From: Spirochaetota bacterium
GTDB lineage: Bacteria; Spirochaetota; Brachyspiria; Brachyspirales; JACRPF01
Length of the DNA: 64,000 bases
NCBI GenBank assembly: GCA_016214035.1
Contig: JACRPF010000018.1
Coordinates: 62,001-126,000 of the forward strand
Direction: 5' to 3'
The notes beneath the pieces are model-generated. The model made no database searches. It worked only from the letters and a program-made list of their open reading frames with translations, and was not told where the DNA came from. How positions within the stretch are numbered: the stretch's first letter is position 1; every line of letters starts with the position of its first letter. Shown one piece after another: positions 1 through 64,000 of this stretch. The translations under genes were made by a program, and so were the position numbers.

Positions 1-438
1 ATCGTCAACATGGGCATCGGGGGGCGGAGCGCTTCACCGAACGAAGGCACGCTCGTTGGACAGCAGAACGGCGATGTAGTAAGCATACTCATCGGAGTCA
101 ACGACTGGCAGGGAGGACGATCTATCGCGTCGTTCAAAGTGAATATCGAAGGATTCCTGAAAAACCTCCGTACCGCACAGCCGTTGGTTCCGCTTGTCAT
201 CATCACGCCGCTCTGGGTACCGGCGTCGTGGAAACCGGCGTCGGCAAAACTTGATCTTGAGGAATATCGCGCGGCGCTTCGTGAAATAGTGACGGCACTG
301 AACGATACCAACATTAAACTTGTCGACGGAACAGCGCTCATCGATCATGACGATAAATATTTCGACAAGGTGGCGGTGCATCCGAACGATGACGGTTTCG
401 CGATGATGGCTGAACGGCTGGCCGCCGCGGTGGAATGA
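1..438 (+). CDS. SGNH/GDSL-family hydrolase, C-terminal part
   Basis: The reading frame is already open at base 1, so the gene starts upstream of the window and the N-terminal block with the catalytic GDS serine is not visible. What remains fits an SGNH hydrolase. There is a block II-like glycine in GIGG near the start, GVND (block III Asn), and VHPNDDGF near the C-terminus, whose His completes the catalytic dyad. SGNH enzymes of this kind deacetylate or deacylate carbohydrates and lipids. The following gene, a WbsX/GH99-like protein 47 bp downstream on the same strand, suggests a saccharide-related role. The exact substrate is unknown. Confidence 0.75.
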   Translation: MVNMGIGGRSASPNEGTLVGQQNGDVVSILIGVNDWQGGRSIASFKVNIEGFLKNLRTAQPLVPLVIITPLWVPASWKPASAKLDLEEYRAALREIVTALNDTNIKLVDGTALIDHDDKYFDKVAVHPNDDGFAMMAERLAAAVE

Positions 439-485
439 GCTTTACTTAACGAAGACGATACTCCCCTACCACACAAGGAGCGTTT

Positions 486-1610
486 ATGGCACAGCATTCC
501 CGCCCGGATATCGTATCGGTGTATTATCCGCACTGGCACACCTACGATCACGGTATTTCATGGAAAGGTGAAGGCTGGACGGAATGGGAAGGTGTCAAAA
601 GTGCCGTCCCGCGTTTTGAAGGACATCTTCAGCCCAAAAAACCCGTCTGGGGATATTTTGATGAAAGCGATCCGCTGTGGGCCGGACGCGAAATCGATCT
701 TGCCGCGGATCACGGAATCGATGTGTTCATGTATTGCTGGTACTGGTACAGCGGCGTCAGAAATATGGAGGAGGCTCTTGAAAACGGTTTTCTGAAATCA
801 TCGAACCGCTCGCGTATGAAATTCGCGCTCATGTGGGCAAATCACGACAGGAGAGATCAGTTCTGTCCCGAATTCGGCGTACCGAGAACCGTATGGCTTC
901 CGTCGCGTCATTCCGAACGCGATCTGTTCCGTGTCATCGATTACTGCACCGAACATTATTTCAGCCAGCCGAATTACTGGCGCATCGACAACCGTCTTTT
1001 TTTCAGCATATTCGACCCGACGCATTTCATCAACGATCTCGGCGGAGCGGACAACACACGCCGCCTATTCGAAACCATCGACAGACATCTCGAGCGGCTG
1101 GGACAACCGTCCATGCATTGGAGCGCCATGGCGACAAGTCCCGCGGCGGCTCAACTCGCAGCTCAGGCGGGTTTTCACAGCACGGGCACGTACAATATAG
1201 CATCAGCCGGTAAAAGCAGACCCGATTTCACCGAACGGTATGAAGACGTCATGGAGATGCATCGTCTGCGCTGGCAGCAGCTCTCCTCAGAAAAACTGCC
1301 CTACTTTCCGGTCGTATCCATGGGCTGGGACCCGTCCCCGCGTTGCCGCGCTGACGTGTCATGGCCGTTTCAGCGCAATGAATATCCATATTCGCCGGTG
1401 GTTATCGGAAACACCCCCGAGCGATATGAGGAACTCCTTCGTGATGCCGCACGCCACCTCGCACAGGCGCCGCATTCGCCGCGCGCCGTCATGCTCTACG
1501 CATGGAATGAATGGACCGAAGGCGGTTATCTATTACCCGAAGAACGCTGCGGTACCGCATACCTCGATGCGATTAAGAAAATATTCGGGACGTCCGCCGC
1601 ACCCGCATAA
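486..1610 (+). CDS. WbsX / GH99-like glycan-processing protein
   Basis: This 374-residue protein has the layout of the WbsX (Glyco_tran_WbsX) / GH99-like family. The N-terminus has YYPHWH and the WTEWEGVK segment, followed by a mid-region of a TIM-barrel type. Near the C-terminus is the family signature AWNEWTEGGYLLP. Members occur in O-antigen clusters and in polysaccharide-degradation loci and resemble endo-alpha-mannosidases. No signal peptide is visible, so a cytoplasmic site is likely. An AAGGAG ribosome-binding site lies six bases before the ATG. Whether it is a hydrolase or a transferase cannot be decided from the sequence. Confidence 0.8.
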   Translation: MAQHSRPDIVSVYYPHWHTYDHGISWKGEGWTEWEGVKSAVPRFEGHLQPKKPVWGYFDESDPLWAGREIDLAADHGIDVFMYCWYWYSGVRNMEEALENGFLKSSNRSRMKFALMWANHDRRDQFCPEFGVPRTVWLPSRHSERDLFRVIDYCTEHYFSQPNYWRIDNRLFFSIFDPTHFINDLGGADNTRRLFETIDRHLERLGQPSMHWSAMATSPAAAQLAAQAGFHSTGTYNIASAGKSRPDFTERYEDVMEMHRLRWQQLSSEKLPYFPVVSMGWDPSPRCRADVSWPFQRNEYPYSPVVIGNTPERYEELLRDAARHLAQAPHSPRAVMLYAWNEWTEGGYLLPEERCGTAYLDAIKKIFGTSAAPA

Positions 1611-1685
1611 ACATCATTTCATTGCATTTTTCATCGATTGCTGTACTATTCCCGCGTAGTAGAACCCGCCTCTGAGGAATATGAC

Positions 1686-2471
1686 ATGCACAACGACTTC
1701 GCCGAACTTGTCCGCATCATGGCCCGCCTGCGCGGTGAGAACGGCTGTGCATGGGACAAAGAACAGACCTACGACACCATTCGTCCCTATCTGCTTGAAG
1801 AGACCTATGAAGTCATCGAGACAATACTTGATAAGAATTTTGAGGGGCTTAAGGAAGAACTCGGCGATCTGCTGCTCCAGGTGGTGTTTCTCTCGCAGAT
1901 AGCGGCTGATGAAAAACGGTTCTCTATTGACGATGTCGTACGCACCATCAATGAAAAGCTCATCCGCCGTCATCCGCATGTGTTCGGCGACGAGGAAACA
2001 AACGACACGAACGTCATCCTCAAAAAATGGGAAGACATAAAAAAGAAGGAAAAAGCCGATAAAAATATCGAACATAAGTCCATACTTGACGGCGTGCCGA
2101 AAATACTTCCGGCGCTGACGCAGGCGCATAAGATACAGGGCAAGGCAAAACGTGTGGGCTTTGATTTCCCCGACCATCATGAGGCGTTCAAAAAGGTGCA
2201 CGAAGAGGTTACGGAGCTCGAGGAAGAACTCAACGCAGGAGAACAGAACGCCAACCGTATCGAGGAAGAAATAGGCGATTTGCTTTTCGCCGTCACCAAT
2301 GTGGCACGCATGCTCTCCATCGACGCAGAGGGAGCACTCATGAAAGCCAACAGAAAATTCAGAAGCCGCTTTTCGGGCATTGAAGACCATTTTGCGAAAA
2401 AAGGAAAGGACCTCACGTCGGTCACACTCGCGGAAATGGACGCCGTCTGGGAAGAACAGAAACGTGCCTAA
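1686..2471 (+). CDS. mazG: Nucleoside triphosphate pyrophosphohydrolase MazG
   Basis: All-alpha NTP pyrophosphohydrolase that hydrolyses NTPs to NMP and PPi, which cleans the nucleotide pool. The hallmark stretch GCAWDKEQTYDTIRPYLLEE and the metal-binding EExxD pattern (EELGDLLLQVVF) are in the first domain. A second EExxD copy (EEEIGDLLFAVTNVARM) near residue 200 shows the usual tandem MazG architecture. I chose the ATG at 1686 (MHNDF) rather than an upstream in-frame start at 1638, because GAGGAA sits just before it and family members begin here. The stop overlaps the GTG start of the next gene by 8 bases, so the two are probably translationally coupled. Confidence 0.93.
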   Translation: MHNDFAELVRIMARLRGENGCAWDKEQTYDTIRPYLLEETYEVIETILDKNFEGLKEELGDLLLQVVFLSQIAADEKRFSIDDVVRTINEKLIRRHPHVFGDEETNDTNVILKKWEDIKKKEKADKNIEHKSILDGVPKILPALTQAHKIQGKAKRVGFDFPDHHEAFKKVHEEVTELEEELNAGEQNANRIEEEIGDLLFAVTNVARMLSIDAEGALMKANRKFRSRFSGIEDHFAKKGKDLTSVTLAEMDAVWEEQKRA

Positions 2472-3429
2472 AGCGCCGCACATACGATTCGCGGAACCGG
2501 GGGACATAAGCGCCGCAGAGCGCATATGCCGGAGCGCATTTTCACTTACCGCCATCGATACCGACCCGATGCTGAACCTTCGCGGCGGTGATTACCTCTA
2601 TCGCTTTTATGCACAGCGCGCATTCGAAAAATATCCCGCAAACTGCTTCGTGGCGGAAATCGACGGAACACCGAGCGGATTCATCATCATCGGCAATGAT
2701 GCGGACTTCAGCGCACGTATCGGCAAGCGGGTGGGGAGCATACTCCTCCTCGGTGTGCTCCCCGAGCTGCAGGGCCGCGGCATCGGGCAGACACTCATAC
2801 AGACCGCAATAAACCACTTCAGAAAAGAAAAATTCTCGCTCGTATCCGTCGGCACCGACGCGGACAACACCAGCGCCCTCTGCGCCTATGAAAAAAAAGG
2901 ATTCCGCACCATATTGAACTGGGCGACATTCCGCCGCTATCCGCCGCACGCTGCGGCCGAGCCATCGCCGGTTCGTCTTGAAAAAACATCAACCGATGTC
3001 TCTTTCATCGAAAAATACGACTACCTGCGCACACACTCGTTCTTCTACGACAAACGCCTCCCGCTCGATGCGGTGCGTGAGAAGCATTCGGCGCATATTG
3101 CAGCCGAGACCGCCTCGGGCGTGCGCGCGTTGTACCGGGTTTTCTATCTTGATAAGGAGATAGGCTTTCTGAGCATACGCGACGATGCGTGGATGACCGA
3201 GTTCACTGGCCGGCGTTTTGTGCGTATTGAAGACTGTCATATTATCCCGCAGTTTGCGCTTGACAACGCAGGCGTAGTGCGCCAGTGCATAGCACAGGCA
3301 ACAGTACTTGCCGGCAGCGATGTCATGGAGGCCTGGACTGCACTGAACCGGTTCACGTATATCAACGCGCTTACCGCAGGCGGTTTTTCCTTTGTGCACG
3401 CCGCGCAGGTACTGCATCTTTGGCTGTAA
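2464..3429 (+). CDS. GNAT N-acetyltransferase with a second GNAT-like domain
   Basis: The N-terminal half (residues about 5-160) is a clear GNAT acetyl-CoA fold. It carries the motif A pyrophosphate loop ELQGRGIGQTLI and the following NTSALCAYEKKGF helix. The C-terminal 150 residues look like a degraded second GNAT domain with no convincing Q/RxxGxG/A loop. The GTG at 2464 overlaps the mazG end by 8 bases. A longer frame begins upstream, but that part lies wholly within mazG. The acetyl acceptor is unknown. The TauE/SafE gene follows after 9 bases, so the three genes look like one transcript. Confidence 0.8.
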   Translation: MPKAPHIRFAEPGDISAAERICRSAFSLTAIDTDPMLNLRGGDYLYRFYAQRAFEKYPANCFVAEIDGTPSGFIIIGNDADFSARIGKRVGSILLLGVLPELQGRGIGQTLIQTAINHFRKEKFSLVSVGTDADNTSALCAYEKKGFRTILNWATFRRYPPHAAAEPSPVRLEKTSTDVSFIEKYDYLRTHSFFYDKRLPLDAVREKHSAHIAAETASGVRALYRVFYLDKEIGFLSIRDDAWMTEFTGRRFVRIEDCHIIPQFALDNAGVVRQCIAQATVLAGSDVMEAWTALNRFTYINALTAGGFSFVHAAQVLHLWL

Positions 3430-3438
3430 GGAGCTCAC

Positions 3439-4179
3439 ATGTTCGATCTCACCCCGCTGCAATGGTTACTTTCCGGTATCGCCGGATTTTTTGTAGGTCT
3501 CGCCAAAACCGGTATCTCCGGTCTCGGCATCGCCGTGGTCCCGCTCATGGCGTCGGTATTCCCCTCGCGCGCGTCCACCGGCATCATCCTGCCCATGCTC
3601 ATCATGGCCGACATCATGGCGGTACTCTACTACCGCCGTCACGCGCAGTGGAATCTGCTCCTGCGCATCATCCCGTTCTCGATTACGGGCGTCATCATGG
3701 GCTATTTCATGCTCGGTATCGTCAACGACATGCAGATGCGCTACATTATAGCAATTGTCATCATCGTGCTGCTGATTGTAAGCGCGCTCAAGGATTTCGG
3801 CGTCATTAGAGAAAATGCCATACCAACGAACATCATCTTCACCGCAACGATGGGTATTCTCGCCGGCATGACGACGATGCTTGCCAACGCCGCCGGCCCT
3901 ATCATGGTGATTTATCTCCTGTCCATGGGACTCATGAAAAACGAATTCATCGGCACGAGTTCGTGGTATTTCCTGCTCATCAACTGCTTCAAAGTACCGT
4001 TCTCCGCATCACTCGGGCTGATAACACCGACGACACTCCTGTTCAATGTGAAGCTGCTGCCGTTCATCATTCTCGGCGCCGTAGTCGGGATCCTCATCGT
4101 AAAAAAGATTCCGCAGACCGCTTTCCGCATCACGGTACAGGTACTCGCCTTTGCCGCGGCGATAAAACTGATATTCTAA
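3439..4179 (+). CDS. TSUP (TauE/SafE) family membrane transporter
   Basis: This 246-residue integral membrane protein has about seven to eight hydrophobic segments and the TSUP family opening (GIAGFFVGLAKTGISGLG). The internal repeat of the family is visible as TMGILAGMTTMLANAAGPIM in the second half. TSUP proteins move organosulfur or C2 compounds such as sulfite, sulfoacetate or thiosulfate across the cytoplasmic membrane. No sulfur-metabolism gene is adjacent, so the substrate is open. A strong TAAGGAG lies ahead of the ATG, 9 bases after the acetyltransferase stop. Confidence 0.85.
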   Translation: MFDLTPLQWLLSGIAGFFVGLAKTGISGLGIAVVPLMASVFPSRASTGIILPMLIMADIMAVLYYRRHAQWNLLLRIIPFSITGVIMGYFMLGIVNDMQMRYIIAIVIIVLLIVSALKDFGVIRENAIPTNIIFTATMGILAGMTTMLANAAGPIMVIYLLSMGLMKNEFIGTSSWYFLLINCFKVPFSASLGLITPTTLLFNVKLLPFIILGAVVGILIVKKIPQTAFRITVQVLAFAAAIKLIF

Positions 4180-4197
4180 GGGATTTTACAGAATACG

Positions 4198-5097
4198 ATG
4201 AAACAGCATATACAAACGCCCCAGAGGCCCCAGAGGACAAGGGCCTCTGCGAAATGGTTCACATCTCTCGCCGCCATACTGCTTCTCACCGCACCGGTCC
4301 AAGCCCGTGACGGCTATACGGTCACACGGAATATCCACTATGTCCCCGGAACGAACTATCAGCAGACACTCGATATCTATACTCCGACAAGTACCGTGCA
4401 ATCGCCGATGGTCGTATTTATACACGGCGGCGGATGGCAGAAGGGCGATAAAACGAACATCGACCGCAAGGCTGATTATTTCACCTCGCATGGGTATGTG
4501 TTTGCCAGCATCAATCACCGGCTCTCACCGGCGGTAACGCATCCGGCGCATGTTGACGATGTCGCACATGCGCTTGCCTATCTCGCTTCGAACAGTACCC
4601 GGTTTCACGGGGACACGAATCGCATCTACCTCATCGGCCATTCATCCGGAGCGCATCTGGCGGCTCTTGTTGCGGTGGATGCACGTCCGCTCCGCGCTTG
4701 CGGGCAGACTACCGCCATTATTAAAGGAGTTATCCTGCTTGACACCGCGGCATACGATATTCCGCTGCTTCTTGCACGAAAAGACGTATATGCTGAACAG
4801 CGAAGTCTCTATGAAATCGCATTCACAAGAAACATACGAACACAGAAAGACGCCTCTCCGCAATGTCATATCGCTAAAAACACTTATATCCCTTCGTTCC
4901 TTGTCTTATATATATCTGAAAGAAGCGATTCAAAAGCGGCTTCGGAACGTTTTTCAGCGGCATTGACGAAAGCCGGTGCGTCTGCCATGCTTTCACGCAT
5001 AAACAAGACGCATGACGGCATAAATAAGGATGTCGGCATAGAAGGCGATGCGCTTACAAAGCAGATAATGGATTTCCTCACTGCCGGTGACCGGTAA
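4198..5097 (+). CDS. Secreted alpha/beta-hydrolase (esterase)
   Basis: An N-terminal stretch rich in Arg and Gln is followed by a hydrophobic core (SLAAILLLTAPVQA), which reads as an exported signal peptide with an A-x-A-type cleavage site. The mature part has the oxyanion motif HGGGWQKGD and the nucleophile elbow GHSSGAH (GxSxG). A likely catalytic His lies in KTHDGINKD near the C-terminus. This is the HSL/BD-FAE-like carboxylesterase arrangement. Natural substrates could be acetylated or feruloylated saccharides, but that is inference. The 5' codons contain a short direct duplication (CCCAGAGG twice). The ribosome-binding site is weak. Confidence 0.82.
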   Translation: MKQHIQTPQRPQRTRASAKWFTSLAAILLLTAPVQARDGYTVTRNIHYVPGTNYQQTLDIYTPTSTVQSPMVVFIHGGGWQKGDKTNIDRKADYFTSHGYVFASINHRLSPAVTHPAHVDDVAHALAYLASNSTRFHGDTNRIYLIGHSSGAHLAALVAVDARPLRACGQTTAIIKGVILLDTAAYDIPLLLARKDVYAEQRSLYEIAFTRNIRTQKDASPQCHIAKNTYIPSFLVLYISERSDSKAASERFSAALTKAGASAMLSRINKTHDGINKDVGIEGDALTKQIMDFLTAGDR

Positions 5098-5144
5098 ATT
5101 TATGACACCTCGCGTCCGATAATAGAGTATTAGGAGCCATCGGC

Positions 5145-6101
5145 ATGCATATAACATTTTACGGCGTCCGCGGGTCACTTCCGACACCGCTTGACAGCAC
5201 ATCGCTTGAGCGTAAAGTGCTTGGCGCGGTGAATGCCGTCATGGCGAAAAAGATAAAAACTGCCAAAAGCGCCGATAAATTCATAAAAAATGCACCATTT
5301 TCATTAACGCATACATACGGCGGCAACACCATGTGTGTGGAAGTACGCGCCGATGACGGCAGACGCCTCATCCTTGACGGCGGCAGCGGTCTCCGCATGC
5401 TCGGGAACAGGATACTCAAAGAGGGATTCGGCAAAGGCCAGGGTGAAGCGCACATCCTCCTGTCGCATTTCCACGTCGACCATCTGCACGGCATACCGTT
5501 CTTCGTGCCGATATTCATTCCCGGCAACAAGATCAACTTTTATGCCGGCCATACACATGCGGCCGAATCACTCGCGCGATACATCAGCCCCCCGCTCTTC
5601 CCTATAGCATTCGACCTGCTTGCGTCCACACGCTCCGTGACCCTGGTACGGCCCGGCGAACAATACGAGATCAACGGCTTCAAGGTATCTGCGCATCCGC
5701 TCAATCATCCGAACGATTGTTTCGCGTACCGCATCGAATCCGGCGGTCAGACGGTCGTCTATGCGACCGACTCCGAGTTCATGGACAGGCCGCCGGACGA
5801 ACACCGGGCGTATGTCGATTTTTTCAGGAATGCCGATTGCCTTATCGCCGATGCACAGTACTCCATCGCCGATTCACTCGTCACAAAAACCGGCTGGGGT
5901 CACAGCTCGTTCAATATCGATATCGATCTAGCCTGCGAGGCGAATGTGAAGCGTCTCGTATTCTGCCATTATGATCCGCTCATGACCGACGAAGAAATTG
6001 ATCAGCTGCTCGCCGATGCGAATGAATATCTCAATTTTGCAAAGACAGGCAAACGGCTCGCGCTCGATGTGGCATGCGAAGAGCGGGAACTTACCCTTTA
6101 A
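5145..6101 (+). CDS. MBL-fold metallo-hydrolase (cyclic phosphodiesterase-like)
   Basis: This 318-residue metallo-beta-lactamase-fold enzyme has all the expected metal ligands. They are SHFHVDH (HxHxDH), a His in HPLNHPND, the bridging Asp in YATDSEF and a C-terminal His in FCHYDP. The opening GVRGSLPTP and the GGNTMCVEV segment match the PhnP/phosphoribosyl cyclic phosphodiesterase-like branch that also includes cAMP phosphodiesterase homologues. A long N-terminal helical insert (residues about 20-50) is unusual. TTAGGAG precedes the ATG. The end overlaps the convergent smpB by 11 bases. Confidence 0.85.
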   Translation: MHITFYGVRGSLPTPLDSTSLERKVLGAVNAVMAKKIKTAKSADKFIKNAPFSLTHTYGGNTMCVEVRADDGRRLILDGGSGLRMLGNRILKEGFGKGQGEAHILLSHFHVDHLHGIPFFVPIFIPGNKINFYAGHTHAAESLARYISPPLFPIAFDLLASTRSVTLVRPGEQYEINGFKVSAHPLNHPNDCFAYRIESGGQTVVYATDSEFMDRPPDEHRAYVDFFRNADCLIADAQYSIADSLVTKTGWGHSSFNIDIDLACEANVKRLVFCHYDPLMTDEEIDQLLADANEYLNFAKTGKRLALDVACEERELTL

Positions 6102-6570
6102 TATCCCGTTCCATATCACGGTCCATATCGCGTTTCTTTATTGAATCACGCTTATCATACTGCTTCTTACCGCGCACCAGGCCTATCGAAACCTTGATCT
6201 TATTATCCTTAAAATATAGCGAAAGCGGAACCATTGAATATCCGCGCTCCTTGATGCGTCCGGTGAGCTTATTCAATTCATGCCGATGCAGCAGCAGTTT
6301 TCGCGACCGTTCCGGGTCATGATTGCTGAGGTTCCCGAACTCATACGGCGATATATGCAGATTAACGAGATAGAGCTCATTTCCTTTAAAAACGGCGAAT
6401 GAATCCTTCATCGTTACGCTGCCCGCACGAAGCGATTTCACCTCGGTACCCACGAGCGCGATGCCCGCTTCATACTTCTCAATTATCTCGTAATCGAAAA
6501 ACGCTTTTTTATTACGCGCGATATCACGCGGCGTATCATCCTTGCTGTGCTCTTCCTTAACCTTACCCAT
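6091..6570 (-). CDS. smpB: SsrA-binding protein SmpB
   Basis: SmpB binds tmRNA and delivers it to stalled ribosomes for trans-translation. The 159-residue product has the family core: ARNKKAFFDYEIIEKYEAG, GTEVKSLRAG, LYLVNLHISPYE and the RKLLLHRHEL block. Its basic C-terminal tail (KKQYDKRDSIKKR followed by a DMDRDMERD run) is the part that enters the mRNA channel. The tail has a short Asp-Met-Asp-Arg repeat that is a little longer than usual. The start codon overlaps the ddl stop by one base (TGATG). No tmRNA gene was found in the window. Confidence 0.96.
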   Translation of the reverse strand: MGKVKEEHSKDDTPRDIARNKKAFFDYEIIEKYEAGIALVGTEVKSLRAGSVTMKDSFAVFKGNELYLVNLHISPYEFGNLSNHDPERSRKLLLHRHELNKLTGRIKERGYSMVPLSLYFKDNKIKVSIGLVRGKKQYDKRDSIKKRDMDRDMERDIKG

Positions 6571-7538
6571 CAGCGGACGACTTTATATCCGAGGATATAC
6601 AACACAAAATCGTCAAACGCAATGCCAGCCTGCTTCGCCATCTGCGGAAGATCCGACGTATCGGTCATGCCGGGCTGCGTATTGTTTTCAATAAGGTGCG
6701 GATTGCCGTTCCCGTCAATGATGACGTCGATGCGGCACACACCCTCGCAATCGAGTGCGTCGTATGCGTTCTTCACGAGCGCGCACACGGCGCCTTCGGT
6801 ACGCACATCGAGCTTTGCCGGCATCTCGAATTCCGTTCTGCCGTGCGTATATTTCGCTTCATAATCATAAAATTCATTTTTCGGGTTGATGCCGAGTATC
6901 GGCAGTGTGAACGGCCGTCCGTCGACACGAAGCACACCAACGGTCACTTCCTTGCCTTTGATGAACTCTTCAACGAAAAAATCCCTTGCAGCAAGCTTAG
7001 CCGTTACCGATGCAAATTCCGCCGCCGTTTTCACGATGAACACGTTCACGCTCGATCCGTTCTCCCGGGGCTTGATGACAACCGGCAGTGTCAACGTGAC
7101 ACGATCGAATACGAGCCGCTCACCCTCAACGCGTTTCAGGCGTTCCAGGAGCGCGAACTGCGGTGTTGACAGTCCGTAGTACGCCCACACCTCTTTCGCC
7201 TTGGTCTTGTTCATGCAGAGCGAACTGACGAGCACATTCTCGCCGGTATAACCCACGCCGAGCATCTCGAGAATTCCCTGCATCACACCGTCCTCTCCAT
7301 ATGTTCCGTGCAGTGTGTTGTACACATACCCTATCTTTTTCTCCATCAGAACCGAGGCAATATCTTTCTGCACATCGATAAGCGAAACATCGAGCGGAAA
7401 CTCTTTGAGCGCATTATACACATTTGTGCCGCTGCGAAGCGACACTTCACGCTCGTCGGAAAGCCCGCCGCACAGCACGCCGATGCGGATATTTTTAAAA
7501 TAGGCAAGCACTTTGTTTTTATCGAATGACAGCTGCAT
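6570..7538 (-). CDS. ddl: D-alanine--D-alanine ligase
   Basis: ATP-grasp enzyme that joins two D-alanines for peptidoglycan precursors in the cytoplasm. Family features in order: GGLSDEREVSLRSG at the N-terminus, LHGTYGEDGVMQG (ligand-binding loop), MNKTKAKEVW, VVIKPRENGSSVNV (ATP-binding), EEFIKGKEVTVGVL, and the C-terminal metal site (CRIDVIIDGNGNPHLIENNTQPGMT). I prefer the ATG at 7538 to the TTG immediately before it, because GAGGCG is then well placed. It is translationally coupled to smpB. Confidence 0.95.
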   Translation of the reverse strand: MQLSFDKNKVLAYFKNIRIGVLCGGLSDEREVSLRSGTNVYNALKEFPLDVSLIDVQKDIASVLMEKKIGYVYNTLHGTYGEDGVMQGILEMLGVGYTGENVLVSSLCMNKTKAKEVWAYYGLSTPQFALLERLKRVEGERLVFDRVTLTLPVVIKPRENGSSVNVFIVKTAAEFASVTAKLAARDFFVEEFIKGKEVTVGVLRVDGRPFTLPILGINPKNEFYDYEAKYTHGRTEFEMPAKLDVRTEGAVCALVKNAYDALDCEGVCRIDVIIDGNGNPHLIENNTQPGMTDTSDLPQMAKQAGIAFDDFVLYILGYKVVR

Positions 7539-7576
7539 CAACGCCTCTCTATCATGTACTCTGATATTACCGCTGA

Positions 7577-7870
7577 TTACCCGTGAATATCGCAGGTTTC
7601 CAGTATCTTTTCATGCCGCTCGCGTTCCTTGCCGGAAAGCGGTGCGTATTTGCTCTTAGAATGCAGATCAACAGCAAGTTCGACGAATTTCGCCTTAAAG
7701 AACTGCGACGCTTTCGTGAGCGTCTCAGCCTGCGCCGAAATGCCGAGTTCGTGGCTGGACACGACGAAATGGTCCTCGCCCTGTACGGTCAGAAGCGCCG
7801 TGAACGGTTTTTTGAAGTGCACCTGTTCGGTGTCCGACATCTTCATGGCGAGATTTTTCTTTTCTATCAT
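7577..7870 (-). CDS. Small HicB-like domain protein
   Basis: This 97-residue protein has an alternating pattern, FTALLTVQGEDHFVVSSHELGI then AQAETLTKASQFFKAKFVELA. It resembles the HicB/UPF0150 fold (beta strands, EL-gxx, then Q-GET-L-EA-xx helix), so it may be an orphan HicB-like antitoxin. No hicA-like toxin gene is adjacent. The first ATG is only one base beyond the 3' end of tRNA-Gly, leaving no room for a ribosome-binding site except inside the tRNA. Internal ATGs at 7846 and 7840 also lack a good one. Function is otherwise unknown. Confidence 0.6.
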   Translation of the reverse strand: MIEKKNLAMKMSDTEQVHFKKPFTALLTVQGEDHFVVSSHELGISAQAETLTKASQFFKAKFVELAVDLHSKSKYAPLSGKERERHEKILETCDIHG

Positions 7871-7871
7871 G

Positions 7872-7943
7872 AGCGGGTGAACGGAGTCGAACCGTCGTCT
7901 TCAGCTTGGAAGGCTGAGGTAATAGCCGTTATACGACACCCGC
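7872..7943 (-). tRNA. tRNA-Gly (anticodon UCC)
   Basis: The minus strand folds into a full cloverleaf of 72 nt. The acceptor arms GCGGGTG and CACCCGC pair over 7 bp. The anticodon stem TCAGC/GCTGA encloses loop CTTCCAA with anticodon TCC, and the T arm carries GGTTCGACTCC. The discriminator base is U, as expected for tRNA-Gly. The CCA end is not encoded: the bases after the discriminator are C and then the ATG of the next gene. A plausible promoter lies 15 bp upstream. Confidence 0.93.
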
Positions 7944-7957
7944 GGGTGACGATGCCA

Positions 7958-7986
7958 ATACTACCACACCGCCGCAAAAAAAACAA
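7958..7986 (-). promoter_or_regulatory. Sigma70-type promoter for tRNA-Gly
   Basis: On the minus strand TTGTTT (7981-7986) and TAGTAT (7958-7963) are separated by 17 bp. Transcription would start near 7951, a few bases before the mature tRNA 5' end at 7943. Confidence 0.5.
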
Positions 7987-7996
7987 GTCTTTTTGA

Positions 7997-8024
7997 TTGA
8001 CTTTTTATGCTTTACTGCTATAAT
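7997..8024 (+). promoter_or_regulatory. Sigma70-type promoter for rpsF-ssb-rpsR
   Basis: TTGACT (7997-8002) and a perfect TATAAT (8019-8024) with a 16-bp spacer lie 64 bp ahead of rpsF. It is divergent from the tRNA-Gly promoter. Confidence 0.65.
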
Positions 8025-8087
8025 CGCCGCGACAAAAAATAACTCTGCGTATTCATTAAGGATACGCCGTAAGACCAAGGAGTTCGT

Positions 8088-8372
8088 ATGAGAAAATACG
8101 AAATACTGTTTTTCAGCGAGAACAACGACGCCGTGTTCACGCGCGCACGCGACAAAGTCAAGGCCGTACTGGAATCGCATCAGTGCACCATCGACAAGGA
8201 AGAAGACTTCGGCGTAAAAGAGCTCACGTATGATATCGGCAGGATCAACGAGGGTCACTATTTCTTCTACAATTTTTCAAGCCTGCCCGCTGCCATCAAA
8301 GAGATCGAACATGAGATCCGCCTTGACAGCACGATCCTCCGCAGCATGATCGTCGCAACCGACGGTAAATAG
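8088..8372 (+). CDS. rpsF: 30S ribosomal protein S6
   Basis: This 94-residue protein is a typical S6. It starts MRKYEILFF and contains the GVKELTYDIGRINEGHYFFYNF strand pair and the IRLDSTILRSMIV segment. S6 pairs with S18 on the small subunit platform. CAAGGAG precedes the ATG. It is the first gene of the rpsF-ssb-rpsR operon, a conserved bacterial order. Confidence 0.96.
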   Translation: MRKYEILFFSENNDAVFTRARDKVKAVLESHQCTIDKEEDFGVKELTYDIGRINEGHYFFYNFSSLPAAIKEIEHEIRLDSTILRSMIVATDGK

Positions 8373-8381
8373 GAGCGCGTT

Positions 8382-8828
8382 ATGGCGTCAACCGATCTTA
8401 ACCGCGTGATGCTCATCGGCAGACTCACCGCCGATCCGAAGATCGATCAGCTGCCCACGGGTACGCAGAAAGCGTCGTTCTCGATTGCGAACAACTATTA
8501 CAGCCCCAACAAACAGAATGAAGCGAACTTTTTCGATCTTGTCGCCTTCGGCAAACTCGCCGAGATCTGCGGCACCTATTTGAAAAAGGGAAAACAGGTG
8601 GCTGTTATCGGCAGTCTCCGCCAGCAACGCTGGCAGGATAAGACCACCGGCGCGAACCGCTCGCGCGTTGAGGTAATCGTCAATGACATGCAGATGCTCG
8701 GCGCGCGCACCGACGGCGGCGACAACGCTCCCGCCGGCTCGATGAACGACGCCCCGCCCGCAAGCGCGGGAGAAACCGCACCGCCGCCGCAGGCAGGCGG
8801 ATTTGACGACGACGAAGTCCCGTTCTGA
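8382..8828 (+). CDS. ssb: Single-stranded DNA-binding protein
   Basis: The OB-fold of SSB occupies residues 1-110. It includes NRVMLIGRLTADP, ANFFDLVAFGKLAEICGTYLKKGKQ and GSLRQQRWQDK. A Gly/Ala/Pro-rich flexible linker follows, and the product ends with the acidic tip DDDEVPF that docks partner proteins in replication and repair. It lies 9 bases after rpsF, in the operon position seen in many bacteria. Confidence 0.96.
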   Translation: MASTDLNRVMLIGRLTADPKIDQLPTGTQKASFSIANNYYSPNKQNEANFFDLVAFGKLAEICGTYLKKGKQVAVIGSLRQQRWQDKTTGANRSRVEVIVNDMQMLGARTDGGDNAPAGSMNDAPPASAGETAPPPQAGGFDDDEVPF

Positions 8829-8874
8829 TGAAACCATCGAACTGATACACGATTAATTAAACAGGAGATTTACA

Positions 8875-9225
8875 ATGGCTGACGAAATACAGAACACAGA
8901 TGCACCGGTGGAAGCACCGGTATCGGCTCCGGCCGCCGCACCCGCAGGAGATCTCGCCCCCCGCGACACGCGCGATTCACGGGGCAGACGCGATGACGGC
9001 GACAAACGGAAATTCTTCAAACGCAAAGTATGTCATTTCTGCAAAAGCAAGCTTGACGTGGTCGATTACAAGGACACCAAGCTGCTTCGCCGTTTTATGA
9101 AAGAAGGCGGAAAGATTCTTCCGCACCGCTTAAGCGGCAATTGCACCAAGCATCAGCGGCTGGTGTCCCTCGCAATCAAACGGGCGCGCACCATGGCCCT
9201 CCTGCCGTATAAAGCGCGCGTATAG
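8875..9225 (+). CDS. rpsR: 30S ribosomal protein S18 with N-terminal extension
   Basis: The C-terminal 75 residues are canonical S18 ([39 protein letters not shown]). Cysteines in CHFC, plus NCTKH further on, give the zinc-binding variety of S18. The first 43 residues are a low-complexity Ala/Pro/Asp/Arg extension that most S18 proteins lack, making this one 116 residues instead of about 75. GGAG lies in the 46-bp gap after ssb. rplI, which often follows rpsR, is absent here. Confidence 0.94.
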
Positions 9226-9258
9226 GCGCCCGAGCGATAATATACAAGGAGCATTACA

Positions 9259-9702
9259 ATGGCTAAAACAGGGGAATCGGAAAAAGAAATAGTCGTCGAT
9301 GAGAAGAATATCGTAACGATACTCGCCGACGATATCGTATTCAAAGGTTCGCTGCAGTTCAAGACATCGCTCATGATCAAAGGCACCTTTGAGGGTGATA
9401 TCGATTCAACCGGCGAACTGGTCATCGGCGAGAAAGCGGTTGTCAAAGCGAAAGTCAAAAGTGCCACCATCGTCTGTTACGGCAGAATCGACGGGAATGT
9501 CGAAGCGACGAAAAGCATCATTTTCGCCCGCACGGCCGTCATCAACGGCGACATCAAGACGCCGGATCTTGTCATTCAGAGCGGATGTAAATTCAACGGC
9601 AACTGCGCGATGGTCGGCGGTTCAGCGCCGGCCGCAGCATCGGCTGCTCCCGCTTCCGGCCAACAGCAGAACGCTCCGGCAGGACTTCCGCCGAAACGCT
9701 GA
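9259..9702 (+). CDS. Bactofilin
   Basis: This 147-residue protein has the DUF583/bactofilin beta-helix core. Repeated short strands alternate hydrophobic residues with Gly and Asn turns: GSLQFKTSLMIKGTFEGDIDSTGELVIG, AKVKSATIVCYGRIDGNVEATKSIIF and NGDIKTPDLVIQ. The flexible termini, including an Ala/Pro/Gln tail, are typical. Bactofilins polymerise without nucleotide and act in cell shape, envelope organisation or placement of peptidoglycan enzymes. It follows rpsR by 33 bp with a good AAGGAG and may be read through from that operon. Confidence 0.92.
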   Translation: MAKTGESEKEIVVDEKNIVTILADDIVFKGSLQFKTSLMIKGTFEGDIDSTGELVIGEKAVVKAKVKSATIVCYGRIDGNVEATKSIIFARTAVINGDIKTPDLVIQSGCKFNGNCAMVGGSAPAAASAAPASGQQQNAPAGLPPKR

Positions 9703-9731
9703 CCGGCAGATCGCAGCAACGGTGACGGCTC

Positions 9732-10433
9732 GTGAGCAGCGCTGATACTCTTTTTGTAAAAGGCCTTACGAACGTTTCCTGCATCGATTACCCCGGACGT
9801 ATTGCCGTCATGCTCTTCACCGCAGGATGTAATTTCCGTTGCGGCTATTGCCATAATCCGTCGCTTATCAGCTCCGCACAGGATGCATTTGAGCCATTCG
9901 CATCCGTCAGGGAACGTCTTGTTTCCCGGCGGGCACTTGCCGACGGCGTTGTCATCACCGGCGGTGAGCCGACGATACATGACGTGCTTCCTTCGGTGAT
10001 CGAACAGATACATGCGCTTGGTTTCCCGGTAAAACTAGACACCAACGCGAGTATGCCGTCCGTTCTGGAGCAATGCCTCCCGTTTCTGGACTACATCGCT
10101 GTCGACATAAAAACATCACTCCGGCGATACGATCACGTCTGCCGGCTGCCATTGCAGGAAATATCCGCGCGCATCGAGCGCTCGCTTGAACTGCTTCGCA
10201 CATCGGGAAAATCTTTTGAAATACGTATCACCGCCTCGCCGGATATCGTCGATGCAGAGGCGATCGAGGAGATGCTGCCGATGCTCGTGAATACGCATGT
10301 GCATCTGCAGCAGTTCAGTCCGGCGGTTACGCTCGATGAATCATACCGCTCGCTCATCCCCTACCCGCCGAGCAGACTTGAAACCTTCGCCGCGCGCATA
10401 CGCACCGTGGCGGCGGCGTGCACGGTACGTTGA
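9732..10433 (+). CDS. Radical SAM activating enzyme, NrdG / PflA-like (COG1180)
   Basis: The [4Fe-4S]-binding CxxxCxxC motif is CNFRCGYC at residues about 35-42, preceded by SCIDYPGRIAVMLFTAGC. The SAM-binding GGEP block is ITGGEPTIHD. This is the short form that activates anaerobic ribonucleotide reductase or glycyl-radical enzymes and is often annotated as the anaerobic RNR activating protein. No glycyl-radical partner is in the window. The start appears to be GTG at 9732. It runs straight into folC, with only two bases between its stop and the folC ATG. Confidence 0.87.
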   Translation: MSSADTLFVKGLTNVSCIDYPGRIAVMLFTAGCNFRCGYCHNPSLISSAQDAFEPFASVRERLVSRRALADGVVITGGEPTIHDVLPSVIEQIHALGFPVKLDTNASMPSVLEQCLPFLDYIAVDIKTSLRRYDHVCRLPLQEISARIERSLELLRTSGKSFEIRITASPDIVDAEAIEEMLPMLVNTHVHLQQFSPAVTLDESYRSLIPYPPSRLETFAARIRTVAAACTVR

Positions 10434-10435
10434 CC

Positions 10436-11746
10436 ATGCAGTTCAAAAATTACAATGAAGCGCTTGATTTCCTCTACTCATTCATCGATTATGAGACGCG
10501 TCGCACCGCGGATTATTCCCCCGAAAACTATAATCTGGCACGCACCCGAACGCTGCTTGAACGCATGGGCGTCCGGCAGTCATTCAAGGCCATTCACGTA
10601 GCCGGAACCAAAGGCAAAGGCACCACCACGATGCTTACGGCGGGCATGCTGTCCGCCATGGGCTTCCGCACCGGGGCTTTCACGTCGCCGCATCTTACCG
10701 ATGTCCGCGAACGCATCACCATTAACGGACGGATGATCAGCGTCCCGGACCTGACCGCGCTCATCGGACGTGCCGCGGATGCTGTTGAACAATTATCGAC
10801 GGAGATGAAGCCCACAACGTTTGAACTCTTCACCGCCATCGCGTTCGCCCACTTTGAATCGGAACATGTCGATTGGGCCGTCATAGAGACCGGCATGGGC
10901 GGACGGCTTGATTCCACCAATGTCGTTGCGCCGGAACTTACTGTCATCACATCGATATCGTTCGACCATATGGACAAGCTCGGGAATACCCTCGGCGCCA
11001 TCGCACGGGAAAAAGCGGGCATCATCAAGAACGGCATTCCGGTCATCTCCGCCCGCCAGCCTGAGGAGGCGGCAACGGTACTGCAGACGAAAGCGCTCTA
11101 TTGCGGGGCACCGCTCTCTGTCCTCGGAAATGATTTTGATATAACGATTGACCGGCGGTCGCTTTCAGGAATGAGCATATCATACCGCTCTCCCGCCACA
11201 ACACCGCCGATGAAACTCGAGACAAAAATACTCGGCGATTTTCAGGCGGAGAACATAGCGTTATGCATACGCACCATGGAAACGCTGTTCCCGCTGCAGG
11301 ACGCCCATACGGCCGCGCATAAAGCACTTCAATCGTTCACCATGCGCGGACGATTGAACATCGTACGAAGACGCCCGCTCGTATTCGTTGACGGAGCCCA
11401 TAATCGCGACTCGATGAAAAAGCTTATCGCAAGCATACGGGCGCTGACACCCGACGCGTCCGGATACGCGGTGCTTTTCGCTCCGCTCGCCGACAAAGAC
11501 ATTACCGGCATGCTCGAAGCCATCAGAACAGTGACGCCCCATCTTATCATCTCCGCGCCGCCATCGCACAAGCATGTTGATATCGCCCGCACCGCGGAAC
11601 AAGCCGAAACAGCAGGGCTGCAAAAGGTTATTGAACCGGATTTTAAAAAAGCGGTCACTGAGCTCACGGCATACTGCAGACAGCATCGCCGGGTAGGTAT
11701 CATCACCGGTTCGCTCTATGCGGTTGCAGGCGTCTTCAGCCGATGA
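10436..11746 (+). CDS. folC: Folylpolyglutamate synthase / dihydrofolate synthase
   Basis: Mur-ligase-family enzyme that adds glutamate to dihydropteroate and folates. The P-loop is VAGTKGKGTTTM, followed by the diagnostic FTSPHLTDVRERITING. ETGMGGRLDSTNVV, the TSISFDHMDKLGNTL block and the C-terminal domain (FVDGAHNRDSMKKL) complete the signature. I take the ATG at 10436, since the alternative GTG at 10418 lies within the preceding gene. The 436-residue length is normal. The stop abuts the convergent AsmA-like gene with no gap. Confidence 0.95.
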   Translation: MQFKNYNEALDFLYSFIDYETRRTADYSPENYNLARTRTLLERMGVRQSFKAIHVAGTKGKGTTTMLTAGMLSAMGFRTGAFTSPHLTDVRERITINGRMISVPDLTALIGRAADAVEQLSTEMKPTTFELFTAIAFAHFESEHVDWAVIETGMGGRLDSTNVVAPELTVITSISFDHMDKLGNTLGAIAREKAGIIKNGIPVISARQPEEAATVLQTKALYCGAPLSVLGNDFDITIDRRSLSGMSISYRSPATTPPMKLETKILGDFQAENIALCIRTMETLFPLQDAHTAAHKALQSFTMRGRLNIVRRRPLVFVDGAHNRDSMKKLIASIRALTPDASGYAVLFAPLADKDITGMLEAIRTVTPHLIISAPPSHKHVDIARTAEQAETAGLQKVIEPDFKKAVTELTAYCRQHRRVGIITGSLYAVAGVFSR

Positions 11747-13762
11747 TCATGGCGCCGACCAGCGCACCGCCCCGCGGTCATATGAGAACGGCAGTAATTG
11801 AAACCAGCCGTCACGCGCAGCCGGTTTGAAGACCCCGGTGATATAGAGCGGATTCATGAGATTGTTATCCCTGAATGTCTCACTGAAGAGAAACACATTC
11901 GTCCGCAGCGTCAATGCATTCGATCTCATGTCGTACGATCCGCCGTCAATGCGGCAGGCCTTATCCTCTCCGTCGATCTGAATATGCGCAATATCAACAA
12001 TACCGCCGTGAAGACTTCCGGCGAGCGACATGCCGTCAAAATATTCGAACGCAGGCGCCGTGCGTCCTATTTTCATATAGATTTCATTGAGATACCTGTT
12101 ACGCATCATCCTTCCCGCTCCGGTTGAGGCGGTAACCGCAATATCGCTTCCGGAGGAGAAACCGGCGGTTGTATTAAATGAAAACGTACCGGCCACCTTG
12201 ATATCCGCGGTCGCAAAAACAAATTCCTCGCCGGCAAGCGCCTCAACCACATGATTCACATGCACACCGCGCGCCTCCAGCCTGAGCCGGTGCACAGGCG
12301 TATCCGCGCCGGCATACTCATATTCTCCCGACACAGTTCCAAGCCCGAGTGTTCCGGTTATATCACGAAGCGCAAAATAACCCGCGGCGATATCCAGTGT
12401 CAGCGCAACATCGCGGACGGCAAGACGATAGTAATTGAACTGTCCGCAGTTTATTTTCAATGCCAGTCGGAGATTTGACGACGGCTTCTGCTGCACCCGG
12501 TTCGTACCGCCGACCACAATGTCCGAAAAGTCGAAACGTGGAACACTGATCGCGGCATTCCATATCCGTGTATCGATCCGCGTCTTCGGCATCGTCACCC
12601 TCACGGGGACCTCACCGTACATCGCGAAGACCGTCACGGGGGTGATGACGCCATCCGTCACGAAAACCGTTGTCTCACGGACAGTCAACGGACGTAGAAG
12701 ACGTTCCTGCTTATAAATTATATTCTTTACATTCAGCGTAAGCGTCGGCATCTCCGACGAACGCAGATATACATCACCGCGTACCGAGGCGTTAAGCCCC
12801 AGCCGATCCACTGCAAGCGGCACATAATCCCGCAGCACCGCATGTATCAGCCATCTGTCCGTATTCCGCTGCAGCGAGACCGTAAGCGGCACACCCCGAA
12901 TCGTCTCAGCCGTTGCCATGAGCTGATTGCGGGAAATATCGTAGGTACCCGAAGCGGCGATGGTGATGTCAACCGGGGATGAGATTATAACCGGACGCAA
13001 ACGGAACCCGAGCATTGCATTAGAATAGACTACGTCAGCCGTTATCACACCGCGCGGCAAAGCTTCCGTCAGTGCCGCCCCCCCGAGCATCGATACAAAC
13101 TCGTTTTTCGGAACGAGCCGCTCCCACGGTATACGGGAAAACTTCACAACCCCGTTGGTCAGGCCGTTGCCGGCAAGCTGTACGCGTATTCCATTAACCA
13201 GCACATCAGCGGTGATAGACCGTGCGCTCATGACGGCATCACCGGTCACGGTAATCCCGCTGATATGCGCCGTCGCCCTGGAAAGTTCAAGCTCGCTGAA
13301 ATCAACCGCGATCTTTTTTCCGGAAGAAACGGCCATAATGCTTTTTATCTGATCGTACAACGCCGCTTCGATGCGGCATTCATCAAGACGCACTTTTTTT
13401 ATCGCCAGACGAAAATGCGCTATTTGCGAAAAATCGATGACAATTAGAAGCCGTTTTGCCGACAAGGTGACGCTGCCGCGCTTATCCTTAATCGTAATAT
13501 CGGATATATACGAACCGTGCCGCAGGTCGAAAACAAATGCACCGCAGGAGATAGCCATCCCATAACGTTTTCCGGTCCGCGCAATGAAGTCGCGGAGCAT
13601 CGCCTCACGCGGCATGAGCAACATGACTGAACAAAGGATCAGAAGCAAAGAAACAAGTACAATTAATATCGGGATGAACGGCTTTCTGCGCGGACGGACG
13701 ACAGAGCGCAGAATATAGGAAAGTTTATCGTAAGCCTTTCGCCTGTTCTCTTTTCTGGTCAA
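11747..13762 (-). CDS. AsmA/TamB-like single-pass envelope protein
   Basis: A basic cytoplasmic N-terminus (RKENRRK, RPRRKP) is followed by one long transmembrane segment at about residues 29-50. The remaining 620 residues are beta-rich and extracytoplasmic, with no enzyme motif. The pattern of repeated short amphipathic strands (for example LLIVIDFSQIAHFRLAIKKVRLDECRIEAAL) is that of AsmA/DUF748-type proteins that help lipids or outer-membrane components cross the periplasm. The apparent TTG start overlaps the upstream gene by 38 bases, so the true start is uncertain. The family assignment rests on architecture only. Confidence 0.6.
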   Translation of the reverse strand: MTRKENRRKAYDKLSYILRSVVRPRRKPFIPILIVLVSLLLILCSVMLLMPREAMLRDFIARTGKRYGMAISCGAFVFDLRHGSYISDITIKDKRGSVTLSAKRLLIVIDFSQIAHFRLAIKKVRLDECRIEAALYDQIKSIMAVSSGKKIAVDFSELELSRATAHISGITVTGDAVMSARSITADVLVNGIRVQLAGNGLTNGVVKFSRIPWERLVPKNEFVSMLGGAALTEALPRGVITADVVYSNAMLGFRLRPVIISSPVDITIAASGTYDISRNQLMATAETIRGVPLTVSLQRNTDRWLIHAVLRDYVPLAVDRLGLNASVRGDVYLRSSEMPTLTLNVKNIIYKQERLLRPLTVRETTVFVTDGVITPVTVFAMYGEVPVRVTMPKTRIDTRIWNAAISVPRFDFSDIVVGGTNRVQQKPSSNLRLALKINCGQFNYYRLAVRDVALTLDIAAGYFALRDITGTLGLGTVSGEYEYAGADTPVHRLRLEARGVHVNHVVEALAGEEFVFATADIKVAGTFSFNTTAGFSSGSDIAVTASTGAGRMMRNRYLNEIYMKIGRTAPAFEYFDGMSLAGSLHGGIVDIAHIQIDGEDKACRIDGGSYDMRSNALTLRTNVFLFSETFRDNNLMNPLYITGVFKPAARDGWFQLLPFSYDRGAVRWSAP

Positions 13763-14957
13763 GCAGATACATCTTCCGGTAGTATTCAGTCTGCCGCTGC
13801 ACTTCGTCGATATCGGACACCATGAGCTTGTTGTCCTTTATGGAGAACGTCTTATTATCCATCATCTTGGTGATGGCAACGCGCCCGTCGGCCGGCGGCA
13901 GGCCCACCATGCTGATAAGTTCCTTGGCACCGAAATTGAACACGAACGGCTTCTTTTTTTCAATCGTTATGTGATTCTTCTCTATGTGTGTGAGGAGCAT
14001 ATCATAGAGACGTCCCAGCGGGTCCTTGAGCATGAGATTCGCCAGATGCCGGTACGCCATCCAGATGCGTTCAGAAAGTATCTGAATGAGACGTGTCGCC
14101 AGCTGCGGCTGCGTCTTCACCATATTCTCAACGTTCGCTTTATTCACCGCCAGGAGCAGCGAATCGCCGTATGAAATCGCCGATGCGTTGCGGGGCTTGT
14201 TCTCGAGTATCGCCATTTCGCCGAAGATGTCGCCGGGCTGCAGAACCGCAAGCAGCACTTCACTGCCGCTCACAATCTTCGTTATCTTGACCTTGCCTTC
14301 CTGCAGGATATACAGTTCATTGCCCGGCTCATGTTCGCAGAATATGAACTCGCCTTCTTTTTTCCGGATATTGAACACGGTCACCGGTTTTCCGATAGTC
14401 GGATCAACCTCGCCGAGTTCGCTCAGCCGCGCTTTCACGTTGGCGACATTCAGCCCGTTGGGATTAATCTGCAGATAACGGACATAGGCGTACATGGCAA
14501 GTTTGCGGTTGCCGAGATTGTGATAATATTCAGCGATCACATAGAGATTTTCAGTATCGTCGCCGGATTCATCCTTGCTCGTAAGCTTCATGATCGACTG
14601 GTCGAAATGCCGGAGCTTCTGGCTGAATGAACGGATGATCTTCATCGCCACCGGAGTATTTCGCTGAATGAGAAGCCCGAACTGATCTTTCTTGACCGCA
14701 ATCAGCGATACATCGGTCATCGCCTGCGCCGTTTCCTCGCGCAGATGTCCGCTCATTGCGGATACGACGCCGAAGAAATCTCCCGGACCGAAGAGCTGGT
14801 TCTCCGTATCCGCGAGCTCGGCTTCCTTGGATACGCGCACCTGCCCCACTTTGATTATGAAAAAGCAGTCATTATCGCGCTTCCCTTCGATGATGATGAA
14901 GGAGCCTTTTTTGAATGTGGCGAGCGTCAGCTGTGCCGCCGGAACATTATCCGACAT
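13725..14957 (-). CDS. Double cyclic-nucleotide-binding-domain regulator
   Basis: This 410-residue protein has two cNMP-binding beta-barrels. The first is at residues about 8-125 (GSFIIIEGKRDNDCFFIIKVGQVRV), the second at about 195-310 (FIFCEHEPGNELYILQEGKVKI, GDIFGEMAILENKPRNASAI). The second contains the phosphate-binding GEMA...RNASA pattern. The first is degenerate (GVVSAMSG...REETAQA). A tetratricopeptide-like helix pair (NLYVIAEYYHNLGNRKLAMYAYVRYLQINP) links them. The C-terminus has a Crp-type winged-helix signature (GAKELISMVGLPPADGRVAITKM). Similar double-domain proteins are known from spirochaetes. It could act as a transcription factor, and the ligand is unknown. Confidence 0.82.
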   Translation of the reverse strand: MSDNVPAAQLTLATFKKGSFIIIEGKRDNDCFFIIKVGQVRVSKEAELADTENQLFGPGDFFGVVSAMSGHLREETAQAMTDVSLIAVKKDQFGLLIQRNTPVAMKIIRSFSQKLRHFDQSIMKLTSKDESGDDTENLYVIAEYYHNLGNRKLAMYAYVRYLQINPNGLNVANVKARLSELGEVDPTIGKPVTVFNIRKKEGEFIFCEHEPGNELYILQEGKVKITKIVSGSEVLLAVLQPGDIFGEMAILENKPRNASAISYGDSLLLAVNKANVENMVKTQPQLATRLIQILSERIWMAYRHLANLMLKDPLGRLYDMLLTHIEKNHITIEKKKPFVFNFGAKELISMVGLPPADGRVAITKMMDNKTFSIKDNKLMVSDIDEVQRQTEYYRKMYLLDQKREQAKGLR

Positions 14958-15025
14958 GAAACCGCCTTGTGATCACGCAAATTGACGTCATATGACAGGT
15001 AACTCCGTCCGTACTATTATCGGCA

Positions 15026-16063
15026 TTATTCCCGGATAACTTCGGCCTTTTTTTCAATACGGTTCTCTTCGATAAGCGTTTTCACGATATATTCCTGAAT
15101 TCGCTGCATTTTGCCCTGTTTGACGATCATCGCCAGCCGTTTGCGCTGCTCCGTATACGGCAGGTTCGCAATACCGTACTGCGCGGCGTAATCGCCCATA
15201 CGGTCTATCTCGGCGTCCGTGGTTTCCTTAATCAAAGGCTTCATCCGCTGTAACAGGTATTCTTCAACCAGCACCTGTTTTTTCGCAAGACGATATACCG
15301 TTTTACCTTCCGGTGTTTCCCAATAGCCCGCTTTCTTCGATTTCAATTTCAGCAACTCAGTCCCCACCAGATCGTTCGCCACATCGAGACGGACACGATC
15401 TCGGTTTCCGGGAGGGATCAATCCGTTATCTTCAAGCTTCTGGATTTTATCTTCTACCATCGATCTCAGTATCTTCACGCCGCCCACCTCGGCAATAGTA
15501 TCTTTCGACAGGTCAACGGTTACATTGAATTCCTTTTTCGCCGATTCAATTATCGTGCGGTACATTTCCGTCATCTTTTTCTGCTGCACGAGTGATTCGA
15601 TCTGCCGTTTCACATCCTCATAACGAATCGCCGCCCCGTTGGGTATCCTGCCTTTCATCTCATCGAACGCGGCACGCTTTTCGGCATCACTGATAATCAT
15701 ATTGCTTCCACCTACCAGCGACAAGGCGTAATACTGAACCACCTGCGAAGCGCACTGCTCATTGATCGCCGTTATAACGGTCTTGTTCGTATCAAGCTTC
15801 ATGGTCAATGCTTCGAGATAGATCAGCTCTTTCTCGATCATCTTGTTCAGAAACGCGAGCTTTTCATCGTCGCTGCCGTAAAAACGAGTCACATCATCCT
15901 TCGACAGTCCGGATTTCCGTGCGAATACATTGAATTCCTCACGGTAATCCTGCAGGGTGATCTTCTGTTTGCCGTTGATTCGTGCTACCCATGCATCATC
16001 GGCACCGCAACTGAGGAAGGCAAGCGCGAGCGCGCATACTAAAAACATTCCATTTTTTCTCAT
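15026..16063 (-). CDS. Lipoprotein of SurA/PrsA-like chaperone type
   Basis: I start at the ATG at 16063, which follows AAGGG and gives a textbook lipoprotein signal (MRKNGMFLVCALALAFLSC). A longer frame upstream has no signal sequence at its start. The mature part has the helical SurA_N pattern (ARINGKQKITLQDYREEFNVFA, then LNKMIEKELIYLEALTMKL), and a second similar helical section follows. No parvulin PPIase active-site block is visible, so this is a SurA N-domain-like chaperone or a relative. It probably sits in the periplasm, anchored by lipid, and helps outer-membrane proteins fold. Confidence 0.7.
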   Translation of the reverse strand: MRKNGMFLVCALALAFLSCGADDAWVARINGKQKITLQDYREEFNVFARKSGLSKDDVTRFYGSDDEKLAFLNKMIEKELIYLEALTMKLDTNKTVITAINEQCASQVVQYYALSLVGGSNMIISDAEKRAAFDEMKGRIPNGAAIRYEDVKRQIESLVQQKKMTEMYRTIIESAKKEFNVTVDLSKDTIAEVGGVKILRSMVEDKIQKLEDNGLIPPGNRDRVRLDVANDLVGTELLKLKSKKAGYWETPEGKTVYRLAKKQVLVEEYLLQRMKPLIKETTDAEIDRMGDYAAQYGIANLPYTEQRKRLAMIVKQGKMQRIQEYIVKTLIEENRIEKKAEVIRE

Positions 16064-16164
16064 ACCGGACCCTTGATAATAATAACCAGCAGTATACAGC
16101 ATAACGGGAGAATGCGCAAGGTTCGCATCTACCGGCCTTTCGCCCGGGCAAAAATAGGATTTGC

Positions 16165-16193
16165 TTGACAAATCAAGGGAAATAGCATACTGT
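16165..16193 (+). promoter_or_regulatory. Candidate promoter and 5' hairpin of the acidic-protein gene
   Basis: A perfect TTGACA (16165-16170) is followed after 17 bp by a weak TACTGT. The leader then contains a 7-bp hairpin, ACGCCGG (16204-16210) pairing with CCGGCGT (16228-16234), upstream of the GAGGTGA ribosome-binding site. Confidence 0.4.
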
Positions 16194-16266
16194 AGGCGCG
16201 TGAACGCCGGATTATGAAGTCATTTCACCGGCGTCGACTACACATAACAATCTTACGAGGTGACGT

Positions 16267-16617
16267 ATGACCTTCGACGCACAAGCACAAAAACGCCTAC
16301 TGCTGTGGCTCATGATTGAGCTTGCGAAAAAGGACGAAGATGAGGAAGACGAGGACGCCGATGAGGAAGCACTCGACGACGAGGACATCGACGATGAAGC
16401 GCTTGACGACGAGGACATCGACGATGAAGCACTCGAAGACGAGGACCTCGACGATGAAGCGCTCGAAGACGAAGAATTTGATGACGAGGAATTCGACGAC
16501 GAGGAATTCGACGACGAAGATCTGGAAAGTGAAGACCTTGATGATGAAGATCTTGAAGATGATGAAGAAGAAGAGGATGATGATTTTGACGACGACTTCG
16601 AAGATGAAGAAAAATAG
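16267..16617 (+). CDS. Extremely acidic pentad-repeat protein
   Basis: This 116-residue protein has a start supported by a near-perfect GAGGTGA eight bases before the ATG. Residues 1-22 form a short amphipathic/hydrophobic helix (RLLLWLMIELA). The remaining 94 residues contain 72 Asp or Glu (77%). They run in a five-residue period of four acidic residues plus Ile, Leu, Ala or Phe (DDEDI, DDEAL, EDEDL, DDEEF). I know no family with this sequence. Possible roles are a nucleic-acid mimic, a histone-like-protein or cation buffer, or a chaperone tail. None is shown. It precedes the aminotransferase by 24 bp. Confidence 0.75.
   Translation: MTFDAQAQKRLLLWLMIELAKKDEDEEDEDADEEALDDEDIDDEALDDEDIDDEALEDEDLDDEALEDEEFDDEEFDDEEFDDEDLESEDLDDEDLEDDEEEEDDDFDDDFEDEEK
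16381..16515 (+). repeat. In-frame tandem DNA repeat coding the acidic pentads
   Basis: Three near-identical 30-bp units (16381-16410, 16411-16440, 16441-16470) are followed by three 15-bp units (16471-16485, 16486-16500, 16501-16515) based on GAGGAATTCGACGAC. The unit length is a multiple of three, so gain or loss of copies keeps the frame. This points to growth by replication slippage. Confidence 0.85.
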
Positions 16618-16641
16618 TACTATCGCACCGGCGGTTCTCAG

Positions 16642-17760
16642 GTGAGCAGAATAGCAGCACGGATGAACGGAATCGATTCGTCCGGCATCCGTAAAGTATT
16701 CAACCTCGCCGCGCAGATAAAGGATCCTATCAACTTATCGATAGGACAGCCCGATTTTGACGTTCCGGAAACGGTTAAAAAGGATATGATCGCCGCCATT
16801 AATGCCGGTGATAACCGTTACACGCTTACCCAGGGCACCGCGGCTTTACGTAACGCCATAGTGAAGCTTCCGCGATATCAGCGATCGAGTAACACAGCTT
16901 CGTACAACGACGACAACATCATCATCACAAGCGGCGTCTCGGGCGGCATCATGCTCGCGCTCGCGGTATTGGTGAACCCGGGCGATGCCGTCATGATGGC
17001 TGATCCGTATTTTGTCATGTATCCGCACCTCACCCGTTTTTTCGGAGCGGCACCTGCATTCATCGACACGTACCCGGATTTCACGATAACCGAAGAAAAG
17101 CTCAAGGCCGCGTACGTTCCGAATGCAAAAGTGATCATCGTCAATTCGCCATCGAACCCCACCGGTGTAACGCTCTCAGAGGCTGAAATAAAAACCATCG
17201 CGGCGTTTGCGAAAAAGCATAACCTGATCGTCCTTTCGGATGAGATCTATGACGCATTTTCCTATGACGGTGCGCTTGCCAGTATCGCTGATCATTATCC
17301 CGATACGATCATACTCAACGGTTATTCGAAAAACCTCGCCATGACGGGGCTTCGCGTCGGGTATGCGATGGGGCCGAAGGACATCATCGCCGAGATGATC
17401 AAACTGCAGCAGTACACCTTCGTCTGCGCTCCGTCAATAGCCCAGAAAGGCATTGAACGGCACGTAGCGTATGACTTTTCAGCCAATTGCGATGCATACC
17501 GGAAAAAACGCGACATCATCTACGACGGGCTCAAAGATGCGTTTCATCTTGTAAAGCCTACCGGCGCGTTTTATGCATTCCCGCAGTTCAAGCATAAAGA
17601 AAGCGGCGATGAATTCGTGAAACGTGCGATAGAAAAAAAAGTACTCGTGATCCCGGCAAATGTATTCTCCCAGCGAAACAACGGCTTCCGGCTCTCCTTT
17701 GCTGCCGAAAATGCCACGCTTGAGAAAGGCATCGCCGTACTGCGGTCACTGGTACCATAG
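16642..17760 (+). CDS. Class I/II PLP-dependent aminotransferase
   Basis: This 372-residue fold-type I aminotransferase belongs to the AspB/AspC-like subgroup. Evidence includes INLSIGQPDFDVPE, the YTLTQGTAALR start of the cofactor domain, NSPSNPTGVTLSE, SDEIYDAFSYDG, and GYSKNLAMTGLRVGYAMG with the PLP-binding Lys. The C-terminal substrate Arg is in NGFRLSFA. The start is GTG at 16642. Aspartate, alanine or aromatic amino acids are possible substrates. Confidence 0.9.
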   Translation: MSRIAARMNGIDSSGIRKVFNLAAQIKDPINLSIGQPDFDVPETVKKDMIAAINAGDNRYTLTQGTAALRNAIVKLPRYQRSSNTASYNDDNIIITSGVSGGIMLALAVLVNPGDAVMMADPYFVMYPHLTRFFGAAPAFIDTYPDFTITEEKLKAAYVPNAKVIIVNSPSNPTGVTLSEAEIKTIAAFAKKHNLIVLSDEIYDAFSYDGALASIADHYPDTIILNGYSKNLAMTGLRVGYAMGPKDIIAEMIKLQQYTFVCAPSIAQKGIERHVAYDFSANCDAYRKKRDIIYDGLKDAFHLVKPTGAFYAFPQFKHKESGDEFVKRAIEKKVLVIPANVFSQRNNGFRLSFAAENATLEKGIAVLRSLVP

Positions 17761-17768
17761 GCGGCAGC

Positions 17769-18269
17769 ATGGCATATAATGGCCGGAATGACAACCGCCG
17801 AAGACGCCGGCGAGGCGGCGGCGGCGGCGACCGCAGCAGACGCGGCGGTAATGACCGGAAACGTGAACGGTCAATCGAAGAACTTGAACGTGAGTATGTG
17901 AACCGGCTTCGCAATGACGGCAAGGAAAAGGCCGTCTGCCCGATTTGCGACAAACCGATCATCATATCAAATCAGGCGATACGCCACCGTGAGAGCGGCA
18001 AACCGGCGCATTTCGACTGTGTTCTCCGCGCGCTTCGCGATGTCATGAAGCCCGCGCAGGGCGAAAAGATAGCATATCTCGGCGGCGGCAGTTTCGGCGT
18101 CATACAGGAACGCAACAATCACGGACGAACGCGGTTCGTGATCCGTGAAAGCATGCAGTACGAAGAACGCAAGAAACGCGGTCACGACAAGCAGGATGAT
18201 GCCAGTAAAAATCCTCCTGCTGAACCGGTAAAAACGGACACGCCTCCCGCCGGCGATGTGACTACCTGA
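17769..18269 (+). CDS. Arg/Gly-rich zinc-finger-like protein of unknown function
   Basis: The 166-residue protein begins with an Arg/Gly-rich segment (RRRRRRGGGGGDRSRRGG) like RGG boxes of RNA-binding proteins. The middle has one candidate zinc site, CPICDKPI followed 24 residues later by HFDC. A short beta-rich domain (KIAYLGGGSFGVIQER, RTRFVIRESMQYEERKKR) follows, and then a disordered Pro/Thr tail. It is probably a nucleic-acid-associated cytoplasmic protein. I do not recognise a named family. It starts 8 bp after the aminotransferase. Confidence 0.7.
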   Translation: MAYNGRNDNRRRRRRGGGGGDRSRRGGNDRKRERSIEELEREYVNRLRNDGKEKAVCPICDKPIIISNQAIRHRESGKPAHFDCVLRALRDVMKPAQGEKIAYLGGGSFGVIQERNNHGRTRFVIRESMQYEERKKRGHDKQDDASKNPPAEPVKTDTPPAGDVTT

Positions 18270-18332
18270 ACCGTATTCGTAATGCCGTAACAGCAAAACA
18301 TTTTCATTTTACCCTTCGGAGGATCTATACGT

Positions 18333-19520
18333 ATGAGCGCTCAACCCATCATCCCGCGCGGATTTCTGCTGTCAGCATCGTTGTGCGGACTTAAAAAAGA
18401 AGGTTATGACCTTGCGCTCATCGTCTCAAAAACACCGGCGCACGCAGCCGGCGTTTTCACGACAAATAAAGTGCAGGCCGCACCCGTAGTGCTGTGCAAG
18501 AAACACGTTCGCAAACCCATTCGCGGCATAGTCGTGAACAGCAAGAATGCGAACGCGGTGACCGGCGTACAGGGAGAACGCGCCGCGCTCCGCATGGCGC
18601 AGATACTTGCCGAGGAACTTGATGCAAAACCCGAACAGATGCTCGTCGCATCCACCGGCGTCATCGGACAACAGATGCCGATGGATAAAATAGAAAAGGG
18701 AATACGCGCGGCGGTACCGCTCCTGAAGCCCGAAGAGAACAATGCGCCGAAAGCGATCATGACAACGGATAAGTTCGAGAAAAAGATATACCGCCAGATC
18801 ATCATCGACAAGACTGAAGTCCGCTTCTTCGCCATGGCGAAAGGCGCCGGCATGATACACCCGAATATGGCGACAATGCTCGCGTTCATCATCACCGACG
18901 CGAATATCGAGCAGGGCGCGCTCAATGCCGCGCTCAAAGATGTCGCCGACAGGACGTTCAACCGCATCAGTGTTGACGGCGACACTTCAACGAACGACAC
19001 ACTGCTGCTGCTGGCAAACGGCAAAGCTGAGCAGCCGCTGATCAAACGCGGCAGCAAAAACTTCGCGAAATTCACCCGGACGCTGTATGAGATCTGCGAG
19101 CACCTTGCCATGCTCATGGTCAAGGACGGCGAAGGGGCCACCAAGGTCATCAAGCTCACGGTGAAAAATGCCGCCGATAAAAACGCGGCAACACGCATAG
19201 CACAGACCATAGCGACATCAAGTCTCGTGAAAACGGCGTTCTACGGTGCCGACGCGAACTGGGGCCGCATACTCGCCGCGGCGGGACGCGCCGGTGTCAA
19301 ATTCGATCCGGCACGGACAACACTGTCCATCAACGGCTTCACCGTGTACCGGCACGGCAAGCTCGATCGTTCCGAGGAGGACGATCTGAACACCGCAATG
19401 AAACGTCCTGACCAGACCGTAATACTGGATTGCGGTTACAAGACGCGCATACACGATGTCTACTGGTTCTCCGACCTGACGCATGAGTATGTGTCGGTGA
19501 ACGCGGACTATCGCACCTGA
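18333..19520 (+). CDS. argJ: Glutamate N-acetyltransferase / N-acetylglutamate synthase (ArgJ)
   Basis: ArgJ transfers acetyl from N-acetylornithine to glutamate in the cyclic arginine pathway. Conserved features are FTTNKVQAAPV, NSKNANAVTG, MLVASTGVIGQ and KGAGMIHPNMATMLAF, where the Thr of MATML is the self-cleavage nucleophile that starts the beta chain. NRISVDGDTSTNDT, GEGATKVI and WGRILAAAGRAG follow. At 395 residues the length is normal. CGGAGGA precedes the ATG. No other arginine gene is adjacent. Confidence 0.96.
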   Translation: MSAQPIIPRGFLLSASLCGLKKEGYDLALIVSKTPAHAAGVFTTNKVQAAPVVLCKKHVRKPIRGIVVNSKNANAVTGVQGERAALRMAQILAEELDAKPEQMLVASTGVIGQQMPMDKIEKGIRAAVPLLKPEENNAPKAIMTTDKFEKKIYRQIIIDKTEVRFFAMAKGAGMIHPNMATMLAFIITDANIEQGALNAALKDVADRTFNRISVDGDTSTNDTLLLLANGKAEQPLIKRGSKNFAKFTRTLYEICEHLAMLMVKDGEGATKVIKLTVKNAADKNAATRIAQTIATSSLVKTAFYGADANWGRILAAAGRAGVKFDPARTTLSINGFTVYRHGKLDRSEEDDLNTAMKRPDQTVILDCGYKTRIHDVYWFSDLTHEYVSVNADYRT

Positions 19521-19612
19521 ATCGCGAATATGCGATTAAAGTTTTTCATGAACTGGGACGATAATGCAAGAGACAACGTGGTAACAACTACCCTCCAAAT
19601 TTACCACACAAT

Positions 19613-19654
19613 AATAAACCGATTCGACCTATCCCGCGAATCGGTTTATTTATT
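19613..19654 (+). terminator. Intrinsic terminator after argJ
   Basis: A perfect 14-bp stem (19613-19626 with 19637-19650, arms AATAAACCGATTCG and CGAATCGGTTTATT) and a 10-base loop are followed by TATTTT. It separates the argJ unit from acpS. Confidence 0.85.
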
Positions 19655-19670
19655 TTAAATGGTGTAAAAA

Positions 19671-20069
19671 ATGATTATCGGCATCGGCATTGACATAGTA
19701 GCGAACAGCCGCATCCGTAAGAACACCGGCAATATGCGTTTCATGCGCCGGATATTCACCGATACGGAGATTGCATACTTCAGGAAAAAGGTGAACATGC
19801 ATCAGAGCATCGCCGCGTCGTTCGCCGCAAAGGAAGCCTTTTTCAAAGCGCTCGGAACCGGCATCATTAGCGCGGGCCTTGCCATACGTGACATCGGCAT
19901 CGCGCGGGAAAAAGGAGGAAGGCCCTACATCACGATGAGCCCCAAAGTACGCGCATATATCGCCACAACGTACAAAACACGCAGCCCTGCCGTGTATCTG
20001 TCAATATCGCACGAGAAAGAGTATTCGGTTGCGGTTGCGGTAATAGAAACGTCAGATAAACGTCAATAG
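19671..20069 (+). CDS. acpS: Holo-[acyl-carrier-protein] synthase
   Basis: AcpS attaches 4'-phosphopantetheine to acyl carrier protein. The Mg-binding Asp is in GIGIDIVANSRI and the Glu in FAAKEAFFKALGTGI, with LSISHEKEYSVAVAV near the end. The product is 132 residues. It ends overlapping the convergent cupin gene by 18 bases. The fatty-acid genes plsX and fabH lie 2 kb downstream on the other strand. Confidence 0.94.
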   Translation: MIIGIGIDIVANSRIRKNTGNMRFMRRIFTDTEIAYFRKKVNMHQSIAASFAAKEAFFKALGTGIISAGLAIRDIGIAREKGGRPYITMSPKVRAYIATTYKTRSPAVYLSISHEKEYSVAVAVIETSDKRQ

Positions 20070-20375
20070 AAGCTTTGCATCATCACCGCCGACACTGACG
20101 CTGGCATGGACTGATGACGGCATAATGCGTATAATCTCACCCTCGGAAACATCCACAATCTCTTCTTCAACGGTATATCGCACTGTTCCCTGAAGCACGA
20201 TAACCACTTCCTGTGACGGATGCGTATGATACGGGACCAGCTGATTCACTTTCTGATCGACCCCGTATACCGTATATCCTTTTTTTATCAATGCGGGGAG
20301 AATCTCCGACGCATCGGTACGGCACGCGAATTCATTCGCTATCGTAGACACACTGTAGTGTTCGTATGTTATCAT
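20052..20375 (-). CDS. Cupin-domain protein
   Basis: This 107-residue single-domain cupin has motif 1 represented by PYHTHPSQEVVIVLQGTVRY, with the two metal-binding His and the Glu. Motif 2 is reduced to IMPSSVHASVSV. Small cupins of this type bind a metal and can act as isomerases, dioxygenases or sensors. No pathway neighbour points to a substrate. Confidence 0.82.
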   Translation of the reverse strand: MITYEHYSVSTIANEFACRTDASEILPALIKKGYTVYGVDQKVNQLVPYHTHPSQEVVIVLQGTVRYTVEEEIVDVSEGEIIRIMPSSVHASVSVGGDDAKLLLTFI

Positions 20376-20499
20376 GAATATCGCGTCCTTTGTATCTATA
20401 TCGGCCGCTCCGGGCGTAAATTTTACTATAGTGATGTACTATATAATCCTGTGAAACTGCCGATAATAGTAATGATGAAATTTGCTGTGGAGCCTTTGT

Positions 20500-20778
20500 A
20501 TGCTGCGAGCTAATGTCACTCTCTCCGGACGCGTCCAGGGCGTCGGTTTCCGCTATTTTGTCATGGAAACGGCAAAGGACATGCAGCTGTTCGGTGAAGT
20601 CTGGAATAATTATGACGGTACGGTGGAAATTGACGTGTTCTGCGAGACCAAGGATATTCTCGACCGTTTCCTTGTGCGCATCAAGAAAGGACCGGCGCTC
20701 TCAAATGTAAACGAGATGAATATCGTAGTCAGACCATCAGACCCTCCGGCAACCGAGTCATTCACGATACGACAGTAA
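20500..20778 (+). CDS. Acylphosphatase
   Basis: This 92-residue acylphosphatase hydrolyses the carboxyl-phosphate bond of acyl phosphates. The signature is SGRVQGVGFRYFV, with the phosphate-binding Arg in GFRY and the catalytic Asn in EVWNNYDGTVE. I start at the ATG at 20500, which has GTGGAG upstream. The upstream TTG has no such site. The next gene begins 8 bp later. Confidence 0.92.
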   Translation: MLRANVTLSGRVQGVGFRYFVMETAKDMQLFGEVWNNYDGTVEIDVFCETKDILDRFLVRIKKGPALSNVNEMNIVVRPSDPPATESFTIRQ

Positions 20779-20786
20779 CGTATACC

Positions 20787-21503
20787 ATGAAAAAGCGTCT
20801 TATCACAATGCTGATATGCTGCCTGCCGCTGACGGGCACGACATACACCGCTAAAAAAGGCGATACGTTATACAGCATCGCACACCGATACGGGGTGAGC
20901 ATTTCCACATTATGCGCATTGAACAACGTCAGCCAGAAAACATACCGGCTGAAAGCAGGCATGAAGCTCACTGTTCCTGCCAGCGAACCAATCGTCAAAC
21001 CCGCACCGAAAATTGCGGCAGCTGCACCGGCACCAGCGGCTCAGTCCATACCGCCGCCTGAAAAAAAGCCGGCAGAAGTCCCCGAGCAACCGGCGGTTCA
21101 CGTGAAAGAAAAGCCCCATGCCGCATCATCGGTGACGTTCCGCTGGCCATGCCGCGGCGAGATCATCGGGAATTTCGGCCTTAAAAACAGCGTAATGCAT
21201 ACCGGCATTGACATCAAAGCGGACAATGGCGCCACTGTCGTGTGCGCGCGCGACGGCATCGTGGAGTTCACGGGAACGATACGCGGATACGGCAACGTCG
21301 TCATCGTGAAGCATGAAGGTGAGTATAATTCGATTTATGGAAATCTTGCTCAGATAAAAGTCACCAAAGGCGACACGGTTACCGCAGGAAACGAGCTGGG
21401 AACATTAGGCGTTTCGGAGATGAACGCCGCACCGTCACTGTACTTCAAGATCTGTCAGCAGGGTAAACCGAAAGACCCGTTACCGCTGCTCTCTAGCATC
21501 TGA
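20787..21503 (+). CDS. LysM-M23 protein with degenerate catalytic site (EnvC/NlpD-like)
   Basis: A short signal peptide (MKKRLITMLICCLPLTG) leads into a LysM peptidoglycan-binding domain at about residues 18-63. A Pro/Ala/Lys-rich spacer (70-112) and a LytM/M23 domain (117-230) follow. The first zinc motif is kept (H138, D142 in MHTGID). The later His of YxHL is Asn186 (SIYGNL) and the HxH pair is Ser217/Tyr219 (PSLYFKI). This pattern predicts a non-catalytic LytM domain, as in EnvC or NlpD, which activate amidases at the division septum. The end overlaps fabH by 11 bases. Confidence 0.85.
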   Translation: MKKRLITMLICCLPLTGTTYTAKKGDTLYSIAHRYGVSISTLCALNNVSQKTYRLKAGMKLTVPASEPIVKPAPKIAAAAPAPAAQSIPPPEKKPAEVPEQPAVHVKEKPHAASSVTFRWPCRGEIIGNFGLKNSVMHTGIDIKADNGATVVCARDGIVEFTGTIRGYGNVVIVKHEGEYNSIYGNLAQIKVTKGDTVTAGNELGTLGVSEMNAAPSLYFKICQQGKPKDPLPLLSSI

Positions 21504-22482
21504 AGATCAACGATCCCCAGGTAAAGCCTCCGCCGAACGCTACCATCGCCACAACGGAACCTTTTTTAACGACACCTCTATCCATCGCCTCGCGCAGCGC
21601 AATACCGATGGTCGCCGCCGATGTATTGCCGAAACGGTCGAGGTTCACATAGACCTTCGCCATGTCAACCTCCATGAATTTCGCAACCGACTGTATGATG
21701 CGCATGTTCGCCTGATGCGGAATGATAAGATCGACATCCTTTGATGTAATGCCGGCCATCGCCATTGCTTTGGAAGCGGCATTATTCATGGCGTTCACTG
21801 CTGCCCTGAACACTTCATTCCCGCTCATCTTCATGTAATGCATCCGCTCGAGCACCGTACGTTCGCTTGCCGGATTGAGCGAACCGCCGGCGGGCATATA
21901 GAGCAGCTCGCCGAACGCGCCGTCACCGCCGATATACGACGAGAGAATACAACTGTCATCGACCGCACGCGTAAGTACTGCCGCCCCGGCGCCGTCACCG
22001 AAGAGCACACAGGTGTTGCGATCCTGCCAATCCGTTATCTTCGAAAGCGTTTCCGCGGCCACCACCAGCACTTTTTCGGCACGCCCGGATGCGATATACT
22101 GTTCGCCTATCGTTATCCCGTAGATGAAACCGCTGCACGCCGCTTCGATGTCATACGCGACGGCCCTGGTTGCACCCAGCGCCTGCTGGAGAATTGATGC
22201 CGTCGATGGATAGATATAATCGGGAGTGATCGTTGCTACGATGATAAGATCAAGTTCTTCCGCAGATATTCCCGCATCTTTCAATGCGGCTTGTGCGGCT
22301 GCAATACCGAGCGACGATGACGGTTCCCCGTCCGCGGCGATATGGCGCTCCCGTATGCCTGTCCGCGAGGTGATCCACTCATCCGAGGTCTCAACCATCG
22401 CTTCAAGATCCTTGTTGGTCAATATACGTTCGGGAACGTGTGAACCTACACCCGCTATCCTGACCTTACTTGCTTCGCTCAC
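21493..22482 (-). CDS. fabH: 3-oxoacyl-ACP synthase III (FabH)
   Basis: FabH starts type II fatty-acid synthesis by condensing acetyl-CoA with malonyl-ACP. The catalytic Cys is in DIEAACSGFIYGI, the His in IPHQANMRI and the Asn in RFGNTSAATIG. TSRTGIRERHIA is the typical N-terminal block. The GTG at 22482 overlaps the plsX stop (GTGA) and has AAAGGCGG upstream, so I prefer it to the ATG seven codons earlier. It completes the common rpmF-plsX-fabH order. Confidence 0.95.
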   Translation of the reverse strand: MSEASKVRIAGVGSHVPERILTNKDLEAMVETSDEWITSRTGIRERHIAADGEPSSSLGIAAAQAALKDAGISAEELDLIIVATITPDYIYPSTASILQQALGATRAVAYDIEAACSGFIYGITIGEQYIASGRAEKVLVVAAETLSKITDWQDRNTCVLFGDGAGAAVLTRAVDDSCILSSYIGGDGAFGELLYMPAGGSLNPASERTVLERMHYMKMSGNEVFRAAVNAMNNAASKAMAMAGITSKDVDLIIPHQANMRIIQSVAKFMEVDMAKVYVNLDRFGNTSAATIGIALREAMDRGVVKKGSVVAMVAFGGGFTWGSLIFRC

Positions 22483-23501
22483 ACTGCACCGCCTTTTGCA
22501 CATCCATATCGCTGCATCGTGTCAACGATATGCATATTCGCATTACTCGTGATAAATTGCATTATCGACTGCACCGCACCCAGAACGCCTGAGGCGTTTG
22601 TGCTGCCGTGCCCTATGAAACTGTAACCATTGACGCCTATCAGCGGCGCTCCGCCGTAGGCATCGGAACTCATCTTCCGTTTAATATCCTTGAATACACC
22701 GCCCATGAGCAATGCGCCAATCATTGCGCCCGGCGACCGCTTCACGCCGTCCCTGATCATCCTGAAAACATACTTGCCGATACCCTCATATGCCTTCAAC
22801 GCGATATTCCCGGTAAACCCATCGGCCACAACAACATCGGCGCGATCGAAAAAAATTGCATCAGGCTCGATATTGCCGATAAAATTGAACGGCAGCGCTT
22901 TCAATTTTGCATATACTTCTTTGTAGAACATGTTTCCTTTTGAGTCTTCTTCACCGATGTTCAAAAGCGCAATGCGGGGATTTTCAATACCCCATGCGTA
23001 TTTTGCTATCACCTCGCCCATAACGGCGAATTGCACAAGATAATCGGCGGTACAATCCGCGTTCGCGCCAAGATCGAGGAACGCACAATTACGGCCTCTT
23101 TGTATCTGAGGAATCGGCACGATAATCGCGGGGCGAAACACACCCTGAAGCCGTCCTAATTCCAGAAGCGCGGCGGCAAGACTTGCCCCGGTGTTTCCCG
23201 GAGACCAGCATCCGTCGGCATTTCCCTGGGCAACAAGCCTGTTTGCAATCAGCACGGAGGCGTTCTTTTTCTCTTTTACCGCGGTTGCCGGAGATTCGTC
23301 CATGGTGATTACAGCATCAGCGTGTGCAATACTTATGCGCGATCTGTCATACTTCATGCCGGCAAGCTTTTTCTCAATACGCCTGCCGTCACCAACTGCA
23401 ATGAGATGTACGCTATCGATCTTTTTGACCGCCGACACGCACCCCTCAAGTATTACCTCAAGGGGATGATCGGCACTAGCAACATCCATTGCTAATTTCA
23501 T
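22479..23501 (-). CDS. plsX: Phosphate acyltransferase PlsX
   Basis: PlsX makes acyl-phosphate from acyl-ACP for phospholipid synthesis. Recognisable blocks are MKLAMDVASADHP, WSPGNTGASLAAALLELGRL, the CAFLDLGANADCTADYLVQFA core, and VVADGFTGNIALKAYEGIGKYVF. The usual AMGGD in the first motif is AMDVASAD here, a modest deviation. At 340 residues the length is normal. It is coupled to fabH by a 4-base overlap and lies 23 bp after rpmF. Confidence 0.94.
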   Translation of the reverse strand: MKLAMDVASADHPLEVILEGCVSAVKKIDSVHLIAVGDGRRIEKKLAGMKYDRSRISIAHADAVITMDESPATAVKEKKNASVLIANRLVAQGNADGCWSPGNTGASLAAALLELGRLQGVFRPAIIVPIPQIQRGRNCAFLDLGANADCTADYLVQFAVMGEVIAKYAWGIENPRIALLNIGEEDSKGNMFYKEVYAKLKALPFNFIGNIEPDAIFFDRADVVVADGFTGNIALKAYEGIGKYVFRMIRDGVKRSPGAMIGALLMGGVFKDIKRKMSSDAYGGAPLIGVNGYSFIGHGSTNASGVLGAVQSIMQFITSNANMHIVDTMQRYGCAKGGAV

Positions 23502-23524
23502 TTCATATGTGTCCGCTAGTAATG

Positions 23525-23734
23525 CTAGCGCGTGGTGGTATTTTTGGCTTTCTTCTCGCGCGGTGCGGCGACAACGCGATCCTTGTAATACCCGCAGCTC
23601 GGGCAGATGCGGTGCGGGAGCTTTTCAAATCCGCACTGCGGACAAAGGCTTAAATCCGAGAGAAAACGCTTTTCATTGCTCGCTTTTCTCATGCGGGTCT
23701 TTGATTTTGATTTCCGGTGTTTCGGTAATCCCAT
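23525..23734 (-). CDS. rpmF: 50S ribosomal protein L32
   Basis: The 69-residue L32 has the typical PKHRKSKSKTRMRKA start and four zinc-binding cysteines in CPQC and CPSC. The C-terminus is a basic Lys/Ala tail. It heads the rpmF-plsX-fabH cluster. Confidence 0.95.
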   Translation of the reverse strand: MGLPKHRKSKSKTRMRKASNEKRFLSDLSLCPQCGFEKLPHRICPSCGYYKDRVVAAPREKKAKNTTTR

Positions 23735-23854
23735 GGTTCATGTCCTTATGTTCAGATATGGTATACTCTAAAAGTAACTCAAAACGATGCAGGTATTCTA
23801 TATGCAGACGGCATTTTTGTCAATCTCCGGGCGTCAGTAGAACAAGGTTATCAG

Positions 23855-23882
23855 TTGAAATTACACTATTAGCGGGTATACT
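23855..23882 (+). promoter_or_regulatory. Candidate promoter of the GGDEF-PilZ gene
   Basis: TTGAAA (23855-23860) and TATACT (23877-23882) with a 16-bp spacer lie 58 bp ahead of the ATG at 23940, in the divergent gap with rpmF. Confidence 0.5.
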
Positions 23883-23939
23883 GCAATCCGTAGGCAGTCC
23901 TATAACCGTACGACATCTGCCGTACGTGGAGGCACACAT

Positions 23940-25130
23940 ATGCTGGTCACCAACCAACGAACAGAAGAAATCCGCCGTAATATCCTTGAATCCCTCAAAG
24001 ATGACAACTTATTTGAAGAAAACATCCTTCAAAATATCACCCGATTTCCGGTTGAAACACCCGACGAAATCTACTCACATCTGTTTTATGTGCTCTGCGA
24101 CATATCACTCAGTGTTGAGGATGCAAAACGGCATTACGAGGAGATATCGAATTACCGTCTCTCCATGGAACGCGCGCTCAAACGTAAAGTGCGCTTCCGT
24201 GTTGCAATGCTCGATTACTTCATGAACAATGAACATGTACTGGAAAACCCGAAAATCGTCGAGATTAAGATCTATGAGTTGAAAACAAAACTCGCGCTCA
24301 TTGATCCGCTTACGGAACTTTATAACCGCCGATACATCGAGGAGTATCTTCCGAAGGAAATCAACCGCTCGTCCCGTCATGGGCTCAACTTCTGCGTGCT
24401 GTTCATGGATATCGACGATTTCAAGTCCGTCAACGACACCCACGGGCACCATGTGGGCGACGATGTGCTTCGTGCCATCGGCTCCATCATTTCCGCCGCG
24501 ATACGTGTTGAGGATGTGGGCGGCCGTTATGGCGGAGAGGAATTCCTTGTCATCATGCCGGAAACGGAAATTGAAGGCGCAAAAATATTCGCCAATCGTC
24601 TGCTTGAAAAGATACGCGCGCATGCATTTCCGCACAACATGACCGTGACCGTCTCGGGCGGCATCGCATCGTTCCCCATGCACGGGTCTACGGCGAAAGA
24701 GATCCTTGAAAAGGCCGATAAAGCGCTTTATTATTCAAAATATACCGGCAAAGACCGCGTCAACATATTCTCAATTGAACGGAGATATCATTTCCGCTAT
24801 GACGTTAAGCTCGATGTCGTATATTCCTTCCAGGGCGCCATAATAAACAAAACGACAACGGTGAACCTTTCCGTCAGCGGCATATCTTTCGAAACGGAAC
24901 GGCAGTTCACCCTCGGCGATATGCTCGACATAACCGTCCTCTTGCCGCAGAACAGCGAAACATGCATTTTCCGCGGACGTGTTGTCTGGATAAAAGAAAT
25001 GCGTTTTGAAAAATACTATCGCGTAGGGCTCGCATTTCAGGATCTCTCCGACGAGATGATCAAAAAACTGAAAAGCATCCTGAAAGATCTTTACGGCAAC
25101 ACCCACGACCGTTCCCACATAGCTCCGTAA
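23940..25130 (+). CDS. Diguanylate cyclase with C-terminal PilZ domain
   Basis: Residues 1-115 form a helical, probably sensory or coupling region. Residues about 118-278 are a GGDEF domain with an intact GGEEF active site (GRYGGEEFLVIMPE) and the DPLTELYNRRY start, so it should make c-di-GMP. No RxxD inhibitory site is obvious before it. Residues about 280-390 are PilZ, with R-x3-R (RYHFR) and NLSVSG (D/NxSxxG), the residues that bind c-di-GMP. Synthesis and sensing are therefore joined in one soluble protein. GGAGG precedes the ATG. Confidence 0.92.
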   Translation: MLVTNQRTEEIRRNILESLKDDNLFEENILQNITRFPVETPDEIYSHLFYVLCDISLSVEDAKRHYEEISNYRLSMERALKRKVRFRVAMLDYFMNNEHVLENPKIVEIKIYELKTKLALIDPLTELYNRRYIEEYLPKEINRSSRHGLNFCVLFMDIDDFKSVNDTHGHHVGDDVLRAIGSIISAAIRVEDVGGRYGGEEFLVIMPETEIEGAKIFANRLLEKIRAHAFPHNMTVTVSGGIASFPMHGSTAKEILEKADKALYYSKYTGKDRVNIFSIERRYHFRYDVKLDVVYSFQGAIINKTTTVNLSVSGISFETERQFTLGDMLDITVLLPQNSETCIFRGRVVWIKEMRFEKYYRVGLAFQDLSDEMIKKLKSILKDLYGNTHDRSHIAP

Positions 25131-25134
25131 CTAT

Positions 25135-25647
25135 ATGCCCCGACCTTCGGTGATTGCGCTTATCGGGTACCGCGGCAGCGGGAAAACGACCGTCGGCAGA
25201 ATTGTTGCCGCCCGTGAAGGATTATCGTTCATAGACAGCGACGATGTTATTCGTGAACGCGAACAGACTACGATAAGCGGCATCTTTGCAGATAAGGGCG
25301 AATCCTATTTCCGGACCGTGGAATCCGCCGTGCTGGCCGATCTGCTGTCGCGTGACAATATCGTACTCTCTACCGGAGGCGGTATTATCGTATCTGAGAA
25401 TAACCGGCGATTGCTTCATGAAAACGCTTTTGTCGTTTACTTAAGCTGTCCAGTATCTATCCTTATCGAACGTATCGCTGCCGGAACTGACCGCCCTGCC
25501 CTGCTGCCGGGGCAATCTCTGACCGACGAGGTTACTCAACTCTATACACTGCGCCGGCCGCTCTATGAATCGTGTGCGCATATGACACTGGATACGGGCA
25601 CACTGTCCGCTGAAGACGCAGCAACGGCTATCGGAAAACTGTTATAG
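25135..25647 (+). CDS. aroK: Shikimate kinase
   Basis: Shikimate kinase phosphorylates shikimate at the 3-hydroxyl in the chorismate pathway. The P-loop is GYRGSGKTTVG, the Mg/shikimate DxD is DSDDVI, and the TGGG motif is STGGGIIV. The lid Arg is in TDRPALL. The 170-residue length is normal. It begins 4 bp after the GGDEF gene and overlaps the convergent membrane-protein gene by 6 bases. Confidence 0.93.
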   Translation: MPRPSVIALIGYRGSGKTTVGRIVAAREGLSFIDSDDVIREREQTTISGIFADKGESYFRTVESAVLADLLSRDNIVLSTGGGIIVSENNRRLLHENAFVVYLSCPVSILIERIAAGTDRPALLPGQSLTDEVTQLYTLRRPLYESCAHMTLDTGTLSAEDAATAIGKLL

Positions 25648-26466
25648 ATTATAAAATACTGAAAGCGTGAATTGCCGGTCATCAGATACCGTTCTGCCGG
25701 TAAGTTTCTTATCGAATCTGCTCTGCAGTTCAAGCTTATCGCCGAATGTGAATGTGAACGACGCGAAATAGGCTATGTAATTACCCTGCCGCGTTGAAAA
25801 ATTCCAGCTGTTTTTCTGCTCAATCCCCGCGGTAACCGCCGCAACCCGTGACGTCTGCCATTCAAATGCGGCCAACGCAATGTAATAATCCCTGAGCGCC
25901 GCCGCGGTATTCGCATAAAGGTTGCAATAAAGATTAACGGGAATTACTTTCGGAATAAAGCCTATCAATAAACCGCCGGTGATGTTCATACCGTCATCAT
26001 AATTTTTTTTTACGCCGTCAAAAAGAACGCTGACGCCGACGGGGAGATCAGCTGCCGCAGTAATACCCGCGGATATGAACCAGTCGATGAGGGTGAATTT
26101 CATTCCTAATTTGATGGCGTTCAGAGTAAGCTGTATGTCATTCTGCGCGTATCCGGTACTGTCACGCGCATACCGTTCAAAATAATATGAAAGCGACAGT
26201 TCAGCAGTTGCCTCAAATCGCGGGAGAACGGATATACGGAAAAACGGTGTTCCGGAAAGTTGATAATGTCCGAATGATGAATCCGTATAGTTCTGGTAAT
26301 AATACTGGGTATAGATACCGTTCTGGTTATAATAACCGCTGAATTCGCTATATGCGGCAGAAAGACCGACCGTCATGGTATTGGTAAGCGTGATCGGCGA
26401 GTACTGCTGGTATGCCATGCACGCATACACCGTACACATGCAGAACATTATCGTTTTTATATTCAT
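25642..26466 (-). CDS. Probable outer-membrane beta-barrel protein, unknown function
   Basis: A short signal peptide (MNIKTIMFCMCTVYACMA) is followed by about 250 residues rich in Tyr, Phe, Thr and Ser. They alternate in amphipathic strands separated by short turns, and the product ends SVFYNL with aromatic residues in the last strand. This is the pattern of an outer-membrane beta-barrel. GAGGATTTC precedes the ATG. I do not recognise a specific family. The dense Tyr run near residues 45-60 is notable. Confidence 0.65.
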   Translation of the reverse strand: MNIKTIMFCMCTVYACMAYQQYSPITLTNTMTVGLSAAYSEFSGYYNQNGIYTQYYYQNYTDSSFGHYQLSGTPFFRISVLPRFEATAELSLSYYFERYARDSTGYAQNDIQLTLNAIKLGMKFTLIDWFISAGITAAADLPVGVSVLFDGVKKNYDDGMNITGGLLIGFIPKVIPVNLYCNLYANTAAALRDYYIALAAFEWQTSRVAAVTAGIEQKNSWNFSTRQGNYIAYFASFTFTFGDKLELQSRFDKKLTGRTVSDDRQFTLSVFYNL

Positions 26467-26579
26467 GAAATCCTCGAACGTATACTACACTATGACCGCA
26501 GGAAATCAATATAGCCGGTTGATTTTTACTTCTCATAATATAGCATATCAGAGAACTTCCGTACGACAGCGAGGCAGTT

Positions 26580-27125
26580 ATGCTCAACGACAATGAACGT
26601 CAATTTCTTCTGAAAACAGTGCGTTCGGTTATCCGCGCCCGGCTTGATAAAAAAAGCATCCCGCAGTACAACCATGCCGGAGAGCACCTATTGACCCGCG
26701 CGGGTATTTTTGTAACACTTCACTTAAAAAACGGATCGTTGCGCGGATGCATCGGCTACATTGAAGGAATAAAACCGCTCATCGAAGGCGTCGTTGAGAT
26801 GGCTCAGGCGGCCGCTTTTCAGGACCCCCGCTTTCCGCCGCTTGAGGAGCACGAATACAACGACATCGTGATAGAAATCACCGTATTATCACCGCTGATA
26901 CGTATCAATGATCCTGACGAAATAATCGTGGGAAAGCATGGCCTGGTGATCACCAAAGGGTTTAATCACGGACTCCTGTTGCCGCAGGTACCTGTAGAAC
27001 AGGGATGGGATCGTGATACGTTCATTTCGCACACCTGCATGAAAGCCGGCCTTTCTCCTGATGCTTGGAAACGCGACAAGCTGACCATGGAGATATTTGA
27101 AGGCGAGGTCTTCGGCGAACGCTGA
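26580..27125 (+). CDS. AMMECR1-domain protein (AmmeMemoRadiSam protein A type)
   Basis: The 181-residue product is one AMMECR1 domain. It includes the invariant LRGCIG motif (GSLRGCIGYIEG), FQDPRFPPL, IEITVLSPL, and GLLLPQVPVEQGWDRDTFISHTCMKAGL. Archaeal and bacterial relatives occur with a Memo-like protein and a radical SAM enzyme, but neither partner is in this window. The Cys of LRGCIG is thought to be the catalytic or modified residue. GAGG lies ahead of the ATG. Confidence 0.9.
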   Translation: MLNDNERQFLLKTVRSVIRARLDKKSIPQYNHAGEHLLTRAGIFVTLHLKNGSLRGCIGYIEGIKPLIEGVVEMAQAAAFQDPRFPPLEEHEYNDIVIEITVLSPLIRINDPDEIIVGKHGLVITKGFNHGLLLPQVPVEQGWDRDTFISHTCMKAGLSPDAWKRDKLTMEIFEGEVFGER

Positions 27126-27312
27126 ACCGTTCCATCCCGATACAGCCGTCCACTTCCATTTTATATTCCGTAATAATTTTATACATTGCTTGGTTAAAAC
27201 CTTCTTTATCGGCTGTTTTCAGCCGTGTTCGGACCAACGAATATGCTATTTTCAGTTAGTTTTCTGGCATATCTTTTGCTTAATTTCCTGCATAAAAGAA
27301 ATGAGGTATTCT

Positions 27313-29907
27313 ATGCGTTTAGACAAGATGACAACAAAAGTGCAGGATGCGCTGTCCGCCGCACAAACAGCAGCTGTCGAGAACGGCAATCCCGAGATAG
27401 ATGATGTCCATCTGATGTCCGCATTCCTTTCACAGGATGGCGGCATACTTTCTCCGCTCGTTACTCGTCTTGCCGTAAATGCGGGTGCCCTGTTCACTGC
27501 GTTTGAAAACGAAATCGCACATCTGCCGAAAGTCGGAGGCGGCAATGCGCAGCTGGGCATTTCAGCACGTCTCTCACGCATTTTTGCGCGCGCAGAAAAA
27601 ACAGCTCAGAACATGCATGACGATTTTATTGCAAGCGAACATGTACTCCTTGCGGTACTCTCGCTCAAAGAAGGCCGCGCGCATGAGATACTGAAAAGTT
27701 TCGGCATAGACGAAGAGCGGACGCTCAACGCGCTCGCGCAGGTCCGCGGCGGTGAACGTGTGGACAATCCCGACGCCGAGAATAAATACCAGGCCATTGA
27801 AAAATATACGCGCGACCTAACCGATATGGCACGACGCGAGAAGATAGATCCCGTCATCGGACGCGACAACGAAATACGGCGTGTCATGCAGGTGCTTTCC
27901 CGCCGCACCAAGAACAATCCGGTGCTCATCGGCGAGGCGGGTGTTGGAAAAACAGCTATAGCCGAAGGTCTAGCGCGCCGAATCGTTTCAGGCGACGTCC
28001 CCGATGGGCTCAAAGAAAAAAAACTGGTGGCGCTCGATCTTGCGGCGCTTATCGCCGGAACGAAGTTCCGCGGAGAATTTGAGGAACGGCTAAAAGCGGT
28101 ACTCAAAGCGATTAGCGACGCCAACGGCAGCATCATTCTTTTTATCGACGAGTTGCATACACTGGTCGGCGCCGGAAGTGCTGAAGGCACTATGGACGCA
28201 TCCAATATGCTTAAACCGGCGCTCGCCCGCGGTGAATTGCGGTGCATCGGCGCTACAACACTGAACGAATATCACAAACACATTGAAAAGGACCCGGCGC
28301 TAGAACGCCGTTTCCAGCCGGTACTTGTTGAACCGCCGTCCGTTGAGGATACCGTAGCAATACTGCGCGGACTGAAAGAGCGGTATGAAGTACATCATGG
28401 CGTCCGTATCGCCGATGCCGCGCTCGTTGCCGCAGCGCAGCTTGCCGACCGCTACATCAGCGACCGTTTTCTTCCCGATAAGGCTATCGACCTGATGGAT
28501 GAGGCCGCATCGCGCATCAAGATCGAGATTGACAGCATGCCGGAGGAACTCGACAGCCTGAATCGTGAGATTATGCGGCTAGAAATTGAGCGCGAGGCAT
28601 TAAAAAAGGAAAAAGATGAAGCGTCGCAGAAACGGCGTGCCGAGCTCAACTCCGTTATCGCGGACAGAAAAGAGATGTTCTCGGGACTGAAGGCGAAATG
28701 GGACAACGAAAAAAAAGGCATCGCTGATATACGAATGCTTCAGGAATCCATCGAACGGCTGAAAGCGGAGGAAGCCGAGGCTCAGCGGCGCGGCAACCTC
28801 ACCCTTGCCGGAGAACTGCGCTACGGGAAAATACCCGCGGCAGAGAAGGCGCTGCACGCAGCCACACAAAAACTCCGGACCACAAACAACGGCACATCGC
28901 TCCTTCGCGAAGAAGTGACGGATGAGGATATCGCCAAGGTAGTCGCTTCGTGGACAGGTATTCCGGTGAGCCGGATGATGGAAGGAGAACGTGAGAAACT
29001 GCTGCGCATGGAGGAAGAACTTAAGAAACGCGTCATCGGACAGGACACGGCGCTCACCCGCGTTTCGGACGCCATACGTCGCAACCGTTCCGGACTTGCG
29101 GACGAGGCTCGTCCCGTGGGAAGTTTTCTTTTCATAGGACCTACCGGTGTCGGCAAAACGGAACTTGCAAAATCGCTTGCCGCGCTCCTCTTCGATGATG
29201 AACGGAACATGATTCGCGTGGACATGAGTGAATATATGGAAAAACATTCGGTAGCGAAACTCATCGGAGCCCCCCCGGGATATGTGGGCTATGAAGAAGG
29301 CGGGGCGCTCACTGAAGCGGTACGGCGCAAACCCTATGCCGTCATCCTGTTCGATGAGATTGAAAAGGCGCACCCCGACGTGTTCAATCTGCTCCTGCAG
29401 ATGCTGGATGACGGCCGTCTCACCGATTCCCAGGGCAGGACTGTCAACTTCAGGAACACTATCATCATCATGACAAGCAATATCGGCAGCGATGTGATGC
29501 AGGAATATCAGGCCAAGGGCGAATATCGTGAAGAGCAGATACTCGCGGCAATCGACAAGCTTATCCGTGGTTACTTCAAGCCTGAGTTTATCAACCGCAT
29601 CGACTCGATGATACTTTTTCATCCGCTCACCGCGGAAAACATCGGGGCGATCTTCGATCTGCAGTTTGCGCGGCTTGCCTCGCGTATCGCCTCACGGGGA
29701 ATAACCATTACGGCAACACCGCGTGTTAAGACATATGTCGCGGCGGTCGGTTATGATGTACAGTACGGCGCTCGCCCGCTGAAACGGGCCATTGAGCAGG
29801 AGATCATGAACCCGCTCTCAAAGCTGCTTCTAGCCGGCACTTACATTCCAGGCGACACCGTGACCGTTGATGTCGATTCAAACGGCAAGATAATATTCTC
29901 GAAATGA
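27313..29907 (+). CDS. clpB: ATP-dependent disaggregase ClpB
   Basis: The Hsp100 chaperone ClpB resolves aggregates together with DnaK. The 864-residue product has the Clp N-domain repeats (residues 5-145) and the first AAA+ domain with Walker [10 protein letters not shown] and Walker [10 protein letters not shown]. The long coiled-coil M-domain (about 405-525) and the second AAA+ domain ([23 protein letters not shown]) follow. I start at the ATG at 27313, after GAGGT. The frame is open 72 codons further up but without family similarity. The 187-bp gap upstream has a small hairpin (27210-27225) but no convincing CIRCE or sigma32 site. Confidence 0.95.
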
Positions 29908-29975
29908 CTTCAAGAAAAAGCACGCCCCGTTATTGTATCTTCGGTCGAACTGTAAGACAATAATGATGCCGCAGG

Positions 29976-30953
29976 TTATCGCTGCACCATCTTTTCAAGA
30001 TATGGCTCAAGTTCCGTTTTATAGAACCGGTCGCTTGCGTCTGAATTATAATAATAGAACGAGACGGTTATCAGCAGCATGGACTGGCGCATCTTTTTTT
30101 CGATGTATTTCAGGTTGCCCGGAAGTATCGATATATATACCGTGCGGAATTTCTCGCGCTGATTATCCGACATATACCACACGACGGTTGCATCCGCCGG
30201 CGTCATGTCGCTGCCGAGTGATTTGCTGAAGAGTCCCTTAAACGACCCGACATCGCCCTTTTTCGCCACCTTCAATGCGCTCCGCTCTGCGCCGGGAATA
30301 TTCGCCGCTTTTTCATAGCCGAGTGAGATTCGTTTCTTCATCGTCTCGACAACGCGCGGAAGCGTATCCTCGATGACCGGTGTGGTGTATTCATACGCGC
30401 TGAAACGATATGTCAAACCATAGAGTGATTCAACATTCCAATAATAGATATCCCATTCACCCTCGGTCAGTTTCTTACTCGGTATGGATATCCAGTAATC
30501 AGGTGTCGCGAATGTGAACCCGTTCAAGGTGCGCTGTGAGAAACTGACATCGTCAATCTTGCCGCCCTTGTCAAAATAATCACGATAGTAATCGAACGCC
30601 TTATTATACCATTTCTTGGCGCTGTAGGCGAGTGCAAGTCTCAGGGCCTTTTTTTTCGCATCACCAATTGCCTCACCATTGCGTATTGCTTCATCAAAGT
30701 TGCCAACATTATAGTACGCCTCGGACAGCCATACCGGCACCATTGCCGCGTCAAGCTTATCCTTATCTTCATGGCAATACTTGATGACCTTTGCAAACTC
30801 TTTGCTGTTATATACCGCCAGCACACGCTCGGTATACAGCTTTTTATTTGCCGGTTCCATCTCAATCTTCTTGGTAATTTTAATCTCGTCCATGACCGTC
30901 GCGCAGGACACGGCCAGTAGAAATGAACAGCAGAGAATTAATACGCGTTTCAT
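29976..30953 (-). CDS. TPR-containing lipoprotein, last gene of the envelope redox operon
   Basis: The N-terminus is a lipoprotein signal (MKRVLILCCSFLLAVSC). Residues about 40-130 are helical repeats of the tetratricopeptide kind (LYTERVLAVYNSKEFAKVIKYC, WLSEAYYNVGNFDEAIRNGEAI, ALAYSAKKWYNKAFDYYRDYF). The C-terminal 190 residues form a mixed alpha/beta domain (FTFATPDYWISIPSKK onward) that I cannot place. It is probably anchored in the periplasm. AGGAG precedes the ATG, 12 bp after the HtrA-like gene. Confidence 0.7.
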   Translation of the reverse strand: MKRVLILCCSFLLAVSCATVMDEIKITKKIEMEPANKKLYTERVLAVYNSKEFAKVIKYCHEDKDKLDAAMVPVWLSEAYYNVGNFDEAIRNGEAIGDAKKKALRLALAYSAKKWYNKAFDYYRDYFDKGGKIDDVSFSQRTLNGFTFATPDYWISIPSKKLTEGEWDIYYWNVESLYGLTYRFSAYEYTTPVIEDTLPRVVETMKKRISLGYEKAANIPGAERSALKVAKKGDVGSFKGLFSKSLGSDMTPADATVVWYMSDNQREKFRTVYISILPGNLKYIEKKMRQSMLLITVSFYYYNSDASDRFYKTELEPYLEKMVQR

Positions 30954-30965
30954 GCGTTGAGCTCC

Positions 30966-32351
30966 TTAGTAAGATGTCTTCATCATCGAGCCGCGGAAAA
31001 TCACCCGATTGCCGAATCCGCCGGGGGTCTTCGCGAAAAAGAGATCAAGTCCGAACTCGTCGCCATCGTACAGTATTGAATCCGGATAGATGAGTCCTGC
31101 AAGCTGAGCCATTTCACGGACCGGCTCAGGAATACCGTAGGGTTTCCCGGGCGCGATCTGAGCAAGGACGTCCCCCTCGCCGTATGAAACTTCCTTGCGC
31201 CCCCCGGTATGAAAATACACCCGTTTGACTTTGAAGGCTCCTGCTCCCGCTTTGCCGCCTTCCCGCGCAAGGTCGAAACCGAGATATAATCTGCAGAAAT
31301 TCTGAACATTAAACACGTCCTTTGCGGGACGTTCTCCGAGTGTCACCGGAACATTTTTACGCTCACCCTTGCTGACGACTGTAAGCGTGATCTGGGTACC
31401 GGCGGTTTTCTGATAGATGAGATTATGCATATCAAGATAACTGGTCACCGGAGAACCGTCAAAAGCGACGATCGCATCGGCAAAATTCAAACCGGCCGCT
31501 TTAGCCGGCGAATCTTCGGGGACGCCGATGACCAGCAGGCCTTCTGCGGGAAGCGTTTCATCGATATAATTGAAATCCCGTATGCCTTTATTTATCTCGC
31601 GCACATATGTACCGATATAGGGATATTTCATCGCACCGTTCTCAATCATATTCTTCAGAGAATTCCGCGCCATATCGGCAGGCACCGCGAGTCCGATACC
31701 GGCGCGCTTCGAACCGGTTGAAACGTTGATGCCGACGATGAGACCATCCTGATTGAGGAGCGGTCCGCCGTGGTCTTCAAGAACGACTTCCGCATTGAAT
31801 TGTATCAAATTTTCAATGTATGAAACACTTCTGCCTATGCGGTTCAGACGTGTCACCGCCGCACTGATGAGGTTCGCACTGCCGTCCTTGTAATTTCCGG
31901 CGGCTATTGCCTTGGTATCGGCCGCAAGCGAACCGGTTTCATCGAACTGCAGCGCCTCGGGCGCTTCTACAGATTCGTCATTCAATCTCAGGAGTGCGAT
32001 ATCGATGAATTGATCATAAGCCACTATTTTTGCCGGGTAATCCTTTCCGCCGGCAATCTTTACCGTAATACTGCTCATCGAACGGACAAGACTGTACGCG
32101 GTCGCGATATATCCTTTTTTATCGATGAACACCCCGACACCCGTCTTATTTTCACGGGGCAGCCATCTGCGATATCCGACAATGTTGCCTTTCGCAATGC
32201 ACGAAATGGAAACTACGGCATTCTTGACTTTCTGCACCGTTTCCTGTCCGCCGGTAAAGGTTATCTCGTCCTGTGGAAATGCAGCCGTCGCCGAAAAAAC
32301 GACAACGAAGCAAATCGCGGCCCAACAGCGTTTCATGCACATGGTTTTCAC
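30966..32351 (-). CDS. HtrA/DegP-like pseudoprotease with PDZ domain
   Basis: The 461-residue protein has a signal peptide, a trypsin-like HtrA fold (residues about 35-230) and one PDZ domain (about 245-345). A C-terminal region of unknown type follows. In the catalytic triad only Asp117 (QFIDIALL) is kept. The His of the usual TNNHV block is Ser87 (GYIATAYSLV), and the Ser of GNSGGPL is His194 (EDHGGPLLN). It should therefore lack serine-protease activity and act as a scaffold or peptide-binding protein. The GTG at 32351 overlaps the preceding stop. An ATG at 32342 with AGGTG upstream is an equally good start. Confidence 0.85.
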   Translation of the reverse strand: MKTMCMKRCWAAICFVVVFSATAAFPQDEITFTGGQETVQKVKNAVVSISCIAKGNIVGYRRWLPRENKTGVGVFIDKKGYIATAYSLVRSMSSITVKIAGGKDYPAKIVAYDQFIDIALLRLNDESVEAPEALQFDETGSLAADTKAIAAGNYKDGSANLISAAVTRLNRIGRSVSYIENLIQFNAEVVLEDHGGPLLNQDGLIVGINVSTGSKRAGIGLAVPADMARNSLKNMIENGAMKYPYIGTYVREINKGIRDFNYIDETLPAEGLLVIGVPEDSPAKAAGLNFADAIVAFDGSPVTSYLDMHNLIYQKTAGTQITLTVVSKGERKNVPVTLGERPAKDVFNVQNFCRLYLGFDLAREGGKAGAGAFKVKRVYFHTGGRKEVSYGEGDVLAQIAPGKPYGIPEPVREMAQLAGLIYPDSILYDGDEFGLDLFFAKTPGGFGNRVIFRGSMMKTSY

Positions 32352-32821
32352 CTGCCTTCGTTGCGGAAGAGCACATCGACCGCAAGAAAATGTTTTTCAG
32401 AAATAAGCGGCGGTATCGTGAGCGCGATGAATACAATATCGCGCAGGAATGTGAATATATCAAGGTTCTCACGCCAGCCGAAGAACTCGAAACAACCGCA
32501 ATCCATCTGCACACCGCGCGCGAGGTTTATCCCGATGCCGACGAGAAATCCCATCAGGAGCAGCGCAATACCGAGCGCCGCCGTCTGCGTACGGAACCCC
32601 AGCACGAGCATGCAGCCGAACACAAACTCGAACCACGGGATGAAAACCGCGACAAGCGGAGCGATGAATTCCGGCGCGACATTATAATTTATGAACGTCG
32701 CGGCGAAACTCACCGGATGAAATATCTTGCTGATGCTGGCGTAGATAAAAAGAGCGCCGATGAGTATCCGGCATACCAGTACCGTGAAACGGTTTGTTAT
32801 AATATCTTTAAACATGCTCAT
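32348..32821 (-). CDS. MauE/DoxX-family redox-associated membrane protein
   Basis: The 157-residue protein has four transmembrane segments in the DoxX/MauE arrangement. It begins VLVCRILIGALFIYASISKIFHP, and FEFVFGCMLVLGF lies in the second segment. A cysteine pair, CGCFEFFGW, sits in the loop after the third segment. MauE-type proteins support disulfide or quinone-linked redox steps at the membrane. It lies between the rhodanese-like and HtrA-like genes, overlapping both by 4 bases (ATGA and GTGA). An electron-passing role in this operon is inference. Confidence 0.82.
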   Translation of the reverse strand: MSMFKDIITNRFTVLVCRILIGALFIYASISKIFHPVSFAATFINYNVAPEFIAPLVAVFIPWFEFVFGCMLVLGFRTQTAALGIALLLMGFLVGIGINLARGVQMDCGCFEFFGWRENLDIFTFLRDIVFIALTIPPLISEKHFLAVDVLFRNEGR

Positions 32822-33282
32822 TTGCCGCGCTCCACGGGATATCCGTTTTTCACCCAGCTGTCAAAACCCGCCGTCATGACGTACAGCTTCTTCATTTTTG
32901 TCCGGGAATCGATCGAAAGCCGGTCCAGCGCCAGCTGATGCGATTTATTGCAATGCAGATCGGAACAATATACAACAACTTCCTTAGCCGCATCGATATA
33001 ATCATATACGCCGTTGATAAGTTCAAAATACTTCTCAACATCGAGCAGACGTGAACCTTTCACGCGGCCGGACGTATACTCGGATACGCTGCGTGCGTCC
33101 AGAAACAAGGCTCCCGCTTTGTACTTCTCGTATGCTATCTGTGTGTTTATGGTGATAACGTTATCATGCGGTCCGCGGAATTTATAGCCGTCGGGATAGA
33201 ACGCGTTAAATATGACGCCGGCACAGAAAACCAGCGCTGAAATAACCACAAGTTCTATAAGTATATTTCGCCACTTCAGCAT
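32818..33282 (-). CDS. Membrane-anchored rhodanese-like protein
   Basis: The N-terminal segment (residues 7-27, LIELVVISALVFCAGVIF) is a signal anchor. The rest is a rhodanese domain with FLDARSVSEYTSGRVKGS and the terminal TAGFDSWVKNGYPVE. The active-site loop reads YCSDLHCNKSHQ: the first Cys is at the usual place, but the loop holds a second Cys five residues on instead of the usual Arg. A cysteine pair there suggests thiol-disulfide chemistry rather than plain sulfur transfer. The domain probably faces the periplasm. Confidence 0.82.
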   Translation of the reverse strand: MLKWRNILIELVVISALVFCAGVIFNAFYPDGYKFRGPHDNVITINTQIAYEKYKAGALFLDARSVSEYTSGRVKGSRLLDVEKYFELINGVYDYIDAAKEVVVYCSDLHCNKSHQLALDRLSIDSRTKMKKLYVMTAGFDSWVKNGYPVERGK

Positions 33283-33283
33283 A

Positions 33284-34291
33284 TTATTTTATTTCCACCC
33301 TTCGTTTTTCAAATGCTTTCATTTCTTTTTGCACTACTTCATTGATCCACTCGCGGACTTTCGGGTCGTCCTTTTCCTTGCCGTAATCAAGGTAATGCAG
33401 TTTCATCTGCTTGAGCATCACTTTGCCGTTCCATATTCTGAATGTCGCGGCGCCTACACGGTTCCCGTTCGGTCCGCTGGTAAGCAGATACTTGCCGTCA
33501 AAATCAACCAGCTTCATATCAATCTCTTCGCGGTCATATGACATATCAGGGTCTTTGACCGGCAAATGCTGATCATGGCCGCCTACGACAATCGATAACT
33601 CGGGTATTTTTTTCAAAAGGTCCGCTTCCCGGTCGTAGCCTGCATGCGCAACGAGCATGATCACGTCCACTTTCTGCGCCGCAAGTTCCTTGGCGTATTT
33701 TGAGATCGCCTGCACATCGCTTTCAACATCGACATCATTCTTTATCGCCGCTTTTTGATAACGGAATGCAACATCGCCTGTAGCACCGATGATACCGACC
33801 TTTACCCCGCCGACATTTTTTATCAGATACGGGGTTCCAAATGCCGCGGCTTTACCGTCTTCCTTGAGCGTAACATTCGCGTTCAGATACGGCAGCGTTT
33901 TCGCTTCGTTCAGGAAATAAGCGACGCCTTTTGACAGGTCCTGATCGCCGAGTACGATGGCGTCATATTTCATGTACCGGAATCCTTCGAATATATACGG
34001 CTCTTTTATCGGCCGCTCGACAGCAACACCGTTCACAATCGCTTTCTCTTTAAGATACATCTGATCCGGTGACAATATATCGCCTGATTCGACAAGGACG
34101 GTATTCTTGTTCTGCTTGCGGTACTCATTCAGAAAGTACGCACGTTTCACGAGGCCGCTTTTCGGATTTGACTTGCAGAAACAGCCGTCAAGATTCCCGT
34201 TCAATGATGCGGTGAAGAGAACCGTAAACTCCTGCGCTTGAAGCACGCTGAACGCAACAGCGGCTGCAAACAAAACAAGAATTGCTCTCAC
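33284..34291 (-). CDS. UshA-like metallophosphoesterase homologue with altered metal site
   Basis: A signal peptide (residues 1-19) precedes a 5'-nucleotidase/UshA-like N-domain. The kept motifs are SGDIL (metal-bridging Asp), VAHAGYD and GGHDQH. The first motif, normally N-D-x-H-G, reads ASLNGNLDGC, and the GNHE motif reads GDQDLS, so several metal ligands are replaced. The block NLDGCFCKSNPKSGLVKRA is typical of the redox-associated UshA-like branch whose relatives include selenoproteins. Here the positions are Cys. The GTG start has GGAGG seven bases upstream. First gene of the operon. Confidence 0.8.
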   Translation of the reverse strand: MRAILVLFAAAVAFSVLQAQEFTVLFTASLNGNLDGCFCKSNPKSGLVKRAYFLNEYRKQNKNTVLVESGDILSPDQMYLKEKAIVNGVAVERPIKEPYIFEGFRYMKYDAIVLGDQDLSKGVAYFLNEAKTLPYLNANVTLKEDGKAAAFGTPYLIKNVGGVKVGIIGATGDVAFRYQKAAIKNDVDVESDVQAISKYAKELAAQKVDVIMLVAHAGYDREADLLKKIPELSIVVGGHDQHLPVKDPDMSYDREEIDMKLVDFDGKYLLTSGPNGNRVGAATFRIWNGKVMLKQMKLHYLDYGKEKDDPKVREWINEVVQKEMKAFEKRRVEIK

Positions 34292-34323
34292 GTTGATACC
34301 TCCGGAATTACTGTGGCGGACAT

Positions 34324-34366
34324 GGAAAATTCATAAAAAATGATACAAAACGTCTATGAATTTTCC
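34324..34366 (-). promoter_or_regulatory. Stable 5'-UTR hairpin of the envelope redox operon
   Basis: A 12-bp perfect stem (34324-34335 with 34355-34366, GGAAAATTCATA and TATGAATTTTCC) has a 19-base loop. The flanks can extend it (CTGTG at 34311-34315 with CACAG at 34370-34374). It lies between the promoter and the GGAGG ribosome-binding site, and no U-run follows it. Confidence 0.55.
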
Positions 34367-34394
34367 GAACACAGTTTCGTACTATGTTCCAGAC

Positions 34395-34423
34395 AGTATA
34401 GTCAATTTGACGGTTTTCGTCAA
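34395..34423 (-). promoter_or_regulatory. Sigma70-type promoter of the envelope redox operon
   Basis: On the minus strand TTGACG (34418-34423) and TATACT (34395-34400) have a 17-bp spacer, just after the leuA stop. Transcription would begin near 34388, giving a leader of about 97 nt. Confidence 0.65.
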
Positions 34424-34434
34424 GAGCAAACGGC

Positions 34435-35961
34435 TCAGGAGGCCTTTTTTTTACGGTTACGGCACTTGTTTACCGCGTTCAGATAGGCTTTAAGGGAGGC
34501 CTCGAGGACGTCGGTTGAAGCGCCGCGACCGCTAAATCGCTCGTCGTCATGGATAATGCTCAGCGACACCTCGCCGACGGCGTCTTTTCCGCCGGTAACC
34601 GCGTGAATTTCATAATCGCCGAGCTTTGACTTTATTCCGGTTATCTTATCCACAGCATTGAACAGCGCATCAACCGGACCGTCGCCGCTTGCGGCTTCCT
34701 CATATGAAGTGCCATCCTTCTTCAGACGAACCGTGGCGCTCGGAATCACGCTGTTCCCTGACAACACATGCATATAATCCAGTGTAAAATCAGCAGCAGT
34801 CAGATTGAGCCCGTCGTTCACAATGGCGATGATATCGTCGTCATAGACCTCTTTTTTCTTATCCGCCAGCTGCAGGAAGCGGGTATACATCGTTTCTACC
34901 GCGCTTTTTTCCAACGAAAAACCCAACTGCACCAGTTTCTCGGAGAACCCATGACGTCCCGTATGCCGCCCCATGATGAGCGATGAAGATTCCCGCCCTA
35001 TGGATTCCGGCGTCATAATTTCATATGTCTCGCGTGACTTCAGCATACCGTCCTGGTGAATACCGCTTTCATGTGCGAATGCATTTTTCCCGACGATGGC
35101 CTTGTTCGGCTGAATCGTGAAGCCGGTATATGAAGAAACCTTTTTGCTCGCGTTATAGATTTCCCTGGTGACAATATTCGTCGTCGCCGGAAAAGCGTCT
35201 TTTCTGACCGCCAATGCCATGACAACCTCTTCCAGCGCTGCGCTTCCCGCCCGCTCACCGACACCGTTGATGGTGCATTCTATTTGTGTTGCGCCTGCTT
35301 CAATTGCGGCCAAGGAGTTCGCCGTTGCCAATCCCAAATCGTTATGACAATGCACTGACAGCACCGCTTTATCGATATTCTTCACTCGCTTGGAGAGCTC
35401 GCGAATGATGGCGCTGAATTCAGACGGCACCGTGTAACCGACGGTATCCGGAATATTTATCGTCGTAGCTCCCGCATCGATGACCGCTTCGACAATTTCG
35501 CTTAAAAATTCGATGCGTGAACGTGTGGCGTCTTCGGCCGAAAATTCAACATCTTTTACCAGCGATGCCGCATATTTTACGGCGTCAACACCGAGTTTCA
35601 TCACCTCGGCGGGTGTTTTCTTGAACTTATGCTTGATGTGTATATCGCTGGTTGCGATGAACGTATGAATGCGCGGTTTGGCGGCATGCTTTATCGCATT
35701 ATACGCGCTGTCGATATCGCCTTTCACCGCACGCGCCAGCGCACAGATGACCGGCCCCTTCACTTCTTTGGCTATCTGCCGGCAGGCTTCAAACTGCACT
35801 TCGGATGATATCGGGAAACCGGCCTCGATGACATCGACCTTCATCTTTGCCAGTGTCCGGGCAACATCCAGCTTCTGTTCCAGTGACATCGACGCCCCCG
35901 GCGCCTGCTCTCCGTCACGCAGCGTTGTATCGAAAATAATAATGTTTCTTTCTTTTGACAT
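34435..35961 (-). CDS. leuA: 2-isopropylmalate synthase
   Basis: LeuA condenses acetyl-CoA with 2-oxoisovalerate, the first committed step of leucine synthesis. It has the HMGL-like TIM barrel with DTTLRDGEQAPGASMS, the metal-binding VHCHNDLGLATANSLAAIEAG, and ECTINGVGERAGSAALEE. The C-terminal LeuA dimer/regulatory domain (residues about 385-500) is complete, so leucine feedback inhibition is expected. The 508-residue length fits the short bacterial type. AAGGAAGG precedes the ATG. No leuBCD is nearby. A long leader with a terminator lies upstream. Confidence 0.94.
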   Translation of the reverse strand: MSKERNIIIFDTTLRDGEQAPGASMSLEQKLDVARTLAKMKVDVIEAGFPISSEVQFEACRQIAKEVKGPVICALARAVKGDIDSAYNAIKHAAKPRIHTFIATSDIHIKHKFKKTPAEVMKLGVDAVKYAASLVKDVEFSAEDATRSRIEFLSEIVEAVIDAGATTINIPDTVGYTVPSEFSAIIRELSKRVKNIDKAVLSVHCHNDLGLATANSLAAIEAGATQIECTINGVGERAGSAALEEVVMALAVRKDAFPATTNIVTREIYNASKKVSSYTGFTIQPNKAIVGKNAFAHESGIHQDGMLKSRETYEIMTPESIGRESSSLIMGRHTGRHGFSEKLVQLGFSLEKSAVETMYTRFLQLADKKKEVYDDDIIAIVNDGLNLTAADFTLDYMHVLSGNSVIPSATVRLKKDGTSYEEAASGDGPVDALFNAVDKITGIKSKLGDYEIHAVTGGKDAVGEVSLSIIHDDERFSGRGASTDVLEASLKAYLNAVNKCRNRKKKAS

Positions 35962-36112
35962 AATCGTCCTTCCTTAAATTATATAGTATGGATATTTGGT
36001 TGAAAAAAGATGTTCCCCTACCGGGGGAGGATACTGAGCATACGGCGGCAATAGACGCATCCGCCGTCAACTTTTATTGTATAAAAATCGCTATACATAG
36101 CAAATCACCTTT

Positions 36113-36172
36113 AAAAAAAGGCAAAAAAGCAAAGTCGCGATACCTGGGAGGTGTACGGCTTTACTTTTTTGC
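36113..36172 (-). terminator. Leader terminator (attenuator candidate) of leuA
   Basis: On the minus strand the arms 36159-36172 and 36121-36134 pair over 13 of 14 positions. An upper stem (GTACACCT with AGGTATC) extends the hairpin. Seven T residues follow (36119-36113). It lies between the promoter and leuA, about 150 bp before the start codon, so read-through must occur or be regulated. Confidence 0.75.
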
Positions 36173-36185
36173 ACTACCGACATAA

Positions 36186-36224
36186 TGCAGCGGTACCTTA
36201 GCTTGGGAGGAAGATACAACTGCA
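36186..36224 (-). ncRNA. 5' hairpin of the leuA leader RNA
   Basis: TGCAG-TT-GTATCTT pairs with AAGGTAC-CG-CTGCA (5 bp, a 2x2 internal loop, then 7 bp) around an 11-base loop that contains CCTCCC. The terminator hairpin that follows has the same CCTCCC at its tip. The 345-bp gap between leuA and the J-protein gene holds this leader, a further hairpin pairing ACGGCGG with CCGCCGT (36041-36066) and no convincing protein gene. The RNA class is not recognised. Confidence 0.5.
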
Positions 36225-36237
36225 ACCTGCTGAATAC

Positions 36238-36266
36238 ATTATAACAAAAACCGAAACCTTTGTCAA
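36238..36266 (-). promoter_or_regulatory. Consensus sigma70 promoter of leuA
   Basis: Perfect TTGACA (36261-36266) and perfect TATAAT (36238-36243) with a 17-bp spacer on the minus strand. The start point would be near 36231, giving a leader of about 270 nt. Confidence 0.85.
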
Positions 36267-36306
36267 TAGCCATCACGTTGAAATCTGAGCTGTGTATTGC
36301 GCAAGA

Positions 36307-36633
36307 TTATAAATGGAAGAATTGCTTTATTTTCTGCCCAAATGAGGGTTTTGATTGCGGACGATATGACGGCGATGCCGAATCGTACCGCATTGAGAAC
36401 GGCGACGGCGCCTGATAGTTCTGCATGGCGATATCATAGGCGAATTTGGCATGCGTATCTGAAAGCGTGTGATACGCTTCCAATATATCGCGAAATGCTT
36501 CATTCGCATTCGGTTTTTTTGACAAATCGGGGTGATACATCAATGCAAGCTTTTTGAACGCAGCCTTTATGTCATTCATTCCAGCGTTGTATTTCACGTT
36601 CAAAATCTGATAGTAGTTTTTCGTTTGTTTCAT
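36307..36633 (-). CDS. Short J-domain protein
   Basis: This 108-residue protein has a J domain at residues 5-68 with the HPD motif (LMYHPDLSKK) needed to stimulate DnaK ATPase. The remaining 40 residues are Pro/Ser/Tyr-rich. It lacks the Gly/Phe, zinc-finger and C-terminal substrate domains of DnaJ, so it is a type III J-protein. Its target is unknown. GAGG is upstream of the ATG. Confidence 0.88.
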   Translation of the reverse strand: MKQTKNYYQILNVKYNAGMNDIKAAFKKLALMYHPDLSKKPNANEAFRDILEAYHTLSDTHAKFAYDIAMQNYQAPSPFSMRYDSASPSYRPQSKPSFGQKIKQFFHL

Positions 36634-36686
36634 AACCGTGCCTCGTCGCCTTATAATACTCTACTATCATCGGCTGTTTCAGGAAT

Positions 36687-37547
36687 TCATTTAGCAATTT
36701 GATTTTTCTGAACATGACACTTTTCTTCTATATATTTGATCACACTGTCATCCTCATTCGTACCGATAACAACCTCAGCAGCCGAACGAACCGCCTGAGG
36801 AGCGTTCGATACCGCAACAGCCGTATCCGCAATGGCGAACATCGGCAAATCGTTCAGATTATCGCCGAATACGGTAAGGTGTGTATCCGGGGCGAACCGT
36901 GACTGAAGCTCGCGTATACCGTTCGCTTTGGTCGCATCACTATGCTGCACCATGAGCCAGTAATATCCGTGTGTATAGGTATCTTCAAAATGATAATAAC
37001 ACAATGATGTACCGAACGTGCGAACCAATTCATCATAGAGCGGTGTCGTGTGCTCCGGCCTGCCAATAATCGTAAAAACCACGATCTCACCGCTCAGCGC
37101 CTCGGCAATATGTTCGACATGCCTGAGACGTTTATCCCCCGTTGCGATGCGCTGGTCGTAGTATGACTGCATGCCGTCGTTCAAAACCCGCTCGTAGCTC
37201 ACCAGATCGAGACCACCCTTCACTGATGCCACAAACGGCTGCAGACCGTAATGCAGCGACATATCAAGAACACTTCGCGCAATGGCAGCGTCAAGATATC
37301 GGGCGAAGATATGTTTTCCCGTTCGATAATCGCTGATAAGCGAACCGTTGGAACAGACAAGCGGCAGCCTGAATTGTATATCCCCGAGTATTGCCTGTAT
37401 CGAAACGATATTCCTCGCGCTGGCGACACTGATGAGCACATCGTTTGCAATCAGCTCGTTGAGTTTATTATACGTATACTGCGATAGCGTGGCATCGTTC
37501 CGCAGCAACGTGCCGTCAAGGTCGGTGATAAATAATCTTTTGTTCAC
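36687..37547 (-). CDS. HAD-superfamily phosphatase, Cof type
   Basis: The product is about 286 residues with the Cof/HAD-IIB layout. Motif I is FITDLDGTLL, motif II lies in LISVASARN, and motif IV is VFGDNLNDLPMFAIADTAVAVSNA. The type IIB cap lies between. Members dephosphorylate sugar phosphates, FMN or other small metabolites. I start at GTG 37547. A TTG at 37562 overlapping the upstream stop (TTGA) is the alternative. It is in a two-gene unit with the flavin-binding protein. Confidence 0.87.
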   Translation of the reverse strand: MNKRLFITDLDGTLLRNDATLSQYTYNKLNELIANDVLISVASARNIVSIQAILGDIQFRLPLVCSNGSLISDYRTGKHIFARYLDAAIARSVLDMSLHYGLQPFVASVKGGLDLVSYERVLNDGMQSYYDQRIATGDKRLRHVEHIAEALSGEIVVFTIIGRPEHTTPLYDELVRTFGTSLCYYHFEDTYTHGYYWLMVQHSDATKANGIRELQSRFAPDTHLTVFGDNLNDLPMFAIADTAVAVSNAPQAVRSAAEVVIGTNEDDSVIKYIEEKCHVQKNQIAK

Positions 37548-37558
37548 AGAATTACCGT

Positions 37559-38017
37559 TCAATATCCGTTCTTCTTGCCGGTCATTTGCTCAATAGTTAT
37601 CGCCACAACGGCGGTACGTGCGAGCATAGCGTCTTCATATTCCGGTTTTTCGCCGGTGTACTGCGCCATGAAAGAATTCAGTGCGGTACGTTTTTCGTCA
37701 GGCGTTTCAATGAACCGTATGCGCCCGACACCAGCCACCGACATAAAATGGGTACCCCAGCCGCATGCCTTCGCAGCGGGCACCAGTTCCTGGGCTGCAA
37801 CTATCACAAACGATACGCGCGGGTCTTTTCGCCACAACGCCACCTTCCGGCCATCCTGCGCGCAATGCAGATACATTGTCCTGTCGCGATATCCGTAATT
37901 CATAGGCAGGACGTAGGGATATCCGTCGTCATTCATCGCAAGATAAACCACATTGCTTTTCGCAACAAGTGTTTCGATCTCATGAGCGTCCGTGATCTCG
38001 CGTTCTTTTCTTCGCAT
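37559..38017 (-). CDS. Pyridoxamine 5'-phosphate oxidase-like flavin-binding protein (NimA type)
   Basis: The 152-residue split-barrel protein carries SNVVYLAMNDDGYPYVLPMNYGY and MYLHCAQDGRKVALWRKDPRVSFVI, which are hallmarks of the NimA/PNPOx-like family that bind FMN. Some relatives reduce nitroimidazoles; most have unknown roles. The Cys/His-containing loop around CGWGTHFMSVAGVGRI is typical. The end overlaps the HAD gene's possible TTG start. Confidence 0.85.
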   Translation of the reverse strand: MRRKEREITDAHEIETLVAKSNVVYLAMNDDGYPYVLPMNYGYRDRTMYLHCAQDGRKVALWRKDPRVSFVIVAAQELVPAAKACGWGTHFMSVAGVGRIRFIETPDEKRTALNSFMAQYTGEKPEYEDAMLARTAVVAITIEQMTGKKNGY

Positions 38018-38086
38018 GGGAATGGATTGCTCCTTCGTAAAGATGTTTCGTATAATAGACTAACTTAACAACAATACAAGCGCCTG

Positions 38087-40183
38087 TTATTTTATCCGCA
38101 AGACCCGTGTCGCATTGAAGATGGCCAGCAGCGCGACTCCCATATCGCCGAACACGGCCTCCCACATGGTGGCAACACCCATGAAACCGAGGACGATGAA
38201 AAGGCTTTTCACCCCGAGCGCAAAGACGATGTTTTGTATCAATATCCGCTTTGTTTTTTTAGCAATCCGTATTGCCTCGGGAATCTTCATGAGCGAATCG
38301 TTCATGATAACGACATCGGCGGTTTCAATCGCCGCATCTGAGCCCAGATTGCCCATGGAAATGCCGACATCTGCCCGCGCAAGCACCGGTGCATCGTTGA
38401 TACCGTCACCCACAAACGCTATCTTGTCATTCTTTTTCTCTTGACTTATCAACCGCTCCAGAATAGAAACCTTATCCTCGGGCATCAATTCTGCGTGGTA
38501 TTCATCAAGTCCAACAAATTGGGACACGTTCTGTGCCGCCTCTTTATTGTCACCGGTAAGCATCACCAATTGCCGGATACCTGCTTTTCTCAATGCGGCA
38601 ACCGCGTCCCGTGAATCCTGTTTAACCTCATCGCCCACAACAATATATCCGGCATAGTCGTTCTCAACGGCTACATGGACAACGGTGCCGGACACAGCGC
38701 ATACGTCATGTTTTATATTGTACGCATGCATCAGCCGATCATTGCCTATCAGAACCGATTTATTCTCAATACGGGCAGTAATGCCCTTCCCGCCTAATTC
38801 GTGATACTCCTGAATTGAATCCGGCATGATGGGGCTGCCGTATGCCTCCCGTATTGAAACCGCTATCGGATGATTCGAGTGCGCTTCAGCCTCGGCGGCC
38901 ATTCTCAGTATCTGGTCTTTTGTATATCCGTTCCTGGTGACGATATCGATGACTTTGAAAACGCCTTTGGTGATTGTCCCGGTTTTATCGAACACGATAG
39001 TTTTTACAGAAGTGAGTGCCTCCAGATAATTCGAGCCTTTGATCAGTATCCCTTTCCGTGACGCCCCGCCGATGCCGCCGAAATACGCGAGCGGAATGCT
39101 TATCACGAGTGCGCAAGGGCACGATATTACGAGGATGACGAGCGCGCGGTATATCCAATCGGCAAAACGCTGACTTGGCATGAGAAGCGGCGGCAGTATC
39201 GCTGTAAGCAAGGCGATGACCACGATGGCAGGTGTGTAATATTTCGCGAATGTTGTAAAAAACTGTTCTGTCTTCGCTTTTTTATGCGTGGCATTTTCAA
39301 CCAGCTCCAGTATCTTTGATATCGACGACGCGCCGAACGGTTTGGTTACTGAAACGGTCAACAGCCCCGACCTATTCACCATGCCGGCGAGTACTGTTTC
39401 ACGCTCTCTGACGGTACGCGGTACCGATTCACCGGTCAATGCCGATGTGTCCACCTGCGAGTGGCCTGACACCACGGTTCCGTCGAGCGGGATCTTCTCG
39501 CCCGGCCGTACGATGACCTCATCGCCTATCTTCACCGCTTCCGGCTTCACTTTGATGACATCGCCGTTCGACCGGATATTGGCATAATCCGGCCGTATTT
39601 CCAGAAGCGAGCGAATCGACCGCCGTGACCGTGACAGCGATAACTCTTCGAGAAACTCACCGGCTTTGAAGAAGAGCATGACTCCGGCGGCTTCCGGCAA
39701 AGCTCGAATCACAATGGCACCCGCCGTTGCGAGCGTCATGAGAAAGTTCTCATCGAAAACACCGCCCCGCGTGATGTTCTTGAACGCACTGGCGATCACC
39801 TTCCAGCCCGACAAGCCGTAAATCAGTAAAAATACAATGTACTCACCCACTTGATACGGTGTTGCTTTCAATTGTTTCTGAAATATCAACCCGGCAATAT
39901 AGACTACCGCAAGCACGGCAATGAACAGAAGCTCCTTCCTTGGATTGAAACTGTCCTCAGCATCATGACTATGGTCGTGTTCGTCCTCGTCTACTATCGT
40001 CACACCCGGCTCAATCCTGTTTATTTCGCTCTGTACCTTCTGTATATCCTTTGTGTCAATATGCATTGATAACGAGGCAAAATCGATTGAGACATAGCTC
40101 ACACAATCCATTTTTTTTATCCCCGCCTCAAGTTTCGCCGCGCAATTGGGACAATCGAGATTTTTCAGTATATATTTTTTCAT
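38087..40183 (-). CDS. Heavy-metal P1B-type ATPase (Zn/Cd/Pb type)
   Basis: The 698-residue pump has an N-terminal heavy-metal-associated domain (NLDCPNCAAKLE). A His/Asp-rich linker (EDEHDHSHDAED) and the membrane helices follow. The CPC metal motif is ISCPCALVISIP, the phosphorylation site DKTGTITKG, with HP in AHSNHPIAVS and GDGINDAPVLA in the hinge. CPC with a His-rich linker favours Zn, Cd or Pb over Cu. It lies one base after the ArsR-family gene and is surely controlled by it. GGGAG precedes the ATG. Confidence 0.93.
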   Translation of the reverse strand: MKKYILKNLDCPNCAAKLEAGIKKMDCVSYVSIDFASLSMHIDTKDIQKVQSEINRIEPGVTIVDEDEHDHSHDAEDSFNPRKELLFIAVLAVVYIAGLIFQKQLKATPYQVGEYIVFLLIYGLSGWKVIASAFKNITRGGVFDENFLMTLATAGAIVIRALPEAAGVMLFFKAGEFLEELSLSRSRRSIRSLLEIRPDYANIRSNGDVIKVKPEAVKIGDEVIVRPGEKIPLDGTVVSGHSQVDTSALTGESVPRTVRERETVLAGMVNRSGLLTVSVTKPFGASSISKILELVENATHKKAKTEQFFTTFAKYYTPAIVVIALLTAILPPLLMPSQRFADWIYRALVILVISCPCALVISIPLAYFGGIGGASRKGILIKGSNYLEALTSVKTIVFDKTGTITKGVFKVIDIVTRNGYTKDQILRMAAEAEAHSNHPIAVSIREAYGSPIMPDSIQEYHELGGKGITARIENKSVLIGNDRLMHAYNIKHDVCAVSGTVVHVAVENDYAGYIVVGDEVKQDSRDAVAALRKAGIRQLVMLTGDNKEAAQNVSQFVGLDEYHAELMPEDKVSILERLISQEKKNDKIAFVGDGINDAPVLARADVGISMGNLGSDAAIETADVVIMNDSLMKIPEAIRIAKKTKRILIQNIVFALGVKSLFIVLGFMGVATMWEAVFGDMGVALLAIFNATRVLRIK

Positions 40184-40184
40184 A

Positions 40185-40556
40185 CTACACTCCCGATTCC
40201 TCTTTGATATGCACCATTCCCAATTGGTATATTTCAGTTATGTGTTCGTCGTCAAGCGAATAATAGACAATCTTCCCCTCTTTCCGGTACTTGACCATAT
40301 CCGCCGCCTTGAGCGTCTTCAGCTGATGCGAGATTGTGGTCTGATTCATATTGAGTACCGCCGCTATATCACATACACAGAGTTCCTCATGCAAAAGCGC
40401 ATTGATGATCTTTATTCTGGTCGGGTCCCCGAGCGTCTTGAAAAAGTCGCCGGCTTTTCGGATAATTTCCTCAGACGGCATGTTTTTTTGGGCCCTTGTA
40501 ACCATATCTTTGTGTATCGCCTGGGTTTTACAAACCGCTATAGCTTGTGACGGCAT
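40185..40556 (-). CDS. ArsR/SmtB-family metal-sensing repressor
   Basis: The 123-residue winged-helix repressor has FKTLGDPTRIKIINALL and the metal-binding-type ELCVCDIAAVLNMNQTTISHQLKTL. The C-terminal helix has acidic and His residues (DDEHITEIYQLGMVHI) suited to an alpha5 metal site. It should release DNA on binding Zn, Cd or Pb and so induce the ATPase. The start codon follows GGAGG. A strong inverted repeat overlaps its own promoter region. Confidence 0.92.
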   Translation of the reverse strand: MPSQAIAVCKTQAIHKDMVTRAQKNMPSEEIIRKAGDFFKTLGDPTRIKIINALLHEELCVCDIAAVLNMNQTTISHQLKTLKAADMVKYRKEGKIVYYSLDDEHITEIYQLGMVHIKEESGV

Positions 40557-40577
40557 GCATCAGCCTCCGGAATAGAT

Positions 40578-40615
40578 TATATTTATATATGCACACATGC
40601 GCATATATAAATATA
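40578..40615. promoter_or_regulatory. Operator: 15-bp perfect inverted repeat upstream of arsR-type gene
   Basis: TATATTTATATATGC (40578-40592) and GCATATATAAATATA (40601-40615) are perfect complements around an 8-base centre. The site lies just downstream of the minus-strand promoter, 22 bp ahead of the repressor ATG. The AT-rich arms resemble SmtB/CadC operators. Confidence 0.75.
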
Positions 40616-40640
40616 ATAATACAACTTCTATATTTGTCAA
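40613..40640 (-). promoter_or_regulatory. Promoter of the arsR-ATPase operon
   Basis: Perfect TTGACA (40635-40640) and TATTAT (40613-40618) with a 16-bp spacer on the minus strand. The -10 element overlaps the end of the inverted repeat. Confidence 0.6.
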
Positions 40641-40653
40641 TGCCCTTTGCCGG

Positions 40654-41349
40654 TTACTTCACCGCAACAATCACCGCTCCCATGTACTTCCGCCAGAGTA
40701 TGTCGGCTTTCGAAAATCCAGCCGCCTTCAGAAACGTAAAATGCTCAGCCACCGGTGCTGGGGAATCCTCGCGCTTGAAGTTCCTCAGCAGCTGAGCTAC
40801 CCCTTTCGGCGGCAATGTTTTTTTCAGGAACGACACCCATTGCCCCATGGCATATGCCTGCAGATGCTTCGTCGCCCCCAGCACCACATCGGCATTGACG
40901 AATACGCCGCCGGGTTTCAGAGCGGCATATATCTTCCGGCAGAATGACTGTTTATCGGCATCAGTCACCAGATGATGCAGTGCGAAGGAGCTTATCACCG
41001 CATCATATTTTCCGGTGAAAGAGAAATGATAAAAATCTGAACATACATACGTGGTCTTCCGGTATTTGCCGAGTTTCCGTGACGCCATGGTGAGCATATT
41101 CTCCGACATATCAACGCAGGTCATCACCGCTTTCGGGTATGCGTTCATGAATTTCAACGCGAGTTCACCGGTACCTGTACCGAGATCGGCAACGCGCATC
41201 GTCCGCCCTCGCGCGAACGGGACTGCGGCAACAGCCGTGTCGAGCATTTCATCATAACAGGGGATGAACTTCACGATGTTTGCATCGAACTGCTTCGCCT
41301 CATCGTCAAAATGGTCGTGAATCACCTTCATCTTACTTTTTGTATCCAT
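40654..41349 (-). CDS. Class I SAM-dependent methyltransferase
   Basis: The 231-residue methyltransferase has the SAM-binding motif I VADLGTGTGELALKF, the acidic CVDMSENML, and motif IV ISSFALHHLV. KPGGVFVNADVVLG corresponds to motif VI. The substrate is unknown. It is the last gene of the long minus-strand run and its end faces the arsR promoter. Confidence 0.85.
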   Translation of the reverse strand: MDTKSKMKVIHDHFDDEAKQFDANIVKFIPCYDEMLDTAVAAVPFARGRTMRVADLGTGTGELALKFMNAYPKAVMTCVDMSENMLTMASRKLGKYRKTTYVCSDFYHFSFTGKYDAVISSFALHHLVTDADKQSFCRKIYAALKPGGVFVNADVVLGATKHLQAYAMGQWVSFLKKTLPPKGVAQLLRNFKREDSPAPVAEHFTFLKAAGFSKADILWRKYMGAVIVAVK

Positions 41350-41375
41350 GATAAATCCTTTGCTACAAAATTGAA

Positions 41376-42269
41376 CTACAACTTTATGAAAAACAATGCA
41401 ACTCCGGCCACGGCCAGCACCGCACCCGCTATCTCACGCAGCCCTATCTTTTCCTTGAATATCGTCACTGCGGGAATGAGCAGCAATACCGGTGTCATTG
41501 CCATAATAGTGGAAACGACACCGGCGTGGCCGTTCTTGAGCGCCACCATGGACATTGCAACACCGAATGAAGGGCCGAAGAACGATGCCGCGGTAAGCCT
41601 GAGCAGCATCGGTTTTTCTCTGAGCGTCCGCAGCATAGCGCCGGCTTTTCGGGTAACGATGAGCACCGCCGCAAAACCGACAACCGCGGTTGCTAGCCGG
41701 AGCTGTGTTGCGGTAAGCGGTTCAATAGAGCGCATCCCCTGCTTGCTGAAGAGATATCCGCATGCCTGGGATACGGCCGCGATGAATGCAAACAGCGCAC
41801 CGGTCATTCGATGCTTCATATCGGCATGCGATTCCCCGTTCTTTCTGCGCAGTATCACAAGCGCAATACCGCTCAAGGTGAGCGCTACTCCGGCTATGGC
41901 GACCGGAGCGAGCGTTTCATGCAGGAATATGAATGCTCCGAATGCGGCAAGGGCCGGAGTCAGCGCATATACGAGCATGGTGATGCGCGCGCCTATCATC
42001 GTGAGCGCTTTGAAAAGAAACAGGTCTCCGATGACAAAACCGACGAGACCCGATAACGCCATCCACGCCAGTGCGTCATTCGGCACCGGTGCAATGATGT
42101 ACCGATGCGTGACCAGCACGAACAAGGTGAGCATCACAAGCGCGAAAACGACTTTCACGAAGTTCACGACCACAACCCCGGCACGTTTCGAGGCTTCTTC
42201 AAAAAGCGTAATACCTACCGTCCATGATGCCGCGGTTATTATCGCGGCGATTTCTGCTGTATACTTCAT
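41376..42269 (-). CDS. EamA/DMT-family transporter
   Basis: The 297-residue protein has ten hydrophobic segments in two EamA repeats (for example LVGFVIGDLFLFKALTMIGA and the second-half TAASFFGPSFGVAMSMVALKNGHAGVV). Drug/metabolite transporters of this type export amino acids or other metabolites. The ATG at 42269 overlaps the upstream acetyltransferase stop (ATGA). A longer frame has no membrane start. Grouping with acetyltransferases and an aminotransferase suggests export of an amino-acid derivative, which is inference. Confidence 0.87.
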   Translation of the reverse strand: MKYTAEIAAIITAASWTVGITLFEEASKRAGVVVVNFVKVVFALVMLTLFVLVTHRYIIAPVPNDALAWMALSGLVGFVIGDLFLFKALTMIGARITMLVYALTPALAAFGAFIFLHETLAPVAIAGVALTLSGIALVILRRKNGESHADMKHRMTGALFAFIAAVSQACGYLFSKQGMRSIEPLTATQLRLATAVVGFAAVLIVTRKAGAMLRTLREKPMLLRLTAASFFGPSFGVAMSMVALKNGHAGVVSTIMAMTPVLLLIPAVTIFKEKIGLREIAGAVLAVAGVALFFIKL

Positions 42270-42763
42270 TCCGCCACCGCCGTCTGCAATATCATCCACG
42301 ACGGTTTGGAGATGAATCCCGCACGTTCATACACGCCTTTACCCGCGTCGCTCGCATATAGCGTCACCCGTGGTATGCCGCGTTTCTTAGCTTCGGCATT
42401 GATCGCCTGCATCACCGTAGCGGCACATCCGCGCCCGCGATGCTGCACTTCGGTATACACACCATAGACATACAGTACATCATACACATGGGGAATATCG
42501 ACCGTCGGCGGCCAGCCGCTCAGAAGTGATGCGGTACCGCTCGCGGCTATATCATTTCCATGCAATACTATAAACGCATACAATCCGGCCCCGTCTATGC
42601 GCTCCCTGAGAAAATCGCCGTACGCCGTATCGAATACGTCCAGTTTGTGCGGATCGATTGATTCTTTTTTGACTGCGCTGATCTCTTCCATCATCAGCCG
42701 TCGATGGCGCACCAATATATCAACATCTGCCGCGACGGCTCTTCGAATCGCATACTGTTCCAT
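42266..42763 (-). CDS. GNAT acetyltransferase (first in translation order before EamA)
   Basis: The product is 165 residues from the ATG at 42763, which has GGGAGC upstream. The acetyl-CoA loop is EVQHRGRGCAATVMQAI, and the RVTLYASDAGKGVYERAGF end block is typical. A longer in-frame reading into the neighbouring gene is not supported. It lies 4 bp after the next acetyltransferase and overlaps the EamA start. Confidence 0.85.
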   Translation of the reverse strand: MEQYAIRRAVAADVDILVRHRRLMMEEISAVKKESIDPHKLDVFDTAYGDFLRERIDGAGLYAFIVLHGNDIAASGTASLLSGWPPTVDIPHVYDVLYVYGVYTEVQHRGRGCAATVMQAINAEAKKRGIPRVTLYASDAGKGVYERAGFISKPSWMILQTAVAE

Positions 42764-42767
42764 CGTA

Positions 42768-43346
42768 TTATGCTCCCTCAATAACCCGCTGTACATAGGG
42801 ACTTTTAAATTCCCATGCCACTGCGTCCATAAAAATGATATCGTACGCGGTGCCGGCAATAAGCCATGCTTTCCGCCGCCGTCCGATATGTTTAAAGCCG
42901 GCTTTCTCATACGCACGAATTCCGGCCATATTGAACTCGAAAACAGACAGCCGGACATTCCGCAGATTCAGGATATTGAAAGCGTAATCGAGCGTCAGCT
43001 GCGTGGCCTCAGTGCCGAAACCTTTCCCGTGATACTGCTTGTCCCCGATGTGAATACCGAAATCCGCCTGCCCGTGCACATAATCGATCCTGCTGAGAGC
43101 GCTGTAACCGATCAATGCATCACGTTCATTGCTGACAATGGAAAACAGAAACAGGCCCGGGTCCTTGCCGAGAGCCGCATTCGTCAGAAACTCACGCTCC
43201 GTCGTTTCGCTGGAACCTCTCGCAACGCGCCCGAGATTCATCGTTATTTCGATGTCATTGAACCACTGTGCCGATATCGCAGCATCATCCGGTGACGGCG
43301 GCGACAGATAGCACTTACTGCCGAGAAGCTTTTTATAATACTTCAT
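42768..43346 (-). CDS. RimJ/RimL-type GNAT acetyltransferase
   Basis: This 192-residue protein has a RimL-like fold: the MKYYKKLLGSKCYLSPPSPDDA opening, the pyrophosphate loop QYHGKGFGTEATQLTLDYAF, and NMAGIRAYEKAGF. It is a close paralogue of the next gene upstream (43349-43915). The openings, the GTEA...LDY segment followed by FNILNL, and the C-terminal EFxSPxV segment match. The substrate could be an N-terminal or small-molecule amine. Confidence 0.87.
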   Translation of the reverse strand: MKYYKKLLGSKCYLSPPSPDDAAISAQWFNDIEITMNLGRVARGSSETTEREFLTNAALGKDPGLFLFSIVSNERDALIGYSALSRIDYVHGQADFGIHIGDKQYHGKGFGTEATQLTLDYAFNILNLRNVRLSVFEFNMAGIRAYEKAGFKHIGRRRKAWLIAGTAYDIIFMDAVAWEFKSPYVQRVIEGA

Positions 43347-43348
43347 AC

Positions 43349-43915
43349 TCAGGCTCCCGCAACAGTTTTTTTCACGAAAGGACTTGTGAACTCTTCGGCA
43401 AGTATGTCCATATATACCGTTCCTTGATATTCCCCCGCGATACACCGCGACTTCCGCCGCACGCCGAAGCGCTTGAAACCGACTTTCTCATAACTGCGAA
43501 TAGCACGTTTATTTTGCTCATATACTCGCAGCATGATCGACTGCAGATTCAAAATATTGAATCCATAATCGAGCAGAAGTGACATCGCCTCGGTACCATA
43601 ACCCTTTGACAGATACGATTTCTCTCCTATCACAATGCCGACTTCGGCGTTGTGGTTCACATTATCAACACCCATGAGCGAACAGTTGCCGATAACCGTA
43701 TCCGTGGCAGTATCGACAATAGAGAAAATAGGACTTCCCGTCCGCTGCATATCGGCGATGAACTGTACTTCTCCCGGATAGGAGATCTGTTTCGACACGG
43801 TGGACAGGTATTGCGTCACTTCGAGATCGTTCATCCAGCGGGTGAACGGTTCCGCGTCGTTGGGCGATATCGGTGACAGATAGCATTTCGCACCGATAAG
43901 TTTTTTACAATACAT
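43349..43915 (-). CDS. RimJ/RimL-type GNAT acetyltransferase, tandem paralogue
   Basis: This 188-residue paralogue of the downstream neighbour shares KKLIGAKCYLSPISPNDA, SYLSKGYGTEAMSLLLDYGFNILNL, RSYEKVGFKRFGVRRK and the C-terminal SPFVKK segment. The pair lie end to end with a 2-bp gap, pointing to a local duplication. The duplicates have diverged clearly in the substrate-binding middle part. Confidence 0.87.
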   Translation of the reverse strand: MYCKKLIGAKCYLSPISPNDAEPFTRWMNDLEVTQYLSTVSKQISYPGEVQFIADMQRTGSPIFSIVDTATDTVIGNCSLMGVDNVNHNAEVGIVIGEKSYLSKGYGTEAMSLLLDYGFNILNLQSIMLRVYEQNKRAIRSYEKVGFKRFGVRRKSRCIAGEYQGTVYMDILAEEFTSPFVKKTVAGA

Positions 43916-43918
43916 GCC

Positions 43919-44752
43919 TCACTCCTTGATAAAATCGTACGCCTCGAAATCCTCAAGGCGTTCATAACCTATTCTCGCATAGATGCTGTTCGACGTTGGA
44001 TTCGCAAGGTCGGTGTACAGTGTGCAGAACGAACGTCCCTGTTCAAGCAGATATCCGCTCATCTTTGCCACCAGACTTGTAGCATAGCCGCGCTTCCGGT
44101 ACTCCGGAGGCGTATACACACCTCCAACAGCCGCGCCGTTTTTAGTATAACGGATACTCACGGCTGACGAAACGATTTTACCGCCGTCCATAAGCAGAAA
44201 CGCCCGGCCATCCGCTATGGCTTTCTCCGCACCGGCAACTGCATTCGCCCTGTTGTCATTGACATTCGCTTCCTTACCCATTGCGTACAGCCGGTCTGCC
44301 AGTAACCCGGCATAAACATCGTCGGCCACGCTGAGCGTTCCGGGAAGATCGGCACCGAATTGCACCGTATCAAGTTTAAATGACCTCATCTTCATGGCGC
44401 TGTTCACCGCTGCCGCATACCGCCCGGCATACAGCAGCGAAAAAAGCGCCGCATCTTCCTGAACGGCAAGCACACCGGGCGGAGCGATATCATTCTCAAG
44501 CAGATAATCCGTGAGCATCTGCATCACCTCAGGCGCCCGGTAGTTTCCAAATCGGCGTATCACGATCCGCTGCCCGGGTGTCATCACCGCTGCAAGCGCT
44601 ATCGTACCGTTGTTTATCACAGAAAGATACAATCCCGACGGGTTATTGCCGAGCAGTATCCCAAGCATGAGATTATTCTCCGCTTCCGCCTTTTCCAATG
44701 CCGGCCCCACTGCAGCCAGCATGTCATTCGCATTATCATATTTCCGTATCAT
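43919..44752 (-). CDS. Two-domain GNAT-family acetyltransferase
   Basis: The product is 277 residues from the ATG at 44752 (AGGA eight bases upstream). The C-terminal half is a clear GNAT: AAVGGVYTPPEYRKRGYATSLVAKM and SIYARIGYERLEDFEAYDFI. The N-terminal half (residues 1-130) is a divergent, non-catalytic GNAT-like domain as in the GCN5-related DUF4081-type proteins. It is separated by 3 bp from the RimL pair, so four acetyltransferases are strung together. Confidence 0.82.
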   Translation of the reverse strand: MIRKYDNANDMLAAVGPALEKAEAENNLMLGILLGNNPSGLYLSVINNGTIALAAVMTPGQRIVIRRFGNYRAPEVMQMLTDYLLENDIAPPGVLAVQEDAALFSLLYAGRYAAAVNSAMKMRSFKLDTVQFGADLPGTLSVADDVYAGLLADRLYAMGKEANVNDNRANAVAGAEKAIADGRAFLLMDGGKIVSSAVSIRYTKNGAAVGGVYTPPEYRKRGYATSLVAKMSGYLLEQGRSFCTLYTDLANPTSNSIYARIGYERLEDFEAYDFIKE

Positions 44753-44789
44753 CGTAAAATCCTGTTGTAATATAAATTCCTGCCGCACG

Positions 44790-46016
44790 TTACCGCACGA
44801 CAGCATCCGTCATCAATGCGCCCAACGTCGAGACCCCGTCGATAATGTTCTGCTCCGACGGAAAGCTGAAATTGAGGCGCATTGTATTCCTGCCGCCGCC
44901 GTTCGGAAAGAACGCGTCACCGGCGACATAAGCGACACCGCGCTCCATCGCACGCGGCAGCATAGCGCGCGTATCGAGACTTTCGGGCAACGTCACCCAG
45001 GCGAATAATCCGCCCGCTATGTTCGTCCATGATGAACCTTCAGGCATGGATGTTTTCAGCGCCTCTTGCATCACGCCGGCTTTCCGGCGGTACAGCGAAA
45101 CAATGTCGGCGATATGCGGCAGCAGCACATTATGCCGCATCACCTCGAAGACGCAGTGCTGCGCGAATGTACCGGTACAGAGGTCTTCAGCCTGTTTCGC
45201 AACCGCGACCTTTGCCGCTACATGCTCCGGAGCCGCAAGCCAGCCCACGCGGAATCCCGGCGCGATTATCTTCGAGAACGTGCCGAGATAGAACACGCTC
45301 CCGCAATCGTCAAAGCTTTTCACGAGCGGCATACGTGTACCATCGAACAGAAGAAGCCCGTATGGGTCGTCCTCGACGATGTACGTATCGTATTCTGCGG
45401 CGAGTTCGATAAGCCGTTTACGGCGCTCAACGCTCATTACCGCACCTGACGGATTACCGATCGTCGGCACCGTATAGATGAACTTCGGCCGTTTACGCTG
45501 ACGCGCCAGGTCACGAAGCCGGTCTTCAAGGTCTGTCATGTCCATGCCGTATTCATCGATCGAAATACCCTGCACTTCGGCTAGAAATGACCGGAAGGTC
45601 AGTATCGCGCCGAGAAATGTCGGGCTCTCGGTGAGCACGATATCACCCGGATCAAGGAACAGCTTTGCCAGAAAATAAAGCGCCTGCTGCGAACCGCTGG
45701 TAACGACGATATTCGATGTATCCTGCGGAACGCCGTAGAGATCGCCCATACCCTGCGCGATGGCTCTGCGCAGTTTTGTGTGGCCTTCAGTGCAGCCGTA
45801 CTGGAGCGCATCTGCTGCATGCGAACTCATGACATGTTCGATTATCGGCGCAATCTTGCCCGACGGGAACGCAGCCGGATCCGGCATACCGCCGCCGAAG
45901 CTGATGACATCTCTACCTTCAGTGTATTTCAATAGTTCCCGGATATCCGATGCACGCATATTGAGCGCACTTCTTGAGTAATGTGTCTGATATGTATCTG
46001 TCACTGTATTCATCAT
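44790..46016 (-). CDS. PLP aminotransferase of the 2-aminoadipate / MocR-related type
   Basis: Fold-type I aminotransferase of about 408 residues. ISFGGGMPDPAAFP, YGCTEGHTKLRRAI, TSGSQQALYFLAKLFLDPGD and FSKIIAPGFRVGWLAAP (PLP Lys) match the LysN/2-aminoadipate group. There is no GntR domain. I start at the twin ATG (46016/46013) with AAGGA upstream, since the longer frame would begin with GTG. It lies 7 bp after rtcB. Confidence 0.88.
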   Translation of the reverse strand: MMNTVTDTYQTHYSRSALNMRASDIRELLKYTEGRDVISFGGGMPDPAAFPSGKIAPIIEHVMSSHAADALQYGCTEGHTKLRRAIAQGMGDLYGVPQDTSNIVVTSGSQQALYFLAKLFLDPGDIVLTESPTFLGAILTFRSFLAEVQGISIDEYGMDMTDLEDRLRDLARQRKRPKFIYTVPTIGNPSGAVMSVERRKRLIELAAEYDTYIVEDDPYGLLLFDGTRMPLVKSFDDCGSVFYLGTFSKIIAPGFRVGWLAAPEHVAAKVAVAKQAEDLCTGTFAQHCVFEVMRHNVLLPHIADIVSLYRRKAGVMQEALKTSMPEGSSWTNIAGGLFAWVTLPESLDTRAMLPRAMERGVAYVAGDAFFPNGGGRNTMRLNFSFPSEQNIIDGVSTLGALMTDAVVR

Positions 46017-46023
46017 TAAATCC

Positions 46024-47175
46024 TTATTCACTTGCCTTGAAGTTATACACCGGTTTCAGCCGGTCTTCTACGTCCACCGTATCTTCAAGCAAGTCGATTA
46101 TTCTCGCAGCATCCTTATACGCCATCGGGCTTTCATCGATAGTATTACGCCCGACGCACGTGGTATAGATGCCGTCCATGGTCTTCCGGAATTCATCCAG
46201 CTTGAGCTCGCTTTTTGCCCGCGAGCGGGACATTGTTCTTCCCGCCCCGTGCGGGGCCGACTGATTCCACGCCTTGTTTCCTTTGCCGCGGCCGATGACA
46301 ATGCCGTCACGCATATTGAACGGCACTACGACACGTTCATCCTTGTGCGCCGATATCGCACCTTTGCGAATGACATTATCCGCTGAGATAAAGTTATGCA
46401 CACTCTCGATCGACGGACAGTTACCCGCATCGCGTCCGAAAACGCCGCGTATTATCGATGAACCCATCACCGCACGGTTGAGCGAAGCGTACACCTGTGC
46501 CGTGCGCATGTCGTCGAGATACGCGTCACGGTCGGTTCCGGTGAGATATTCAAGCCCGCCCATAGAACCGCAGACCTTCCGTGCGTGTTTCTGATGGTAC
46601 TCCGCTACACGCAGACCGAAATTCCTCGATCCGGAATGTATCGTGAGCCAGAACGCTCCTTTGCTGTCGCGGTCCACCTCGATGAAATGGTTCCCGCCGC
46701 CGAGCGAACCGATGGAACAGAGCACACGACCGAAGTCCTGCTCCTGACGTTTGCATATCTTCTCAAGCCGTTTTGAAAAACGCTCGAAGGTTTCTTCACC
46801 GCCGATTGGGCATCTGCCAATCGTTTTCGTATCAGCACTTCCGCGCACACCGGCACCCGACGGTATTTCACGTCTGATGAACCGTTCCAGCGCATCAAAA
46901 TCAGGTTTCTCTTCGCCGAGCTTCCAGGTACGCACGCCGCAGCCGATATCGACGCCGATGACATTCGGTATCACTTTGTCACCGAGCGGCGCCGTAAATC
47001 CGATGACAGCGCCTTTACCCGCGTGTACATCGGGCATTATGGCAATGCGACCGCCGGAAAATGCATCGTGGTTTAAAAAAGCGTATATCTGCTTTCTGGC
47101 CTCGTCTTCAAGGTTTTCGGCATAGATATACGCTTTATTGTATTTCCCCTGAAGCTCTTCACACGGCGCGCTCAT
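46024..47175 (-). CDS. rtcB: RtcB-family RNA ligase
   Basis: RtcB joins 2',3'-cyclic phosphate or 3'-phosphate RNA ends to 5'-hydroxyl ends using GTP and Mn. Diagnostic features are MPDVHAGKGAVIGFT, GVDIGCGVR (metal-binding Cys), GGGNHFIE, TIHSGSRNFGLR and SAPHGAGRTMSR with the His that is guanylylated. At 383 residues it is the shorter RtcB form. No archease or RtcR/RtcA gene is present. It is coupled to the upstream methyltransferase by a 4-base overlap. Confidence 0.94.
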   Translation of the reverse strand: MSAPCEELQGKYNKAYIYAENLEDEARKQIYAFLNHDAFSGGRIAIMPDVHAGKGAVIGFTAPLGDKVIPNVIGVDIGCGVRTWKLGEEKPDFDALERFIRREIPSGAGVRGSADTKTIGRCPIGGEETFERFSKRLEKICKRQEQDFGRVLCSIGSLGGGNHFIEVDRDSKGAFWLTIHSGSRNFGLRVAEYHQKHARKVCGSMGGLEYLTGTDRDAYLDDMRTAQVYASLNRAVMGSSIIRGVFGRDAGNCPSIESVHNFISADNVIRKGAISAHKDERVVVPFNMRDGIVIGRGKGNKAWNQSAPHGAGRTMSRSRAKSELKLDEFRKTMDGIYTTCVGRNTIDESPMAYKDAARIIDLLEDTVDVEDRLKPVYNFKASE

Positions 47176-47720
47176 AACTTGTTGCCGACATACACGTACC
47201 CGTTAAAACCGTCGCCGATGCCGCCGGTTTTGCAGACATAGATGAATCCGGCGAAAAACGTGTTCGCCACGATAGGCCCGAGCGATTCGCGGTTCTTTTC
47301 GAACAGGATGATGCGTGCACCGTCCTTGGCTACGCGATAGATCTCACGCACCAATGCTTCCTTGTCCTCGATGGATTCCAGAAAACCGTTCCCGTAGACG
47401 ACATCGAAAAAATTGTAGTCGAACGGTATTCCCTTGGAAATATCATACTGACGAAAATAGAAATTCTCATCGTTAGCGATTGCAGGATCGACATTATCGA
47501 TTGCTTCGGTAGACCTGTCGACACCGAAAAATCTATTCGCTTCACCGAAAACGGTGCTCATATACTTCAGGTCACCGCCCGTACCGCATTCCAGATGCAG
47601 GATAGAGCGATCACCCTGCCCCGCATTCATATCCAACAGGGGCAAAATCCGGCGATATGCCGATTTGTCCATGCTTCTATCCTTCGTGCTGATATAATAA
47701 TAAGTCTCTAATGCGGTCAT
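47172..47720 (-). CDS. SAM-dependent methyltransferase linked to rtcB
   Basis: The product is 182 residues from the ATG at 47720, which follows a perfect AAGGAGG. Motif I is ILHLECGTGGDLKYM (Glu instead of the usual Asp), followed by FFGVDRSTEAIDNV and FFDVVYGNGFLESI. KDGARIILFEKN corresponds to the late motifs. It overlaps rtcB by 4 bases. A link to RNA modification is possible but unproven. Confidence 0.8.
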   Translation of the reverse strand: MTALETYYYISTKDRSMDKSAYRRILPLLDMNAGQGDRSILHLECGTGGDLKYMSTVFGEANRFFGVDRSTEAIDNVDPAIANDENFYFRQYDISKGIPFDYNFFDVVYGNGFLESIEDKEALVREIYRVAKDGARIILFEKNRESLGPIVANTFFAGFIYVCKTGGIGDGFNGYVYVGNKL

Positions 47721-47862
47721 TATATTCCTCCTTGCCGTTGATTGCAAACCCGTCGTCACGCATACCTGTTGTTTTTGTACGTAGTGCCGCGCCTGCGGCT
47801 GCTGTATTGGTATGTAGTACGGTTGCCCGTACGATTGTTGTCTTTTTGGTGAGATGTTTCAT
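47677..47862 (-). CDS. Possible 61-residue small protein upstream of the methyltransferase
   Basis: A reading frame starts at an ATG with AAAGGAG six bases upstream and runs 61 codons, ending 44 bases inside the methyltransferase gene. The product is basic and Thr/Ala-rich in the first half (KHLTKKTTIVRATVLHTN) and charged at the end. I do not recognise it. Strong ribosome binding supports translation; the overlap and odd composition argue against. It could serve translational coupling. Confidence 0.35.
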   Translation of the reverse strand: MKHLTKKTTIVRATVLHTNTAAAGAALRTKTTGMRDDGFAINGKEEYNDRIRDLLLYQHEG

Positions 47863-47892
47863 GTGAGACTCCTTTAAAATATCCATGCCTTA

Positions 47893-47949
47893 CCGTGAGT
47901 GTTGTCGCTCTCGCGATCCATCCAGGATCGCTGGCGCTAGCGTTCACGG
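47893..47949 (-). ncRNA. Candidate structured leader RNA ahead of the methyltransferase-rtcB genes
   Basis: On the minus strand CCGTGA (47944-47949) closes with TCACGG (47893-47898). Inside are a 6-bp hairpin (47914-47930, CGATCC with GGATCG, 5-base loop) and a CGC-GAGA-GCG tetraloop hairpin (about 47905-47914), overlapping at one base. Another 7-bp hairpin, CGGGCTT with AAGCCCG, lies upstream at 48016-48033. No known riboswitch class is recognised. The 545-bp stretch 47721-48265 otherwise holds only the small transcription unit and small reading frames described separately. Confidence 0.4.
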
Positions 47950-48038
47950 GCAGGGCTCATTACCCGATATTGTCGCGCATCCGGCGCGGTCTATACTGCC
48001 GCTTCTCCTTTTCATCGGGCTTTTATAAGCCCGTGAAT

Positions 48039-48078
48039 AAAAAAAAGCCCGCCACCTCTTTTTGAAGGTAGCGGGCTT
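48039..48078 (-). terminator. Strong intrinsic terminator of the small transcription unit
   Basis: On the minus strand AAGCCCGC-T-ACCT pairs with AGGT-G-GCGGGCTT (8 bp, one mismatch, 4 bp) around an 8-base loop, followed by a run of T residues (48046-48039). An upstream segment (GCGGGTTGC...ATTGTCCGT, about 48104-48122) can pair instead with the terminator's first arm and its flank (ACGGCAAT), giving a possible alternative fold. Confidence 0.85.
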
Positions 48079-48101
48079 ATTATTGCCGTCTGCTTTTTAT
48101 G

Positions 48102-48185
48102 CTACGGACAATGCAACCCGCCTTTACCTGCTACGCGCGCTTTAATGGCAGCGCCGAGTATGTTGTGTTTGCATGTGCCGAACAT
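48102..48185 (-). CDS. 27-residue small open reading frame in a self-contained transcript
   Basis: The ATG (48183-48185) follows TAGGA with good spacing and the frame ends at TAG (48102-48104). The product is small and basic (MFGTCKHNILGAAIKARVAG then a short end with HCP) and has two cysteines. A consensus promoter lies just upstream and a strong terminator 24 bp downstream. It may be a small protein, a leader peptide of an attenuator, or a chance frame in a small RNA. Confidence 0.4.
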   Translation of the reverse strand: MFGTCKHNILGAAIKARVAGKGGLHCP

Positions 48186-48218
48186 AGCTTTTCCTAAAAA
48201 TATTTTACGAACGCCATT

Positions 48219-48247
48219 AATATATATGCGGAATCACAATCTGTCAA
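48219..48247 (-). promoter_or_regulatory. Near-consensus promoter of the small transcription unit
   Basis: Perfect TTGACA (48242-48247) and TATATT (48219-48224) with a 17-bp spacer on the minus strand, just after the epimerase gene. The start point would be near 48212. The transcript to the terminator is about 170 nt. Confidence 0.75.
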
Positions 48248-48265
48248 GTAAATTCAGCATTTTTT

Positions 48266-49666
48266 TTATTTTCCCGACTTCGTATCATTACTTTCACGTT
48301 CAAGCTTTTCCAGTAATGATATCGTCTGGATTATCGCACGTCCGTTATGATAGGCGGCCTTCCAGGCATTCGCTTTGCCGCCGACGGCAACGAAACCGTT
48401 ATTGGTAACACCGCTCTTGCCTTTGGTGCCGACCGGCCAGACATCGGAAAACCATTCACCGTGCTTACGGTCTATCTGATAATTGGTAATCCAGCCGAGA
48501 GTTTTATAAAACGTATCAAGATATGTTTTTTCTTTGGTGAGAGAATACATCGACAATGCGCTGTACATGCATTCCGCCTGAACCCACCATGTCTTCTGTA
48601 TTTTATCAGCGGGTCTGTTGAACGCACCGGAATCGAAAAAGCCGCCGTTGGTCGTATCGAACCCATACCGGAGCGAGTAATCGAACATGTAACGGTATGC
48701 GTCCAATAAAACGCTATTCGGTACGCCGAGTGCATCGCATGTCTCGGCCACAAGCCAGACATTTTCAAGGTCATGACCATATGACACGCGATTGTAATTG
48801 CTCTGGTCCACCGGTTTCCAGTTCGCCAGATATTTATCCGTACACGCTCCCAGCGTTTTCCGCATCACCGATGATGACTGTATCATCACCAGCTCCTGAA
48901 GCCGCTCGCGGACGAGTGCGTCGCCGCTGAGTGTATAGAGGAGCGTAAACGGCTCCATCAGATGCAGGTGCGTATTCATGAGTTTATATCCGTTGGGCAC
49001 ACCGAGATAATTCTTCACATTCGTTCCGGTAATCGGCTGCCAATCCGGCGTGAAATATTCCACGTAACCGCCGTTGACCTTATCATGCGCCTTTTCGTCA
49101 AGCTGTCTGAATACCTTCAGAACGAAGGCTTTCGCCTCCGGGTCCTTCGATGCAAGCGCATATTCCGACAATGCATAGACAGCGAACCCCTGACCGTACA
49201 TGTGCTTGTTGGGCTGGATCGGTTTGCCGGACGGGCTCACGCCCCAGTAGAAACCGCCGTTCTTTTTATCCTGCATCACGTTGCGCAGATAATCGTAGCC
49301 GTGCTTCGCCGCGGGAAGATACTTCTCTTTTGAATATCCGGCGCGAACGAGCCGGGAAAAGAACCACACCATGCGGCTCTGCACCACGATATACCGGTTG
49401 CTGCTGCTCCCGGCGTTCGAGCCGAAACCCTTGAACACGCCGTTGATATCGTGATTGAGATTGTAGCCGCCGTTCACCGTATCAATCGTGGACGGATACC
49501 AGAATGGAATAATGTTCTCATCGAGGATACTCCGGCATTGCTGCTTGAGTTCCGTGATGTTGCTGATACCAACCGTGGTACTGTCATGACGGAACACCGG
49601 CTCATTCTTTGTGCAGCCGGCAAGCAGTACCAGCGCTACCGATACGGACATCAGAATTTTTTTCAT
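48266..49666 (-). CDS. Lipoprotein of the N-acylglucosamine/cellobiose 2-epimerase fold
   Basis: The product is 466 residues from the ATG at 49666 (GGAGG upstream) with a lipobox signal (MKKILMSVSVALVLLAGC). The mature part is an AGE-type alpha/alpha barrel: FWYPSTIDTVNGGYNLNHD, VVQSRMVWFFSRLV, NGGFYWGVSPSG, GQGFAVYALSEYALA, NGGYVEYF and SYGHDLENVWLVAETCDALG. The His in YGHD is a likely catalytic base. Known AGE and cellobiose 2-epimerases are cytoplasmic, so surface or periplasmic lipid anchoring is unusual. It is the last gene of the GH operon. Confidence 0.85.
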   Translation of the reverse strand: MKKILMSVSVALVLLAGCTKNEPVFRHDSTTVGISNITELKQQCRSILDENIIPFWYPSTIDTVNGGYNLNHDINGVFKGFGSNAGSSSNRYIVVQSRMVWFFSRLVRAGYSKEKYLPAAKHGYDYLRNVMQDKKNGGFYWGVSPSGKPIQPNKHMYGQGFAVYALSEYALASKDPEAKAFVLKVFRQLDEKAHDKVNGGYVEYFTPDWQPITGTNVKNYLGVPNGYKLMNTHLHLMEPFTLLYTLSGDALVRERLQELVMIQSSSVMRKTLGACTDKYLANWKPVDQSNYNRVSYGHDLENVWLVAETCDALGVPNSVLLDAYRYMFDYSLRYGFDTTNGGFFDSGAFNRPADKIQKTWWVQAECMYSALSMYSLTKEKTYLDTFYKTLGWITNYQIDRKHGEWFSDVWPVGTKGKSGVTNNGFVAVGGKANAWKAAYHNGRAIIQTISLLEKLERESNDTKSGK

Positions 49667-49691
49667 ATATTCCTCCACTGTTGATATAGCA

Positions 49692-50387
49692 TCACTGCGA
49701 TGCCGCCGACACTAACGCTTTGAATAATACCATATGTCCCTCATCAACGAGACGCTCCGGATGCCATTGCACACCGACGAGAAACCGTTCATCGCCAGAT
49801 TCAACCGCCTCAACAATGCCGTCAGGTGATATGGCGGCAACATGCAGTCCCTCACCTATCCTGCTCATCGCCTGATGATGCGTCGAGTTCACCTGCAGCG
49901 TGTCTGCCGAATATAACAAGTTGATTCTCGACGACTTCTGGACATCCGCGGAATGATTCGTACCGGCATGCTCATGCTTCGCAGCATCATACGTGTGTAT
50001 ATCCTGATGAAGACTGCCGCCGAGTGCTACGTTGATAAGCTGTGACCCGCGGCATATCCCGAGTATCGGCTTGCCGCTTTTGTACACCGCGCCGAACAGC
50101 GCAAACTCATAGGCATCACGTTCATCATCAACGGCACGGGACAGTTGCTCGTCATTCGTCTGTCCATACCGTGCAGGATTGATATCACAGCCGCCGGTGA
50201 ATAGAATTGCATCACATCGGGCTGCGATGCTTTCCACATATTCACCACCCGCAATCGGTGCCACCAGTACCGGTATACCGCCCGCTGCATGGACGGCTTG
50301 ATAATACGGCGCATTGCAGCAGCCGCGCACGACATCAGCCTCCGGTCTGTCAAGTGATGCGGTTATCCCGATAAGCGGTTTTTCCAC
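49692..50387 (-). CDS. PuuD-like class I glutamine amidotransferase
   Basis: This 231-residue protein belongs to the peptidase C26 / gamma-glutamyl-GABA hydrolase group. The nucleophile Cys is in LGICRGSQLINVALGG, the substrate segment is LFTGGCDINPARY, and the His-Glu pair is VGVQWHPERL. It cleaves gamma-glutamyl amides such as gamma-Glu-GABA. Its place inside a polysaccharide operon is unexplained. The GTG at 50387 lies 5 bp after the DUF5060 gene; a longer TTG start overlaps that gene. Confidence 0.87.
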   Translation of the reverse strand: MEKPLIGITASLDRPEADVVRGCCNAPYYQAVHAAGGIPVLVAPIAGGEYVESIAARCDAILFTGGCDINPARYGQTNDEQLSRAVDDERDAYEFALFGAVYKSGKPILGICRGSQLINVALGGSLHQDIHTYDAAKHEHAGTNHSADVQKSSRINLLYSADTLQVNSTHHQAMSRIGEGLHVAAISPDGIVEAVESGDERFLVGVQWHPERLVDEGHMVLFKALVSAASQ

Positions 50388-50392
50388 GGTCT

Positions 50393-53248
50393 TTATTTTA
50401 CCGTAAACACTTTGCACGCAATGTCCTTGTCAACTACCGGTATCGCCGCGTTCAGCGCACCGCGTTTCACCTGCGCTTTTTCTGTTGACACCGGAACTCC
50501 TTTGTACGTATCCCACCATTCGATGCGGTAATCCCCGTCGCGAAGTCCTGCAAGCGAGAAGGAAGCACCCGATACGGTTGACAGAGCTGCTTTCATTGTC
50601 ACGCGCATGCTGTAGGTATTCACCTTATGTTTGAACCAGGCAATGGCTGCAAGTCCTTCCGATGCCCGGTCGACAAGGCCGAACGATTCAAGCGGCGGCA
50701 TGAGTGAGGGAAGCTCAAATGAGTAGCCCACGGTTATCCAGTCGTTCCCGTCATTGTCGACAAGAATCTCATGTCTGCCTTCGGGCACATCGATAGCATA
50801 CACGCCGTTATAGTTCGTCATCGTTCCGGTACGTGTTTCATTGTCATCCAGAAGGTCTTTATCGACTATTAATTTCCCATCACGATATACTTTGAGTTTG
50901 GCGCCGCCGTAATCCGAAACGCCGGACAACAGCACGCTGAACTTACCCTGCTTCGGATAGTCCACCATGAACGTGACCGGATTATGCAGTTTTGCGTGGT
51001 TCTTCGTACCGTGGATGACGCGGCTCAGATTTTCATCGCCGGATATTTTCCCGTCAGCGGCGACAGTCACCGTCAGCGGTTTCGTTGAAGCATGCTCTTC
51101 CCACTTTGCATATTTGCCTTCCAGAATGATGATATCCGGCGTATAGGTCGTTGTCGGCTGTAATGATATGGATGCCGGCGCGAAATTCTGCTTTGCAAAA
51201 GGGATGTCTCTCACAAATGCCGCCACCGGAGTAAAAACGTGATACAGGTTCTGCGGTTCAATATAATTATCCCACCACCAGAGCATGCCGGTTCCCGCAC
51301 CGAGCGAGAATACGGGCGCGAACAGTCCGTTATGGAGATTGATGCCTTCGGTATCGAATACATCGCCGCCGCCGCGCACATCGGCGCCGAACTCACCGAA
51401 AAAATGCGGTTTACCGTAGCGCGCCGACTTATCGATGCAGTAGCCGCGCATCATCGTAGCCGCGTCACCCGCGCCGTAGTTGTGCGACTGCGCGAAGTCC
51501 ATTTCTGCAAGCCCGTCAACGGCGGGGTCTCCTTCCGTACGCCCGTAGCTTGTGCTGATGAGATGCCGGTACGGATCGATGGACCGCAGATACTGCGCCA
51601 TCTCCTTATGCCATGCGCTGTTATCCGCGCTGTTGTACTTATCGGTAAGCTCCACTTCATTGAAGAATTCCCACGCAAAGATATTCGCCGAATATCCGTA
51701 GCGCGCGAGAATATACCGGAGCCGTTTCTTGAAGATCTTCTTCGCCTCGGCATCGGTAAAGAACTTCTGTGCTTCGTCACACGGGCCGCCGAATTCTTTA
51801 TTATACGGACACTTATGCCATACATTGTGCTGCGGCTTGCTTTTAAAACTGTTGAATGACTCTATGCAGTACATAAGATAGATATTCTTCGCAGCGGCCG
51901 CATCGAGAATATAATCAAAGCGCCAGGCATTCTTCAGATCATACTTCGTCAGTCCGGCATAATCGTTTACCCCGGAAGACGTCCGCTCAAGCGTGAAAAT
52001 ATCGAACGGTCCTATCCAGATGCGCGAAAAGTTCTCGCCCGCGGCGGCCATCTTCGTAAAATAATTATCGTATTCGGCAATGGATTTCGCCCAGCAGACA
52101 TTGTGTCCTACGGGAAAGTAGGTATCACCGTTCTCGAACATGAAGTACTTTTTATTCGGCGCCGTACGGATAAAACCTTTCGCGGATGCGGCGGCAGCGG
52201 TAAACATATACCCGCTCTGCGCGGCGCCGTTCTTATCCTTCGCGGTAATGCGCACCGAATACTTCCCTGCTTCTACCGGCAGAAACCGGACGGTAAAGTG
52301 AGGTTTGCCGGAAGCAGTCTCTTTCCCGTTCTCGACCGTATATGGCTGTTCAAAAAAGGCCGGCAATGTCATCGTTTTCCCCGAAGGCAGCGTGACCTGC
52401 GCCGACACATCAATTTCATCAGGGTCGAACGGATTCTCAAACGTACCGGAAACATCAAGTATCATATCGTAACGTTCATTCTGGCGGGCAACTGCCGCTG
52501 CTTTCGCAACAGTTACCGCGACGGGAGCACTCACCGCATACGGCGAACCGGCTTCCGTTATCTTTACCAGGAGCGGCGGCGGCATGACTATCGCGGGCAG
52601 CGCCGCGCCTTCGGCGACACGGTACATCATGAACGTCAAGCCCGCACCGCGCGTTGTAAAATTTATTTTCATCTCAAATAAATCGCCCTTGAACACGCGA
52701 TTATCCTGGATATGCACCGAAAAATTACCCGCGAGTACGATGCTGCCGCCTGCAAGCGGGATGACAATCTTTTTACATTCGCGCTGCTCGATGACATATT
52801 TGCCGCCGAACACCTCAGGAAGCTTCACCTTTTTATCGTCAAATGACATGACGCGCCCTTTCACCGCGGCAACCGGCATGATGACAGACAACGCATGATC
52901 GCCCGCAAATTCAGCAGCCTCAGGATTATCAAGCACATAGGTAAAAAGATATCCGTCACCGCTTTTTACCGCCTTCTCATGAAGCTTCATGGTCTTTCCC
53001 GATGACCGAAGCTTATAGTCGGCGCGGAGTTCGAATGAGCTGTCATCCTGTTTCGGAAAACCGGCAACCGGCAGCGTCGACGAAGCATCCTGATATGTTG
53101 ATTTCCATCCCGGTTCGAACACCAGTACCTTCATGGCGATATCTTCTGCTTTCATGTCACCGGAGGGGGCGATATGCACCGCATCAATCTGCAATCCCAT
53201 GAGTACGGTAGCCGATATGATAATGAACGCAAGGAATGATTTTAGCAT
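50393..53248 (-). CDS. DUF5060-type secreted glycosidase with (beta/alpha)8 barrel
   Basis: This 951-residue protein has a signal peptide (residues 1-20) and several beta-sandwich domains to about residue 360. One is DUF5060-like (DVSGTFENPFDPDEIDVSAQ...VRFLPVEAGKYSVRITAKD). A GH5/GH-A-like TIM barrel follows (about 365-690), with acid/base Glu in FAWEFFNEVEL and nucleophile Glu in HFFGEFGADVR. A beta-rich C-terminal part completes it. It is probably an endo-glycanase or glucosidase acting outside the cytoplasm. AAGGATACATC precedes the ATG. Confidence 0.85.
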   Translation of the reverse strand: MLKSFLAFIIISATVLMGLQIDAVHIAPSGDMKAEDIAMKVLVFEPGWKSTYQDASSTLPVAGFPKQDDSSFELRADYKLRSSGKTMKLHEKAVKSGDGYLFTYVLDNPEAAEFAGDHALSVIMPVAAVKGRVMSFDDKKVKLPEVFGGKYVIEQRECKKIVIPLAGGSIVLAGNFSVHIQDNRVFKGDLFEMKINFTTRGAGLTFMMYRVAEGAALPAIVMPPPLLVKITEAGSPYAVSAPVAVTVAKAAAVARQNERYDMILDVSGTFENPFDPDEIDVSAQVTLPSGKTMTLPAFFEQPYTVENGKETASGKPHFTVRFLPVEAGKYSVRITAKDKNGAAQSGYMFTAAAASAKGFIRTAPNKKYFMFENGDTYFPVGHNVCWAKSIAEYDNYFTKMAAAGENFSRIWIGPFDIFTLERTSSGVNDYAGLTKYDLKNAWRFDYILDAAAAKNIYLMYCIESFNSFKSKPQHNVWHKCPYNKEFGGPCDEAQKFFTDAEAKKIFKKRLRYILARYGYSANIFAWEFFNEVELTDKYNSADNSAWHKEMAQYLRSIDPYRHLISTSYGRTEGDPAVDGLAEMDFAQSHNYGAGDAATMMRGYCIDKSARYGKPHFFGEFGADVRGGGDVFDTEGINLHNGLFAPVFSLGAGTGMLWWWDNYIEPQNLYHVFTPVAAFVRDIPFAKQNFAPASISLQPTTTYTPDIIILEGKYAKWEEHASTKPLTVTVAADGKISGDENLSRVIHGTKNHAKLHNPVTFMVDYPKQGKFSVLLSGVSDYGGAKLKVYRDGKLIVDKDLLDDNETRTGTMTNYNGVYAIDVPEGRHEILVDNDGNDWITVGYSFELPSLMPPLESFGLVDRASEGLAAIAWFKHKVNTYSMRVTMKAALSTVSGASFSLAGLRDGDYRIEWWDTYKGVPVSTEKAQVKRGALNAAIPVVDKDIACKVFTVK

Positions 53249-53261
53249 GATGTATCCTTAT

Positions 53262-54770
53262 TCAATAATTCCTGTATTTGATGAGCAGATCCATCATCTT
53301 CCGGTCGATCTTCATGCCGTCCTTTTCCTCGAACTGCACATCCTTACGCCCGCTGTCTATAGGGCCGAATCCGCCCCCGCGGAAGCTCCAGAGCGCCCAG
53401 CCGATATTCATCGATTTGTACTGACTGAGACATGTCTCGAACCAGCGGAGTGTCACGTCGTGCGGTGTATACTTGTATGCGCCCATCTCGCCTACGAAGA
53501 CCTTCGCGCCGTTGGTGATTGCGTCCTTCCAAGGCGCAAGGAAATTCTTCACCGGGTATTCACCGTCAAATCCCTCGGCGGACAGTCTGCCGTTCGCATC
53601 GAGTATATAATCCGCGTGTTTCCGTCCCCATGCGAATTCTGTCTGCAGCTGTACTTCCTTCCCGGCGGGAAATTGTATTTTGATGCCGTTAAGCCTCATC
53701 CAGTCTCCGTCGGTATTGACCAGTGTCAGCGTCGATGCATCTTTCGTGACTGCGGCAGTGGTGTATTCCTTATCGTACTTGTTCTGATACATGTCATATT
53801 CTTTCTTGTAGACAACCTCTTTCCATTCGCCGGCGCCGTCCTTCGGCTCGAATATTTTTTCGAATATGACCGCATCGTCGGACTTTACCTTGAAATCAGC
53901 CTTCTTGGACACCTGCGCGACATTGACAACAACCTTCGTTCCGGCGGGAAATTTTCCGCGTATGACCGCCGGTCCATTAGGAACATCGGTCTTCGAAGGG
54001 GCATAGAGATACGCTCCCACTTTGCACGCCACCGGCCATTCGGGAACAGCATACGTATCTGAACCCTTCACCCATTCCGCTTTGTAGTGCGTGAGATTAC
54101 CCGGCGCATAGCCGCGAATTGCCGTGACGACATTGTTCATCTTGTATAATTCCGCCATCGGCACGGCACCGACATTGTATGCATCCATAACGATGAGGCG
54201 TTTCGGGTCGGCCTCATTGATGGCCTTCACGACCCGCTGCATGAGCGGCAGGAATATCTCAGGTTTTGTGCGTGCCGGTTCATTGAGCAGATTAAGGCTC
54301 ACGCGCTCGGCGGAATATTTTTTATACCGCTTCGTAAGCATCACCCAATAGTCGACAAAGTAATCCTGCGTAGCTGCATCTGTCCATAATTCATCGTTGA
54401 TTCCAACCGTTTTGTTGATGCAGAATCCGGGCGCCTTGTGCAAATTGATGCAGACATGTATCTTGTATTTCTCGCCGAATTCCACGGCTTCATCAAGCGC
54501 TTTGAGCTTATCCTCTTTGTAACTCCTGGGATTGTTCGTATCATCATAGATGCGGTAATCCACCGGCAGGCGGACGAAATTAAACCCGAGCTCGGAGATG
54601 AGTTTGAAATCGCTCTCAAGAAACGGCTTCTCCTTCCCAACGTTATACTGTTCCGTAAGATTGAATCCGCGCCATTTTGAGATATCCACGCCGCTGACCA
54701 GCACCGGGGCTGCGGGGACGATGGACGTACACATTAGAACGGCCAACAGTATGATACATGCTTTTTTCAT
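53262..54770 (-). CDS. GH5-like glycoside hydrolase with inserted beta-sandwich (copy 2)
   Basis: The product is 502 residues from the ATG at 54770 (AAGGAGCG upstream) with signal peptide 1-20. The catalytic barrel has FNFVRLPVDYR, the acid/base SLNLLNEPAR (Asn163-Glu164) and the nucleophile VFVGEMGAY (Glu428). Between them, at about residues 235-390, lies a beta-rich insertion (VIRGKFPAGTKVVVNVAQVS, VFEKIFEPKDGAGEW-like segments) that resembles a carbohydrate-binding module. It is clearly paralogous to the gene upstream. The substrate is probably a beta-1,4-glucan or mannan. Confidence 0.87.
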   Translation of the reverse strand: MKKACIILLAVLMCTSIVPAAPVLVSGVDISKWRGFNLTEQYNVGKEKPFLESDFKLISELGFNFVRLPVDYRIYDDTNNPRSYKEDKLKALDEAVEFGEKYKIHVCINLHKAPGFCINKTVGINDELWTDAATQDYFVDYWVMLTKRYKKYSAERVSLNLLNEPARTKPEIFLPLMQRVVKAINEADPKRLIVMDAYNVGAVPMAELYKMNNVVTAIRGYAPGNLTHYKAEWVKGSDTYAVPEWPVACKVGAYLYAPSKTDVPNGPAVIRGKFPAGTKVVVNVAQVSKKADFKVKSDDAVIFEKIFEPKDGAGEWKEVVYKKEYDMYQNKYDKEYTTAAVTKDASTLTLVNTDGDWMRLNGIKIQFPAGKEVQLQTEFAWGRKHADYILDANGRLSAEGFDGEYPVKNFLAPWKDAITNGAKVFVGEMGAYKYTPHDVTLRWFETCLSQYKSMNIGWALWSFRGGGFGPIDSGRKDVQFEEKDGMKIDRKMMDLLIKYRNY

Positions 54771-54811
54771 ACCACGCTCCTTAATAGTAACTTTGCGTTT
54801 ATTCCACAATA

Positions 54812-56293
54812 TCATTTGATGTTCTCCTTGAGAAGTTCAAGCATTTTACGGTCGAGTTTGTGGCCGTTCCATTCCTCATACTGGACGTCCGTACGGTCGC
54901 TGTCGAGTATGCCGAAACTCCCGCGAAAATTCCATAACGCCCAGCCGATACCGTTCGCGTTATATCGTTTAAGCCATCCGCGCATCCACGCGAGTGCGAT
55001 AGCATGCGGCGTCTTGTTGTAACAGCCCCATTCCCCGGCGATGACCGAAACACCGTCTTTCTGTATGGCAAGCCATGGCTCCAGATAATCGTCGAGCGTC
55101 TGTTCGGGGTCTTTTCTCTGGGAAGCAAGCGTTCCGTCTGCGTTTATCGTAAGCGGCGAATGTTTTTTACCCCACGATTTATCTGTCGCGAATGCGCTTA
55201 CCATGCCGGCAGGCGTCTGTATTCGCAGTTCATCAATCGTCATCCAGTCGCCGTCGGTATTCTCCAGTGAAAGCTCCTTTGCGTCGGCGACTGTTTTCAC
55301 GCTAAATACTTTGTCGTACACATTCTGATAAAGATTGTACTCCGGCTTAAAGATAACCTTTGTCCATTCGCCGGCGCCGTCCTTCGGCTCAAAAACCTTC
55401 TCATAGAACTGTGTCCCGTCTGCCTTACTAACGACGGTCGCCTTGCGCGAAACAACGTTCACCGTATACGTGATGACCGTGCCGGCAGGAAACGACCCGC
55501 GCAGTATCAGCGGCGACTGTAACCCGTCTTTGGCTTTATCGGAACCATACAGATATCCGGGTATGGCTTGTTTCGGCGGCCATACCGGCATGGGCATGGT
55601 CTCCCATCCTTTGTTCCAACTCGCACGATAATGCGAAACACTGCCCGGATGATAGCCGCGCGTGGACTGTATCACATAGTCCATCGACGCGAAATCCTTA
55701 TAGGGAGTATTCCCGACATTCATGCCGTCCACGATTATAAGACGTTTCGGGTCGATCTCATGTATCGAAGCAATGGCCGCGCCGAACACCTTGTAATACT
55801 GCTCGGGTTTTGCACGGGCCGGTTCATTGAGGAGATTAAAACTCAGCCGCTCGCGCGATATCGGCAGATAGCGTTTAGCAAACATCCGCCAGTGGTCGCA
55901 GAACGCTTTGAGCGCTGTCTCATCGGTCCAGAGATCGAGCTTTTCAGCCGGCGGGTTGATGCAATATCCGGGACCGCGGTGCAGATTTATTGAAACGTGC
56001 AGGTTGTATTTCTCACCCCATGCCACAGCCTGATCGATATCCTTGAGCGACTGCTCGTTGAAATTGTACCAGTCGTTGCTGATGACATAGGAACGGTAAT
56101 CAAGCGGCAGACGGACAAAGGTAAAACCAAGTTCCTTTATCAGTTTGAAATCCTCTTCGATGAACGGTTTATTCGCGCTGCCGAATTTCTCAAGCAGATT
56201 GAACCCTTTCCATTTTGACGTATCCACCGGTGCCTCCTTTGCGCATAATGACAGAGCTGCCGTAGCGGCGAGAATGACATGCTTGATCTTCAT
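54812..56293 (-). CDS. GH5-like glycoside hydrolase with inserted beta-sandwich (copy 1)
   Basis: The 493-residue paralogue has a signal peptide of about 18 residues. Catalytic residues are Asn156-Glu157 (SFNLLNEPAR) and Glu421 (VIAGEWGCY). The insertion spans about residues 225-385 and contains the shared FYEKVFEPKDGAGEW and ENTDGDWMTIDELRI segments. AGGAG precedes the ATG, 22 bp after the regulator gene. It is the first enzyme of the operon. Confidence 0.87.
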   Translation of the reverse strand: MKIKHVILAATAALSLCAKEAPVDTSKWKGFNLLEKFGSANKPFIEEDFKLIKELGFTFVRLPLDYRSYVISNDWYNFNEQSLKDIDQAVAWGEKYNLHVSINLHRGPGYCINPPAEKLDLWTDETALKAFCDHWRMFAKRYLPISRERLSFNLLNEPARAKPEQYYKVFGAAIASIHEIDPKRLIIVDGMNVGNTPYKDFASMDYVIQSTRGYHPGSVSHYRASWNKGWETMPMPVWPPKQAIPGYLYGSDKAKDGLQSPLILRGSFPAGTVITYTVNVVSRKATVVSKADGTQFYEKVFEPKDGAGEWTKVIFKPEYNLYQNVYDKVFSVKTVADAKELSLENTDGDWMTIDELRIQTPAGMVSAFATDKSWGKKHSPLTINADGTLASQRKDPEQTLDDYLEPWLAIQKDGVSVIAGEWGCYNKTPHAIALAWMRGWLKRYNANGIGWALWNFRGSFGILDSDRTDVQYEEWNGHKLDRKMLELLKENIK

Positions 56294-56315
56294 GAAACAC
56301 TCCTCATAATCTTAT

Positions 56316-57380
56316 CTATAGCGTTTTGACCGTTGCCCGTTCGATAAGTGTACCGGGTATGCGCACCACCGGCATTGCCGTTCCGCCGTTCATCCGTTCC
56401 TTGAGCAGACCATATGCGGCGCACCCCATCTCGCGCGTGTCGATGCGCATGGTAGTAAGCGAGTACAACGGCTGTGACGACGCCGCAATATCATCATTGC
56501 CGATAATACTCACGTCATCGGGAATACGAACGCCCATTTTGTAAAAGTACTGCATCGCAGCCAGCGCCATCGTATCGCCGGAAAAATAGACAGCGCTGAA
56601 TTCTTTGAGCCGCGGATACATGAGCTTCGCGGCATGATAACCGCTCTCCCAGGTGAATGCGCCCTCAAATACCAGCCGTTCATCAAACTCGATGTCATGT
56701 TCCTGTAGCGCGGCTTTGTATCCGGCAAGGCGTTCGGTACCGCTGTATTCCAAAAGATTTCCCGCCACATGCGCAATACGCCGATGTCCTTTGGATATCA
56801 GATAGCGCACCGCATCACGGGCCATGGCAAAGCAATCGCTCACGACGGACGGGAACGACAGACCTTCATGCAGAATATCGATTGTCGCAAACGGGATCTG
56901 AGACGCGAGCGCCCGCTCGATGAAGGAACGAGGAAAAAAGCTCACGAATATCGACGGCAGGTCGAATACATGCGGTACCGCGGAAGCATCAAGAATTTCC
57001 TGTCTTCCATATGAACGATACTGAATATTGATGCCTGTACGTTTTGCCTCTTCCTCGACACCGGCAAATACACCGCCATAATATGGATTATCATAGGCCT
57101 CACTTTCAACGCGTGAGAATACATACGCAATGGTACCGGCTGCGGTCTTCTTTTCACGGATGAACGTACCCTTACCGTGCACAATGTCGATTACACCTTC
57201 AAATTCCAGTTCGCTCAATCCTTCACGCACGCTTGAGCGCGATAATCCCATTATCTTTGTCAGTGCGTCTTCGGATTCTATGCGATCCCCCGGCTTATAC
57301 TGACCGGCAATTATTCGGCCTTTTATATAATCTTTTACCGCATGGTATTTTCTGGAATGTGCTTTTTTCAGAGTATGCAT
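56316..57380 (-). CDS. GntR-LacI hybrid transcriptional regulator (AraR-like)
   Basis: The product is 354 residues from the ATG at 57380. Residues about 8-75 are a GntR winged helix (YHAVKDYIKGRIIAGQYKPGDRIESEDALTKIMGLSRSSVREGLSELE). Residues about 85-354 are a LacI/PurR-type sugar-binding domain (GSI-style AYVFSRVESEAYDNPYYGGVF, HRRIAHVAGNLLEYSGTERLAGY, PDDVSIIGNDDIAASSQPLYSLTTMRIDTREMG). It probably represses its own operon until a saccharide binds. A perfect palindrome lies within the promoter. The ATG coincides with the predicted transcript start, suggesting a leaderless mRNA. Confidence 0.92.
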   Translation of the reverse strand: MHTLKKAHSRKYHAVKDYIKGRIIAGQYKPGDRIESEDALTKIMGLSRSSVREGLSELEFEGVIDIVHGKGTFIREKKTAAGTIAYVFSRVESEAYDNPYYGGVFAGVEEEAKRTGINIQYRSYGRQEILDASAVPHVFDLPSIFVSFFPRSFIERALASQIPFATIDILHEGLSFPSVVSDCFAMARDAVRYLISKGHRRIAHVAGNLLEYSGTERLAGYKAALQEHDIEFDERLVFEGAFTWESGYHAAKLMYPRLKEFSAVYFSGDTMALAAMQYFYKMGVRIPDDVSIIGNDDIAASSQPLYSLTTMRIDTREMGCAAYGLLKERMNGGTAMPVVRIPGTLIERATVKTL

Positions 57381-57386
57381 TGAATA

Positions 57387-57415
57387 AGTATAAGACATCA
57401 GACGTCTGATGTCAA
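57387..57415 (-). promoter_or_regulatory. Promoter of the GntR-GH operon
   Basis: Perfect TTGACA (57410-57415) and TATACT (57387-57392) with a 17-bp spacer on the minus strand. The ATG at 57378-57380 begins seven bases after the -10 element. Confidence 0.8.
57394..57413. promoter_or_regulatory. Operator palindrome of the GntR-type regulator
   Basis: GACATCAGACGTCTGATGTC is a perfect 20-bp palindrome filling most of the spacer between -35 and -10. Binding there would block RNA polymerase. I saw no second copy in the other intergenic gaps. Confidence 0.8.
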
Positions 57416-57489
57416 GTATTATTATGCTTTTTTATCCGTTTTTTGACCAACATTAGGACTAATTTTTCCATTGTCGCGGATGCCCCCAC

Positions 57490-57517
57490 TTGACTTTTGT
57501 ACTCCCTCGGATAGAAT
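57490..57517 (+). promoter_or_regulatory. Promoter of the iron-sulfur membrane protein gene
   Basis: TTGACT (57490-57495) and TAGAAT (57512-57517) with a 16-bp spacer, 38 bp ahead of the ATG at 57556. Confidence 0.55.
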
Positions 57518-57555
57518 GCCGCATCATTCACAATACCACTATGGAGTAAATCCCC

Positions 57556-59403
57556 ATGGAATCTCATGCATTTTCGCTCATAGAGCAGATTGTACTTGCC
57601 GTTGCAATGGTTACGGCCGTAACCCTTTTCGTCGTTTTTCTCGCGCAGAAGCTATCGCTGGTCGCCAAAGGCGAACCCACAAACCGCTTCGATCGTATCG
57701 GCGCGCGTCTGTGGCGCTTCATCCGTGACGTCGTATTCCAATACCGCGTTATCAAAGGACGTCCGCTCCCCGGCATCATGCACGCCTTCGTTTTCTGGGG
57801 ATTTTTCGCATTCCTGCTTGAAAAGCTCTATCATTTCCCGCACCATTTCGGTTTCCGCTTTCCCGCCGTCATCGACTCTTTCTACGGCAACTATCTGGTA
57901 AAATTCCTTACCGTGGTAAGTATCGTTGTACTCACAGCGGTAGTCGGTCTTGCCTTCCGCCGCGGTGTGCTTCGCCCCAAAGCGCTGCTCCCTTCCGGCG
58001 CCGCATGGATAGTACTGTCCTTCATCGCCATCATCATGTCGACATTTCTCGTGTATACCTATTCAGCCAATGCGCTTGCCATAAAAGTAACAACGTGGCT
58101 CAACATCGCGACGATTTTGACATTCCTCGTATACATCCCGATGTCAAAACACCTCCATCTGCTGTTCTGCCCGTTCAACGAATTCCTTAAAAACTTCGAG
58201 ATTGCAAAAATACGCAAGCTTGACCTTGAAAATGAGGAAAAAGAAGACTACGGCATCAACACGCTCAAGAACATGAGCTGGAAGGACCTGTTTGATACAT
58301 TCACCTGCATTCAGTGCGGACGCTGCAATGATCAATGCCCGGCGGTAGCCACCAACAAGGCGCTTGCCCCGCGCGAGATGATACTCGATCTCCAGCATGC
58401 ACTCATGGATAAAAAACTCGAAGAACCGATTGTCGGCACTGCGATTAAAGAAGAGATACTCTGGCAATGCACCACCTGCGCCGGCTGCGAACACACCTGC
58501 CCGGTCGGCATCGAGCATCTGCCGAAAATGATCGGCATGCGGCGTTTCAAGGCAGCCAACTCCGAGTTCCCGAAAGAACTGCAGAACACATTCACCGGTC
58601 TTGAGCGCAACGGCAATCCGTGGAACTACGGTTCGCATCTTCGTGATCAAACCGTCACCGAAATTGACGCACCGCTCTTCGAAGAAGGCACCGAATATCT
58701 TCTGTGGATGGGCTGCTTCGCGAATTATGATGCGGGCTATCGCAATTCCATCAAATCGTTCATTCAGATACTGAAAAAAGCCGGCGTAAGCTTCGGCGTT
58801 CTCCCGGGAGAAGTGTGCTGCGGCGATCCGGCACGGCGTCTGGGCAACGAATTCCTTTTCAGCGCGATGATCGAGAGCAACATAGAGATGTTCAAAGAGC
58901 TGAAAGTAAAGAAAGTGATCACCGCGTGTCCGCACTGTATGCAGACGCTCATGCGCGACTATAAGGACTTCGGCATTGATCTCGAAGTCACCCATCATAC
59001 CGCGTTCATCAGCGAACTCATCTCGACGAAGAAGATCGTACCGGCGAAGAAAGACAGTGCCACCATTACCTATCACGACCCGTGCTATCTGAGCCGCTAC
59101 AACGGCATCATCGCAGAACCGCGTGAAGCACTCAAGGCATTCGGCTATAACGTAGCTGAACTGCCCAAGCACGCAGAAAAATCGTTTTGCTGCGGCGGCG
59201 GCGGCGGCACCATATTCCTCGAAGAACACGGCGAACGCATCAACCATAAACGCTCGGATGAAATCATCGGCGCGAAACAGGGCGAATGCGCGGTTGCCTG
59301 TCCGTTCTGCTACACGATGATCAAAGACGGCGTAAAGGACAAGGGCAAAGACGCCGAAGTAAAGATCCGCGACCTGGCGGAGATTATCGCCGAGCGCCTG
59401 TAA
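57556..59403 (+). CDS. HdrD/FadF-like iron-sulfur oxidoreductase with membrane domain
   Basis: The 615-residue protein has an N-terminal membrane domain of about five helices (NarI-like, with several His). A ferredoxin section has two CxxCxxCxxxCP clusters (FTCIQCGRCNDQCPA and CTTCAGCEHTCPV). Two CCG domains follow (GEVCCGDPARR...CPHCM, and HDPCYL...SFCCGGGGG). This matches HdrD-related proteins and bacterial FadF-type oxidoreductases that pass electrons between a soluble partner and the quinone pool. No EtfAB or HdrA gene is adjacent, so the partner is unknown. Confidence 0.9.
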   Translation: MESHAFSLIEQIVLAVAMVTAVTLFVVFLAQKLSLVAKGEPTNRFDRIGARLWRFIRDVVFQYRVIKGRPLPGIMHAFVFWGFFAFLLEKLYHFPHHFGFRFPAVIDSFYGNYLVKFLTVVSIVVLTAVVGLAFRRGVLRPKALLPSGAAWIVLSFIAIIMSTFLVYTYSANALAIKVTTWLNIATILTFLVYIPMSKHLHLLFCPFNEFLKNFEIAKIRKLDLENEEKEDYGINTLKNMSWKDLFDTFTCIQCGRCNDQCPAVATNKALAPREMILDLQHALMDKKLEEPIVGTAIKEEILWQCTTCAGCEHTCPVGIEHLPKMIGMRRFKAANSEFPKELQNTFTGLERNGNPWNYGSHLRDQTVTEIDAPLFEEGTEYLLWMGCFANYDAGYRNSIKSFIQILKKAGVSFGVLPGEVCCGDPARRLGNEFLFSAMIESNIEMFKELKVKKVITACPHCMQTLMRDYKDFGIDLEVTHHTAFISELISTKKIVPAKKDSATITYHDPCYLSRYNGIIAEPREALKAFGYNVAELPKHAEKSFCCGGGGGTIFLEEHGERINHKRSDEIIGAKQGECAVACPFCYTMIKDGVKDKGKDAEVKIRDLAEIIAERL

Positions 59404-59447
59404 TACAAAGCGCTGACGAACGATATGCGGGGCTTTCCATTCGTGCC

Positions 59448-59475
59448 TTGCGGGATTTCACCGGTATTGTATAAT
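59448..59475 (+). promoter_or_regulatory. Promoter of the secretion/pilus operon
   Basis: TTGCGG (59448-59453) and perfect TATAAT (59470-59475) with a 16-bp spacer lie only nine bases before the ATG at 59484. The transcript would have almost no leader. Confidence 0.55.
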
Positions 59476-59483
59476 CAATTCCC

Positions 59484-60491
59484 ATGAATTCCATGCGTAT
59501 ATATATTGGAAGACCGCCGCTCAGGGCATTCGTCACCGATGACTCCATCAGTGTTTATGCATACGTCAGAGGCACATGGACGCGTACCGGAAGTCCCTCA
59601 ACGGATACTGCTTCCGAGATAATAGTAACGGGCGACTGCATAAAAAAAACACTCGTCATCCCGCGGTCACCGTCATCGGAACACCGCACGCTGACCGCAC
59701 TTGCGCTGAAACAGACTAATTTTTATGATCCGTCCGCCATGGTATTCGACGGCATTCCTTCCGGTATAGCTGAGAACGGAATAACCATGGATGTTTATGT
59801 GGCCAAAGATTCACGCATCCGCGCCGCACTTGCACGTGCGAGACAGGAGCATCTTATTCCGATACGATGCATCCCGCGAAATGCACTGAACGCAGACCTG
59901 TCTGTCGATGAGGCTGTCAGACTCATCGATTCTGTTCCTGTAAACCTGCTCCCCGCCGACGTGCGTATCGAAGCGGCCTCACGGAATCGCACCCGGCATA
60001 TATCAATGGCGGCAACGCTTACCGCAATCATCGCCGGCATTACCGCTGCCGTATTCGTCGCCTTGTGCGCCCTCACCGCCAATGACATACGTGCGCTCCG
60101 TGAACAGCAGAAGATTATCCGTCCCCTCGCCATGAAAAATGAGCGCAGCTTTGCCGAATATAGCAAAGCGCTTGACCGTGAAACGGCATATGCGAAACGC
60201 ATTCTATCTGCCACGGCGTCGTCGTACCTGTTTGAAACGATTGCAGCACACACCGCCGGATGCCTCGTTGAGCAGATGGAGATCACTCACGCGGCAAAGA
60301 ACGAATACCGTTTTTCACTGCGTGCCGGCGCCGCAACCGGGGATGCCGTCAACAGGGTTGTACGGATGCTCGCATCAAACCGGTCCATGCATGATGTCAA
60401 GCTCACGTCCATGGAAACCGGCACCGGCACCGGCGGCAGCATCGGCTTTTCCGTGCGCGGAACGATGATCATTGCGGAAACACTGCCATGA
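59484..60491 (+). CDS. GspL/PilN-like inner-membrane assembly protein
   Basis: In this 335-residue protein, residues 1-165 form an alpha/beta cytoplasmic part like a truncated actin-fold GspL/PilM. A single transmembrane helix follows (about 177-200, ATLTAIIAGITAAVFVALCALTA). A periplasmic coiled coil (DIRALREQQKIIRPLAMKNERSF) and a ferredoxin-like PilN/GspL C-domain complete it. The fusion layout is that of type II secretion GspL. First gene of a run of tightly overlapping genes. Confidence 0.7.
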   Translation: MNSMRIYIGRPPLRAFVTDDSISVYAYVRGTWTRTGSPSTDTASEIIVTGDCIKKTLVIPRSPSSEHRTLTALALKQTNFYDPSAMVFDGIPSGIAENGITMDVYVAKDSRIRAALARARQEHLIPIRCIPRNALNADLSVDEAVRLIDSVPVNLLPADVRIEAASRNRTRHISMAATLTAIIAGITAAVFVALCALTANDIRALREQQKIIRPLAMKNERSFAEYSKALDRETAYAKRILSATASSYLFETIAAHTAGCLVEQMEITHAAKNEYRFSLRAGAATGDAVNRVVRMLASNRSMHDVKLTSMETGTGTGGSIGFSVRGTMIIAETLP

Positions 60492-60955
60492 GACAACGGC
60501 TCATCATCGCCGGCATAGCGCTCGCATGTGCGGCATTATCACTACTCGGTTTCCGCATCCTCAGCGGTATGCGCTCCGCTGCCGTCCGCGATCTTTCACG
60601 CGACACGAAAATGGCCGGCAACAGCGGTTTTTTCCTTCGTGAAATTGCGCGCATCGATGCCGCTGCAGCAAAACTCCCGAAAAAAGCGTATACGCCTGCC
60701 GACCGGAATGCGGCAATGGAAACAGTCATCGGGCTTATCAGACGCCACCGCATGACACTTCGCACGATGAACCCTGCAGACGGAGAGGACACTCTATCCA
60801 TCGAACTGCGCTTCACCGCAGATGCGCACTCTATCCATGGTTTTCTCCGCGCGCTTGAACAGAGCGAATGGTGCATACGGGAAGAGGTAATCACCATGGA
60901 GCGCCTCGCCTCCGGCACCAGCATTGACACTACGATGAGGATACGCTTACAGTGA
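60488..60955 (+). CDS. GspM/PilO-like assembly protein
   Basis: The 155-residue protein has a single N-terminal transmembrane helix (residues 5-24), a helical spacer and a C-terminal ferredoxin-like fold (SIELRFTADAHSIHGFLRALEQSEWCIREE). That is the pattern of PilO and GspM. Sequence identity to a specific family is not obvious; the call rests on order and topology. It overlaps its neighbours on both sides by 4 bases. Confidence 0.65.
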   Translation: MRQRLIIAGIALACAALSLLGFRILSGMRSAAVRDLSRDTKMAGNSGFFLREIARIDAAAAKLPKKAYTPADRNAAMETVIGLIRRHRMTLRTMNPADGEDTLSIELRFTADAHSIHGFLRALEQSEWCIREEVITMERLASGTSIDTTMRIRLQ

Positions 60956-61416
60956 CGCTTGAAAAAAAACATCTTCCCTTCATCGCTTCGGCGGTGATAA
61001 TCATCTGGGCAGGCATCATCGTGTATTGCGTAATGCTTTGTATGCCGAAAACGTTCCGCCCGGCTGCCGCATCTTCTTCTGCCGATCAGTCATCACCGTA
61101 TCGGGTATTGCTGACGATACTTACCCGTCCCGAAACGCCGGTGCGCGATCCGTTCTCCGCCGGCGCGGCAACACCCGCCGACACCGCATCGTCGCCTGCA
61201 TCACCCGGCATTGGACTTTCAGCCGTATCATGGGACAGCGTTTCACCGCAGGCGCTTATCTATAAAACCGGCGCCGAACAGACGCAGCTAGTCCGTCGCG
61301 GCGACAACGTCTTCGGCATAACGATATTGCAAATTCACCGCGATTCTATTATAATCCTCGCGCACGGAAGGAAATTCCGAATTTATAATTCATATTGGGA
61401 ACAGATACGTGAATAA
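60952..61416 (+). CDS. GspC/PilP-like assembly protein
   Basis: This 154-residue protein starts at a GTG overlapping the previous stop (GTGA). One transmembrane helix (about residues 9-29) is followed by a Pro/Ala/Ser linker. A small beta domain (LIYKTGAEQTQLVRRGDNVFGITILQIHRDSIIILAHGRKFRIY) is typical of the HR domain of GspC and of PilP. That domain normally contacts the N0 domain of the secretin, whose gene comes next. Confidence 0.7.
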   Translation: MTLEKKHLPFIASAVIIIWAGIIVYCVMLCMPKTFRPAAASSSADQSSPYRVLLTILTRPETPVRDPFSAGAATPADTASSPASPGIGLSAVSWDSVSPQALIYKTGAEQTQLVRRGDNVFGITILQIHRDSIIILAHGRKFRIYNSYWEQIRE

Positions 61417-62686
61417 CCAAAATAAACAAATGAGATTCTTACGAAACATCGGCACCGCAGCCGCAGCACTTCTTCTGGCCGGAGTATTATCCGCCCAGAC
61501 ATCGAGTTTCCAGTTCGCTGGCACATCGCTTGACGACGTTGCAAAAATTCTCTCCCAGAAAATGGAAAAGAACATCATCGTCGAGGACGGTGTTGATAAA
61601 AAAATAACGGCGCGGCTTGAAAAGATAAACGCACGGGAAGCGCTTGACATCATCTGCAAGACGCACAACCTGCGTTATCTTGAAGAAACGAATGTCATAA
61701 TCATCATGGACAACGAACGTTTCCTGATCAAGGGCGTGCGCTCGATGACCGTTCGCCGCATACCGGTAAAGCACACACCCTGCCGGCGTGTATTCGCAAA
61801 ACTGGCGCTGCCTGAAAAGCAGACCGAGCTTCCGGGCATCGAACAGATGAAATCCGGTTTCGGCACATCGCCGACCGGCGGAAAAATTTATTTCGATGAA
61901 TCCGACAACAGTATCATCGCCGTGGACACTGATGAAAACATCAAAACCATCGCCGCGCTGATAGAACAGTTCGATGTACGCATACGCCAGGTGCTTATCG
62001 AAGCAAAGATTGTACGTATCACTCTGTCGAGCAATCAGAAATACGGCATCGACTGGCGACAACTTTTTTCATCGCATGCGCAAGCACCTCTTTCACGCGC
62101 CGGAACTACGAATGAAATCGTATCAATCAACATACCCGCAATGAGCTGGCCCATAAAATTTTACGATTTTTCCACCACGCTGTCAATCGAGGCCGTCGTC
62201 GAGATGATAGCAAAGGACAACGACGTGGATACGCTTGCCAATCCGCGCATACTCTGCCAGAACGGCGAAGAAGCAAAGATACACGTGGGCAGAAGCGTTC
62301 CCTATGATGTCGTCACCGTAACCGACAAAGGCGACAAGGTGCAGGATACGCGTTTCATCGATGTCGGCATCAAGCTCAATGTGAAGCCGCGCATTTTTCA
62401 GGATGATGTATCCCTGAAAGTGACACCCGAAGTATCAAGCGCCGAACAGGCGGCCGTGGGCTCTGCGCCAACCGTGACAACATCAACCGCGGACGCCACC
62501 GTCATCGTACGTAACGGCGAGAACGTCATCGTGGGCGGGCTTATCGAGCGCACGAAAGAAAACCTCGAGACAAAGTTCCCGATACTCGGCGATATCCCTA
62601 TCGTCGGATGGCTGTTCAAAAGCGCATCCTATACAGATGAACGCCGCGAGATAGTCGTGTTCCTTTCGGTGAAGATTATCGACTGA
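61409..62686 (+). CDS. Secretin (GspD/PilQ family)
   Basis: In the 425-residue secretin, a signal peptide (about residues 8-30) is followed by an N0/STN-like domain (FAGTSLDDVAKILSQKMEKNIIVEDGVDKKITARL). One N-domain repeat and the secretin core come next (VLIEAKIVRITLSSNQKYGIDW, LANPRILCQNGEEAKIHVGRSVPY, NVIVGGLIERTKENLETKFPILGDIPIVGWLFK). It forms the outer-membrane channel. The length is short for GspD and fits PilQ-like or minimal secretins. The start is GTG, overlapping the upstream gene by 8 bases. Confidence 0.92.
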   Translation: MNNQNKQMRFLRNIGTAAAALLLAGVLSAQTSSFQFAGTSLDDVAKILSQKMEKNIIVEDGVDKKITARLEKINAREALDIICKTHNLRYLEETNVIIIMDNERFLIKGVRSMTVRRIPVKHTPCRRVFAKLALPEKQTELPGIEQMKSGFGTSPTGGKIYFDESDNSIIAVDTDENIKTIAALIEQFDVRIRQVLIEAKIVRITLSSNQKYGIDWRQLFSSHAQAPLSRAGTTNEIVSINIPAMSWPIKFYDFSTTLSIEAVVEMIAKDNDVDTLANPRILCQNGEEAKIHVGRSVPYDVVTVTDKGDKVQDTRFIDVGIKLNVKPRIFQDDVSLKVTPEVSSAEQAAVGSAPTVTTSTADATVIVRNGENVIVGGLIERTKENLETKFPILGDIPIVGWLFKSASYTDERREIVVFLSVKIID

Positions 62687-64000
62687 TGCGCCGGAAGAAC
62701 GAACGCGGCGTAATTCTACTCTACACGCTCATCATACTCTCCGTTACGGTATTCATCACCCTCGCCTATTTTGAATTCGCCGCGGGCAGTCTTACCGCGT
62801 CACGCCGTGAGGCGAATGCGCTCAAGGCCCGCTGGATAGCACACGGCATCATGGAACGCACCATGGCGATGATACAGCGTAACGACCTTTCTCCGGCTCA
62901 CGCGCATGACAGCTCGGGAAAATATGCGGACGGACTCTGGCAGCGTGTTGTCAGGGGCAACAGCGACGGCTGCGTCATAACCGTTACCGGCACCTGCTCC
63001 GGTGTTTCCCATACACTGTCGAATGCGCTTCGTCTGAGATATTTCTCGGATTATGCAATGACCTGTTCTGGAAGCCGTATTATAGAAATGACTCCGGAAA
63101 CATCGTTCCCCGTTCTCATCGCAGGAACCGCCGATATTATCGCACGAAGCTACCGTTCGGACATTTATATTCCGGCATTCGCACAGCATCGGCCGGTAAC
63201 AGCAGGGAAAGTGACAATAACCGCCGGAATATCAAACGCGAGCATCCGCATCAAGCGATATGGAACATCACTTCGGGATATACGGACCATACAGGAATGC
63301 CGGGCTGATAGTGCTGCAGTCGATATTCTCGCTGATCGTATCGGCGATGTTCCCATCCCCCCGCTTGACGCAATATGGAAACGGGCTCGGGAAATGCACC
63401 CGTATCTGCCCGATGATATGCCGACGCAGAATACCATATCAATAATAAATCCGTATCTGACGCGTAAGGTATATTTTGCCGCAGGGAAAACCATGGAGCG
63501 GCGCTATGCCTGCCCAAAACCATTTATCAGCGGCCAGCGAATATATATTCTACCGGCAGCCGGTCATGAGCCTGCGATGCCCGTTGACCCGTATCGATTC
63601 GCCGATGCATATGGTACCGAACATTCTTTTACCGTAACTCCCGACGCCATCGTTTTCAATCCGCCGGAACATCGATATGCATACGGCTGCAGCCCGGCGG
63701 GTATCGCCACACTGAACACATTTCCGCTTGCAACCGAGGGATATAACAACATATCGGAAGCCCGCGGTATTGATGATGTATTCATCGATGGTATTCAGCT
63801 CTCCGGTAACGCATTTGTACGCACCGGACACGCGCTTCGAATCTTGCAAGTAATGCCGTATGTGAAATTCATCGGTTACGGCGACGGCAGAAAAACGGAT
63901 TTTGCCACACCGCACGCCGCGGCGCCGTTCGTATTCGTCAACGAAATGCGAGTATCTGCCTATCAGGCGGCGACGAATATCATGCGCTTCGGCATTCCGC
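62686..64000 (+). CDS. PilX/GspK-like pilus assembly protein, cut by window end
   Basis: The frame opens at the ATG of TGATG, overlapping the secretin stop by one base, and stays open for 438 codons to the last base, so the stop lies beyond. The N-terminus is RRKNERGVILLYTLIILSVTVFITLAY: basic residues, then one hydrophobic helix as in PilX/GspK minor pilins, but without a clear prepilin GFTxxE site. The rest is a long mixed region with no motif I recognise. It continues the operon. Confidence 0.7.
   Translation, partial: MRRKNERGVILLYTLIILSVTVFITLAYFEFAAGSLTASRREANALKARWIAHGIMERTMAMIQRNDLSPAHAHDSSGKYADGLWQRVVRGNSDGCVITVTGTCSGVSHTLSNALRLRYFSDYAMTCSGSRIIEMTPETSFPVLIAGTADIIARSYRSDIYIPAFAQHRPVTAGKVTITAGISNASIRIKRYGTSLRDIRTIQECRADSAAVDILADRIGDVPIPPLDAIWKRAREMHPYLPDDMPTQNTISIINPYLTRKVYFAAGKTMERRYACPKPFISGQRIYILPAAGHEPAMPVDPYRFADAYGTEHSFTVTPDAIVFNPPEHRYAYGCSPAGIATLNTFPLATEGYNNISEARGIDDVFIDGIQLSGNAFVRTGHALRILQVMPYVKFIGYGDGRKTDFATPHAAAPFVFVNEMRVSAYQAATNIMRFGIP

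Follow-up and report, generated by a model that had tools for sequence, protein, structure and literature searches.

A five-gene operon of exported and membrane proteins

The window, i.e., the whole 64,000-nucleotide stretch of Spirochaetota DNA that was analysed, contains five genes for exported or membrane proteins that lie head to tail on the minus strand between positions 29976 and 34291, downstream of a sigma-70-like promoter. When ORF coordinates were checked, all five ORFs that the first-pass annotation had placed here were present, and its intergenic distances of -4, -4 and 12 nt were right; the first gap is 1 nt and not 2 nt. The features, in the direction of transcription, are as follows.

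34395..34423, minus strand: sigma-70-like promoter, TTGACG-N17-TATACT (consensus scan; both hexamers and their spacing recur unchanged ahead of the orthologous operon in genome G147)
34324..34366, minus strand: 12-nt perfect inverted repeat in the leader, GGAAAATTCATA / TATGAATTTTCC, 19 nt apart (repeat search)
33284..34291, minus strand: UshA-like protein with GTG start, signal peptide, a single metallophosphatase domain and a CxC motif, without a nucleotide-binding C-terminal domain (NCBIfam models, structure model and fold search)
34175..34183, minus strand: codons of C37-x-C39 of the UshA-like protein, invariant in the family
32818..33282, minus strand: membrane-anchored rhodanese, with the anchor at the N-terminus (PF00581; TsoB among the nearest named models)
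32950..32967, minus strand: codons of rhodanese C106-x4-C111, a Cx4C loop present in nearly all relatives
32348..32821, minus strand: MauE/DoxX-family membrane protein, four TM helices predicted (PF07291; model pLDDT 82.7)
32492..32500, minus strand: codons of MauE C108-G-C110, the CGC being retained by every relative that has the loop
30966..32351, minus strand: HtrA-like PDZ pseudoprotease with Ser87 in place of the catalytic His and His194 in place of the Ser; its mature part contains two Cys, C51 and C353 (Pfam and alignment)
29976..30953, minus strand: TPR-like envelope protein, possible lipoprotein (weak TPR match; lipobox Cys not conserved in G147)

The promoter pattern alone could be due to chance, as 16 such sites were found against 8.4 expected. 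An identical -35 element, spacing and -10 element occurs at the orthologous position in G147, which belongs to the other genus of the family, and the promoter that had been proposed upstream of the operon is therefore probably real. G147 is the only other sampled genome of the family and carries all five genes in identical order (approximately 43-55% identity where measured); the presence of this arrangement in both genomes is beyond chance. The leader inverted repeat, which is possibly an operator or an RNA hairpin, was not found in the leader of the G147 operon.

The UshA-like protein and its lost metal site

A Pfam search of the UshA-like translation returned no match. The protein does match 5'-nucleotidase models and NCBIfam NF041198 (UshA_like_PCGU), the latter with 115.4 bits over model positions 6-237 of 519, below the curated cut-off of 275, and its structure model (pLDDT 88.9) has the 5'-nucleotidase fold (Foldseek E 3e-21, query TM 0.64-0.74). 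The metal and catalytic residues of 5'-nucleotidase/UshA enzymes are gone, with S-x-N in place of DxH and DQ in place of NH, and an active 5'-nucleotidase or UDP-sugar hydrolase was rejected because of this loss. Six residues past the former DxH, and after the first strand as in NF041198, sits the cysteine pair C37-x-C39, about which the first-pass annotation was silent. The pair is invariant in 36 aligned relatives, a set picked by the motif, and occurs in 24/24 relatives picked by similarity only. In aligned homologues the pair and the metal site are mutually exclusive: all sequences with CxC are without DxH, and all those bearing DxH or NH are without CxC. The pocket residues D71, D116, Q117, H216, H239 and Q241 are nearly invariant in the family, and we therefore propose that the pocket is still an active site.

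The genetic surroundings of the UshA-like domain in other bacteria are informative as to its function. Loci from several phyla were divided by an alignment-based classification into those with CxC and those with a canonical metal site, and the redox partners counted were rhodanese plus MauE, TlpA, a DsbD-like protein and multihaem cytochrome. A thiol or haem redox partner was fused to the domain or located within 3 kb in 49 of 60 CxC loci versus 0 of 22 canonical loci (Fisher p 3.8e-12); these loci are not independent, but their partners and phyla differ. Elusimicrobia have a TlpA-UshA fusion adjoining DUF1573-Trx-DsbD-like genes, Edwardsbacteria combine UshA-Trx-Trx-DsbD-like in a single protein of 800 aa, and KSB1 and Marinimicrobia have fusions of UshA with Cytochrome_C554. 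The DsbD-like domain, which had no Pfam match and no PDB match, was assigned by its NPC/CTGQ motifs.

Since the metal ligands have been lost, a cysteine pair has been gained and the domain is repeatedly joined to thiol or haem electron carriers across bacteria, the UshA-like protein probably acts in the envelope as a redox enzyme that has gone unrecognised, and not as a phosphatase or scaffold. The earlier suggestion of a binding or scaffold part does not agree with an invariant CxC by the former metal site, nor with fusions elsewhere to thioredoxin-like, DsbD-like or multihaem cytochrome domains. The family itself is already catalogued, without a function: selenoproteins with CxU occur in it (PMC2398784, PMC13188914), and it has figured among listed selenoproteins since 2008, when it was named as one of three major families in which no Cys redox motif was recognised (PMC2398784).

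A core triad and a family-specific pair

The rhodanese assignment is supported by PF00581 (E 6.7e-9; 36.5 bits vs a gathering threshold of 22.2), and the loop includes C106 at the active-site position. MauE is identified by PF07291 (E 7e-27; 94.7 bits vs a gathering threshold of 27) and also matches DoxX PF07681 (E 6e-10). The two loop cysteines and the CGC pair pointed out by the first-pass annotation correspond to C106/C111 and C108-G-C110. PDB sequence searches with the rhodanese and with MauE gave no matches, and the MauE structure model had no PDB fold match (E above 1), which neither supports nor excludes a DsbB/VKOR-like or DsbD-like fold. MauE of methylamine dehydrogenase maturation is thought to act with a thioredoxin-like partner; no mau genes were seen adjoining the operon.

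The operon is composed of two modules, namely a core of UshA-like protein, rhodanese and MauE, and a family-specific add-on formed by the HtrA-like and TPR-like proteins. A gene-neighbourhood search, proposed earlier as a check on whether homologues stay together, found the three core genes adjacent and in conserved order in 16 of the 24 sampled spirochaete genomes that have UshA-CxC, in several families (17 of 25 genomes when a divergent CxC copy of UshA in G107 is counted), and all five genes together in both genomes of the family. Neither half of the triad strictly requires the other, since in one genus (g12) UshA-CxC is retained although a triad-type MauE was not found and no redox gene adjoins it, and about nine genomes have rhodanese-MauE without UshA. 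An undescribed envelope thiol-redox system, as had been suggested, is supported for the core but not for all five genes as one ancestral system; the surface-assembly alternative found no support in this analysis.

The HtrA-like protein matches Trypsin_2 (E 1.2e-19) and PDZ_2 (E 3.7e-13) and retains Asp117. The absence of catalytic His and Ser noted earlier was confirmed by alignment; the triad positions read Ser87/Asp117/His194, the score against TIGR02037 is 159.7 bits vs a cut-off of 416.2, and an active HtrA protease was rejected because both residues are lost. The TPR assignment of its neighbour is weak, with a PF13181 match of 17 bits that is below the Pfam gathering threshold of 25.7, and this envelope protein is a possible lipoprotein whose lipobox Cys is not kept in G147. 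The pair occurs only in this family, where each of the two sampled genomes has three paralogous copies of it, one adjoining the triad and two located away from any triad. An ancient five-gene system was rejected for this reason, the pair being family-specific and multicopy.

A possible periplasmic relay and its alternatives

What might these proteins do together? We consider it reasonably likely that the product of the operon is a periplasmic dithiol (or sulfur) relay through the MauE CGC, rhodanese Cx4C and UshA CxC motifs, in which the pseudoprotease serves as an adaptor specific to the lineage. The MauE CGC, on a predicted outer loop, would exchange electrons with the membrane, the rhodanese, held by its anchor, would hand them on as a disulfide or persulfide, and the exported UshA-like protein would be the soluble end that contacts substrate. 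The latter may be a 5'-nucleotidase metallophosphatase domain turned redox domain, having given up the DxH pair and NH for CxC, or for CxU in selenoprotein relatives. The pseudo-HtrA/TPR pair may have been recruited in this family, most simply as a PDZ adaptor that presents substrates. Gene order, motifs, metal-site loss, fusions and co-occurrence are computational observations; from them we infer electron flow, a direction that is preferably reductive, and the adaptor role. Given that the UshA-like domain is wired to DsbD-like, TlpA-like or cytochrome partners in other phyla, MauE and the rhodanese probably replace these electron suppliers. Counting against the relay are the separate occurrence of either half of the triad, the failure of the MauE model to match any PDB fold, the ordinary DsbD and TlpA-like genes that the source genome also carries, and the loss of one or both rhodanese cysteines in two genomes.

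An alternative with a substantial though lesser chance of being correct is that the triad is the redox unit and the HtrA-like/TPR-like pair a passenger that has an unrelated envelope job and shares only the transcript, in line with a multicopy module whose other copies lie away from any triad. However, in both genera it is the linked HtrA copy alone that lacks His and Ser and carries a Cys at residue 51, and the promoter and the order of the five genes are conserved between them, which argues that the HtrA-like protein is specialised with the triad.

The chemistry of the triad could also be different. In a sulfur-transfer scheme, which we regard as unlikely, the rhodanese, whose domain keeps the catalytic-position Cys, would load sulfane sulfur, which would then be carried or hydrolysed on the CxC of the UshA-like protein, a distant relative of the thiosulfohydrolase SoxB, and MauE would pass electrons to quinone. 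MauE belongs to the DoxX/DoxD clan of thiosulfate:quinone oxidoreductase, and one of its relatives matches DoxD weakly (E 0.008). Several CxC relatives have SoxB (TIGR04486) as one of their best model matches (48-103 bits), and a profile search finds SoxB structures. SoxB, however, requires the metal site that the UshA-like protein has lost, and the latter fits 5'-nucleotidase-type models better than SoxB (40.9 bits, cut-off of 550 not reached); moreover, no SoxYZ or SoxA was noticed adjoining the loci, and in other phyla the domain is accompanied by general thiol carriers. It is still less probable that the system moves copper or another thiophilic metal through the envelope and that CxC, Cx4C and CGC bind this metal. 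Soft metals could bind all three motifs, MauE marginally matches HvfX of Cu-RiPP maturation (E 0.0045), and some phosphatase-site pocket residues remain in the UshA-like protein, but the catalogued CxU versions and the TlpA, DsbD-like and cytochrome fusions fit redox better, and no recurrent metal transporter or chaperone was seen by the triad in the loci examined, where neighbours are only partly annotated.

Beyond the relay, we tentatively suggest, with a little under even confidence, that a metallophosphatase fold has given rise to thiol/selenol oxidoreductases of the envelope that form a new class, with CxC/CxU by the vacated metal-1 position and perhaps one metal still bound. Such a class would span several phyla with interchangeable electron suppliers (DsbD-like protein plus TlpA, multihaem cytochromes, and MauE-rhodanese in spirochaetes) and would have its own pseudo-HtrA adaptor in one family. 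Given the fusions and the exclusive swap of metal ligands for CxC, a redox role can be tested directly, and the same observations suggest that members of the CxC group are wrongly annotated as phosphatases. The chemistry of the widespread MauE membrane family is unclear, and a possible role in place of DsbD-like conduits would provide it with a defined context. A pseudo-HtrA that has lost its catalytic residues solely in the copies next to redox genes is a clear test case of pseudoenzyme recruitment.

In the literature searched, no description of the triad was found, and MauE plus rhodanese operons, Tso genes and NF041198 gave catalogue entries only; an earlier mention elsewhere is possible. 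Each component nevertheless resembles a known system in part. The UshA-like protein has the catalytic-domain fold of the 5'-nucleotidase/UshA/CpdB metallophosphatases but differs in its catalytic motifs and in having no nucleotide-binding domain. The rhodanese has its best NCBIfam match in, and resembles the corresponding half of, TsoB, a rhodanese/DsbD-fusion selenoprotein (NF045694; 31.7 bits over that half only, cut-off of 805 not reached) catalogued with UxxxxU (PMC13188914), a spacing identical to the CxxxxC seen here, whereas it is a separate anchored protein beside MauE and not fused to a DsbD-like domain. MauE shares its family and a CGC with the MauE/MauD system of methylamine dehydrogenase maturation, with rhodanese and UshA-CxC as the partners instead. 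The DsbD/CcdA-TlpA reducing pathways are alike in working only, in that a membrane conduit feeds a periplasmic thiol protein; the candidate conduit here, MauE, has no detectable relation to DsbD. DegP/DegQ proteases share the protease domain and PDZ with the HtrA-like protein, of which only linked copies have catalytic His and Ser replaced. NF041198 has the same domain with CxC/CxU at the same place; the protein here corresponds to its N-terminal domain only, without the cytochrome part, and is partnered by rhodanese and MauE, and a CxC relative from Marinimicrobia exceeds the NF041198 cut-off (279.5 vs 275).

The operon and its core genes

The first-pass annotation described five envelope genes behind one promoter. 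The five ORFs proved to be real, on one strand and tightly packed, with junctions, in order, of +1, -4, -4 and +12 nt.

29976-34291, minus strand: operon of UshA-like, rhodanese, MauE, HtrA-like and TPR-like genes
27097-29907, convergent on the operon 3' end: clpB
34324-34366, downstream of the promoter and ahead of the UshA start: inverted repeat in the leader, perfect over 12 nt, arms 19 nt apart

The supposed co-occurrence of the five genes was borne out in G147, the only other genome of the family in the set searched, which carries the same five in the same order, and the proposed promoter (TTGACG-N17-TATACT) precedes both operons with identical hexamers and spacing. Because gene order and promoter are common to the two genomes, the comparative evidence is good that the five genes form one transcription unit. 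In the window's genome (5.21 Mb in 22 contigs), leuA lies on the same strand 143 nt upstream of the operon; the upstream gene differs in G147. Convergent clpB is found in both genomes (72% identical), and the leader repeat is absent from G147.

The first three genes form a triad, each member with a cysteine pair (C37-x-C39 in the UshA-like protein, C106-x4-C111 in the rhodanese, C108-G-C110 in MauE). An UshA-like search of 296 genomes of the phylum gave a CxC-type match (UshA-CxC) in 24, the window's included, and in 16 of the 24 it is directly followed by rhodanese and MauE. A search from the other side, with a MauE as query, matched 27 genomes; a rhodanese of the triad type adjoins MauE in nearly all matches with intact contigs, and UshA lies beside the pair in 16, a count that takes in G107, whose CxC copy is divergent, and excludes G215, where MauE is cut by a contig end. 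The remaining genomes have the rhodanese-MauE pair alone or a locus cut by a contig end. Genus g12 has UshA-CxC, with no triad-type MauE found at E 1e-5; the exceptions G036 and G025 have, respectively, a DUF1573-Trx-DsbD-like gene adjoining UshA and a TlpA-like gene with it.

Spirochaete loci often have a gene of ~680-700 aa (GAF and HD-GYP-like by eye) directly upstream of the UshA/rhodanese gene (L151, L154, L157, L044-L046, L049). SelU-like genes (rhodanese plus P-loop, a make-up taken from the equivalent gene L085:677-1723) lie near rhodanese-MauE or UshA in one spirochaete family (L150:1889-2938, L153:2422-3480, L161:2724-3770), a possible link to selenium.

Altered active site and redox partners

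Sequence profiles and a predicted structure (pLDDT 88.9, pTM 0.88) place the UshA-like protein as the catalytic domain of 5'-nucleotidases; it lacks their second, nucleotide-binding domain. Aligned homologues split into two non-overlapping groups: canonical proteins have DxH and NH without CxC, whereas in the CxC group DxH is replaced by S/N/A/C-x-N (one S-x-T) and NH by DQ. DQ also occurs in two proteins that lack CxC, one of which has SxS. D71, D116, Q117, H216, H239 and Q241 are invariant or nearly so. The invariance of CxC in the alignment of motif-picked relatives is partly due to how sequences were chosen; CxC is present in 24/24 spirochaete sequences picked by similarity alone. In E. 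coli UshA, DxH supplies two metal 1 ligands, N116 is a metal 2 ligand and H117 is catalytic. Given these roles, UshA-CxC is unlikely to bind metal 1 as before, and the metal 2 site could be partly retained. The UshA-like protein is a changed enzyme. At L101, the UshA ORF (460 aa) is a TlpA-UshA fusion with SxS where others carry CxC.

Loci from Spirochaetes, Elusimicrobia, Marinimicrobia, Latescibacterota, KSB1, Edwardsbacteria, Desantisbacteria, Lentisphaerae and others have, fused or adjacent to CxC proteins, AhpC-TSA/TlpA domains, Cytochrome_C554 domains, or DUF1573-thioredoxin-membrane proteins whose NPC and CTGQ motifs are reminiscent of DsbD (a label given by motif; Pfam and PDB searches returned no confirming match). 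A same-strand thiol or haem partner no more than 3 kb away occurs in 49/60 CxC loci versus 0/22 canonical loci (Fisher p 3.8e-12, which overstates the evidence, as the lineages of the canonical control partly differ and loci of the same phylum are not independent). More weight lies with how varied the partners are.

A CsgG-like envelope protein with a conserved SGC-x4-5-C pair, a possible client of the redox system, recurs in other phyla and is encoded beside 20 of the 60 UshA-CxC loci, among others at:

L105:5921-7291, CsgG-like gene
L083:2749-4098, CsgG-like gene
L077:6062-7438, CsgG-like gene
L118:3211-4644, CsgG-like gene

A possible relay and its alternatives

UshA-CxC is probably a periplasmic dithiol domain (selenothiol in CxU relatives) that needs an electron exchange partner, whose place MauE and the rhodanese would take in the window's operon. 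The MauE CGC pair lies in the long loop that joins helices 3 and 4, which the charge distribution suggests is on the outward side. The rhodanese Cx4C is in the active loop, with the spacing of UxxxxU in TsoB, a protein named as a rhodanese-DsbD fusion. Relatives of the rhodanese as well as of the UshA-like protein are wired to DsbD-like conduits, and MauE would hold that position here. Together the three would form a dithiol relay.

The main alternative, a role in sulfur transfer, fits the same cysteines and draws on the relation to SoxB, the rhodanese and the DoxD relation of MauE, but SoxB-type metal ligands are lost and the partners in other phyla are general thiol carriers, and we consider it unlikely. 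Metal handling is less probable still. We group the triad with envelope thiol-redox pathways, and the UshA-CxC domain is possibly a new oxidoreductase class. Selenoprotein catalogues list an UshA-like CxU protein without giving a function (PMC2398784, PMC9312934, PMC13188914); no description of the triad was found in the literature searched, two relevant papers being outside its reach.

The HtrA-like and TPR-like genes

The last two genes belong to a second, separate module. Both genomes carry three HtrA-like copies of this type apiece, of which a single one lies beside the triad, and a TPR-like envelope gene follows every copy (one pair recognised by position only). The catalytic His and Ser reported missing in the first-pass annotation are indeed absent from the linked copies (YSLV and EDHGG or EDLGG), whereas unlinked copies keep them (YHVV or HHVV; GNSGG). 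Cys51 (numbered as in the window's HtrA-like protein) is in both linked copies and missing from the others; Cys353 is common to the linked copies and one other. Confinement of the residue loss and Cys51 to linked copies, seen in two genera, is suggestive only. The pseudo-HtrA, with its PDZ domain kept, might serve the relay by presenting or holding envelope proteins. That the pair is instead a passenger, not part of the redox unit, is a reading we take seriously without favouring it. Family-specific pairs with an intact catalytic triad lie away from the redox triad:

L145:7237-9550, HtrA-like/TPR-like pair
L146:5860-8216, HtrA-like/TPR-like pair
L147:7819-9955, HtrA-like/TPR-like pair
L148:7298-8939, HtrA-like/TPR-like pair
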